Source of the DNA: Candidatus Woesearchaeota archaeon
GTDB taxonomy: Archaea; Nanobdellota; Nanobdellia; Woesearchaeales; SM23-78
Length of the DNA: 35,456 nt
NCBI GenBank assembly: GCA_016932315.1
Contig: JAFGDD010000004.1
Span: forward strand, 1-35,456
Reading direction: 5' to 3'
In this document: piece after piece, positions 1 to 35,456 of the stretch
How the letters are laid out: every line of letters begins with the position of its first letter
How positions within the stretch are numbered: position 1 is the first letter of the stretch
The notes under the pieces: model-generated
Seen by the model: the letters and a program-made list of their open reading frames with translations, nothing else
The model's database searches: none
What the model was told of the DNA's origin: nothing
Position numbers and translations under genes: made by a program

Positions 1-57
1 AATCCTGCGCACAAGATACTCTATATGATGGCCTCTGAGCCTTAGTTTTTCAGCCAT
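1..57 (-). CDS. N-terminus of DUF1284-like protein (partial)
   Basis: The minus strand from 57 to the window edge encodes 19 residues, MAEKLRLRGHHIEYLVRRI, with no stop. The basic LRLRGHH start resembles small DUF1284 proteins, which typically begin with a K/R-L-R-x-HH-L motif and are predicted metal or iron-sulfur binders. A TATA-like TTTATATAC lies at about 87-95 in minus orientation, 30-38 bases before the ATG, as expected for a leaderless transcript. Only the first 19 codons are visible, so the family call is tentative. The start is well supported by the promoter spacing. Confidence 0.5.
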   Translation of the reverse strand, partial: MAEKLRLRGHHIEYLVRRI

Positions 58-130
58 AAAGGCAGAAAAGATAACCTTGTATATAAAATTTACTTATGTT
101 ATCATTTTCTAGTAGTCAAATAACAAAAGA

Positions 131-138
131 TTTATAAA
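131..138 (+). promoter_or_regulatory. TATA box for the beta-barrel-like gene
   Basis: TTTATAAA lies 26-33 bases before the ATG at 164. This is the usual archaeal TATA distance to a transcription start, so the message probably begins at or next to the start codon (leaderless). The same spacing recurs at many genes here. Confidence 0.6.
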
Positions 139-163
139 TGATTTCTGCTTCCTCACGAGTATA

Positions 164-1447
164 ATGAAAGTAAATGATTATCTAGGGTCATACTTAAAAG
201 AATCTTTGGAAGAAAAGACCTGCACGGGATGGCAGAAGTTCAAGAAAGGAGTTACCACTGGTATAACACTTCTCATGCTAAGCACTGCATCAGCAGGAAT
301 CCTAAACCAGCCAGCATATGCGCATCACAAAGAAAAAAAGAAGCAGGAGCAAACAGTGAAGAAAGAAGAAAAAGAACCAGGATTCTTCGGTATAGCAATC
401 AATTATTGGCGTGACGTAATTTTTGGGAAAAAAGAGAAAAAAACTCAACCCCAGAAAAAGCCTTCTAAAAGCAAAACTTATAATTCACAAACAAGCAAAA
501 CAATTCCAAAAAAAACAGCGTCTACTACTCAAAAACAAGAAGCGCCACAACCAGTGCCCCCGGAACCACAAATAATTATTAATGTTTATCAACTTCCACG
601 ACCAGCAAATCAGGGCGCGCAGTCTACTGTTCGAACAAACCCGCAAACTACACCTAAAATTGTAAAAAAGGAGAGAAAACTTCCCGGGATGGTTGTCGAT
701 TTCAAACTAGGCTACATCATGGAAGGAAGAACAATTGTGAGGGAAGAGCAGGATCCTCAGGAAAGCAACCAAGGGGTTTTTGCCCAGGCAGAAATAATGA
801 ATCCTGGCTTTAGATTAGCAGGAAACATTTTCTGGACAAGGAATCCTAAAACAGAGAGATGGTATGGAGGCAATATCCTTAACAACAGAATCTTACAAAC
901 CAATATTGCTGCAGATTACATCCTAGCGAACTTCTTAAATGCGAAGCTCATGCTAGAGCATGCGAGCAGCAATTTCATAAGCCAAGATGATGTTTCTTTC
1001 CGTGCAGGCTTGCCCAGCACTAGCTACACACTAATCAGGGCAGGAGGCGGCGTGAATATTCCTTTGAAAAAAGATTCTCCTGACTGGTATGCCCAGGCAA
1101 TATATTTCTTTGGCAGGGGAAATGAAAAATTTAATGTGGAAAGCAGCTATGGTAAGGTAACCAGAGAAGCTGTTCCATTTAACACAAGCGGCTTTCTCAT
1201 CCGGCTAAAAACGCCGTACTGCTCAATAAATTATAATAATGAAAGCTATGATGACAGGGAAAAAACTCTTGGCGGAACAAAGAATTCATTTTCAGCCACA
1301 CTCGACTTGCCTCTTAGCATTGTTGATAATAAATCTGTGCTTAAAAATATGTATTTATTCGGGGGCTATTTCACAACCAGCCTGAAAGATAATAATATCG
1401 AGTTTGACAATGATGGAATGATTATCGGATTGGGAGCAAGATATTAG
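164..1447 (+). CDS. Exported protein with predicted beta-barrel-like C-terminal domain
   Basis: A 427-residue exported protein that I do not recognise by family. A basic N-terminus is followed by a hydrophobic segment at residues about 28-46 and a possible signal peptidase site at AYA-HH (about 52-54). Residues 55-170 are a Lys/Gln-rich then Pro/Thr-rich linker, likely disordered. Residues about 174-427 are a run of short amphipathic strands with alternating hydrophobic residues, aromatic girdle-like residues and polar turns. It ends in MIIGLGARY, like the last strand of an outer-membrane barrel. A barrel is inferred from pattern only. An extracellular beta-sandwich is the alternative. It begins an apparent surface-protein operon: the next gene starts 25 bases downstream behind a GGTGGT ribosome site. 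Confidence 0.7.
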   Translation: MKVNDYLGSYLKESLEEKTCTGWQKFKKGVTTGITLLMLSTASAGILNQPAYAHHKEKKKQEQTVKKEEKEPGFFGIAINYWRDVIFGKKEKKTQPQKKPSKSKTYNSQTSKTIPKKTASTTQKQEAPQPVPPEPQIIINVYQLPRPANQGAQSTVRTNPQTTPKIVKKERKLPGMVVDFKLGYIMEGRTIVREEQDPQESNQGVFAQAEIMNPGFRLAGNIFWTRNPKTERWYGGNILNNRILQTNIAADYILANFLNAKLMLEHASSNFISQDDVSFRAGLPSTSYTLIRAGGGVNIPLKKDSPDWYAQAIYFFGRGNEKFNVESSYGKVTREAVPFNTSGFLIRLKTPYCSINYNNESYDDREKTLGGTKNSFSATLDLPLSIVDNKSVLKNMYLFGGYFTTSLKDNNIEFDNDGMIIGLGARY

Positions 1448-1471
1448 TGTTCATAACAAAGGTGGTATCAT

Positions 1472-2542
1472 ATGAAAAATTCGTTTTTGTTGTTAATGAT
1501 TGCATTCGCAGTGTTGATTGTCAGTTCATTGTCAGTTAGCGCCCAGACTTGCATGATTAGCACTGGCGTCGGTCATCCTTTGCTGCCTGACACTGATTGC
1601 GACAGAGTTATTGATATGGAGGATAATTGCCCTTTCATCACTAATCCTATGCAGAGAGATGCTGATGGCAATGGTTTGGGTGATGCTTGCGATTTGTACA
1701 TTGAGAGCATTGGCACGAGCCCTTCTGATTTTGTTTATAATGGCAGGGCTTTTAACACAATCGCTACTTTATACAATCACAGGGATTATAATTTGAGGAA
1801 TGTTAAAGTAAGAGTCATCATGCCTGAGCTGGGCATTGAATCTGTGCAGTACATCGATAATATTGAAGTTTGCAGTTCAGAAACAATCCAATTCTTCCTG
1901 AGAGCTCCTGCTTGTGTTCAAAACGGAGATTACAGGATTATTGTAGAAGCCAGCTTCATGAACATGTTCGGTGACGAGGAAATCATTCCAGGCATTACCA
2001 GCATCAGGATGGTTCCTGACCAGTACTGCCAAAGCATTCTGAATAATAACCAAATAATTGGCAATACTATAATTGATGTCATGGAGATTCAGGATGTTTA
2101 CAAAGGTTATGAAGCAGTCTTTCCAGTAAGGATTTCGAATACTGAAAGAATTGACAAGGATTATGTATTCACAATTACTGGCCTTGAAGGCTGGGGTAGT
2201 GCTAGGATTGAGCCTGGCAGCGTAGTCATTGTTCCTGAAGAATCTATGACCAGCGTTAATATTTTTGTGAAAGCAAATGATGATGCACCTGCTTCATGCC
2301 TTGGCTATGATTGCGGCTCAAAGCCTTTCCTGGTGACGGTTCAGAGCGGCAAGGAAGTCCAGAGCTTCGTGCTCATTGCAAATGTCAAGGAGTCCGGAAA
2401 GAATGATAACTCATTCCTACTGCTCTTCAGCCTGAAAGTGCTCTTGATAGGCGGATTGGTTCTCCTGCTAATCATAGCATTGATTATAGGCATGGTTAAA
2501 TTCATGGCGAGCGCAAGAAGCGATAACATGGAATACTATTAA
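1472..2542 (+). CDS. Membrane-anchored surface protein with thrombospondin type 3 repeat
   Basis: A 356-residue surface protein. A signal peptide covers residues 1-24, with the likely cut at VSA-Q. Residues about 40-76 form a Ca2+-binding thrombospondin type 3 repeat with the expected alternating Asp residues, DNC and GDACD motifs. Two beta-rich Ig-like segments with Cys pairs follow. The C-terminus has one transmembrane helix (about 318-342) and a short tail ending EYY. The ATG is preceded by AAAGGTGGT. The gene follows the beta-barrel-like gene closely, so the two are probably co-transcribed. The role is probably cell-envelope or adhesion-related; the exact function is unknown. Confidence 0.8.
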   Translation: MKNSFLLLMIAFAVLIVSSLSVSAQTCMISTGVGHPLLPDTDCDRVIDMEDNCPFITNPMQRDADGNGLGDACDLYIESIGTSPSDFVYNGRAFNTIATLYNHRDYNLRNVKVRVIMPELGIESVQYIDNIEVCSSETIQFFLRAPACVQNGDYRIIVEASFMNMFGDEEIIPGITSIRMVPDQYCQSILNNNQIIGNTIIDVMEIQDVYKGYEAVFPVRISNTERIDKDYVFTITGLEGWGSARIEPGSVVIVPEESMTSVNIFVKANDDAPASCLGYDCGSKPFLVTVQSGKEVQSFVLIANVKESGKNDNSFLLLFSLKVLLIGGLVLLLIIALIIGMVKFMASARSDNMEYY

Positions 2543-2622
2543 TCATCAAATTCTTTTGACTTTTACAATATTTTCTTAATTTTTTTCATTAACCACTCTA
2601 GAATGGTTATCAAGCGAAAGCT

Positions 2623-2632
2623 TTAAATATAA
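2623..2632 (+). promoter_or_regulatory. TATA box for the 205-aa anchored protein
   Basis: CTTTAAATAT lies about 21-30 bases before the ATG at 2653, in an otherwise AT-rich 110-base gap. No ribosome site is seen, which agrees with a leaderless start and a separate transcription unit from the gene before. Confidence 0.55.
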
Positions 2633-2652
2633 AATATCTCTCTCTTAAGGGC

Positions 2653-3270
2653 ATGAAAATGAACAAGCACTTAATAATAGGATTATTCTTGATAAGCGCA
2701 ATGATCTTGCTCAGCAACATTGTCCTGGCTGAGACTGCAGAGATGAAGGATACGGGCATCGATTATGTCCCTTACAGGGAAATTGTTGTTAATGAGCCCG
2801 GAGCGGTTTACCAGATAAAAATAACCAATTACGCCAACGATGAGCGCTACTATGAAATAATACCTAATTCTGAAATCATAAGGAGCATAGGCACTTACAG
2901 GATCGATCCGTCTGACAAGCTCAATCTTGATTCAAGCGAAGAAGCAACTGTTTATCTTTACATCTCTGTCGAAAAGCCTCTCAGCAGCAGGGCGGCCATC
3001 CCAGTCATAATAAAATCAGGATTAACAGAGACCACAATCAACCTGGTAGTCAGACCAATAGGCCCATTAATGCCGGCAAAGCCGCAAGTTGATGCGAGAA
3101 CCAAGCTAATAACAGCAGTCTTCAAGATAATAATCAGCATCATCCTCATAATTGTGATAGTGATCGCCATCATCCTCGGCTTCAGGAGAATGAGAAAGAG
3201 AAAAAGCGAAGAAACAGATGAAGGCTTGAAGCCAGAATTCGAAGAGGAAGAAATAGACACTTACTATTAA
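2653..3270 (+). CDS. Small anchored surface protein, Ig-like domain
   Basis: A 205-residue protein with a signal peptide at residues 1-26 (cut near VLA-E). One beta-sandwich domain at about 30-135 resembles the NEW3/COG1470-type Ig-like folds common in archaeal surface proteins. A transmembrane helix at about 152-177 is followed by a basic then acidic cytoplasmic tail ending DTYY. Its topology and its Tyr-Tyr tail match the neighbours at 1472 and 3332. A second ATG two codons downstream is also possible. It is probably a cell-surface structural or adhesion component; no specific function can be assigned. Confidence 0.75.
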   Translation: MKMNKHLIIGLFLISAMILLSNIVLAETAEMKDTGIDYVPYREIVVNEPGAVYQIKITNYANDERYYEIIPNSEIIRSIGTYRIDPSDKLNLDSSEEATVYLYISVEKPLSSRAAIPVIIKSGLTETTINLVVRPIGPLMPAKPQVDARTKLITAVFKIIISIILIIVIVIAIILGFRRMRKRKSEETDEGLKPEFEEEEIDTYY

Positions 3271-3331
3271 TAGTCACAAATAAACTTAAACTAAAAACTG
3301 ATTCGTCAAAAAAGGTTAGGGGGAGTCTGAC

Positions 3332-5731
3332 ATGAAAAAAATTGGAATTAAATGGATTGTATTTTTAGTAATGCTGGCAGTACTAATAAGTTCTGCGCAG
3401 GCAGCACTGATAGTCAACAAGGTAACAGACGAGTTCTCACTGGAAAGCCCGTACCCAACAGATAACCTAAAGGCCTGCCAGTGCAGCCAAAGGACTGATG
3501 TGCTCGAAGTCAAGAACATTGGAGACTTCAAAGCATTGTTCAAAGTTCATATAGACTCCCCAATAAAAGGATTAATCACCTTAAGCGACGATACTTTTGA
3601 ACTCGAGCCTGGCCAGGCAACCAAGGTTTATGTATACATTGAAGTACCATGCGACCAGCCACTAGAAACATTCTATGTTGCCAATGTATGCACTAATTAC
3701 GGCAGAAGCAAGGAAATAGTAAAGCAAGTAGTTTCAAAGCAGTGTCAGAACATAAAGTACACCAGTAAAGTACTGAATGATAAGATATTGCCTGGTGACA
3801 CAGTAACTATACAGTTCGACATACAGAACGTAGCAGATTTTAACGACAATTTCAAAATAATCCCTAAAGCATATGGTGACTTCACAGTAATGAGCGAAGA
3901 GTCAGTAAGCCTTGCGCCAGACCAAACCAAGATAATCTACTTATACGTAAAATACCCCTTATCATATTACGGCGACATTACATATCCATTCACAATAAGC
4001 TCTGAGAAAGCAGGCAATGCTGTGAAGGGAGTGCAAAGCTTCAGCATTGAGAGAGACTATGACTTCACAATGAAGCCAGAAGCACTAGAGCTTCATGCAT
4101 GCGAAGACGTCACCACAGAAGTGCCAATCACCATTTCAAATCTTGCAAAGACACCAAATAAGTACTCACTGCACTTAACAGCTCCTGCATTTGCAAAGCT
4201 AAGCCAGGAAGAGCTTGAATTAAGCGCAGAAGAAAAAGATGAAGTAACATTAACCATCAAGCCAACACAAAAAGATGTTGGGGAATACAACCTCTTGCTA
4301 AGCGCAGCCACAGAGTACGGAGACATGCTAAAAGACAAGAGCTTCAAGCTTGTGGTTGATGACTGCTTTGACCTCAAAGCCTCGCTTGAAGGCTGGAGCC
4401 AGATAACAGATAAAGGATGCTATGGAGAAAAAACATTCACACTAAACATAAGGAATGACGGAAAATACGAGGAAGCATACGAGATAATGATTGACAGCCC
4501 AGGCTGGGTAAGCATAAAAGAAGAAGACAAATTTGTAAGAATTAAGCCAAGCCAAAACATCAACATACCAGTAAAGCTAAGCTTCCCTAACGTCGATGCC
4601 AAGCAAACCTCATTCATAATAGTGAAGCAGCTAAGAGAACCATATCAGGCTCAGGAAATAAAAGTGGAGCTTGAAAGCTACAGCCAAAGAAGCTGCCACA
4701 ACATAGAATTATTGCAGGACAAGTACAGGATTAACTATGAAACCAAGAGCATACCAATGCTGCTCCAAAGCACAGGAATCAAAGCAGGAAAATACAAGCT
4801 TCAGCTCGGAGAAATGGAATCAAGGTTTGTCTACTTAGACCAAGACACTATGGAATTCGAGCCAGGAGAAACCAAGGTATTGCACATCTACCCGAAGAAT
4901 TACAGCAGCTACAACCAAGGAACCTACCTTAACAGGCTAACCCTCACCATTAGTTTGGTGGATGAGAACCTTAATATTGACTATAACAAGCAATTCTGGG
5001 TGGTGCTCAGGGACAAGAACTTCCTGACCAAAGCAATTGATTACATAGCACGCTTCAACTATTCCAGGATTGGCTGGTGCGGACTAGTCACACTCATACT
5101 CGCAGGCATTACAGCCTTGCTGGTAATAGCAGTGGTTTACATGAGAGTAAAGAAGAACTTGAAGATTAAGAGAATAAAAGCCAGCTGCATGAAGAAGATA
5201 AAAATAGTGAACATAGCACTGATCTTCCTCTTAATAATAAGCATCCTTGCACTAATCCTCATAGGCAACCCTAACACTGACAAATTCTATGAGCAAAGCC
5301 AGCAAGTTAACTCGACACTTTATCATGAGTGGAAAGAAAACATTCCTTACCAACTGGACTTGAACAAGTACTTTACAGACCCAGACACTGACGTTCTAAG
5401 CTACACCTCAAGCCAGCCAGACCATGTAGATGTGAAGATTGAAGGCAACATCGCAACATTAACTCCAGAGCACAACTGGGCAGGAGAGGAAAAGATAGTT
5501 TTCACAGCCAACGATGACAAAGGAGGAATAGCAGACAGCCCAATCATGACCTTGAAAGTGCTTAAGAGGCAGCCAATCGGGCCAATGGCTTACTGGAACA
5601 CTTACTGCAAGCACATCAACATAGTGCTATTCATCATCCTTGTGCTGCTGGTATTATTGTGCCTTGACATTATAGAAGAGAAAGGCTACAACTACTACAA
5701 CCCGCAGAAGAACAAGAACAACAGGAAATAA
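3332..5731 (+). CDS. Large multi-domain Ig-like surface protein with three membrane helices
   Basis: A 799-residue surface protein. After a signal peptide (residues 1-25) it has about five repeated Ig-like beta-sandwich domains of roughly 100-110 residues, several with paired Cys residues. Two membrane helices lie near 583-606 and 625-648. A cadherin-like domain (about 655-750) carries the pattern DPDTDVLSYT and a closing NDDKGGIAD. A third helix at about 762-782 precedes a basic tail with the motif NYYNPQ. This puts both beta-rich parts outside the cell. The ATG follows a GGGGGAG ribosome site. It is the largest of three anchored proteins with Tyr-rich tails here, so a shared envelope or S-layer assembly is plausible but inferred. 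Confidence 0.8.
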   Translation: MKKIGIKWIVFLVMLAVLISSAQAALIVNKVTDEFSLESPYPTDNLKACQCSQRTDVLEVKNIGDFKALFKVHIDSPIKGLITLSDDTFELEPGQATKVYVYIEVPCDQPLETFYVANVCTNYGRSKEIVKQVVSKQCQNIKYTSKVLNDKILPGDTVTIQFDIQNVADFNDNFKIIPKAYGDFTVMSEESVSLAPDQTKIIYLYVKYPLSYYGDITYPFTISSEKAGNAVKGVQSFSIERDYDFTMKPEALELHACEDVTTEVPITISNLAKTPNKYSLHLTAPAFAKLSQEELELSAEEKDEVTLTIKPTQKDVGEYNLLLSAATEYGDMLKDKSFKLVVDDCFDLKASLEGWSQITDKGCYGEKTFTLNIRNDGKYEEAYEIMIDSPGWVSIKEEDKFVRIKPSQNINIPVKLSFPNVDAKQTSFIIVKQLREPYQAQEIKVELESYSQRSCHNIELLQDKYRINYETKSIPMLLQSTGIKAGKYKLQLGEMESRFVYLDQDTMEFEPGETKVLHIYPKNYSSYNQGTYLNRLTLTISLVDENLNIDYNKQFWVVLRDKNFLTKAIDYIARFNYSRIGWCGLVTLILAGITALLVIAVVYMRVKKNLKIKRIKASCMKKIKIVNIALIFLLIISILALILIGNPNTDKFYEQSQQVNSTLYHEWKENIPYQLDLNKYFTDPDTDVLSYTSSQPDHVDVKIEGNIATLTPEHNWAGEEKIVFTANDDKGGIADSPIMTLKVLKRQPIGPMAYWNTYCKHINIVLFIILVLLVLLCLDIIEEKGYNYYNPQKNKNNRK

Positions 5732-5780
5732 ATTATTTTTTTTATGAATTAAAATTATCAATGCCTCGGAGGACATTCTG

Positions 5781-6218
5781 ATGTATGAATTAAATAAAGA
5801 AGACAGAAAACAAGTTGTTGATGATCTGGCTTTGCTTATCCCCAATTCTAAACGCTGTGAGGCTAGAAAGATCGTGAACGAGTTAGCAGACCTTTTTGAA
5901 GGCCAAGACATGAATGCTGTTGGTTTATTGTATCGATCAGCAGAAGCACGCAGGTTTGATTATTATGTTAAGAAATTACGAGTTTATTATGAGCAAGAGG
6001 GGAAGAATGTGCCCATATCCATTAGGAGTATAGCTAGAAATCAAAACATAGGAGTGCTGAAGGATATTGTTGAAAAAGAGAATCAAATCATGAACGGATC
6101 TCGTCCAAAAAGTGATAGAAAATACTGGCCAAAACAAGTTCAAATTTTGGCAAGATACCTTGGCTCAGTAAAAATGGAATTATTCTTTGCTGATTGTTTA
6201 AAAGAGATTACAAAATGA
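5781..6218 (+). CDS. Hypothetical helical protein, 145 aa
   Basis: A soluble protein of 145 residues that I do not recognise. It is mostly alpha-helical by composition, rich in charged residues, and has no signal peptide, membrane segment or metal motif. The ATG follows a good CGGAGGA ribosome site by 10 bases. It lies 50 bases after the large surface protein and is convergent with the DUF5752-like gene. Codon use and a clear ribosome site support a real gene; function is unknown. Confidence 0.65.
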   Translation: MYELNKEDRKQVVDDLALLIPNSKRCEARKIVNELADLFEGQDMNAVGLLYRSAEARRFDYYVKKLRVYYEQEGKNVPISIRSIARNQNIGVLKDIVEKENQIMNGSRPKSDRKYWPKQVQILARYLGSVKMELFFADCLKEITK

Positions 6219-6242
6219 TGAGTTTATAATTAAAGAGGAGAT

Positions 6243-6500
6243 TCAAGAGAACATCTCCATGAACACTTTCTTGGCCATGGTTTCCTTGCGCTTGGTGTTC
6301 TTAACATTCCTTGCAAGTCTGGTGTGCTCGAAAACATCCTTTATCCAGTTATGGAAGTCATTCTTCTCATCATTTACGTGAAAAGCAAATGATTCTGGGC
6401 TCATATTCCTGAGGGCGTCAGGGAGCTCATTCAGATTCTTTATTACTGTGCCGTCGCACACATAAAAATATTTTTCCACAGGTATTTCAGTTGTTATCAT
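6243..6500 (-). CDS. DUF5752-like small protein
   Basis: An 85-residue protein. The pattern FYVCDGTVIKNLNEL, then FAFHVNDEKNDFHNWIKDVF, matches my memory of the DUF5752 family. These are small archaeal and bacterial proteins with an N-terminal strand pair, a conserved FHVN-x-EKNDF motif and a helical end, sometimes fused to glycosyltransferases or found beside alpha-glucan enzymes. No function is established to my knowledge. It is convergent with the gene before and divergent from the oxidoreductase at 6630. The start is the first ATG, at 6500. Confidence 0.75.
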   Translation of the reverse strand: MITTEIPVEKYFYVCDGTVIKNLNELPDALRNMSPESFAFHVNDEKNDFHNWIKDVFEHTRLARNVKNTKRKETMAKKVFMEMFS

Positions 6501-6629
6501 GAATTGTTCCTTAGCGCATCTTGCTTATAAGTTTTTCTGTTTGTGTGTTTTGACTTTCATATTCTTTATAAATAATTTGAGCCTACCAAATAATTATTAG
6601 CGGTTATTAAATTATCAGAGGCAATTATT

Positions 6630-7841
6630 ATGGAACAGGTTCCTATCACTATTATTGGTGGGGGAGTAGTTGGATGCGCAATTGCTCATGAGCTCTCTAA
6701 GAGCCTGGATAAGGAAATCTTATTAATTGAGAAGAATCAGCGCGTCAAGGGGGAAAACCAGTCCTCTAGGAATTCAGGCGTCATACACTCAGGCATTTAT
6801 TATTCTAAGAAATCAGAGCCTTTGAAGGCAAGGCTTTGCGTTGAAGGCAACCAATTGCTTTATGAATTCTGCAAGGAGCACGGCGTTCCTCACAAGAGGA
6901 CTGGAAAGCTTGTAGTGGCTACGAATCCAAGAGAGGAAGAATATCTTAATGATGTTTTTTATAATTCCCTGGCAAATAATGTTCCTGGAGCGCAATTATT
7001 CTCTGGCGAAGTAGCCCGAAGTCTTGAGCCTAATGTGAGCGCTACAAAAGCTGCTTATTTTCCAAGCACAGGAATTGTTGAGCCGACAGAACTGATTAGC
7101 AGGCTTCACAGGCTGGCAGAGGAAAGAGGAGTAATGTTCCTGCTCGGCAACAAATTAGTTAATATCAAGCCGAATATGAAATCATTCGAAATAACTACCA
7201 GCGCTAATGGCAGGACTGAAATTTTTGAGACTGAATTATTAATCAATTCTGCAGGCTTGTATTCTGATGATATTGCATGCATGGTTAATCCTGAAAGTCA
7301 TTACAGGATAAAGCCGATACTCGGCGAATGGGCTAAGTTTTACAGCACCAGGAGAGAAGGCATAGGAATGAATGGGTTCAGCGTTTACCCTGCGCCTTAT
7401 GGAATCTGGCATGACAGCTGCGAAAAGGCTAATGTTAGCTTCTCAGAATACAATGAGCTATTAAGGCAGGGCAAGGTCATAAGGAGCATAGGCTTGCACT
7501 TGTCACCCATGTTTGACCTGGTCAATGATGAATACGTTATCAGCAGCACATTGATTGTAGGACCAACAGCCACCAGGACTGACAGCAAAGAGGATTATTC
7601 AGCAAAAAGTGATGAAGCTTTTTTCCATGAAAGAATAAAGAATTTCTTCCCAAACCTGAGAAAAGAAGATTTGGAACTTCACCAGACAGGCATAAGGGCA
7701 AAGCTTAATGGCTATCCTGATTTTGTGATTGAAAGGGATAAGAAGCATCCTAACTGCATCAACCTTGTAGGTATTGATTCCCCGGGATTAACAGCTTCTC
7801 TGGCAATTGCTAAGTACGTGAAAGAAATCATTCGGGGTTAG
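6630..7841 (+). CDS. lhgO: FAD-dependent L-2-hydroxyglutarate oxidase-like protein
   Basis: A 403-residue flavoprotein of the DAO superfamily. Residues 7-14 hold the dinucleotide fold GGGVVG, followed by ELSK and an acidic strand end. The motif SSRNSGVIHSGIYY at about 45-58 is typical of LhgO/L2HGDH enzymes, which oxidise L-2-hydroxyglutarate to 2-oxoglutarate with FAD and pass electrons on to quinones or oxygen. The C-terminal GIDSPGLTASLAIAKYV is the second FAD-contacting segment. Length matches the family (about 400). The ATG lies behind AGAGGCAATTATT, and a TTTATAAA box is near 6566. In an organism with few metabolic genes the true substrate may be another 2-hydroxy acid or glycerol-3-phosphate. 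Confidence 0.85.
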   Translation: MEQVPITIIGGGVVGCAIAHELSKSLDKEILLIEKNQRVKGENQSSRNSGVIHSGIYYSKKSEPLKARLCVEGNQLLYEFCKEHGVPHKRTGKLVVATNPREEEYLNDVFYNSLANNVPGAQLFSGEVARSLEPNVSATKAAYFPSTGIVEPTELISRLHRLAEERGVMFLLGNKLVNIKPNMKSFEITTSANGRTEIFETELLINSAGLYSDDIACMVNPESHYRIKPILGEWAKFYSTRREGIGMNGFSVYPAPYGIWHDSCEKANVSFSEYNELLRQGKVIRSIGLHLSPMFDLVNDEYVISSTLIVGPTATRTDSKEDYSAKSDEAFFHERIKNFFPNLRKEDLELHQTGIRAKLNGYPDFVIERDKKHPNCINLVGIDSPGLTASLAIAKYVKEIIRG

Positions 7842-8006
7842 GCTCATTAGAAAAGTGTAGTTCAGCAGCCTAAGGTCGAGCTTCTACGCTTTAACATGGT
7901 CAATGACAAGGGGGTTGTTCAATCCGGGGAATGTCATTCTTATTATTTTCACATTGGAAGCGAGAAGCTGCTGAACCGAAGCGAAAGCGAGACTTTTCTG
8001 CTGAGC
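7842..8006. ncRNA. Candidate structured RNA or palindromic element 1
   Basis: This 165-base stretch has no open frame but nests several helices. GCTCA (7842-7846) pairs with TGAGC (8002-8006), AGAAAAGT (7849-7856) with ACTTTTCT (7992-7999), GTTCAGCA (7860-7867) with TGCTGAAC (7969-7976), and GCTTCT-A-CGCTT (7880-7891) with AAGCGAGAAGC (7958-7968). AATGACA (7902-7908) pairs with TGTCATT (7932-7938), and a GCGAAAGC mini-hairpin sits at 7981-7988. It starts one base after the lhgO stop and ends 16 bases before the tRNA-Trp TATA box. It could be a 3' UTR structure, a stand-alone RNA or a mobile palindrome. No match to RNase P, SRP or H/ACA RNA was recognised. Confidence 0.5.
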
Positions 8007-8021
8007 TCGGGATTAGTAAGC

Positions 8022-8029
8022 TTTAAATA
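8022..8029 (+). promoter_or_regulatory. TATA box for tRNA-Trp
   Basis: TTTAAATA lies 26-33 bases upstream of the first base of tRNA-Trp (8055), the standard archaeal spacing. Confidence 0.65.
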
Positions 8030-8054
8030 AGCCTCTGCATAACTTGTTCTCGTC

Positions 8055-8206
8055 GGGGCTGTAGTATAACCTGGCTAGAATAGATGGCTCCAGTTCTGGA
8101 GCGATGAGCTGCAGTAATCTGCGGCGATGATTAACGCCTTGGTCTGTTGAAGCCAACGCTTCAAGGAAGAGACCATCGGGTTTGGGTTCAAATCCCAACA
8201 GCCCCA
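8055..8206 (+). tRNA. tRNA-Trp (CCA anticodon), intron-containing
   Basis: Exons are 8055-8093 and 8172-8206. The acceptor GGGGCTG pairs fully with CAGCCCC, the T-arm is TTGGG-TTCAAAT-CCCAA and the discriminator is A; no CCA is encoded. The anticodon stem GATGG/CCATC flanks loop C-T-CCA-G, giving anticodon CCA at 8090-8092. The D-stem is weak, with an A12-A23 mismatch and a G-T pair. The intron sits at the canonical 37/38 site. A BHB can form: 8088-8091 pairs with 8166-8169 with one C-A mismatch, and bulges hold both cut sites. The call is firm; exact splice bases rest on the BHB model. Confidence 0.92.
8094..8171 (+). other. tRNA-Trp intron (78 nt) with box C/D-like motifs
   Basis: The intron holds two identical GCGATGA boxes (8101-8107 and 8124-8130), each one base from the C/C' consensus RTGATGA. 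Each is followed after 11 or 13 bases by TCTG (CTGC at 8119, CTGT at 8144), one base from the D-box CTGA. This order C-guide-D'-C'-guide-D is that of archaeal box C/D methylation guide RNAs. The tRNA-Trp intron of several Euryarchaeota, such as Haloferax, is known to be such an RNA. I see no convincing complementarity of either guide to this tRNA. A 7-bp inverted repeat, GCTCCAG-TT-CTGGAGC (8087-8102), spans the 5' splice site. Confidence 0.6.
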
Positions 8207-8228
8207 TTTTTATTTTTCTAAGAAAGTT

Positions 8229-8236
8229 TTATAAAC
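8229..8236 (+). promoter_or_regulatory. TATA box for the coiled-coil gene
   Basis: TTTATAAA between tRNA-Trp and the next gene implies transcription from about 8260. That leaves a leader of roughly 20-30 bases before the GAGGTGGT ribosome site at 8278-8285. Confidence 0.5.
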
Positions 8237-8280
8237 CAGCGCAACAAGATAAGCTCACATAATATTCAGAATCATTTGAG

Positions 8281-8910
8281 GTGGTCAAAATCGGTTCAAG
8301 AGAATTCAATAAGGATATGGGCTCATACATTGGCAAGAGGCGCTTAGCAGCGAGAGGATGGATTTTTGGCAAGAAAAAGAATCTGCCATCCAAGCCTAAG
8401 CAGAAGGCAGAAATTAACCCTGATGTTGAGGTTGAGTACAAGAAGCCAGGATTATTGTCAAAGCTTTTCTCCTTCAGGAGAGGAATGATAAAGGAAGCTG
8501 AGAATTCAGAAAATCTTTCGCCAGAAGAAATGGCTAAGCTTCAAGGAATGGAGGACGAGATTGAGGATACAGAGGAGAAGATTGCCAGGAAGGAAGAGGA
8601 AGTTAAGGAAATAAAGCAGGAAGAAGAGGTCTTGGTTGAGAAAAGAGAGACTCTGCTGGCTTCGTTCTTTAACAAAATCAATTTCTTCAAGAGAAAAAAA
8701 TCTGAAGATGCAGAAACTCCTAGCGAAGAATATGTCGAGGAAGTGGCTGTTGTACCGGAAGATATTATTGAAGTAATAAAAATAGCTCATAAATGGATGG
8801 GAGAGCTTACTCCTGGCAAGAAGAGGAGCTTCAAAGCCAGCGCTGACTTCCAGAAGTACAAGCAGGTACTGGAGAAGTACAACCTCGCAAAGGAAAAGAA
8901 GGAAGAATAA
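8281..8910 (+). CDS. Coiled-coil protein of unknown function
   Basis: A 209-residue soluble protein that I do not recognise. A basic N-terminal part (to about residue 65) is followed by an acidic Glu/Lys-rich coiled coil (about 75-125), a basic patch FFNKINFFKRKK (about 129-140) and a C-terminal helical part. There is no membrane helix or signal peptide. The start is doubtful. The only classical codon at the front is GTG 8281, but the best ribosome site, GAGGTGGT (8278-8285), covers it. At the spacing seen for neighbours the start would fall on ATC at 8290. The downstream ATG at 8317 is another option. The gene follows tRNA-Trp and is convergent with ychF. Confidence 0.7.
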   Translation: MVKIGSREFNKDMGSYIGKRRLAARGWIFGKKKNLPSKPKQKAEINPDVEVEYKKPGLLSKLFSFRRGMIKEAENSENLSPEEMAKLQGMEDEIEDTEEKIARKEEEVKEIKQEEEVLVEKRETLLASFFNKINFFKRKKSEDAETPSEEYVEEVAVVPEDIIEVIKIAHKWMGELTPGKKRSFKASADFQKYKQVLEKYNLAKEKKEE

Positions 8911-8923
8911 GTTTTTTTCAGTA

Positions 8924-8948
8924 AGGCGCGCCGACGTTGAAGGCGCCT
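8924..8948. terminator. Hairpin between convergent genes
   Basis: AGGCGC (8924-8929) and GCGCCT (8943-8948) form a 6-bp GC stem around a 13-base loop. It is flanked by T-runs at 8912-8918 and 8962-8968 and lies between the convergent genes ending at 8910 and 9003. A terminator role for one or both directions is inferred. Confidence 0.4.
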
Positions 8949-9002
8949 AAAATTATTTCGTTTTTTTCTAATTTTTGTTTAATAAGAATCAATCTCTCTT
9001 TT

Positions 9003-10211
9003 TTATTTGCTTGTTATTATCTCTATTACGTCGCCGTTGTTGAGAACATGCTCCTTGCCTAATGCCCTCTTTGTTTTCACGTCGATAGCTTTCACAAAAT
9101 TATCTCCCAGGTCTGTGTGTATCTTGTAGGCAAAGTCAAGTGCTGTGCTACCTTGCTTTAACAAGAAGCAGTCTGGCAGTACATTGCCGTCTTTATCTGC
9201 TAGTTTATTAACTCCCCCAGGGAATATTGTTATGAGCTTCAATAATCCAAACACTGTGGCGTTAAGGACTGACTGCACACCGGTTCCTTCAACATATTTT
9301 TCAAGAACATTGGCTTTTATGAAGTTAAGCGCTTGCTTCTGCTTGTCTGAAAGCTTTGCTTCTCCTTCTGGCGTTATCTTGAAGTCAGTATCTCCAGGAA
9401 TGTATTTTATCAGTCCGTGCTTATTAGCTTCTTTAAGAGCCAGTTCTGATTCTGCGCTGCATGGAATTATCGAGAGGTGGGGAAAGTCTGCTCTTAATCT
9501 TAGATAATTGTCCTTTGCTCCTGGCACGTCCATCTTGTTGGCTGCTATTATCATAGGCTTTGTTCTCTTCCTCAGGTAAGATGCTAGCTTGAACAAATCA
9601 TCTTCTGTCCATTGAATTACTATCTTATCAGCGAGGTTGAGCTCTTTCAAAGCTGCTTTCATCATCTCCTCATCAACGCCTAAGCCGCCAAGTTGCTTTG
9701 CAAGCACTCTCTGGACTATTGAATGCTCTTGCTGTATCTGCCTTGCAAGCCTTTCCCAGCCCTTGTTCAATATGCCAAAGTACCAGTGGTCAAGCTCAAC
9801 TTCCAGGAATTTTATATCATTAGCAGGATCATAGCTTAATGGTCTTACAGGCTCTCCTTTCTCATTAGTGCCTCCGCTAACATCAATAACATGAATCAAG
9901 GCGTCTGCCTGGTTTAAGTCATTCAGGAACTGGTTACCCATGCCCTTGCCCTCATGAGCCCCAGGAACCAAGCCAGCAACATCTATCAAGTCAATAGGCA
10001 CGAACCTGTTGTGGTCAACGCAATAGCCGACGCGGGGATTGCACTGGGTGTTAAAGAACTTGTCAACACAAGGGATTCTCACAAATCCTATTCCGTGGTT
10101 AGGCTTAATAGTAACGAAAGGATAATTAGCTATTTCTATGCTTGCCAAGGTCATTGACTTGAAAAAAGTCGATTTCCCCACGTTCGCCTTGCCCACAATG
10201 CCTACAATCAT
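9003..10211 (-). CDS. ychF: YchF/OLA1-family redox-regulated ATPase/GTPase with TGS domain
   Basis: A 402-residue P-loop protein of the OBG/YchF group. The G1 motif GKANVGKST is at residues 7-15, the switch II region DVAGLVPGAHEGKGMGNQFL near 77-96, and the G4 motif AANKMD near 220-225. The last 60 or so residues form a TGS domain (LDFAYKIHTDLGDNFVKAID), linking it to RNA or ribosome binding. Archaeal YchF-like proteins of about 390-400 residues have the same order. These proteins bind the ribosome and have roles in translation and stress. The ATG at 10211 has a TATA-like TTTTTATAG about 22-30 bases upstream, so it is probably leaderless. Confidence 0.92.
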   Translation of the reverse strand: MIVGIVGKANVGKSTFFKSMTLASIEIANYPFVTIKPNHGIGFVRIPCVDKFFNTQCNPRVGYCVDHNRFVPIDLIDVAGLVPGAHEGKGMGNQFLNDLNQADALIHVIDVSGGTNEKGEPVRPLSYDPANDIKFLEVELDHWYFGILNKGWERLARQIQQEHSIVQRVLAKQLGGLGVDEEMMKAALKELNLADKIVIQWTEDDLFKLASYLRKRTKPMIIAANKMDVPGAKDNYLRLRADFPHLSIIPCSAESELALKEANKHGLIKYIPGDTDFKITPEGEAKLSDKQKQALNFIKANVLEKYVEGTGVQSVLNATVFGLLKLITIFPGGVNKLADKDGNVLPDCFLLKQGSTALDFAYKIHTDLGDNFVKAIDVKTKRALGKEHVLNNGDVIEIITSK

Positions 10212-10282
10212 AAGAATAAGGAAAATTGAAGGCTATAAAAAGCTTATCAATAAATTGGGGTGCATTAAAAATCTTAATCTTC

Positions 10283-10448
10283 CAAAAAGCCGCCGCAACC
10301 TGCAACATGTGCGACGAAGTTCACAGGGTGAACGAGTTGCACTGTGGTTGCTTTCACAAAAATCTGCTGATTTTTGGGACTCGAAAAACCATATGTTTTT
10401 TGTTGAGCCGGGGGTTGGCCCCTGCGGGGTGGCTAAGGCGGCTTTTTG
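10283..10448. ncRNA. Candidate structured RNA or palindromic element 2
   Basis: A 12-bp perfect closing stem, CAAAAAGCCGCC (10283-10294) with GGCGGCTTTTTG (10437-10448), encloses nested hairpins. They are GCAACC/GGTTGC (10295-10300, 10346-10351), GCAAC/GTTGC (10302-10306, 10336-10340), GTTCAC-agg-GTGAAC (10319-10333), AAAAATC-tgct-GATTTTT (10358-10375) and a GC-rich hairpin within 10410-10433. The core CCCCTGCGGGGTG also occurs in element 3. It lies upstream of both ychF (minus) and tRNA-Gly (plus), outside their inferred promoters, so it is not a simple terminator. No known RNA family was recognised. Confidence 0.55.
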
Positions 10449-10471
10449 AACGCATTCATAAACTCCAATAA

Positions 10472-10479
10472 ATTTAAAA
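10472..10479 (+). promoter_or_regulatory. TATA box for tRNA-Gly
   Basis: ATTTAAAA lies 26-33 bases before tRNA-Gly (10505), the same spacing as at tRNA-Trp and tRNA-Phe. Confidence 0.6.
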
Positions 10480-10504
10480 GAACGCTTATTTTCTCGGGTT
10501 TTGC

Positions 10505-10724
10505 GCAGCCGTGGTGTAGTGGCTATCATTCGAGCTTCCCACAGATTTTTGCTAAAAATCTCGTAATGCTCAAAAGCAAAAGCTTTTGGCACCACGAAAT
10601 CTGGTTAAGATTTCGCTGGAAAGCGTTCAAGTGAGGTATTTGCTTTGCAAAATCTCACTGACCTGACGAAAAAGTAAAAATCTAGAAAGAGCTTGCGACT
10701 CGGGTTCAAATCCCGGCGGCTGCA
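10505..10724 (+). tRNA. tRNA-Gly (CCC anticodon) with long intron
   Basis: Exons are 10505-10541 and 10690-10724. The acceptor GCAGCCG pairs with CGGCTGC (10717-10723), the T-arm is TCGGG-TTCAAAT-CCCGG, and the D-arm is GTGTAGTGGCTATCAT. The anticodon stem CGAGC/GCTTG surrounds loop TT-CCC-A, giving anticodon CCC at 10538-10540. The discriminator is A and no CCA is encoded. A BHB supports cutting at 37/38. 10536-10539 pairs with 10684-10687 (one C-A mismatch), the bulges are C36-A37|C and A-G|A38, and an inner 8-bp helix AGATTTTT/AAAAATCT (10543-10550, 10676-10683) continues into the intron. Confidence 0.92.
10542..10689 (+). other. 148-nt tRNA-Gly intron, hairpin-rich
   Basis: The intron is closed by AGATTTTT/AAAAATCT. 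It contains AGATTTTT-gct-AAAAATCT near its 5' end, CAAAAGC-aaa-GCTTTTG, CGAAATC/GATTTCG, CGCT-ggaa-AGCG and GTGAG/CTCAC. It has no open frame. The hairpins resemble in style those of the intergenic elements at 10283 and 24024, especially the AAAAATC/GATTTTT unit. It is long for a DPANN tRNA intron. It may be a host tRNA intron invaded by, or related to, the structured elements; that is inference. Confidence 0.75.
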
Positions 10725-10771
10725 TTTATTTTTTCAAAACATTTATTAATATTCAGATTCTAAACCAGGTT

Positions 10772-11104
10772 ATGGGTTTCATCGGCAAGATTTTCGCTAT
10801 TGCAATGCTTCCTCTCAGCATAATAATGGTTCTTGAGTCGCTCGGAGTTTTCACATTGGATTTTCCTTTCAACAAGATAATCATTGCCAGCGTGCTAATG
10901 ATTACATTGCAAGTTCTTACTCTGCTATTCCTGAAGATAAACCATGGCAGGCTCGGAATTATGCAGTACTTGACAGCAGGCATATTCATAGTGGTGGCTT
11001 TGATAGCTACTTTCTCAGATTTTGTAAGCTTCCTGCCAGAAGACAAGCTTCACCTGGCCCTTGGCATGGTCATGTTCGTAGAAGCATTGTATGCGCTGCA
11101 CTGA
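10772..11104 (+). CDS. Small four-helix membrane protein
   Basis: A 110-residue integral membrane protein with about four transmembrane helices (roughly residues 5-24, 33-53, 64-84 and 88-108) and very short loops. I recognise no family, and no catalytic or transport motif is visible. TATA-like TTTATTAAT at 10741-10749 is 23-31 bases before the ATG, so the message should be leaderless. The shadow frame on the other strand is rejected because this one has the promoter and a clean hydrophobicity pattern. Confidence 0.65.
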   Translation: MGFIGKIFAIAMLPLSIIMVLESLGVFTLDFPFNKIIIASVLMITLQVLTLLFLKINHGRLGIMQYLTAGIFIVVALIATFSDFVSFLPEDKLHLALGMVMFVEALYALH

Positions 11105-11208
11105 ATAAAATCAGAGGAATAATTTAATAAAAAAGAATTTATTCTTCCTCGGCAAACTTCTTTATTGCGCTCAGAAACATAGTTTCTGGCACACCAAAAA
11201 ATTCGCTT

Positions 11209-11358
11209 TCATTCTTCTTCAGCGAATTTTTTGATTGCTTCCCAGTTCTCTGCAATAAGCTTTGCTTTTCCCTTGCCGAACTGGAACGGAAACTTGTCGT
11301 TCTCATCTCTCTTCAGGATAATCATCTTGTTGCCTTTGAATTCTCCGTACTCTATCAT
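11209..11358 (-). CDS. Small acidic-tailed protein, 49 aa
   Basis: A short gene on the minus strand coding for 49 residues that begin MIEYGEFKGNK and end WEAIKKFAEEE. The ATG at 11358 is preceded by a strong AAGGGTGAT ribosome site 5 bases upstream. The FPFQFGKGKAKLI centre suggests a compact alpha/beta fold. I recall similar roughly 50-residue proteins in other archaea but no function. It lies between two plus-strand genes and is divergent from rfcL. Downstream, 11139-11173 encodes a near copy of its C-terminal residues in another frame (see findings). Confidence 0.7.
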   Translation of the reverse strand: MIEYGEFKGNKMIILKRDENDKFPFQFGKGKAKLIAENWEAIKKFAEEE

Positions 11359-11461
11359 AACATATCACCCTTATTTTATTCCAAGACAAAGTGTTTCTTT
11401 TTAAAAGTTGTTGTTTTCGTTTCAATAACCTTAATAAATCAATCATGTTTTCTTTAACTCT

Positions 11462-12676
11462 ATGAAAGAGGAATCTGTATCATGGGTGAAGAAGTACAAT
11501 CCTAAGAAACTTAGTGATGTTGACGGCTTGGACTTAGCTATTGCAGAGCTTGGCAAGTTTGTTACACGCTTCAAGAAAGGCAAAGCGTTAATGCTTTATG
11601 GCTCAAGCGGCGGAGGAAAGACCAGCAGCGTTTATGCCTTGGCGCATGAATTAGGATATGAGCTTATTGAGATTAATGCCAGCGATTCAAGGAATGCTGA
11701 CCAAATTGATTCTTTATTAGGCAATGCTTCCAAGCAGATGAGCTTGTTCTTCAAGAGCAAAATCATCCTTGTCGACGAGCTTGACGGTATCGCAGGAAGA
11801 GAAGACAGAGGGGGAGTTCAGGCCATTCTTAGGCTTATTGAGTCAAGCACTTTCCCGATTATTCTGATAGCTAACGATCCTTATAATGAGAAGCTTAGCA
11901 GCTTGAGAAAAAAATCAGTAATGATTGAGTTCAGGACAAGGCCTTACACTAGCATAATAAAGGTTCTGAAGCATATTTGTTCTGAAGAAAAAATAAAGTA
12001 TGATGAAGAGGCTCTTGCAATGCTTGCAAGGCGTGCAGGCGGCGACATGAGGGCTGCTATTAATGACTTGCAAAGCTTGGCTGCTGACGACAGGAAGCTC
12101 ACCCGCAAAGAAGTCGAGGATTATGGTGACAGGGACAGGACAGAGAACATAATACAAGCCATGGTAAAAGTTTTCAAGACAACAGATATTGATGTTGCTC
12201 TCAAGGCCTTTGACAACGTTGATGAAGACCTGGACAAGATTTTCCTATGGATGGATGAGAATCTCCCGCGTGAGTACACCAAACCTGCTGATTTAGCCAG
12301 AGGGTTCGAAGCATTAAGCCAAGCAGACATCTTCAAGGGCAGGATTATGCGATGGCAGTATTACAGGTTTTATGTTTACTGCTACAACCTCCTGAGCGCA
12401 GGAGTCGCTCTGGCCAAGGACGAGAAGTACAAGAGCTTTATCAGCTACAAACCAACTTCGAGGATATTGAAGCTATGGATTGCTAAGCAGAAAAACCTTA
12501 AAAAGAAGGCTATTGCAGAGAAGATTGGCGAGAAGACTCACACCAGCACCAAACGGGCATTGCGGGATACGCTTCCTTATTTAAGGCCTGTTTTCAAGCA
12601 CAGCAAAAAAGAAGCAGGCAAGCTTGCTGATTATCTTGACCTTGATAATGAGCAGGCAGAGTGGATGGGAGGGTAA
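11462..12676 (+). CDS. rfcL: Replication factor C large subunit (clamp loader)
   Basis: A 404-residue AAA+ ATPase that, with the small RFC subunit, loads the PCNA sliding clamp in archaeal DNA replication. Walker A is GSSGGGKT (residues 47-54), a variant of GPPGTGKT. Walker B is ILVDELD (102-108). Sensor regions include LIANDPY and RRAGGDMRAAINDLQSL. The collar domain follows. Family members are often 400-500 residues; this one lacks the long acidic PIP-box tail of larger homologues, though it ends in a short acidic part. A TATA-like TTAATAAAT near 11431 fits a leaderless ATG. It is followed directly by the symporter gene. Confidence 0.93.
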   Translation: MKEESVSWVKKYNPKKLSDVDGLDLAIAELGKFVTRFKKGKALMLYGSSGGGKTSSVYALAHELGYELIEINASDSRNADQIDSLLGNASKQMSLFFKSKIILVDELDGIAGREDRGGVQAILRLIESSTFPIILIANDPYNEKLSSLRKKSVMIEFRTRPYTSIIKVLKHICSEEKIKYDEEALAMLARRAGGDMRAAINDLQSLAADDRKLTRKEVEDYGDRDRTENIIQAMVKVFKTTDIDVALKAFDNVDEDLDKIFLWMDENLPREYTKPADLARGFEALSQADIFKGRIMRWQYYRFYVYCYNLLSAGVALAKDEKYKSFISYKPTSRILKLWIAKQKNLKKKAIAEKIGEKTHTSTKRALRDTLPYLRPVFKHSKKEAGKLADYLDLDNEQAEWMGG

Positions 12677-12681
12677 TTAGA

Positions 12682-14040
12682 ATGAATGTTACCTTAATCG
12701 TATTAATAACCTACTTGGTGTTCATGTTCCTTATTGCATTGTACTTTTCGAGAAAAGAATCTCTTGAAGCATATTTTCTGAATAAGAAGAAAACAAGCCT
12801 GTGGCTTATGACTTTCTCTAACGTCGCCACAGTCGTAGGAGCAGGTGCTACTGTAGCAATAGTAGCAGAGGTTTATAACACAGGCATATCTTACGGATTA
12901 ATCCTTCCCGTCTCTTTCGTGATAGGAATGATCATAATGGGCATTGTATCAACGAAAATAAAAAAAGCAGGGGATAAGTACAAAGCTTATTCTATTGTTG
13001 ATTTTTTTCATAAGAGATTTGATACTAAAAACAAGTCTTTATTAGTTGTAACTCAGCTATTCTTACTGATAATATGGATTGGAATACAAGCCATTGCTTT
13101 TGCTTCTCTTGCCTCTGTTCTCGTCGGGCTGGAATATCGAATCGCTTTGTTCCTAGCAGCAGCAGTCACCATTATATACACATCAATTGGCGGATTGAAA
13201 ATTGATATAATAACTGATTTTGTGCAGTTCTGGATAATCATGATTGTCTTTATAATCATGACTTTCTTTGGCTATTCTGCTGTTGGGGGGATAAATAATC
13301 TTTTATCAAACCTACCTAGAGGTCATCTTGATCCTTTAGCATTCGGAGGCGTGAGCTGGCTGGCGGGAGCAGTTATTATGAGTGGCTTCATATACGTGGG
13401 CAATACAGGTCATTGGCAGAGGATTTTCTCAACAAAAAATCAGCAAGTGGCAAGGAAGGCATTCTTCTTATCCATTCCTTTCATAGTAATCCTAAGCATT
13501 TTTGTACTATTATTCGGGCTTGAAGCTGTTGTGTTGCTTCCGGGTCTTGGTAAGGAAACAGCTATGTTCTCGTTTATGGATGCTGTGCTTCCAAACAAAC
13601 TATTGGTTGGGCTGGGATTCGCATCAATTCTTGCAGTTATCATGTCATCTATTGACACTCTCCTGATTGGCGGTTCAACTATACTATACAAAATAATTTT
13701 TAAAGAGCAAAAAAAGAAAGTAATAATAGCAAGACTGATCACAGGACTATTTGGAATTCTTGGATTTTTGCTGGCCTTCTTAGTGCCTAACATAGTAATC
13801 CTATCCTTGCTTGTGACTTATCTTGCATTAATTTTTGTCCCACCAATATTAGGAGGTTTTTATTCAAAGAAATTCTCAGCAAACGCCAGCTTTTACTCCA
13901 TCCTCATCCCGACAATTTTATTATTCGTACTCTTCCCAATCATGGAGAAACAAACATTCATCATAACTTCACCAATAGGAATCCTTATCGCTATATTTTA
14001 CGACAAAATTTTCAAAAAACATTCTGAAAACTATGCTTAA
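12682..14040 (+). CDS. Sodium/solute symporter (SSS family)
   Basis: A 452-residue membrane protein with about 12-13 transmembrane helices. The N-terminal SRKESLEAYFLNKKKTS and the motif YTSIGGLKIDIITDFVQ are typical of the SSS family (PutP/PanF/vSGLT-like), which imports a solute with Na+. The substrate cannot be told from the sequence. A frame open from GTG 12661 overlaps rfcL, but ATG 12682 is the better start: GGGAGGGT at the rfcL stop gives a ribosome site 6 bases ahead. Translation coupling with rfcL is likely. Confidence 0.88.
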   Translation: MNVTLIVLITYLVFMFLIALYFSRKESLEAYFLNKKKTSLWLMTFSNVATVVGAGATVAIVAEVYNTGISYGLILPVSFVIGMIIMGIVSTKIKKAGDKYKAYSIVDFFHKRFDTKNKSLLVVTQLFLLIIWIGIQAIAFASLASVLVGLEYRIALFLAAAVTIIYTSIGGLKIDIITDFVQFWIIMIVFIIMTFFGYSAVGGINNLLSNLPRGHLDPLAFGGVSWLAGAVIMSGFIYVGNTGHWQRIFSTKNQQVARKAFFLSIPFIVILSIFVLLFGLEAVVLLPGLGKETAMFSFMDAVLPNKLLVGLGFASILAVIMSSIDTLLIGGSTILYKIIFKEQKKKVIIARLITGLFGILGFLLAFLVPNIVILSLLVTYLALIFVPPILGGFYSKKFSANASFYSILIPTILLFVLFPIMEKQTFIITSPIGILIAIFYDKIFKKHSENYA

Positions 14041-14098
14041 ACAGAAAACCATTATTTTTCAATAACTTTAAATAACCTTCTTCACTTATTCTCGTCTT

Positions 14099-15688
14099 AT
14101 GAGCAAGGATAAAGCTGTTGATAATAAAGAAGCTAAAAAGGAAGAAAAGAAAACCGTAAAGAATAGTGAGGATTCTGAAAAAGAGTTCCTGCAGGAACTA
14201 GTCAGCTTTATGCAGAGAAAAGGCTTCATTTGGGGTCCTGAGCCTGAGATTTATGGTGGAACAGCAGGATTCTATACTTATGCGCCGCTGGGAAAGCTGT
14301 TGAAGAACAATGTTGAGAACACTATAAGGAAGACTTTGCAGAAAGAAGAATTCTTTGAAGTTGAATGCCCGATTGTGATGGAAAAGAAAGTATGGGAAGC
14401 TTCTGGCCATCTGGGAGGATTCACTGACGCCATAATAACCTGCTCAAAGTGCAAATCAAACTTCAGATTAGACCACCTACTTAATGAGCATCCTGAGACC
14501 AAGCATTTTAAGCAGCCAGAAGAATATCTGAAGTTCATTGCAGAGAAAAAAATAAAGTGCTCAAGCTGCGGAAGTGATTTTGCTCCTGAAATTAAGAAGC
14601 ACAACCTCATGATGAAGACCACTGTAGGCATTGACCAGGAGGCCTATAACCGACCAGAAACAGCCACCACAACATACCTTCCGTTCTTAAGATTCACAGA
14701 TTTCTTCAGAAGGCAGCCTGTCTTCGGAGTGTTCCAGATAGGCAAGGCATTCAGGAACGAGATAAGCCCGAGGCAACACGTCGTAAGAGCAAGGGAATTC
14801 ACTCAGGCAGAAGCGCAGCTTTTTATCAAAAAAGAACTGAAAACTAATTTTGAGAAGTTCAAGAATGTTGAGAATGATACCCTCCCTCTTTGGGATCATA
14901 AGAGCCAGGAAGAAAAAAAAGAGCCTCACAGGATAAAGCTAAAGGATGCCCTTGAAAAAGGATTCTTCAAAAGCCCTGCGTATGCATGGGCCATAAGTGT
15001 TGCTTACAAATTATATATGAACATGGGCATACCGGCAGACAACATAAGGATGAGGCAGCACTTCCCTGACGAGAAAGCATTCTACGCAGACGACGCCTGG
15101 GACGTAGAGATAAAAACCAGAAGTTTTGGCTGGGTTGAAATGTGCGGAGTGCATGACAGGACTGATTATGATTTAAAGCAGCACGCCAAGTTCAGCGGAG
15201 CAGCGCTCGAAGCATTTGACGAAGCAACTGGACAGAAATATGTTCCTCACGTCATCGAGATAGCCTTTGGCACAGACAGGCCGGTATTTGCACTGCTGGA
15301 TAATTTCTATGATAAAAAAGAGAAAGAAGAAGGAAAAACAATTTTCAAACTTCCCTACCATCTCAGCCCAATACCAATCGCTGTTTTCCCATTGATGAAA
15401 AAAGAAGAATTAGCAGCCAAGGCAAAGCAGGTTTATGAAATGCTGCAAAAAGACTTCTTGTGCACCTATGACGAGACAGGAGCCATTGGAAGAAGATACT
15501 TACGAGCAGCAGAGGGCGGAACAGCCTTCTGCATAACCATAGACTTTGAAACCCTTGAGAAAGAAGAGCAGGACATCACAATAAGGGACAGGGACACAGA
15601 AAAGCAGGTAAGAGTCAAGATAAAAAAACTTAATGAAACATTACAAGCGCTTCTCTCGGGAGAAAAAAAGTTTGATGACTTGAAGTAA
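14099..15688 (+). CDS. glyS: Glycyl-tRNA synthetase (archaeal/eukaryotic type)
   Basis: A 529-residue class II synthetase that charges tRNA-Gly. A Lys/Glu-rich N-terminal extension (about 30 residues) precedes the catalytic core. A four-Cys zinc site has CSKC near 117-120 and CSSC near 156-159. Motif 2 is FRNEISPRQHVVRAREF and motif 3 is EIAFGTDRPVFALL. The anticodon-binding domain starts near LSPIPIAVFPL. Length is close to archaeal homologues (about 550-570). TATA-like CTTTAAATAA near 14065-14074 lies 25-34 bases before the ATG, implying a leaderless message. The tRNA-Gly at 10505 is one substrate. Confidence 0.95.
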   Translation: MSKDKAVDNKEAKKEEKKTVKNSEDSEKEFLQELVSFMQRKGFIWGPEPEIYGGTAGFYTYAPLGKLLKNNVENTIRKTLQKEEFFEVECPIVMEKKVWEASGHLGGFTDAIITCSKCKSNFRLDHLLNEHPETKHFKQPEEYLKFIAEKKIKCSSCGSDFAPEIKKHNLMMKTTVGIDQEAYNRPETATTTYLPFLRFTDFFRRQPVFGVFQIGKAFRNEISPRQHVVRAREFTQAEAQLFIKKELKTNFEKFKNVENDTLPLWDHKSQEEKKEPHRIKLKDALEKGFFKSPAYAWAISVAYKLYMNMGIPADNIRMRQHFPDEKAFYADDAWDVEIKTRSFGWVEMCGVHDRTDYDLKQHAKFSGAALEAFDEATGQKYVPHVIEIAFGTDRPVFALLDNFYDKKEKEEGKTIFKLPYHLSPIPIAVFPLMKKEELAAKAKQVYEMLQKDFLCTYDETGAIGRRYLRAAEGGTAFCITIDFETLEKEEQDITIRDRDTEKQVRVKIKKLNETLQALLSGEKKFDDLK

Positions 15689-15801
15689 AATATTTGTTTA
15701 TTTCTGCAGAGCACACCGGAGTATATTCTTAACAATAGAAAAGTATAAAAACGATTCTTAAAGATTTATCAATTACAGAGTAAAAACTTCAGGGGTGGAT
15801 T

Positions 15802-17427
15802 TTGAGCGCAGATAAAATAGTGGTTAATGTTTGTTCTGAAATCGGCTTGGACGAGAAGAGCGTCATGGCTGGAGGGCTGGGCGAGCTTATAGGCAGCGAG
15901 ATAAAATCAGCAGCAGACTTGGAAAAGCCAATGACAGGCCTCACCCTGGCCTATAATCAGGAAAAAGACAATGTTGACCTCGAGACTAAAGTCACAGTTC
16001 CTATAGAGGGAAGAGACGTGGATGTCCATGGATTCATCAAAGAATACACAGGCAATTCAGGACATAAGACGCACGTATTAAAAGCAGGGACAACCGCTGG
16101 CTGCAACCCTGATTATGACCAGCGCATTTGCGACGTCCCTTACATGGAAGAAAAGAATGACCATAAGTACTGGAAAATCTGCCAAAGCATAGTTCTGGGA
16201 ATAGGCGGCGTACGAATGCTTCATGAACTCAACAAGAAAGATTCTTCAAGATTCCCTCTGCCAGAAGTATGGCACCTAAATGAATGGAGCGGAGCATTTG
16301 CAGCCCTAGAATTAATGAAGATTTACGGCGAAAAAGAAGCCAAAGAAAAAACAGTCTTCACAATCCATACGCCAGTAGAAGCAGGGCAGGAGAAATTTGA
16401 TTACGGCAAGGTTTATGCAATGCTCGGAGATTATCTGAAAGGAATTGACCTGAGAAAGCTGGCAAGCTATGACCGGCTCAACATGACCCTGCTCGGAGTT
16501 AACAGAAGCAGGAAGGTTAATGGGGTATCATTCATCCATTCCCTCGTAACAAAGCCAATGTTTCCTGACTGTGAATATGTAAGAAACGGAGTTCACTCAT
16601 ACACATGGACTTGCCCGGAATACCAAAAACTCTATGATCAACACATTCCTGAATGGAGACAGGACCCTGGCGCCTTAATAAAAGCAGATATAATAACAAA
16701 AGAAGACTTCCTAAAAGCCCATTACGGCGCAAAGAAAAGACTCATGGACGTGGTTAATGATGAAGCAGGCGAGCAGAAATTCTACCCTGAAGTTCTAACA
16801 ATAGGATTCGCCAGGCGATTCGCAGAATACAAAAGAGCTTATCTTCTATTCTCCAATATTGAAGAACTCGTGAGAATCGTTCGCCGATGCATGAAATATA
16901 AGCGATTGCAAATACTATACGCAGGCAACCCTCACCCCAACGATGACATAGGCAGAGGAATAAAGGATTACATAAAAAAAGTGGGAGAAGAACGAAAAGA
17001 CAGCATAAATGTTTGGACTCTGAAAAACCACAACATGGAAACAGTCAAACAACTCGTGGCAGGCTGCGACATATGGCTCAACACACCAAGAAGACCATTG
17101 GAATCATCACAAACATCAGGCCCAAAAGCAGCTCACAACGGAGTGCCTCATTTCTCAATCATAGACGGCTGGTGGTATGACGTACCAATAATAGGCGGAG
17201 AAAGACAAGGAGGATGGTCAATAGGGCCAGAACCAGATCTGAACAACTTATGGAAAGGCGACAACCTTGAAGACGCGCAGAGCTTGTTGAAAGCGCTGGA
17301 ATTCGCAGTAATCCCGAGCTACATGTACAACGACGCATTCTACCTAAAAGGGATAGGAGCAATAAAGAACGCTGCTTACTACAACAGCCACAGAGTCGTG
17401 AAAGACTACTACACAAAAATCTATTAA
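15802..17427 (+). CDS. glgP: Alpha-glucan phosphorylase (GT35, short archaeal type)
   Basis: A 541-residue protein resembling the TIGR02094-type alpha-glucan phosphorylases, which release glucose-1-phosphate from storage glucans using pyridoxal phosphate. The N-terminus has MAGGLGELIGS, matching the family GGLGxLAGD motif. Near the C-terminal part are GFARRFAEYKRA, IWLNTPRRPLESSQTSG and PKAAHNGV. The Lys after TSGP corresponds to the PLP lysine of the GTxxMKxALNG motif, with Met replaced by Pro. GWWYDVP follows. The start is TTG 15802, 8 bases after GGGGTGGA. A glycogen synthase (GT5) is the alternative, but these motifs favour GT35. It ends 65 bases before tRNA-Phe. Confidence 0.8.
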   Translation: MSADKIVVNVCSEIGLDEKSVMAGGLGELIGSEIKSAADLEKPMTGLTLAYNQEKDNVDLETKVTVPIEGRDVDVHGFIKEYTGNSGHKTHVLKAGTTAGCNPDYDQRICDVPYMEEKNDHKYWKICQSIVLGIGGVRMLHELNKKDSSRFPLPEVWHLNEWSGAFAALELMKIYGEKEAKEKTVFTIHTPVEAGQEKFDYGKVYAMLGDYLKGIDLRKLASYDRLNMTLLGVNRSRKVNGVSFIHSLVTKPMFPDCEYVRNGVHSYTWTCPEYQKLYDQHIPEWRQDPGALIKADIITKEDFLKAHYGAKKRLMDVVNDEAGEQKFYPEVLTIGFARRFAEYKRAYLLFSNIEELVRIVRRCMKYKRLQILYAGNPHPNDDIGRGIKDYIKKVGEERKDSINVWTLKNHNMETVKQLVAGCDIWLNTPRRPLESSQTSGPKAAHNGVPHFSIIDGWWYDVPIIGGERQGGWSIGPEPDLNNLWKGDNLEDAQSLLKALEFAVIPSYMYNDAFYLKGIGAIKNAAYYNSHRVVKDYYTKIY

Positions 17428-17459
17428 GCGCAGAACTCTGCCTATATGAACTGAAAAAC

Positions 17460-17467
17460 TTTATAAA
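17460..17467 (+). promoter_or_regulatory. TATA box for tRNA-Phe
   Basis: TTTATAAA is 26-33 bases before the first base of tRNA-Phe (17493), a classical archaeal promoter position. Confidence 0.75.
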
Positions 17468-17511
17468 TCATTCTCTAGTCACAAGCCTCATCGGGCTGGT
17501 AGCTCAGACTG

Positions 17512-17533
17512 GGAGCTGATATCACTCGTCTAA
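17512..17533 (+). other. tRNA-Phe intron 1 (22 nt, position 18/19, D-loop)
   Basis: The central helix pairs 17506-17509 (AGAC) with 17528-17531 (GTCT), four Watson-Crick pairs. The two 3-base bulges are 17510-17512 and 17532-17534, cut after their second base. An inner GAG/CTC stem (17513-17515 with 17525-17527) continues into the intron. Removing it restores G18-G19-G20-A21. Confidence 0.85.
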
Positions 17534-17542
17534 GGAGAGCAC

Positions 17543-17573
17543 ATATACCAAGGAAACCCTTGGCGTAGCTTAG
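17543..17573 (+). other. tRNA-Phe intron 2 (31 nt, position 27/28)
   Basis: The central helix pairs 17537-17540 (GAGC) with 17568-17571 (GCTT), with one G-T. The bulges are 17541-17543 and 17572-17574. The inner helix runs 17544-17553 with 17558-17567, including CCAAGG/CCTTGG. Removing it joins C27 to A28 so that C27 pairs with G43. Confidence 0.87.
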
Positions 17574-17590
17574 ACGGCTGAAGACCGTGG

Positions 17591-17622
17591 AATCAGGCAA
17601 ATAACACGTGCCTGGTATGGAC
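17591..17622 (+). other. tRNA-Phe intron 3 (32 nt, position 44/45)
   Basis: The central helix pairs 17585-17588 (CCGT) with 17617-17620 (ATGG), with one G-T. The bulges are 17589-17591 and 17621-17623. The inner stem ATCAGGCA (17592-17599) pairs with TGCCTGGT (17609-17616), with one T-G pair. Removing it gives the family-typical variable loop GTGTC. Confidence 0.87.
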
Positions 17623-17626
17623 TGTC

Positions 17627-17651
17627 ATGGGTTCAAATCCCATCCGGCCCA
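17627..17651 (+). repeat. Left copy of tRNA 3'-end direct repeat (inside tRNA-Phe)
   Basis: This 25-base T-arm plus acceptor end of tRNA-Phe recurs at 18393-18417 with 21 of 25 bases identical, in the same orientation, 766 bases away. The pair brackets the LAGLIDADG gene in the manner of attachment sites at a tRNA gene. Confidence 0.6.
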
Positions 17652-18298
17652 CTTATTATATTTAGCAAACGTTGCTTTTTGTAAGGATTTGAAGAACCTA
17701 TTTCTTCAGCATATTTCTTAATTAATTTCTTCTGATTTATTCTAATGCAATGTGTTATAGAATGAAATCCTCGAATATCATCATATTCATTCACATAATA
17801 TGCAACAAAATAACCTTTGTTCTCCAAAAACTCCTTCACAGCCAAAATAATGTTTTTATTCTTCAATGCCAAGCTTATGCTGTGCTGACCTCTTGTTCTA
17901 ACTATCATTGATCCGTCAGTATCAAACAATCCTCGAATAAAAGAGATATAAAATGAGTCGTCAGTAGTTATCCATTCAGGAATTGACAGGTTAATTTTCT
18001 TACCGGCAGTTATTCCTTTTTCTATAAGAAACATAAAAAGTTCCTTTGAACGTAATTTGCTCATCAGAGATTTTTGATCTTGACGCACATAAATGTGAGG
18101 TTCTGCATTAAACAAAAAATGAAAAAGTCTTTTAATATAATCAGAATGATATTGAAAATCATTTTGACTATGCCCTGCTATTGCAATAAGATGCTCTTTT
18201 TTGCTCTGATAAAAATTTACGCAACCATCCCCAAATAAGATGCCGATAAGTTCAGCTAATTCAGACGAGTTCCCCTCAGGAAGAAATACTTTAAGCAT
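17633..18298 (-). CDS. LAGLIDADG homing endonuclease-like protein
   Basis: A 221-residue protein with two LAGLIDADG helices: ELAELIGILFGDG (residues 13-25) and FIRGLFDTDGS (120-130). Both carry the acidic residue (D24; D126/D128) needed for metal-dependent DNA cutting. The length and two motifs fit a monomeric homing endonuclease; intron-encoded maturases share the fold. It is free-standing, with no splicing domain, and antisense to tRNA-Phe. Its stop codon lies in the tRNA T-loop, so its last residues (GPDGI) are coded by the complement of the tRNA 3' end. TATA-like TTAAATA around 18321-18327 lies just upstream of ATG 18298. It is more AT-rich than most neighbours, consistent with mobility. 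Confidence 0.88.
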   Translation of the reverse strand: MLKVFLPEGNSSELAELIGILFGDGCVNFYQSKKEHLIAIAGHSQNDFQYHSDYIKRLFHFLFNAEPHIYVRQDQKSLMSKLRSKELFMFLIEKGITAGKKINLSIPEWITTDDSFYISFIRGLFDTDGSMIVRTRGQHSISLALKNKNIILAVKEFLENKGYFVAYYVNEYDDIRGFHSITHCIRINQKKLIKKYAEEIGSSNPYKKQRLLNIISGPDGI

Positions 18299-18392
18299 AG
18301 ACTCGTGTTATTGAGTTCTATTTAAGAACGCTGCGTCGAGAAGTCCAGTGCGACCTGTGATTTTTTACGGAAAGAGCGAAAAAGATTCAATA

Positions 18393-18417
18393 GTGGGTTC
18401 AAACCCCATTCAGCCCA
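18393..18417 (+). repeat. Right copy of tRNA 3'-end (orphan T-arm and acceptor)
   Basis: GTGGG-TTCAAAC-CCCAT followed by TCAGCCC-A is a complete tRNA T-arm and 3' acceptor strand, but no matching GGGCTGA 5' half is found upstream. It differs from the tRNA-Phe end at four bases, all of which keep or improve pairing with that tRNA's 5' half (for example A68 pairs with T5). It is either the displaced end left by an insertion into tRNA-Phe or half of a split tRNA gene. Confidence 0.65.
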
Positions 18418-18440
18418 TATCAAGGTTAATAAATATCTTG

Positions 18441-19178
18441 TTAAACATTTCTTTTTTTAATGATAAGTTTACTTTTCTTGCACTTTGTACAATAAACTCC
18501 ATCGTTTATCATATCCTCGGCAGTCATAGGCTGTTCAGAGGTTACAATCCCAACAGAGACCTCTTGGTCATAAGTAATTATTGAACACCACATTCCAGGA
18601 ATATCATTATACCAATAACGTCCAAGATATTTTCTTTTGCAATTAGGGCAGCGTAAAGAAAGTGTAAGATATTTATTTTTGACTTCTCCTGCAGAATAAT
18701 TATTTTTAAATGGAATTTTCTTATGGTTTAGCACCATTTCATTTCTCATATCAGCAATCTCCTTCTTAAATCCCCACTTAATAGCTATTTCATCTGCTTT
18801 TGTCTCTAAATCTATAATTTTAAATTTTACTAGTAAATCCCTAAAAAGCGAAGATTTTTCATACTCCATCCACACGTGAGCAAATTCATGAGCAATAACA
18901 CCTATTACTGCGCTATTAGAAAAAATTCTGAGGCTAAATAAGTTAAATTCTATAATACATCTTGTTTTTTCAGGATCAAACCATGACACTCGACCACCCA
19001 CCTTAAATAAAAAATCGTCCCAAACAGATCTTATACCATAAATCCTGTTTAAAAGGGTGCCCCATGCTTGTTTATCCAATCGACGTACTGTTTTAGTCAT
19101 TAATCTTTTCAATCTTTGATCTTGTTGTTGAAAGAATTTAGTTACAGAAATTTGTTTATCTGGAAATTGAAAGTGCAT
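18441..19178 (-). CDS. HExxH zinc-metallopeptidase-like protein with zinc ribbon
   Basis: A 245-residue protein. HEFAH at residues 97-101, on a hydrophobic helix (VIGVIAHEFAHVWMEYE), is the zinc-binding HExxH of gluzincin-type peptidases. The later ETKADEIA (126-133) may supply a third ligand. Two CxxC pairs, CPNC (177-180) and CTKC (230-233), form a likely zinc ribbon. This layout resembles SprT/WSS1-like or minimal gluzincin proteins, but I cannot place it further. The N-terminal 40 residues are basic and helical. There is no signal peptide. It sits beside the homing endonuclease in an AT-rich patch and may have arrived by transfer. Confidence 0.7.
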   Translation of the reverse strand: MHFQFPDKQISVTKFFQQQDQRLKRLMTKTVRRLDKQAWGTLLNRIYGIRSVWDDFLFKVGGRVSWFDPEKTRCIIEFNLFSLRIFSNSAVIGVIAHEFAHVWMEYEKSSLFRDLLVKFKIIDLETKADEIAIKWGFKKEIADMRNEMVLNHKKIPFKNNYSAGEVKNKYLTLSLRCPNCKRKYLGRYWYNDIPGMWCSIITYDQEVSVGIVTSEQPMTAEDMINDGVYCTKCKKSKLIIKKRNV

Positions 19179-19263
19179 AGACTAAGAAAAGACTTAAGAG
19201 TTATTAATTTAACGGAATTTTAGATTTGGTGTTTCAAAAACCTCTAAAGAAAAATTTCTCCTT

Positions 19264-21522
19264 TCATCCAGACGCCGTAAAGCTGCTCAGTATCGATCCT
19301 GCTACTACGCTGAATAGTATTGTTACTGCCAGTGTGATGAGCGTGTATGTTATTGCTGTCTTTATTAGGTTCTTTCCAATTATGAATCTCTCGCTGAGCT
19401 TGTCGCTGCCGTTCTCTATGCCGTTAATAAGAACTGATAAAATATATGTTATTTGCACAACGTACAATCCTACTATTACTTGGAAATAAAATGTTGGTAT
19501 GCCTGTTCCGAACATGCCCAGCAAGCCTGCCTGGCTTATGTTGGCTTCTCCTGCTTCTGTCGACAATTCTGACAAGCGCATGGAAAGGCTTCCGAGTATC
19601 TGGGTTATCATTCCTGTTATTCCGACGACTATGCCTGCAATTGCCGGCGTAAGGAAGCTTATCTGGCTTTTCATGCTGCTAACAATATCTGCCATCAGGT
19701 CTTTCAGCCTTTCATCAACTCTGTGAATTTGTTTTATGTACTCTGCAACATTAATCACTGCCTGGCTGGCTATCATTGGCCCTTTTTTGCTGCTCTCCAC
19801 AAGCACTTTCATGCTGCTCTCAATAAGATTTGAAGGGTAATACACGAGTGCCCCTCTTTTCTCATCAAATATTGCCTGCTCCACACTCATGCCTAGCTTG
19901 GAAATATTTACGCTCACCAAGTCAAAGAACTTGCCGCTAAGAGTGCCTTCCATTACCTCTGCTACTTTTCCAAATGCTATTTCTGCTGGCAATCCATCTC
20001 CTAAACGATTTCCGAGCTGGAATAATGCAGATGCAAATTCTTGTTCAAGAGCCTTGGCTTGCTCCCTTATCTTTATTACGTTCTTGCTCCTGAGATGAAA
20101 ATACATGCCTATGCCTATGCCGAATGCAAGTATTATAAAGAAGCTTAACAGCGTGGCACCCAATCCAAATGGTCCTACTACGCGGCCTGTCTTTTCTCCG
20201 TTTAATATTTCCTCCCTATAACCAAGGAAATAGAAAGTGGCGTCGGGGTCTGTTGGTTTTTCAATCACCTTAACTCCTTCTGAGGTTGTTACGACGTCAA
20301 AATTAGGGTTGGCTGCGTGCAGTATTAGCGGAGTAAATCCTATTATCAGAAATATTACAAGGATGAATGCAGAAATAATCATCGGGCTTATCCTAAGCTC
20401 TGATTTCCCTATCGGAATGATAATATCCCTGTACTTCTTAAGCTCCGGGTTTGTTTCAGAGATATCACTTTCACCATAGCCTGTTGGCCTGGTTGAAAGT
20501 ATATTCCTCGCAAGATAGAATACCATGATAGGCAAGACTAGGTTGTACAATACAAAGAGGTGATACCATTTTACTTCTGGCATGAAGCTAACCATTAATG
20601 GCAGGATAACCAAGCCAAGGATTGGAAGTATTATTCCCATCATGTGCAATGCAGTTAATGGACTTTTAAGGTTGTGAGCATAATGCAGCATCTTCTCATA
20701 AGTTTCATCCAGAATAACGCTTAGAGACTTGTCCAAGGCATCAAGCCTTCTTCCCTCGCTAGTCTCAAAAAGAGAGGATTCAATCAGGTGCATGCTCTCT
20801 ATGAATTCCATGTTGTATTTGCGCCAAGTCTGGAGGTAATCATCCAGGCTTTCTTTTAGAGAATCAAACTTTTCTGACTCCACATTCCACAAAATCTTTT
20901 TTATATCCAGCGCAAGGGGGGGTGTGAGGTGCTCGGATGCAAAGCTTAAAGCCCTCTCAAGGTTGCTTGTGTGCCTCATATAAGTCACGATATAGAAAAC
21001 TGCCAATACCATCTGATTGCTGGCTTTCATCCTCCAATTATTAGCAAGAAAATAAGGAAGCTTTTGCAAGGGAATGATGATTGCCAATGCTGACATGATC
21101 GCAAACAATACAAAGAAAGTGCTTCCGCTGCCAGGCATGAGCAAGGATGGGGTTATGTAGGTTAGGAATATGATTGCTAATGCCAGAATTATAGGCGCCA
21201 GCAATGAAAAGCTCATAACTCCTGTAGGAGTAATATCTAGGTGACATATCTTAATTGCTTCTTCTAGCTCAGGTATTTTTTTCTTGTCAGGCTCGACCTT
21301 AAGTATTTTTTCTGCCCAGTTGCAAGCTTGCTCATAAAGATTTAAGTGATGCGGCATGTTCTCTTTCTGAAAATCAGAGTACTCGCTGGAAGTCAGAGCT
21401 TGGGCTTCTTCTGCACCACCGGCTTTATTTGTTTTCTTCTTGTTATCAGTTTCATTAAAGCTCTTCTTAAGCTCCTTCTCATACTTTGCCCTGATTTCAT
21501 CTATTGTTTTATCATCTGCCAT
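19264..21522 (-). CDS. Type II/IV pilus assembly membrane protein, two GspF domains (TadC/FlaJ-like)
   Basis: A 752-residue inner-membrane platform protein. A charged cytoplasmic N-terminus (about 90 residues) precedes two GspF/T2SSF-type halves. Each half has a helical cytoplasmic domain and pairs of transmembrane helices, with about 9-10 helices in all. Such proteins work with the FlaI/TadA ATPase to extrude pilins, archaellins or adhesins. The frame is open from TTG 21531, but ATG 21522 is preferred: the sequence before it (ATTGATTATC) matches the spacing of other starts here. The gene is downstream of the ATPase in the same direction, separated by 158 bases holding structured element 3. 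Confidence 0.85.
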   Translation of the reverse strand: MADDKTIDEIRAKYEKELKKSFNETDNKKKTNKAGGAEEAQALTSSEYSDFQKENMPHHLNLYEQACNWAEKILKVEPDKKKIPELEEAIKICHLDITPTGVMSFSLLAPIILALAIIFLTYITPSLLMPGSGSTFFVLFAIMSALAIIIPLQKLPYFLANNWRMKASNQMVLAVFYIVTYMRHTSNLERALSFASEHLTPPLALDIKKILWNVESEKFDSLKESLDDYLQTWRKYNMEFIESMHLIESSLFETSEGRRLDALDKSLSVILDETYEKMLHYAHNLKSPLTALHMMGIILPILGLVILPLMVSFMPEVKWYHLFVLYNLVLPIMVFYLARNILSTRPTGYGESDISETNPELKKYRDIIIPIGKSELRISPMIISAFILVIFLIIGFTPLILHAANPNFDVVTTSEGVKVIEKPTDPDATFYFLGYREEILNGEKTGRVVGPFGLGATLLSFFIILAFGIGIGMYFHLRSKNVIKIREQAKALEQEFASALFQLGNRLGDGLPAEIAFGKVAEVMEGTLSGKFFDLVSVNISKLGMSVEQAIFDEKRGALVYYPSNLIESSMKVLVESSKKGPMIASQAVINVAEYIKQIHRVDERLKDLMADIVSSMKSQISFLTPAIAGIVVGITGMITQILGSLSMRLSELSTEAGEANISQAGLLGMFGTGIPTFYFQVIVGLYVVQITYILSVLINGIENGSDKLSERFIIGKNLIKTAITYTLITLAVTILFSVVAGSILSSFTASG

Positions 21523-21563
21523 GATAATCAATTTCTTTTTTAAACTATTTTTTCATCTGAGAA

Positions 21564-21675
21564 AAAAAGTTGCCGCCACCAACCACAGCACTGCAAAAAT
21601 TTTTATAAAAAATTTTAAGGTGCTCGGTGGCTTCGACGGGGGATGCCCCCTGCGGGGTGTCGAAGGCAATTTTTT
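21564..21675. ncRNA. Candidate structured RNA or palindromic element 3, intercistronic
   Basis: AAAAAGTTGCC (21564-21574) pairs with GGCAATTTTTT (21665-21675), with one G-T. Inside are GCCACC/GGTGGC (21575-21580, 21626-21631), AGCAC/GTGCT (21587-21591, 21620-21624), an AAAATTTT palindrome (about 21596-21616) and TTCGAC/GTCGAA (21632-21637, 21659-21664). GGGGG/CCCCC pair at 21638-21650. CCCCTGCGGGGTG is shared with element 2. It fills the gap between the ATPase stop and the GspF-like start, so on the minus-strand transcript it lies just upstream of the latter. Confidence 0.55.
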
Positions 21676-21689
21676 CCAAACAAACATCT

Positions 21690-23999
21690 TTATTTTTCTT
21701 CTTCAGATGATTTGCTCTTCTTTTCCTTTTTAACCTCTTTTTTTAACCATTCATTCCATTCAAAGAATATTCTTTCAGAATCAAGCTTTCCAGTCCTGTC
21801 CTTAATCTTGTCGCAAATGTTGTGGAATTGGTCATTGCATTTGATGACAAACTGGGCTTCTAAGAGATCGAAGTTGTGCTCTTCCTCTGCTATTTTGACT
21901 ATTGCCTCTTTTATCTTGGCTCGCAAAATCACATTATCCCATACAGCGTCCCAGTTGCCAGCCCATTCCTTTACATTGCCTGCAATGGCTTTTAGTATGT
22001 CAATATCGCCGTTAAGCAACTCGTCGCTCGGCTCAAGCTCATCTGTTTTTGAATTATACTTCATCAGGTCAACAAACCCGTGCTCTTTAAGGGGGTCATC
22101 ATCCCATTCCTTTCGAACCTCTGTTATCTGGGTGACTCTTCTCCACTTGTGAAGGCCGTCAGGGCTTCTGATTGGGTTAGCAACAATGATTATGTCTGTG
22201 GCTTTAAAGCTGGTCCTGGGAACTTTTAAGTCATTAACTACTCGGTCAAACACTCCATATGGGCTGTCGCCGTGAATAGTGCCTGCAACCACATTTGCAA
22301 GTGCCCCTACTCTCATGGCTTCGTAGAGGGCAGTTGCTTCTGTGCTTCTAACTTCGCCAACGACAAGCGCAGAATCCCCAAGTCTAAGAGTGGTTCTTAT
22401 GCCTTCGTCAGCAGGCACTTCTGATGTGCCTTTTGAAAGCGCAGATGCTACTTTCATTGGCTGTATGTTATAGCCTAGGCTTCTCAAGCTGTCTGTTGGC
22501 AGCTCAAGCGTATCCTCTATTGTGATAATCCTGTACCTTCGCATTATCTCTATCATAACACTGCCGAGCAGGCTAGTTTTTCCTGCACTCCTTGTTCCGG
22601 CCACGAGCATTGTCCTGTTGCCGTCGACAAGAAAGCTGATGAGCCCTGCTGCTAGGGGGGTAAGCATTTTGTGATGGATGAATAATGGGAGCGTCCATGG
22701 CTTGTCCCTGTGCCTCCTGAAAGCATAGGCTATGCCGAATGGGTTGAGTGGCGGAGCAATCACGCCTACTCTTGCCCTGGCAATGTTAGGAATGCTTATC
22801 TCTGTGTCAAGCACAGGATTGGCTTCATCCAATGGCCTGCCGCTTATCATCCTGAGTTTTGAAGCCCAGCTTTCTGCATCGCTAATGCTAGGTATGATGT
22901 TAGTCTTGCAATCACCATAGTCTTGGTGCACTAGAAAAATTGGTGATTGACCTGCTGGACTGTTGAATGTTATGTCCTGAATTTTTGGATCTGAAAGAAG
23001 GACTTCTATGAGTCCAAAGCCGACAGTGTACCTGATGAGTATCATAGTGAGCTCGTGCAATTCATCATCTGAAAGCTTAACATTCCTATAACCAGCGAGT
23101 TCTTCTATAAGATCGTGGCCAACATTGTAGAATACCTCACGCATCCTCTCAGGATCAATAAATTCCTGGCGCGTTGGCTTGTGCTCTGCAATAATGTTCC
23201 TTGCCAGATCAAGAAGCTCGTAATGCTCTTCTTTAAGCTTGAACTCTGGCGGTGTAATGTGATAGAGGTACTGAACATTCTCGTCGAGAGCAAATATTAC
23301 TATCTCGCTGTCGCCCACATCATAATTATCAAGCTCTGTAGCGCCCTTTGGATAGGTTGCCATGAGCTTGGTAAACATGAAATCAGGCTTTATTGTGGGG
23401 GCGAATATTTTTGAATAAATTGTTCTGTCAAAAGGCTTGAGTCCTGGCAAGAATGGCTTAGCAACCGTTATCAGCCTGGTCTTGTCCAGTTCCTCGATGA
23501 GATATGTTAATAATTTTATGTATATTTTGTGAGAGGCAGCAGCATCACCTGGCTCGGTCTCGAGCAATATTTTTTCGTGGCGAAGAATCCTTGTCAGCTC
23601 GACAAAACATGTGAGCGGATCTTTTTTCAATGTGTCAAAGATTAAGTTGTGGATTTGATTGTAAATCCTGTCGATAACTTTTGGCGGTGCCTTGACTCTC
23701 ATTGACTCATAGCTGAAGAGCTCTTTCTCCTTGATGAGTTTGTTGTAAAGCAAGGCCATATCCATGAGCAGCCTGGTCTGGGCATAATCATACTCATAAT
23801 CCCTTTTCTGGATGAAAACAATCTTAGTGGTTGCCTTGTTCTCTATCAATCGCTCTACAGTGAAAGCCATAAGGCTCGGGTTGTCCTCGAGAGAAGGCAC
23901 AGTAGTAAGGTTCTCGCAGTTAACCTTGAGAATAGTGTCTTCTCCCTCCCTTGTAATCTCAAAAGGAAGACCATCCTTAACCTTTTCAAACAATGCCAA
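21690..23999 (-). CDS. Type II/IV secretion system ATPase (FlaI/TadA/CpaF-like)
   Basis: A 769-residue hexameric secretion ATPase. The first 280 or so residues form an N-terminal domain. The core has Walker A GTRSAGKTS (about 467-475), a Walker B/Asp region with ALVVGEVRSTEA, and a His-box GTIHGDSPYGVFDRV. FlaI proteins are shorter (about 500-550), so the extra N-terminal part is notable. A C-terminal charged helix ends KKSKSSEEEK. The start is TTG 23999 behind GAGGGTGA. It powers assembly with the GspF-like partner. The transcript leader, about 215-265 bases long, contains structured element 4. Confidence 0.9.
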   Translation of the reverse strand: MALFEKVKDGLPFEITREGEDTILKVNCENLTTVPSLEDNPSLMAFTVERLIENKATTKIVFIQKRDYEYDYAQTRLLMDMALLYNKLIKEKELFSYESMRVKAPPKVIDRIYNQIHNLIFDTLKKDPLTCFVELTRILRHEKILLETEPGDAAASHKIYIKLLTYLIEELDKTRLITVAKPFLPGLKPFDRTIYSKIFAPTIKPDFMFTKLMATYPKGATELDNYDVGDSEIVIFALDENVQYLYHITPPEFKLKEEHYELLDLARNIIAEHKPTRQEFIDPERMREVFYNVGHDLIEELAGYRNVKLSDDELHELTMILIRYTVGFGLIEVLLSDPKIQDITFNSPAGQSPIFLVHQDYGDCKTNIIPSISDAESWASKLRMISGRPLDEANPVLDTEISIPNIARARVGVIAPPLNPFGIAYAFRRHRDKPWTLPLFIHHKMLTPLAAGLISFLVDGNRTMLVAGTRSAGKTSLLGSVMIEIMRRYRIITIEDTLELPTDSLRSLGYNIQPMKVASALSKGTSEVPADEGIRTTLRLGDSALVVGEVRSTEATALYEAMRVGALANVVAGTIHGDSPYGVFDRVVNDLKVPRTSFKATDIIIVANPIRSPDGLHKWRRVTQITEVRKEWDDDPLKEHGFVDLMKYNSKTDELEPSDELLNGDIDILKAIAGNVKEWAGNWDAVWDNVILRAKIKEAIVKIAEEEHNFDLLEAQFVIKCNDQFHNICDKIKDRTGKLDSERIFFEWNEWLKKEVKKEKKSKSSEEEK

Positions 24000-24023
24000 G
24001 TTTCACCCTCTTTTTTAGTCGGC

Positions 24024-24233
24024 AAAAAAGTCAGCTCAGCCAACAGCAAGCGCGACGTGGTTTGACTTGTCAAACAAGTTGCACACTGGCTGACGCGGAG
24101 GGGATACAAGCAAAAATCCTTTGAGGATTTTTGATGTGATCAAAACTTTGTTTTGACACGCAAAATACAGGATTTTGCTGTGCCAAAAACTTTGTTTTTG
24201 CCACTCCCTCGGGAAATCGCGGCTGACTTTTTT
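24024..24233. ncRNA. Candidate structured RNA or palindromic element 4, ATPase leader
   Basis: A 12-bp closing stem, AAAAAAGTCAGC (24024-24035) with GCTGACTTTTTT (24222-24233), encloses at least six hairpins. They include TCAGCCA/TGGCTGA (24036-24042, 24087-24093), GTTTGAC-tt-GTCAAAC (24060-24075) and CAAAAATCCT-ttg-AGGATTTTTG (24111-24133). Others are TCAAAAC/GTTTTGA, GCAAAAT/ATTTTGC and CAAAAAC/GTTTTTG between 24139 and 24201. TATA candidates for the minus strand are upstream, so the element is probably transcribed as the 5' leader of the ATPase gene. Its T-runs on both sides also make it a candidate bidirectional terminator or attenuator. Confidence 0.6.
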
Positions 24234-24280
24234 CATAGTTTTTATAGCTTAATCTAACCAGGATTAAATACGAGAAGCAA

Positions 24281-24291
24281 GGTATATAAAT
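24281..24291 (-). promoter_or_regulatory. TATA box for the ATPase/GspF operon
   Basis: On the minus strand ATTTATATACC at 24281-24291 would start transcription near 24260. A second TATA candidate, TATAAAAA, is at about 24238-24245. Either places most of element 4 within the leader. Confidence 0.5.
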
Positions 24292-24401
24292 CTTTTGTTG
24301 ATAGTTAAAAAAATTACAAATTTATTTATTATTTATTCATAATAAAATTATTATATAATCAAAATCCAAAACTATTAAATACTCTAAATAAGTAATCAGG
24401 A

Positions 24402-24845
24402 ATGAAAAAGATGGTTGAGCCTAGTATTTTCCCTGGTCCTGGAACGCCGCCTCCTCCGCCTGCTGCAAAGAAGCAGCCTGTTGATCTGGAGATGTTTGGC
24501 AAGATTTCTAAGAATGTGAACAGCATTGCTGCAAATCTCAGAATTATAGAGGAGAGATTCTCCACTCTGAGAAATAAGAGCCAGATTGTGGAGCAGGGCA
24601 TGATTAGCCTGGAAAAGGATTTGCGAGGCGACATCAAATCTTTATCAGAGGATGTGATTGAACTTAAACACGAATTAGGCGACATCAAAGACAAGCTTAG
24701 GCTTATCAGCGCAGAACTGAATAATCTTGTGAAGAAGAATGAGTTCAAGGTGATGGAGCATTACGTTGACATGTGGCAGCCCATGAATTTTGTCACGAGG
24801 AATGAGCTTAACAGGATTATTGATATGAAGGAGAAGAAAAGCTAG
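24402..24845 (+). CDS. Coiled-coil protein, FlaC/FlaD-like C-terminal motif
   Basis: A 147-residue protein. A proline-rich start (PGTPPPPPA at about 11-19) precedes a long coiled coil (about 28-110). The C-terminal segment has the pattern WQPMNFVTRNELNRII. That end recalls archaellum accessory proteins FlaC/D/E, in which a coiled coil and a short conserved domain contact the motor. The match is from memory, not an alignment. It is divergent from the ATPase gene and upstream of a second coiled-coil gene. ATTAAATACT at about 24372-24381 suits a leaderless ATG at 24402; Met-4 is an alternative start. Confidence 0.7.
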   Translation: MKKMVEPSIFPGPGTPPPPPAAKKQPVDLEMFGKISKNVNSIAANLRIIEERFSTLRNKSQIVEQGMISLEKDLRGDIKSLSEDVIELKHELGDIKDKLRLISAELNNLVKKNEFKVMEHYVDMWQPMNFVTRNELNRIIDMKEKKS

Positions 24846-24923
24846 GCTTCTCCATAACATTTATATACCTGATTTTATAAAAAATGTTTTTGAGGCACAA
24901 AAGAACTGAAAAGAGGTGCTTTA

Positions 24924-25511
24924 TTGGCTTACAAACCAAATGATTTGCCTGTGGACCAGATACGCGCGATGAGGGCGAGAGGATTTGATAATAACCAGAT
25001 AGTACAGGCTTTGCAGAGAAACGGCTATTCTTCGACTCAGATATTTGATGCTCTTAACCAGGCAGACTTGGTGGCAGGCTCTGGAATACCTGAGCCGCCT
25101 GGCTTTGCCCCTGCACCACCTCCTCAAGGTGGCTCTGCTCCGGATGCAGCTCCTGCTGCAGACAGTGGCGCCGGCATAAGCAGCGAAGAAGTCGAGGAAC
25201 TGGTGGAGAGTGTTATTTCTGAGAAGTGGGATGAGCTTTCCAAGGACATTAACAAGATTGTGGAATGGAAGGCTGATGTTGAGACCAAGCTTATCAAGCT
25301 TGACCAGCGCCTTGAATCAATTAAGGATGATTTTGACAAGCTTCACCAGGCAATTATAGGTAAAATCGGCGAGTATGACAAGAATATCCTTGAGGTTGGC
25401 GCAGAAATCAAGGCAATGGAAAAAGTTTTCTCAAAGGTTCTGCCAGTCTTCACTGAGAACGTCAATGAATTAAGCAGGATAACCCAGAACATAAAAAAGA
25501 AGCCTGAATAA
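24924..25511 (+). CDS. UBA-like plus coiled-coil protein of the secretion locus
   Basis: A 195-residue protein. Residues about 5-45 contain two short helical repeats with the pattern RGFDNNQIVQAL then NGYSSTQIFDAL, resembling UBA/CUE-type three-helix folds. A Pro/Ala-rich linker (about 50-78) leads to a long coiled coil (about 85-185). The start is TTG 24924 after GAGGTG. A TATA-like TTTATATAC lies near 24861-24869. It is oriented like the 147-aa coiled-coil gene 78 bases before it, and both probably form a cytoplasmic scaffold for the ATPase, which is inference. Confidence 0.7.
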   Translation: MAYKPNDLPVDQIRAMRARGFDNNQIVQALQRNGYSSTQIFDALNQADLVAGSGIPEPPGFAPAPPPQGGSAPDAAPAADSGAGISSEEVEELVESVISEKWDELSKDINKIVEWKADVETKLIKLDQRLESIKDDFDKLHQAIIGKIGEYDKNILEVGAEIKAMEKVFSKVLPVFTENVNELSRITQNIKKKPE

Positions 25512-25644
25512 AAGAACGGTTTCTTGAAGATGATTTCTATTCCTGTAATTTGTTATTTTATTATTCTTATTTTTATGTTTATTATTTCATTATTCATATT
25601 TTAGGATGTGTTAGAATATATCTAGGATATATCTGTAGCTTATG

Positions 25645-25664
25645 GCTATAGCCTGGGCTATAGC
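25645..25664. terminator. Perfect palindromic hairpin between convergent genes
   Basis: GCTATAGCC-TG-GGCTATAGC forms a 9-bp perfect stem with a 2-base spacer. It overlaps the stop codon of the minus-strand membrane gene (25658) and lies after the AT-rich tail of the plus-strand coiled-coil gene. A 3' end or terminator role is likely. Confidence 0.5.
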
Positions 25665-26263
25665 TTTGTCGCTGTTTTCGTCAGAAAAAGCAGTGCAAAC
25701 GCTGCCATGATGAAAATAAAAAGCATACCCATGACCTTAGGATGCCTCAGTGTGTTAAGAAGATTAGTTGTAAAGCTGGGAGTTGCAGTGCTACTAATCC
25801 CTGTTGGTTGGTACGAACCTACACTGCCTCCTGCAGTATAATTCGCAGAGTTCATATCATTCCTTCCCTTTTCAAGCAATCCCTGACCAAAGGCATTGGC
25901 AAGCCCAAATGCGAGTATTAAGCCTACAAATATAAGTACCCAGGGATGAACATTTGGATCCTTGATTAAATCAAGCATCTCTTTCTCTCCTGCCCCAAAC
26001 ATTCTAACTAAGAACAGGGTGAAGAAGATAAAGATGGCCACTACCATAAACCATGGCACCATAAAGCTGACCATGTTAGTGGCAATCTTAGAAACCAGGA
26101 AAAGCAAGGCAATGAGTAGGGATATAATGGCGTGCAAACCCCTTTTTCCGTCGCCAAAAGGCTTTATGTATTCCATGAGCCCGAATATCACGAGAAATAC
26201 CAGCAAAATGACAAAGACGACTCCGAAATGCTCTAATAACCCTATTTCAAGGAAAGTTGCCAT
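25658..26263 (-). CDS. Small polytopic membrane protein, paralogue 3
   Basis: A 201-residue membrane protein with about five transmembrane helices, the first two in the pattern VVFVILLVFLVIFGLMEY. It shares size, helix layout and the N-terminal 'helix, I-F-G, basic loop' pattern with the two genes upstream (26315 and 26992), so the three are likely tandem paralogues. A Gly/Ser/Thr-rich loop lies at about 140-165. A ribosome site AAAGAGG precedes ATG 26263. It may be a membrane component or pilin-like platform of the adjoining secretion system; no named family is recognised. Confidence 0.7.
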   Translation of the reverse strand: MATFLEIGLLEHFGVVFVILLVFLVIFGLMEYIKPFGDGKRGLHAIISLLIALLFLVSKIATNMVSFMVPWFMVVAIFIFFTLFLVRMFGAGEKEMLDLIKDPNVHPWVLIFVGLILAFGLANAFGQGLLEKGRNDMNSANYTAGGSVGSYQPTGISSTATPSFTTNLLNTLRHPKVMGMLFIFIMAAFALLFLTKTATKL

Positions 26264-26314
26264 TCTCTTTCAAAACCTCTTTGCTAATCAATAAATTTAA
26301 AAAAAAATTTATTA

Positions 26315-26902
26315 TTATTTTTTTGGCTTCATTACCTGATTAAAGCCGTCAGTAAACCTGCGCATGCCCGTAAGCTCTTTCTGCTCCTTTTTATCCTCTT
26401 TGGTTATGAAGTATATGATGATTCCGAAGATTAAAATCATCACAATAAGCGCTTGAAGCTCAGGGTCTTGGAGGAATAACAGCCAGAGCGGCAGTCGAAA
26501 CCAGCCGACGGATGAGCCGAAAATGCCTACGACTGCGATGATTGCAATTATCACTATCCAACCTGATAAAGGCGTTCCTGCAAAGTCGATTTCATTGCCA
26601 AAAACTCCTATTATTAAGAGTAACATAAGGATGGCTACAAGTATTATTGATACTTGAGGCAAAGCAGTGTTAATAACATCCACTGGGTCAAAGTTGAATG
26701 GGTATCTGCCAACAACATGTGGGATGACCACTCCCAATCCCATTACTAAGGCGATTATAACGTTGAAATTCTTTTTTCCTTCTCCAAGTATCTTGGTTTT
26801 CTGCATGGTAGCAAACACTATTGTAAATACTAGGATGAATGGCAGCAGCACGTCTGTAACTCCCCATGCATCAAGCATGACGATAAAGTTTTCAAATATC
26901 AT
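26315..26902 (-). CDS. Small polytopic membrane protein, paralogue 2
   Basis: A 195-residue membrane protein with about five helices. The opening AWGVTDVLLPFILVFTIVFA followed by KTKILG is nearly the same as in the gene at 26992 (GVYDVILPFLLVFTIVFA, KTKIFG), which shows they are paralogues. The last helix ends IIYFITKEDKK, again matching its neighbour's FIFYITKEPGKK. A basic C-terminal tail of about 30 residues is likely cytoplasmic. A strong AAAGGAGG ribosome site precedes ATG 26902. Function is unknown; the location suggests an envelope or secretion role. Confidence 0.75.
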   Translation of the reverse strand: MIFENFIVMLDAWGVTDVLLPFILVFTIVFATMQKTKILGEGKKNFNVIIALVMGLGVVIPHVVGRYPFNFDPVDVINTALPQVSIILVAILMLLLIIGVFGNEIDFAGTPLSGWIVIIAIIAVVGIFGSSVGWFRLPLWLLFLQDPELQALIVMILIFGIIIYFITKEDKKEQKELTGMRRFTDGFNQVMKPKK

Positions 26903-26991
26903 TTTTCATCGGCCTCCTTTTGTTCGCTTATTTTTTATAATCGCCTTTTTTATTTTTAGTTTTTTAGTTTTATTTTTAGTTATTTTAATTT

Positions 26992-27561
26992 TTACTCTTC
27001 TTTTTCTCCTTCCTTTTTCTTACCTGGCTCTTTTGTAATGTAAAATATAAAGCCAACTACTATTATGATCAGCACTAGTGAAGACACTGCTACTGTGTCG
27101 AATTTTTTGAATAAGTAAAAGAAGATGAGGTCTAGCCAGCCCAGGGCGTGCAGGAATATAAGCACGATGCCTACAAATGCTATTATCATGAATGCGGTCT
27201 TCCATTTGCCTTTGAGGAAGAACTCTTCCTTGCCTGTGTGGAAGCTGCCTGCCAGCATGAGGAAGCAGATGATTAAGAGCAATAAGAGCACCATATTAGC
27301 CAGGACTTCATTAATCAAAGCCACGAGTTTGGTTGAGGCGACCACAAAAAAGGCTATGACAAAGGCTGTCATGCCATTCATATTCTTTCTGGTTATTTCC
27401 TTGCCTTCAATTTTTTCTGTGCCAAAAATCTTGGTTTTTTCAAGGATGGCAAACACAATGGTAAATACTAATAAGAAGGGCAGGATTACATCATACACTC
27501 CTAATTTGTCAAAGAAGGCAAGTGCTCCTCTAAATACAGATGGCTCTGGTGTTGTTACCAT
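26992..27561 (-). CDS. Small polytopic membrane protein, paralogue 1
   Basis: A 189-residue membrane protein with about five transmembrane helices, a basic cytoplasmic loop after helix 1-2 (EKTKIFGTEKIEGKEITRK) and a Lys/Glu-rich tail. It is the first of three tandem paralogues. It has its own promoter, CTTTAAATACC in minus orientation at about 27595-27605 inside the end of the upstream gene, and a ribosome site AAGGTGAG before ATG 27561. The three may form one membrane complex. Confidence 0.75.
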   Translation of the reverse strand: MVTTPEPSVFRGALAFFDKLGVYDVILPFLLVFTIVFAILEKTKIFGTEKIEGKEITRKNMNGMTAFVIAFFVVASTKLVALINEVLANMVLLLLLIICFLMLAGSFHTGKEEFFLKGKWKTAFMIIAFVGIVLIFLHALGWLDLIFFYLFKKFDTVAVSSLVLIIIVVGFIFYITKEPGKKKEGEKEE

Positions 27562-27598
27562 ATTATATTCTCACCTTTTTCTCTGGAAGCGTAGGTAT

Positions 27599-28780
27599 TT
27601 AAAGGTTTCGTTCTCTTGATAATCTTCTTTTTCTTAAAATAATCGCGATTATCACACCGCAGATTAACAATAGCAATGAAACAATTATTAATATTAATGC
27701 TGTGCTGGTTGGCGCAATTTCAGGAAAAGCTGTTTTCTCAACAATGCTTACAGGGAAATTATAGCTACGCACCTGGTCTGCATAAGCCAGCTTGACTGTG
27801 AGCGTGTATTCCCCTATGCCCAAGCCTGTTGTGTCAAAGAAGCTGTTAATTGTTTTTTCCTCTCCTGGATTAATGGTGAATAACGGGAATTCACTTTCGA
27901 TATTCTTAATGCTTATTAATCCTGAAGCAGGCAGTTCTGTATTCCAGTCACTGGACACCTTGAAATCTAGCTTGTTGATTTCACCTCTCACAAGCTTCTT
28001 GGGAAAGAGCTCTTTTACCTTAATCACAGGAATGCCTATTGTGAAGTTTGATTCTGTGCTCTTTTCAAATCCATCATAATATGCATTAGCAACAGCTCGA
28101 TAAGCTCCTTTTCTGAGTATTGGGCTTGACTGAGCTCGCGCATTGCCCAAGGTATTCTTTGCGATGCTTATCTCGTTTGTTGAAGTTTTATCCAAGAGCT
28201 CTCCTGCAGGGTTATACAACTCAATGCTTGCTCCTGCTCTCTGAATATCCTCGGAACCAAGGTTGTCAAAAAGCACAGCCATTGGAAGGGGGGTGCCCTC
28301 ATCTACCTCTGTTATCAGCAATGATACGTCAGCGTACTTGGCAGGATAAGGAACGCGTATAGTAATGCGGATTTGCGGAGCAACAAATGCTATAACGCCA
28401 CTTTGATCATTATTCTCAAGTAAAGGAGTCATCTTTACATGACCACTATGCGTTCCAGGGCTCAGCTCAGAAGGAAGCTGAACTATAACTTTGAAAGGAG
28501 TTTTATAATCAGCAGCTTTAACATTAATGACTGGCTCTTGTATGAATATCATATCCTGAATCTCACCTGTAGAGCTAATGCTTACCTGCATATCATTCTG
28601 CTCAGGATTGAGAATGTTCAAATCTAACTCAATAACTTGGTTAGGTTCATATAAAAGGGTTTTAGTTGCAGGGCTTGCTCCTATGCCAGCAGCAATTGCG
28701 AAGTGAAGCAAGAAAATTATTAGTGCTAAGGCTGATTGAACAATAATTTCTTTTCTTGTTTCTTTTCTTGTTTTTTTCAT
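27599..28780 (-). CDS. Anchored surface protein with NEW3/COG1470-like Ig domains
   Basis: A 393-residue protein. A signal peptide or N-terminal anchor at about residues 13-33 precedes three beta-sandwich domains, among them ASPATKTLLYEPNQVIELDLNI. The pattern matches archaeal NEW3/COG1470-like extracellular repeats, as in the proteins at 2653 and 3332. One transmembrane helix (about 358-382) is followed by a short, very basic tail (RKRRLSRERNL). It lies between the small membrane proteins and the glycoprotein at 28838, all on the minus strand. It may be an external subunit of the pilus-like system. Confidence 0.8.
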   Translation of the reverse strand: MKKTRKETRKEIIVQSALALIIFLLHFAIAAGIGASPATKTLLYEPNQVIELDLNILNPEQNDMQVSISSTGEIQDMIFIQEPVINVKAADYKTPFKVIVQLPSELSPGTHSGHVKMTPLLENNDQSGVIAFVAPQIRITIRVPYPAKYADVSLLITEVDEGTPLPMAVLFDNLGSEDIQRAGASIELYNPAGELLDKTSTNEISIAKNTLGNARAQSSPILRKGAYRAVANAYYDGFEKSTESNFTIGIPVIKVKELFPKKLVRGEINKLDFKVSSDWNTELPASGLISIKNIESEFPLFTINPGEEKTINSFFDTTGLGIGEYTLTVKLAYADQVRSYNFPVSIVEKTAFPEIAPTSTALILIIVSLLLLICGVIIAIILRKRRLSRERNL

Positions 28781-28837
28781 CTTTCAATACTCCGCTTATC
28801 TTATTAAATCACATAATTTCTCTCTAACTCAATGTCT

Positions 28838-30070
28838 TTAGCCGTTTCCTGCCTGGCTAGCAGTTATTGTCATTATACTGCTCTTTGATCCGGGCTCTTC
28901 ATCAGGCGGGACAGTAATCTTAATTTCCAAGTCTGCCTGGTCTGCATCATCCTCGTAAGTGAGGTTGCAAATATAATTCGTTGGAGTGGTTGTCAAGTCA
29001 GCAAATGCTGTCTGGGTGCAGCTGGCTGCATAAACACTGGTCTCGTTCTCTGCTGCTGCATATTGATAGTCTGTTGTTTTCTTATTAGTACTTGTGAATA
29101 AGGATGTCGCATTGATTGTCAGGTTAAGAAGCACATTACCATCATTCCTCACAACCAAGGGGTTTGGACTGTTGTCTGTTGTATCGTTGGATGTGCCAAT
29201 AGTAATATCTGCAAAGCTAGTAGAGTTCACAATCACCGTCAGCAGTATTTGACTGTCAATACTGAAATTGAATTGAGTAGCCACAGAGCATTCTTCATAA
29301 CTATCGCAAGCAATAACTGTCCAATTATACGGTGTGTCAACACACAAAGCATCTGTTACAGTGTAGTTGGTAGTTGTTATGTCTTCGCTTATAGCTGTAC
29401 ATGCGCACGTGGCTGATGGAGCGCAACTAATGTTCAAAGTGTAGGTTATGTCATCACCTTCAGCATCTGTTGATGTAGTCCAGTTAAAGTTAGGCTTCCT
29501 CTCAAAAACAGTTGCATTGTTATCAGCAGGATACCATAAAGTAGGGGTTGTTGGCGCTGTGTTGTTCATTCCGCAGCACATGCTCATATTATATTTCGAG
29601 CAGTTCCCGATATGGGCGTTCGTGTTATTAGCTCCTTCGCTATTAGACATGGTGAAAACACAAATTCCTGTTTCACAGTTGCTTGTAGTCGTGAAGCATC
29701 TAATCACTTTCCAAGTGCTGCTAAGGCAGACAGGACCAGGATAATCAGTATCACCAGTAGCATCGCCATGCGCGCTTGTGTTAGCCGATAAGTTCAGCAC
29801 AGTAACATTTCCAGGGCAGGTATCTGTTATGGTTATACTTGTATTGCTATTGTTGCAGCAGAGAGAGTAATTATAATATTTGTAGCTATTGTTTTGCAAG
29901 TGCGCATTCTGAAACCCACCAGTGTCGTTTTGCATGCCGAATAATCTTGCGCCGTTAGTACAGTTACCTTGCATCCAAAAGCACTGAAGGTCATTCTCTG
30001 CATTAACAATTAAGAGGGCAGAAAGTATTGCTGCAAATAAGACCAAAAATATGGCTCCGTACTTCCTCAT
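28838..30070 (-). CDS. Exported Asn-rich glycoprotein-like surface protein
   Basis: A 410-residue exported protein. A signal helix at residues 5-24 is followed by two repeated Cys-rich modules of about 45-50 residues, each ending in NAH...(Y)N(Y/M)S(L/M)CC. A fibronectin-like domain (about 172-270) starts TPTLWYPADN. A C-terminal Ig-like domain ends PGSKSSIMTITAS, with no membrane anchor. There are many N-x-S/T sites, so heavy N-glycosylation is likely. It resembles pilin-like or adhesin-like secreted proteins. The N-terminal RKYGAIFLVLFAAILSALL is class III-pilin-like in shape, but the upstream part lacks an obvious prepilin KG/E cut site. It lies upstream of the 27599 gene in the same direction. 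Confidence 0.8.
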   Translation of the reverse strand: MRKYGAIFLVLFAAILSALLIVNAENDLQCFWMQGNCTNGARLFGMQNDTGGFQNAHLQNNSYKYYNYSLCCNNSNTSITITDTCPGNVTVLNLSANTSAHGDATGDTDYPGPVCLSSTWKVIRCFTTTSNCETGICVFTMSNSEGANNTNAHIGNCSKYNMSMCCGMNNTAPTTPTLWYPADNNATVFERKPNFNWTTSTDAEGDDITYTLNISCAPSATCACTAISEDITTTNYTVTDALCVDTPYNWTVIACDSYEECSVATQFNFSIDSQILLTVIVNSTSFADITIGTSNDTTDNSPNPLVVRNDGNVLLNLTINATSLFTSTNKKTTDYQYAAAENETSVYAASCTQTAFADLTTTPTNYICNLTYEDDADQADLEIKITVPPDEEPGSKSSIMTITASQAGNG

Positions 30071-30199
30071 CTAACCACTCACCCTTTCATACATATTCAG
30101 CAAAAACATTATTAAATCAGAGCATATATAAAGGTTTTTGTTCGAGCAGGGTTAACTTTAAATAATGAGGAAGTTTTTCGTTTCAGAAAGGGTGGTATC

Positions 30200-30835
30200 A
30201 TGAATATCATGGGCTTGAATATAGAGCTTTTAAATCACGCTTCTGTGAAGATTAAGGATAAAAAAATAATTTATATTGATCCATTTGAGCTTTCACAGGG
30301 AACAAGCTTGGAAAAAGCAGATATTGTGCTTATAACCCATGAGCACTATGACCACTGCAGCCCAAAGGATGTTGCCAAGATAAGCAATGAGAACACCATC
30401 ATTATTACTGTTGCTGATTGCCAGAGCAAACTTTCAGGTCTGAAAATAAAAGGCATTGCCTTGATAGAGCCTGGCAAGAGCATAATGGCTGACGGAGTTA
30501 AAATAACTGCTGTGCCTGCTTATAATGTCAATAAGGCATTTCATCCGAAGCAGAATGACTGGGTTGGCTTTATTGTTGAGATGGATGGAGTGCGGGTGTA
30601 TCACGCAGGCGATAGCGACTTGATTCCTGAGATGAAAAATATTGAGACTGATATTGCATTGTTGCCTGTTGGCGGGACTTACACAATGAATGCAAGAGAA
30701 GCAGCTCAGGCAACCAAAACCTTCAAGCGCTGCAAGATAGCCATTCCCATGCATTACGGAACAATAGTTGGGACTGCAAGCGACGCAGAGACTTTCAAGA
30801 ACAATGCTGGCTGTGAAGTAAAGATACTGATGTGA
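30200..30835 (+). CDS. Metallo-beta-lactamase-fold hydrolase (UPF0173-like)
   Basis: A 211-residue protein. The metal motif HEHYDH is at residues 47-52, a second HAGDSD near 136-141 and the final MHYGT near 188-192. These match the UPF0173/COG2220 family of small metal-dependent hydrolases (YtkL-like), which bind two zinc or similar ions. The physiological substrate is not established. ATG 30200 follows AGGGTGGT by 3 bases, with TATA-like CTTTAAATAA at about 30156-30165. It precedes aspS by 25 bases and probably shares its transcript. Confidence 0.9.
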   Translation: MNIMGLNIELLNHASVKIKDKKIIYIDPFELSQGTSLEKADIVLITHEHYDHCSPKDVAKISNENTIIITVADCQSKLSGLKIKGIALIEPGKSIMADGVKITAVPAYNVNKAFHPKQNDWVGFIVEMDGVRVYHAGDSDLIPEMKNIETDIALLPVGGTYTMNAREAAQATKTFKRCKIAIPMHYGTIVGTASDAETFKNNAGCEVKILM

Positions 30836-30860
30836 TTCAGAAATAATGTGGGGTGTATAA

Positions 30861-32150
30861 ATGTTAAGGACTCATACTTGCGGAGAATTGAGGGGAAAGG
30901 ATGCTGACAAAAAAGTTATTCTGGCTGGCTGGGTAGAGACTCACAGGATACAGGGCAAGCTGAGCTTTATCCTGCTGAAGGATAGTTCTGGAATTGTTCA
31001 GATATTTGTTAATCCTGAGATTACAAAGCAACTCGGAGAAATTGCAAGAGAGAGCATCGTGCAAGTCGAAGGAATAGTCAAGAAAAGGCCTGATAACCAG
31101 GTAAAAAAGGGGATGGAGACTGGAGAGATTGAGGTATCTGCTACCAAGGCTGTTCTCATAAACAAGGCAGAGCCTCTCCCAATAGACATATCCTTTGACA
31201 CCACAACTAATTTTGACAAGAGGCTTGACTACAGGTTTGTTGACTTCCACCGCCCGAGAATACAAGCCGTATTCAAGATTCAGAATGAGATAGCAAAATC
31301 CTTTAGAGAGTATTTTTACAATCAAGGATTTATCGAGATGCAGTCTCCCTGCGTGATATCAGCGGCAAGCGAAGGAGGCACAGAGCTTTTCCCTGTTCAG
31401 TATTTTGAAAAGAAAGCTTATCTCGCCCAGAGCCCTCAGCTCTACAAGCAGATGCTTGCATGCTCATTTGAGAAAACAGTAACCATTACTCCTGTGTGGC
31501 GTGCAGAGAAGCACAACACTCCGCGGCACATCAATGAAATCAGGCAGATGGATATTGAAGCAGCATTTTACGACCAGATGAGCGTTATGAAAGAGCTTGA
31601 AAACGTAGTTAATCGCATAGTAAAGAATGTCCTGGCAAACTGCAAGAAAGAGCTTGAACTTCTGGGAATAAAAGACCTTAAAGTGCCTGGCGGAGTGTAC
31701 ATCTCATACGAGGATACCGTAAAAAAAATAAAAGGCACTATGGGAGAGGACTTGACTCCTGAACAGGAAAAGAAACTCTGCTCAATGTACCCTGACGCAG
31801 TTGTGTTTGTCCATTCATGGCCAACCAAGATAAAGCCATTCTACATCATGCCAAAAGACGAAGACCCAAAAGCAGAGTACAGCGAAGGATTTGATGCTCT
31901 CTACGGAGGCACTGAGATAAGCTCTGGCGGGCAGCGTATACACCTGCCTGAACTCCTAATTGAGAGGCTGAAAGTGAAAGGGCTTAACCCTAATGATTTC
32001 AAGAGCTACATTGACAGCTTCAGGTTTGGGGCTCCTCCTCACTCAGGCTGGAGCATAGGGCTTGAAAGAATAACCCAGGTAATCTGCAAGCTTGATAATG
32101 TAAAGGAAGCCACCATGTTCCCCCGTGACAGGGACAGGCTGATGCCGTAA
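30861..32150 (+). CDS. aspS: Aspartyl-tRNA synthetase (archaeal type)
   Basis: A 429-residue class IIb synthetase. The N-terminal OB-fold anticodon domain (LRGKDADKKVILAGWVETH) is followed by the catalytic core. Motif 2 is VWRAEKHNTPRHINE and motif 3 is GWSIGLERITQ, near the C-terminus. The YGGTEISSGGQRIH segment is typical of archaeal AspRS. Length is the archaeal norm (about 430-440). Ribosome site GGGGTG lies 7 bases before the ATG. Because a separate AsnRS is encoded just downstream, this enzyme need not charge tRNA-Asn; whether it is discriminating cannot be decided by eye. Confidence 0.95.
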   Translation: MLRTHTCGELRGKDADKKVILAGWVETHRIQGKLSFILLKDSSGIVQIFVNPEITKQLGEIARESIVQVEGIVKKRPDNQVKKGMETGEIEVSATKAVLINKAEPLPIDISFDTTTNFDKRLDYRFVDFHRPRIQAVFKIQNEIAKSFREYFYNQGFIEMQSPCVISAASEGGTELFPVQYFEKKAYLAQSPQLYKQMLACSFEKTVTITPVWRAEKHNTPRHINEIRQMDIEAAFYDQMSVMKELENVVNRIVKNVLANCKKELELLGIKDLKVPGGVYISYEDTVKKIKGTMGEDLTPEQEKKLCSMYPDAVVFVHSWPTKIKPFYIMPKDEDPKAEYSEGFDALYGGTEISSGGQRIHLPELLIERLKVKGLNPNDFKSYIDSFRFGAPPHSGWSIGLERITQVICKLDNVKEATMFPRDRDRLMP

Positions 32151-32182
32151 AGAAAATAAAAATAAAATAATTCTAGAAAAAA

Positions 32183-32650
32183 ATGTCAGAGCAAACTGTA
32201 CAAAAAATAAGGAATTTTCTCGAGCAGAACAACATTCACTACGACTACAAGGAGCATGAAGAGGTTCGTACTAGCGAGGAGGCTGCCAAGGCTCGAGGAG
32301 AGGATATAAGGATTGGAGCCAAGGCAATGATTCTGAAATGCGATGATAAGTTTATTATGCTTGTTCTTTCTTCTGCAAAGAAAATTGATTCAAAGAGAGT
32401 GAAGGAATTATTGGGCTTGAAGAGTCTTAGGTTTGCTACGCCTGAAGAAGTCAGCCATCTGACTGGCTGCGTTCCTGGCGGAGTCCCGCCATTCGCCAAC
32501 ATATTCGGGCTTGAGCTGATAGTTGACAAAACAGTTCCTGCCAATGAGTTCATGGCTTTCAATGCTGGCGAGAGAACTAAGTCGTTGAAGATTAAGACCG
32601 GGGATTACCTTGCATTGCTCAAGCCAAGGATTGAGGATTTCTCAGTATAA
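32183..32650 (+). CDS. YbaK/ProX-type aminoacyl-tRNA deacylase
   Basis: A 155-residue single-domain protein of the YbaK/EbsC/PrdX family, which hydrolyses wrongly charged tRNAs such as Cys- or Ala-tRNA-Pro. Visible marks are the N-terminal helix pair, GAKAMILKCDDKFIMLVLSS with its conserved Lys, and GCVPGGVPPFANIF, which shapes the substrate pocket. Length fits the family. It lies between aspS and asnS, which suggests a proofreading role in the same transcription unit. The substrate amino acid cannot be told. Confidence 0.9.
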   Translation: MSEQTVQKIRNFLEQNNIHYDYKEHEEVRTSEEAAKARGEDIRIGAKAMILKCDDKFIMLVLSSAKKIDSKRVKELLGLKSLRFATPEEVSHLTGCVPGGVPPFANIFGLELIVDKTVPANEFMAFNAGERTKSLKIKTGDYLALLKPRIEDFSV

Positions 32651-32707
32651 TAATCAGTTAATTTTATATAACCTTCTTGATTAAATAATGCCATTAAGGT
32701 GATTATT

Positions 32708-34006
32708 ATGAAATATTTATCAATCAAGGAAGCAATGAATAAAGGAACAGGTAAGGTAAGCATCAGGGGCTGGGTTTATCGTGAGAGAGGAAGCAACAAG
32801 TTAAAGTTTGTTGTGCTAAGGGACTCCACTGGCATCATACAGTGCGTGATAAAAAAAGAGAAGTTCTCTGACGAAAAGTTCAAGGAGGCTGACAAGGTCC
32901 AGATAGAGGCTTCCATGGAAATATCAGGCACAATAAAAGAGGATAAGAGAGCTCCATCTGGCTATGAGATTGAAGCTGATGAATTCACAATCGTGGGAAT
33001 GAGCGACAACTTCCCATTGGCAGCAGACCAGAACAGGGAATTCCTGGATGACAACAGGCACCTAACATTAAGAACAAGAAGGATGACTGCGATACTTAAA
33101 ATCAGGAGTACTGTGTTCGGAGCATTGCATGAATATTTCAGGCAGAACGGATTCTATGAATACCAAAGCCCGATTTTCCAGAGCGTGCAGTGCGAAGGAG
33201 GAAGCACTCTCTTCAAGGCAGAATACTTTGACAGGAAAGATGTTTTTTTGGCTCAGACCTGGCAGTTGTATGCAGAGCCAGCAATCTTTTCACTAGAGAA
33301 AATTTACACCATGGCACCAAGCTTCAGGGCAGAGAAATCAAGGACATCAAGGCACCTGACAGAATACTGGCACTGCGAGATGGAAATAGCATGGAGCACA
33401 TTCAAGGACATACAGGACGTCGGCGAAGGAGCAATAAAGCACGTTCTGAAGAAAGTGCTTGAGCAGAACCAGGAAGAACTAAATATTCTCGAGAGAGACC
33501 CGAAAAAACTCGAGCCCAGCCTGAAAAAGCCGTTCGCTCGCATCACATACACTGAGGCTCTCAAGCTGCTAAAGGAAAAATGCAAGATGGAAGTGGAATG
33601 GGGCAAGGACTTGAGGACTATAGAGGAAGACAAGCTCTCATCATTGTTTGACACTATAATAATCTGCAGGAACTATCCGAAGGAAGTCAAGGCGTTCTAC
33701 ATGATGGAAGACCCTGAAGACCCACGCACTGTGCAAGGCTGCGACTTCATAGCGCCAGAAGGCTACGGCGAACTCATCGGCGGAAGCCAGAGAGAGCATG
33801 ACATTGAGAAGCTGAAAAAAAGGCTGGTTGAGATGGGCGAGAATCCTGAAAGTTATACGTTCTATCTAGACACCAGGAAGTACGGCAGTGTGCCTCACGG
33901 AGGCTACGGCCTTGGCGTCGAGAGACTAATCTCATGGATATGCGGACTAGACAATATCAAAGACGCTATTCCATTCCCAAGAACGCCGATGAGGTATAAG
34001 CCTTGA
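32708..34006 (+). CDS. asnS: Asparaginyl-tRNA synthetase
   Basis: A 432-residue class IIb synthetase that charges tRNA-Asn. An OB-fold (KVSIRGWVYRERG, about 16-28) is followed by motif 2 FRAEKSRTSRHLTEYWH, the AsnRS-typical EYWHCEMEIAW, and motif 3 GYGLGVERLISWICGLDNI, ending in FPRTPMRYKP. The frame is open from GTG 32699, but ATG 32708 is preferred because AAGGTGATT, a near-ideal ribosome site, overlaps the GTG. TATA-like TTTATATAA at about 32663-32671 gives a short leader. Archaea that lack AsnRS use transamidation, so this one has the direct route. Confidence 0.94.
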   Translation: MKYLSIKEAMNKGTGKVSIRGWVYRERGSNKLKFVVLRDSTGIIQCVIKKEKFSDEKFKEADKVQIEASMEISGTIKEDKRAPSGYEIEADEFTIVGMSDNFPLAADQNREFLDDNRHLTLRTRRMTAILKIRSTVFGALHEYFRQNGFYEYQSPIFQSVQCEGGSTLFKAEYFDRKDVFLAQTWQLYAEPAIFSLEKIYTMAPSFRAEKSRTSRHLTEYWHCEMEIAWSTFKDIQDVGEGAIKHVLKKVLEQNQEELNILERDPKKLEPSLKKPFARITYTEALKLLKEKCKMEVEWGKDLRTIEEDKLSSLFDTIIICRNYPKEVKAFYMMEDPEDPRTVQGCDFIAPEGYGELIGGSQREHDIEKLKKRLVEMGENPESYTFYLDTRKYGSVPHGGYGLGVERLISWICGLDNIKDAIPFPRTPMRYKP

Positions 34007-34039
34007 AAATTATTTCTTTTTTATTGTTACCTATTTTCA

Positions 34040-34900
34040 TTACAGTTTCATAGGTGAAAGTATAGAATTATTTATCTGCTTGGCCATCTCAAGGTTCTTT
34101 ATCACAGTCAGCTTGACTTTTACCTTCTTATTGACAATATCAGATAATCTCTGCAAGTTAAGGTTTTCGATGTCCCTGCTTTTTTTGAAGAACTCATCCA
34201 ATTCCTCAACTATAGTTGGAGGATAATGAGCTTGCACAATGAATTCTCCATAAGTAGCCACATAATAATTCCTCTCAAAGTAGTTAGAACTTGGGTAAAG
34301 GTGCACTTTTAATCCTATGCTCTCGTAAAACTTCCATATGCTCTTGTCTAACGGCGTCCCTCCGCTGCTAAGCGCATAGGATTTTATTCCCTTATGCTTC
34401 AGCATTCCCATCATTTTCTTTTCCCTATCAGGATAGAGCAAACCTTCCCAACCGTGCGCGCCCTGAAAAGAATTCATATTGTAGTCGCCTTTCTTGAAAT
34501 GCAAGAACCAGTTATCGATGATATCCTCCCAGAACTTCATCATCTCTGCAATTGAGTCAAATGTAAAGACTGAAACTTCGCCTCCGATAGAATCGACCTT
34601 TTTGGGCGTGGCTTTATCCTTGTTCAGGCTTTCATATAGTTCATCTACGGTTTTCTTGACCTCAGCCACCCATTTCCTGTTAAGGCTGAATTCATTTCTC
34701 TCTCTTACAAGGACATTTGCTGCAAGTAGCTCAAGCACTGCTTTTCGCACTGCTTGGAATGTGACTGATTTTCCGTATCGTTTTCTGATAAAGTTTGTCA
34801 GCTCTATAATCTTCAAAGGGTATTCTTTTGTCAGGATGCTGAAAACGAGGTTCTTCACGTTACTTTCTCTCCCGAAAGGGAGTATAAATTCGATTGCCAT
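34040..34900 (-). CDS. Winged-helix transcriptional regulator-like protein
   Basis: A 286-residue protein. Residues about 15-75 form a winged-helix DNA-binding domain (LTNFIRKRYGKSVTFQAVRKAVLELL, then a basic wing NVLVRERNEFSL). The rest is an alpha/beta effector domain with no recognised motif; YVATYGEFIVQAHYPP lies late in it. No signal peptide is present. A TATA-like TTTAAAAATAG sits upstream, inside the inverted repeat GTTTAA-N8-TTAAAC (34912-34931), which could be an autoregulatory operator. It is divergent from the exported protein at 35020. The ligand and targets are unknown. Confidence 0.75.
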   Translation of the reverse strand: MAIEFILPFGRESNVKNLVFSILTKEYPLKIIELTNFIRKRYGKSVTFQAVRKAVLELLAANVLVRERNEFSLNRKWVAEVKKTVDELYESLNKDKATPKKVDSIGGEVSVFTFDSIAEMMKFWEDIIDNWFLHFKKGDYNMNSFQGAHGWEGLLYPDREKKMMGMLKHKGIKSYALSSGGTPLDKSIWKFYESIGLKVHLYPSSNYFERNYYVATYGEFIVQAHYPPTIVEELDEFFKKSRDIENLNLQRLSDIVNKKVKVKLTVIKNLEMAKQINNSILSPMKL

Positions 34901-34911
34901 TGAATCAATTA

Positions 34912-34931
34912 GTTTAATACTATTTTTAAAC
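34912..34931. promoter_or_regulatory. Inverted repeat over the regulator's TATA region
   Basis: GTTTAA (34912-34917) and TTAAAC (34926-34931) flank 8 bases and overlap the presumed TATA of the 34040-34900 gene. A second pair, GGTT/AACC (about 34937-34956), lies next to it. Such a repeat in a divergent promoter region is a natural site for a winged-helix regulator. The role is inferred. Confidence 0.35.
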
Positions 34932-35019
34932 TTTTTGGTTTAATTACTGTTGAACCAAACAAAGATAAGATGTTGCGCTTTTATTGTTAAGAAGAGCTAA
35001 AACAAAAACGGTGATTAAT

Positions 35020-35456
35020 ATGATTAAGCATATGACTAAGCAAATGAAAAACCAGTCAAAAAAAGGAAATTGGAAAGTAAAAGCATTGACAACAATAGTT
35101 GGGGCCTCAATATTAGCAGCGGGAATAGATTTGCTCCCGAAGCCCGACCCGCGCCTGCATATTGGAGATCCGCACGTGGGATTTATCGAGCATCCAGTCT
35201 TTCATAAAGTAAAAACTGAATATGAGAGCCCTTCTTATATCTATAAAACCTTCAATGTATACAACTGCATTGACGGATACCTAAAAGACCCTGACGTAAA
35301 GATTAAGGAATCTAGACTTATAGTGTTTAATGACATAAAAGACAATACTGCCCCTTACTTATTGTTTAAAGATGATAAAGAAATGCCGGGTGGAGCAATA
35401 GGTGAGCTGCATCTAAAGCAAGGAGATAATATGCCAGAATATGAGAGCTTCGGCCA
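35020..35456 (+). CDS. Exported or anchored protein (partial, runs off window)
   Basis: The frame is open from ATG 35020 to the window end (145 codons). A basic N-terminus is followed by a hydrophobic helix at about residues 21-37 (VKALTTIVGASILAAGID). The rest is polar, beta-rich and likely outside the cell (KPDPRLHIGDPHVGFIEHP). ACGGTGATT precedes the ATG by 3 bases, the same start context as asnS; GTG 35011 overlaps that site and is less likely. No family is recognised. The basic start, single hydrophobic helix and exported tail resemble the layout at 164, but I see no sequence relation. Confidence 0.65.
   Translation, partial: MIKHMTKQMKNQSKKGNWKVKALTTIVGASILAAGIDLLPKPDPRLHIGDPHVGFIEHPVFHKVKTEYESPSYIYKTFNVYNCIDGYLKDPDVKIKESRLIVFNDIKDNTAPYLLFKDDKEMPGGAIGELHLKQGDNMPEYESFG

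Follow-up and report, generated by a model that had tools for sequence, protein, structure and literature searches.

The DNA analysed here, called the window throughout, comprises positions 1 to 35,456 of contig C14 in the genome (1.34 Mb, 91% complete) of a Candidatus Woesearchaeota archaeon. At 19264-27561 it carries a cassette of seven genes that encode, in map order, a GspF-type platform protein, a secretion ATPase, two coiled-coil proteins (cc1 and cc2) and the membrane proteins M3, M2 and M1; the genes of two exported proteins follow (Table 1). Open reading frames were called simply, and the genomes used are drafts; for the GspF protein, an alternative ATG start at 21522 gives a product of 752 aa. 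Three tandem paralogous small membrane proteins had been predicted from the sequence and are present at 25658-27561. The original prediction also described the two coiled-coil proteins as joining the other components. Both indeed lie between the ATPase and the M genes, but they do not form a same-direction unit with them: cc1 and cc2 are on the plus strand, divergent from the other cassette genes on the minus strand, and the coiled-coil pair is therefore not joined with the rest in one operon.

Table 1. Genes of the cassette, its exported neighbours and the prepilin-like genes of the same genome.
Feature	Position	Strand	Remarks
GspF/TadC-type double platform protein	19264..21531	-	755 aa; Pfam match weak, supported by predicted structure
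FlaI/TadA-type secretion ATPase	21690..23999	-	769 aa; most conserved cassette part
cc1, cytoplasmic coiled-coil protein	24402..24845	+	147 aa; conserved C-terminal motif EKYIxxWxPxxFVTxxEV
cc2, coiled-coil protein	24924..25511	+	195 aa; two short N-terminal helical UBA-like repeats
M3, five-TM membrane protein	25658..26263	-	201 aa; position-specific orthologous clade
M2, five-TM membrane protein	26315..26902	-	195 aa; AF2 model, no PDB fold match
M1, five-TM membrane protein	26992..27561	-	189 aa
Exported protein	27599..28780	-	393 aa; signal peptide and C-terminal TM; genus only
Exported protein	28838..30070	-	410 aa; signal peptide; genus only
Prepilin-like cluster of the window's genome (G000)	C14:207506-220575	+	12 genes, class III-like N-termini
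P homologue of the window's genome	G000:C14:210455-211288	+	joined the iterated P profile

The ATPase is the long FlaI/TadA-like enzyme that had been predicted. It passes the T2SSE cut-off (PF00437, 46.7 bits versus 24.9), and its best curated models are FlaI (NCBIfam, 111.7 bits, E 4e-32, cut-off 550) and TadA. Its Walker A and Walker B motifs, as well as the His box, are kept in an alignment of 31 divergent members, in which the mean column identity is 59%, and the solved structures nearest to it by sequence are Archaeoglobus GspE, CpaF and FlaI. The cassette has, in this protein, the VirB11/GspE-type assembly ATPase with Walker A and B motifs that is expected of the type IV filament superfamily. 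The GspF/TadC membrane platform of this superfamily is recognised from its predicted fold. T2SSF is matched in 11 of 40 homologues of the double GspF protein, always weakly (best E 0.0012), and the window's own protein stays below the T2SSF cut-off in a Pfam search, but the structure predicted for it (pLDDT 82) contains domains that Foldseek matches to those of OutF/EpsF on the cytoplasmic side (probability 1.00, TM 0.75, rmsd 2.9). The mean column identity over the 40 homologues is 45%.

The remaining parts of the cassette are less familiar. Most M1, M2 and M3 homologues have five hydrophobic segments, and the family splits into position-specific clades (48/50, 49/56 and 53/56 for M1, M2 and M3, respectively). 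Judged from these clades, M1, M2 and M3 are therefore three ancient orthologous subunits that have been distinct since before the class diversified. Neither M2 nor its homologues match any Pfam family over the cut-off; a sequence search found no convincing relative of M2 in the PDB, and a fold search of the PDB with its AF2 model (pLDDT 85) gave no match. With five predicted membrane spans apiece and lacking a class III signal, the M proteins were rejected as pilins. A search of the open-access literature found no description of M1-M3 or of the cassette. For cc1, an archaellum FlaC/D-like end had been proposed, and we found nothing in Pfam to support it. FlaC and FlaD are absent among the matches of the window's protein (E up to 1) and among the 25 commonest Pfam families of 54 cc1 homologues; with no FlaC/D/E match among these, the archaellum-like reading of cc1 was rejected. 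The UBA-like repeats ascribed to cc2 exist as two short helical repeats, but their likeness to UBA is marginal, UBA_3 being matched in seven of 48 family members (best E 0.0008) and the window's cc2 falling below the cut-off.

The two proteins encoded at 27599-30070 had been counted among the machine's parts as exported proteins of the Ig/fibronectin type. They are exported, but no Ig or fibronectin Pfam match over the cut-off was found for them. The pair occurs in three of 72 loci, those of the window and of two other members of the same genus. Because only members of the genus share both proteins, we do not regard them as core parts of the machine.

Orthologues of the ATPase were found in 266 of the 279 genomes sampled over the phylum Nanobdellota. 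Of 39 nearer and more remote relatives, 38 also have one, in some cases as a fragment. Full-length orthologues are 54-83% identical, and other FlaI-type ATPases of the same genomes are about 30% identical. The M family is present in 269 of the 279 genomes, mostly in exactly three copies. Seven genomes lack both ATPase and M, three lack M only and six lack the ATPase only; this co-absence fits a joint unit, although the joint loss of linked genes from drafts is a trivial explanation for it. Named relatives of the ATPase come from Woesearchaeota, Pacearchaeota and Nanoarchaeota, all of the phylum Nanobdellota, to which, by title or by inference, the best 80 ATPase loci of named genomes also belong, except for one on a 3.3-kb contig in a bacterial bin.

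Gene order is likewise conserved across Nanobdellota. We read 72 ATPase loci: in 65 of them the gene behind the ATPase, in the same orientation, is GspF; cc1 is divergent in 62 and cc2 in 60. Exactly three M genes lie beside the ATPase in 46 of these loci; the test named beforehand, by which a lack of small membrane genes near this ATPase in relatives would refute the prediction, thus came out in its favour. The complete cassette is present in 44/72, and many of the loci without it stop at a contig border. Genes flanking the window's cassette recur in at most 15 of the 72. Since the flanking genes vary while the cassette order recurs, the cassette is, by this measure of gene order, kept together amid rearranging surroundings; and since both its content and its order recur over dozens of family-level groups, the association of these genes is not one of chance. 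Where the cassette is broken (G150, G123, G274, G042, G230, G169 and G270), its pieces persist elsewhere as sub-clusters. It is split between cc1 and cc2 in G169 and between the ATPase and cc1 in G270, and genomes without ATPase-M linkage retain a tandem M triplet elsewhere. Such is the case in Nanobdella aerobiophila (G150), where GspF, cc1 and cc2 are together with the ATPase (C1:438862-441102) and the tandem M triplet is at a separate place (C1:608970-610682). Taken over the loci compared, gene content shows that the ATPase, GspF, cc1, cc2 and the three paralogous subunits, each with five predicted TM segments, form one conserved set.

The original prediction noted that neither a prepilin nor a prepilin peptidase is present in the window, and both absences are confirmed. 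No open reading frame within the 35,456 nucleotides passes the class III signal rule (here a simple motif rule combined with reading by eye, and not a trained predictor), and the genome's A24 prepilin peptidase, required of a member of the type IV filament superfamily, is encoded on another contig (G000:C19:40996-41340; 58.6 bits versus a cut-off of 26.5). The impression that the machine lacks prepilins probably does not hold, however. A search elsewhere found P-type prepilin-like genes, operon-linked in relatives and, as a cluster, unlinked in the lineage of the window. Immediately after GspF and in its orientation, 14 genomes from about 12 families encode members of family P. These proteins have a KKG-type signal, a single hydrophobic segment and a domain that contains Cys and the motif CW-x-M-x-G-x-G. 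P is thus prepilin-like by these predicted features, and shares an operon with ATPase-GspF in several relatives. Counting P together with other class III genes, about 20 of 66 loci, drawn from many families, have such a gene immediately after GspF; with these finds the argument that this is not a pilus because the prepilin is absent was rejected. In one genome (G187, locus L241) more than ten class III genes, two of them P homologues, continue directly from the ATPase-GspF pair without a change of strand.

In the window's order, P homologues sit within clusters of prepilin-like genes, and of the 15 P loci that were fetched, 14 have no FlaI-type ATPase, the fifteenth being that of G187. The cluster of the window's own genome lies about 172 kb away, and its gene products range from 51 to 1480 aa. 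The P homologue within it has a final E of 1e-31, a value inflated by the presence of this sequence inside the iterated P profile. In the window's lineage the motor and the P cluster are linked by homology to relatives and not by position.

In our view the cassette likely supplies the motor, in the membrane, of a type IV filament machine that is spread over the whole archaeal phylum and that we did not find described in the open-access literature. Against this stand the position of the P cluster, apart from the motor in the window's lineage, and N. aerobiophila, in which no clear P homologue accompanies the motor and the M triplet. The prediction that this lineage has a surface machine of a distinct kind finds good support in both the phylum-wide cassette and the ATPase tree, in which the cassette family, together with some close paralogues, stands apart from the two ordinary pilus ATPases on long branches with 100% support. 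One close paralogue (L208) and its GspF adjoin two prepilin-like genes, which suggests that the ATPase branch of the window serves prepilins.

Archaeal type IV pili consist of a TadA/PilB ATPase, TadC and PilA pilins (PMC4858521, PMC6668835). In common with them, the machine proposed here has an ATPase of the VirB11 branch, a two-domain GspF, class III prepilin-like proteins as putative partners and an A24 peptidase in the genome. It differs from them in its longer ATPase (about 760 aa), which has an extra N-terminal region and forms a separate, long-branched clade; in the three five-TM subunits and the pair of coiled-coil proteins that a single fixed cassette brings together; in its many prepilin-like proteins, some of them large or Cys-rich and usually at another locus; and in being near-universal in one phylum. 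It could nevertheless be argued that the cassette serves an ordinary archaeal pilus as a spare motor, sharing the pilins of canonical loci. In the 2016 census of archaeal type IV pili, Makarova et al. found nanoarchaeal ATPases without identifiable cognate pilins and proposed that these use the pilins of other systems (PMC4858521); in the 2019 study of the superfamily, Nanoarchaeota and Woesearchaeota are absent from the main text (PMC6668835). The near-universal prepilin peptidase, carried by 268 of the 279 genomes of the phylum, would also accommodate such sharing, and at this frequency its presence or absence is useless as a test. However, both ordinary pilus loci of the window's genome (L056 and L057; its ordinary PilB-type motors are on C23 and C24) possess their own ATPase, about 500 aa long, together with class III pilins and two proteins of the GspF type, and no counterparts of M1-M3 were found in either. 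The distance of the window's ATPase family from the canonical ATPases in the tree, and the operon linkage of a separate prepilin family to the cassette motor in relatives, further argue against a spare motor, which we consider unlikely.

Other known systems resemble the cassette in part. Like the archaellum, which is built of ArlB, C/D/E, F, G, H, I and J, it has a FlaI-like ATPase, a FlaJ-like double GspF and cytoplasmic coiled-coil proteins beside the motor. Unlike in the archaellum, the ATPase scores far below the FlaI cut-off and the coiled-coil proteins have no FlaC/D/E Pfam match; FlaH, archaellins, FlaF and FlaG were not recognised in the cassette or in its near flanks within the window. 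CpaF, the motor of the Tad/Cpa pilus (PDB 9e24, 8rkd), and Archaeoglobus GspE (PDB 2oap) align with the window's ATPase over only about 330-350 residues, and their systems have no M-type subunits, cc1 or cc2. TadZ and Flp-type pilins of the Tad pilus were not recognised among the genes of the window.

We find it quite improbable that the cassette encodes a prepilin-independent membrane machine for secretion or for DNA or lipid uptake, in which the ATPase and GspF would drive a channel made of M1-M3 and the neighbouring prepilins would be incidental. Such a machine would agree with M1-M3 being as universal as the ATPase, and with N. aerobiophila, in which the motor and the M triplet are present while the search for P gave no clear homologue (E 0.03) and Peptidase_A24 was not detected by its family model. 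However, N. aerobiophila possesses an archaellum (PMC11104419), and therefore a peptidase must exist that has diverged too far for the model to detect; the same may hold for its P. The class III genes behind GspF in so many families also speak against this alternative. An envelope or cell-division machine in place of a surface filament is highly improbable: in many loci outside the window's order a small conserved protein, PRC-barrel-like by eye, follows M1, and relatives with this fold act in archaeal division, but the small gene is not beside the cassette in the window, and secretion ATPases, GspF and prepilins are not known as division parts.

If the cassette is the motor of a type IV filament machine, its action may be pictured by analogy with other such machines. 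An ATPase hexamer would act on the cytoplasmic domains of GspF, and, powered by ATP turnover, prepilins of the P type and smaller ones, once processed by the peptidase, would be pulled out of the membrane to build a filament or pseudopilus. From topology and linkage one may guess that M1-M3 encircle the platform and act in the membrane as its collar, stator or channel, subunits that ordinary archaeal pili do not have, and that the ATPase rests on a scaffold made by cc1 and cc2 on the cytoplasmic side. The near-universal retention of the machine in a largely host-dependent phylum, along with other complete pilus loci, points to a dedicated role. Because it is retained, next to ordinary pili, in nearly all genomes of this largely symbiotic phylum, its use would likely be in contact with the host cell or in uptake across the envelope. 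Of these uses a role in host attachment or contact would be plausible and the most attractive.

In this context, cryo-electron tomography of N. aerobiophila and of strain YN1 has revealed an attachment organelle with a cone and with a thin tube or filament that passes through a portal; the cone and portal have no assigned proteins (PMC11104419, PMC11420986). The organelle was thus seen in two members of a phylum that keeps the cassette near-universally. One may speculate, with considerable reserve, that the machine builds the filament or tube of the host-attachment organelle of Nanobdellota. According to this speculation, P would form or pilot the tube and M1-M3 would be the collar at its base.

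The Nanobdellota are very diverse, their cultivated members live on host archaea, and none of their genes has so far been connected with the attachment structures that cryo-tomography revealed. A machine that is near-universal and deeply conserved, with a motor of its own, three new membrane subunits and putative prepilin families that belong to it, provides candidates, also in the cultivated N. aerobiophila, and would extend the type IV filament superfamily by a new architecture. It may also supply the prepilins for the ATPase group left without pilins in the 2016 census, if that nanoarchaeal group is the same. Should the machine indeed build the tube of the organelle, it would be the molecular basis of host contact for the whole phylum.

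On the same contig as the window, beyond its limits, lies a prepilin-like cluster whose products range from 51 to 1480 aa, several of them with small Cys-rich domains. Within the window, three more exported-looking proteins are possibly surface proteins.

In some genomes there is a second ATPase-GspF pair, related to that of the cassette (loci L201, L202, L203, L207 and L208). None of these five loci has M genes beside the pair, and L201, L203 and L208 have single-TM or class III neighbours; this second pair is perhaps a sister system. Outside the window's order, a small conserved protein of ~95 aa directly follows M1 at many loci (L081-L101), with divergent genes beyond it. Judged by eye rather than by profile, the small protein looks like a PRC-barrel protein, and the products of the divergent genes resemble a protein of the TraB/PrgY type and a membrane protein of site-2-protease kind. 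The archaeal ATPase of the cassette's family was also found on a 3316-base contig binned as a Paceibacterota bacterium (JAQTRG010000061.1, L173), which is probably mis-binned.

Features and their coordinates
Feature	Location	Remarks
Prepilin-like cluster, twelve genes	G000:C14:207506-220575	L228:9507 to L243:6576
Free-standing ORF, LAGLIDADG-like homing endonuclease	window 17633-18298	near the cassette
Three exported-looking proteins	window 1472-5731	consecutive; C-terminal hydrophobic segments
ATPase with insert, genome G003	L049:3513-7304	
ATPase with insert, genome G013	L068:8533-12519	

Homologues of the LAGLIDADG-like ORF adjoin GspF in L049 and L066, and in L065 occur on the same contig. 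The ATPases of L049 and L068 carry ~500 additional residues directly after GEVRS, in the Walker B region. Both inserts begin with S, and that of L049 ends in HN followed by T; from these sequence features, they are probable inteins. Very long open frames in genomes G088, G107 and G137 suggest further inteins. Inteins at the active sites of conserved genes would fit the ATPase being an important enzyme.
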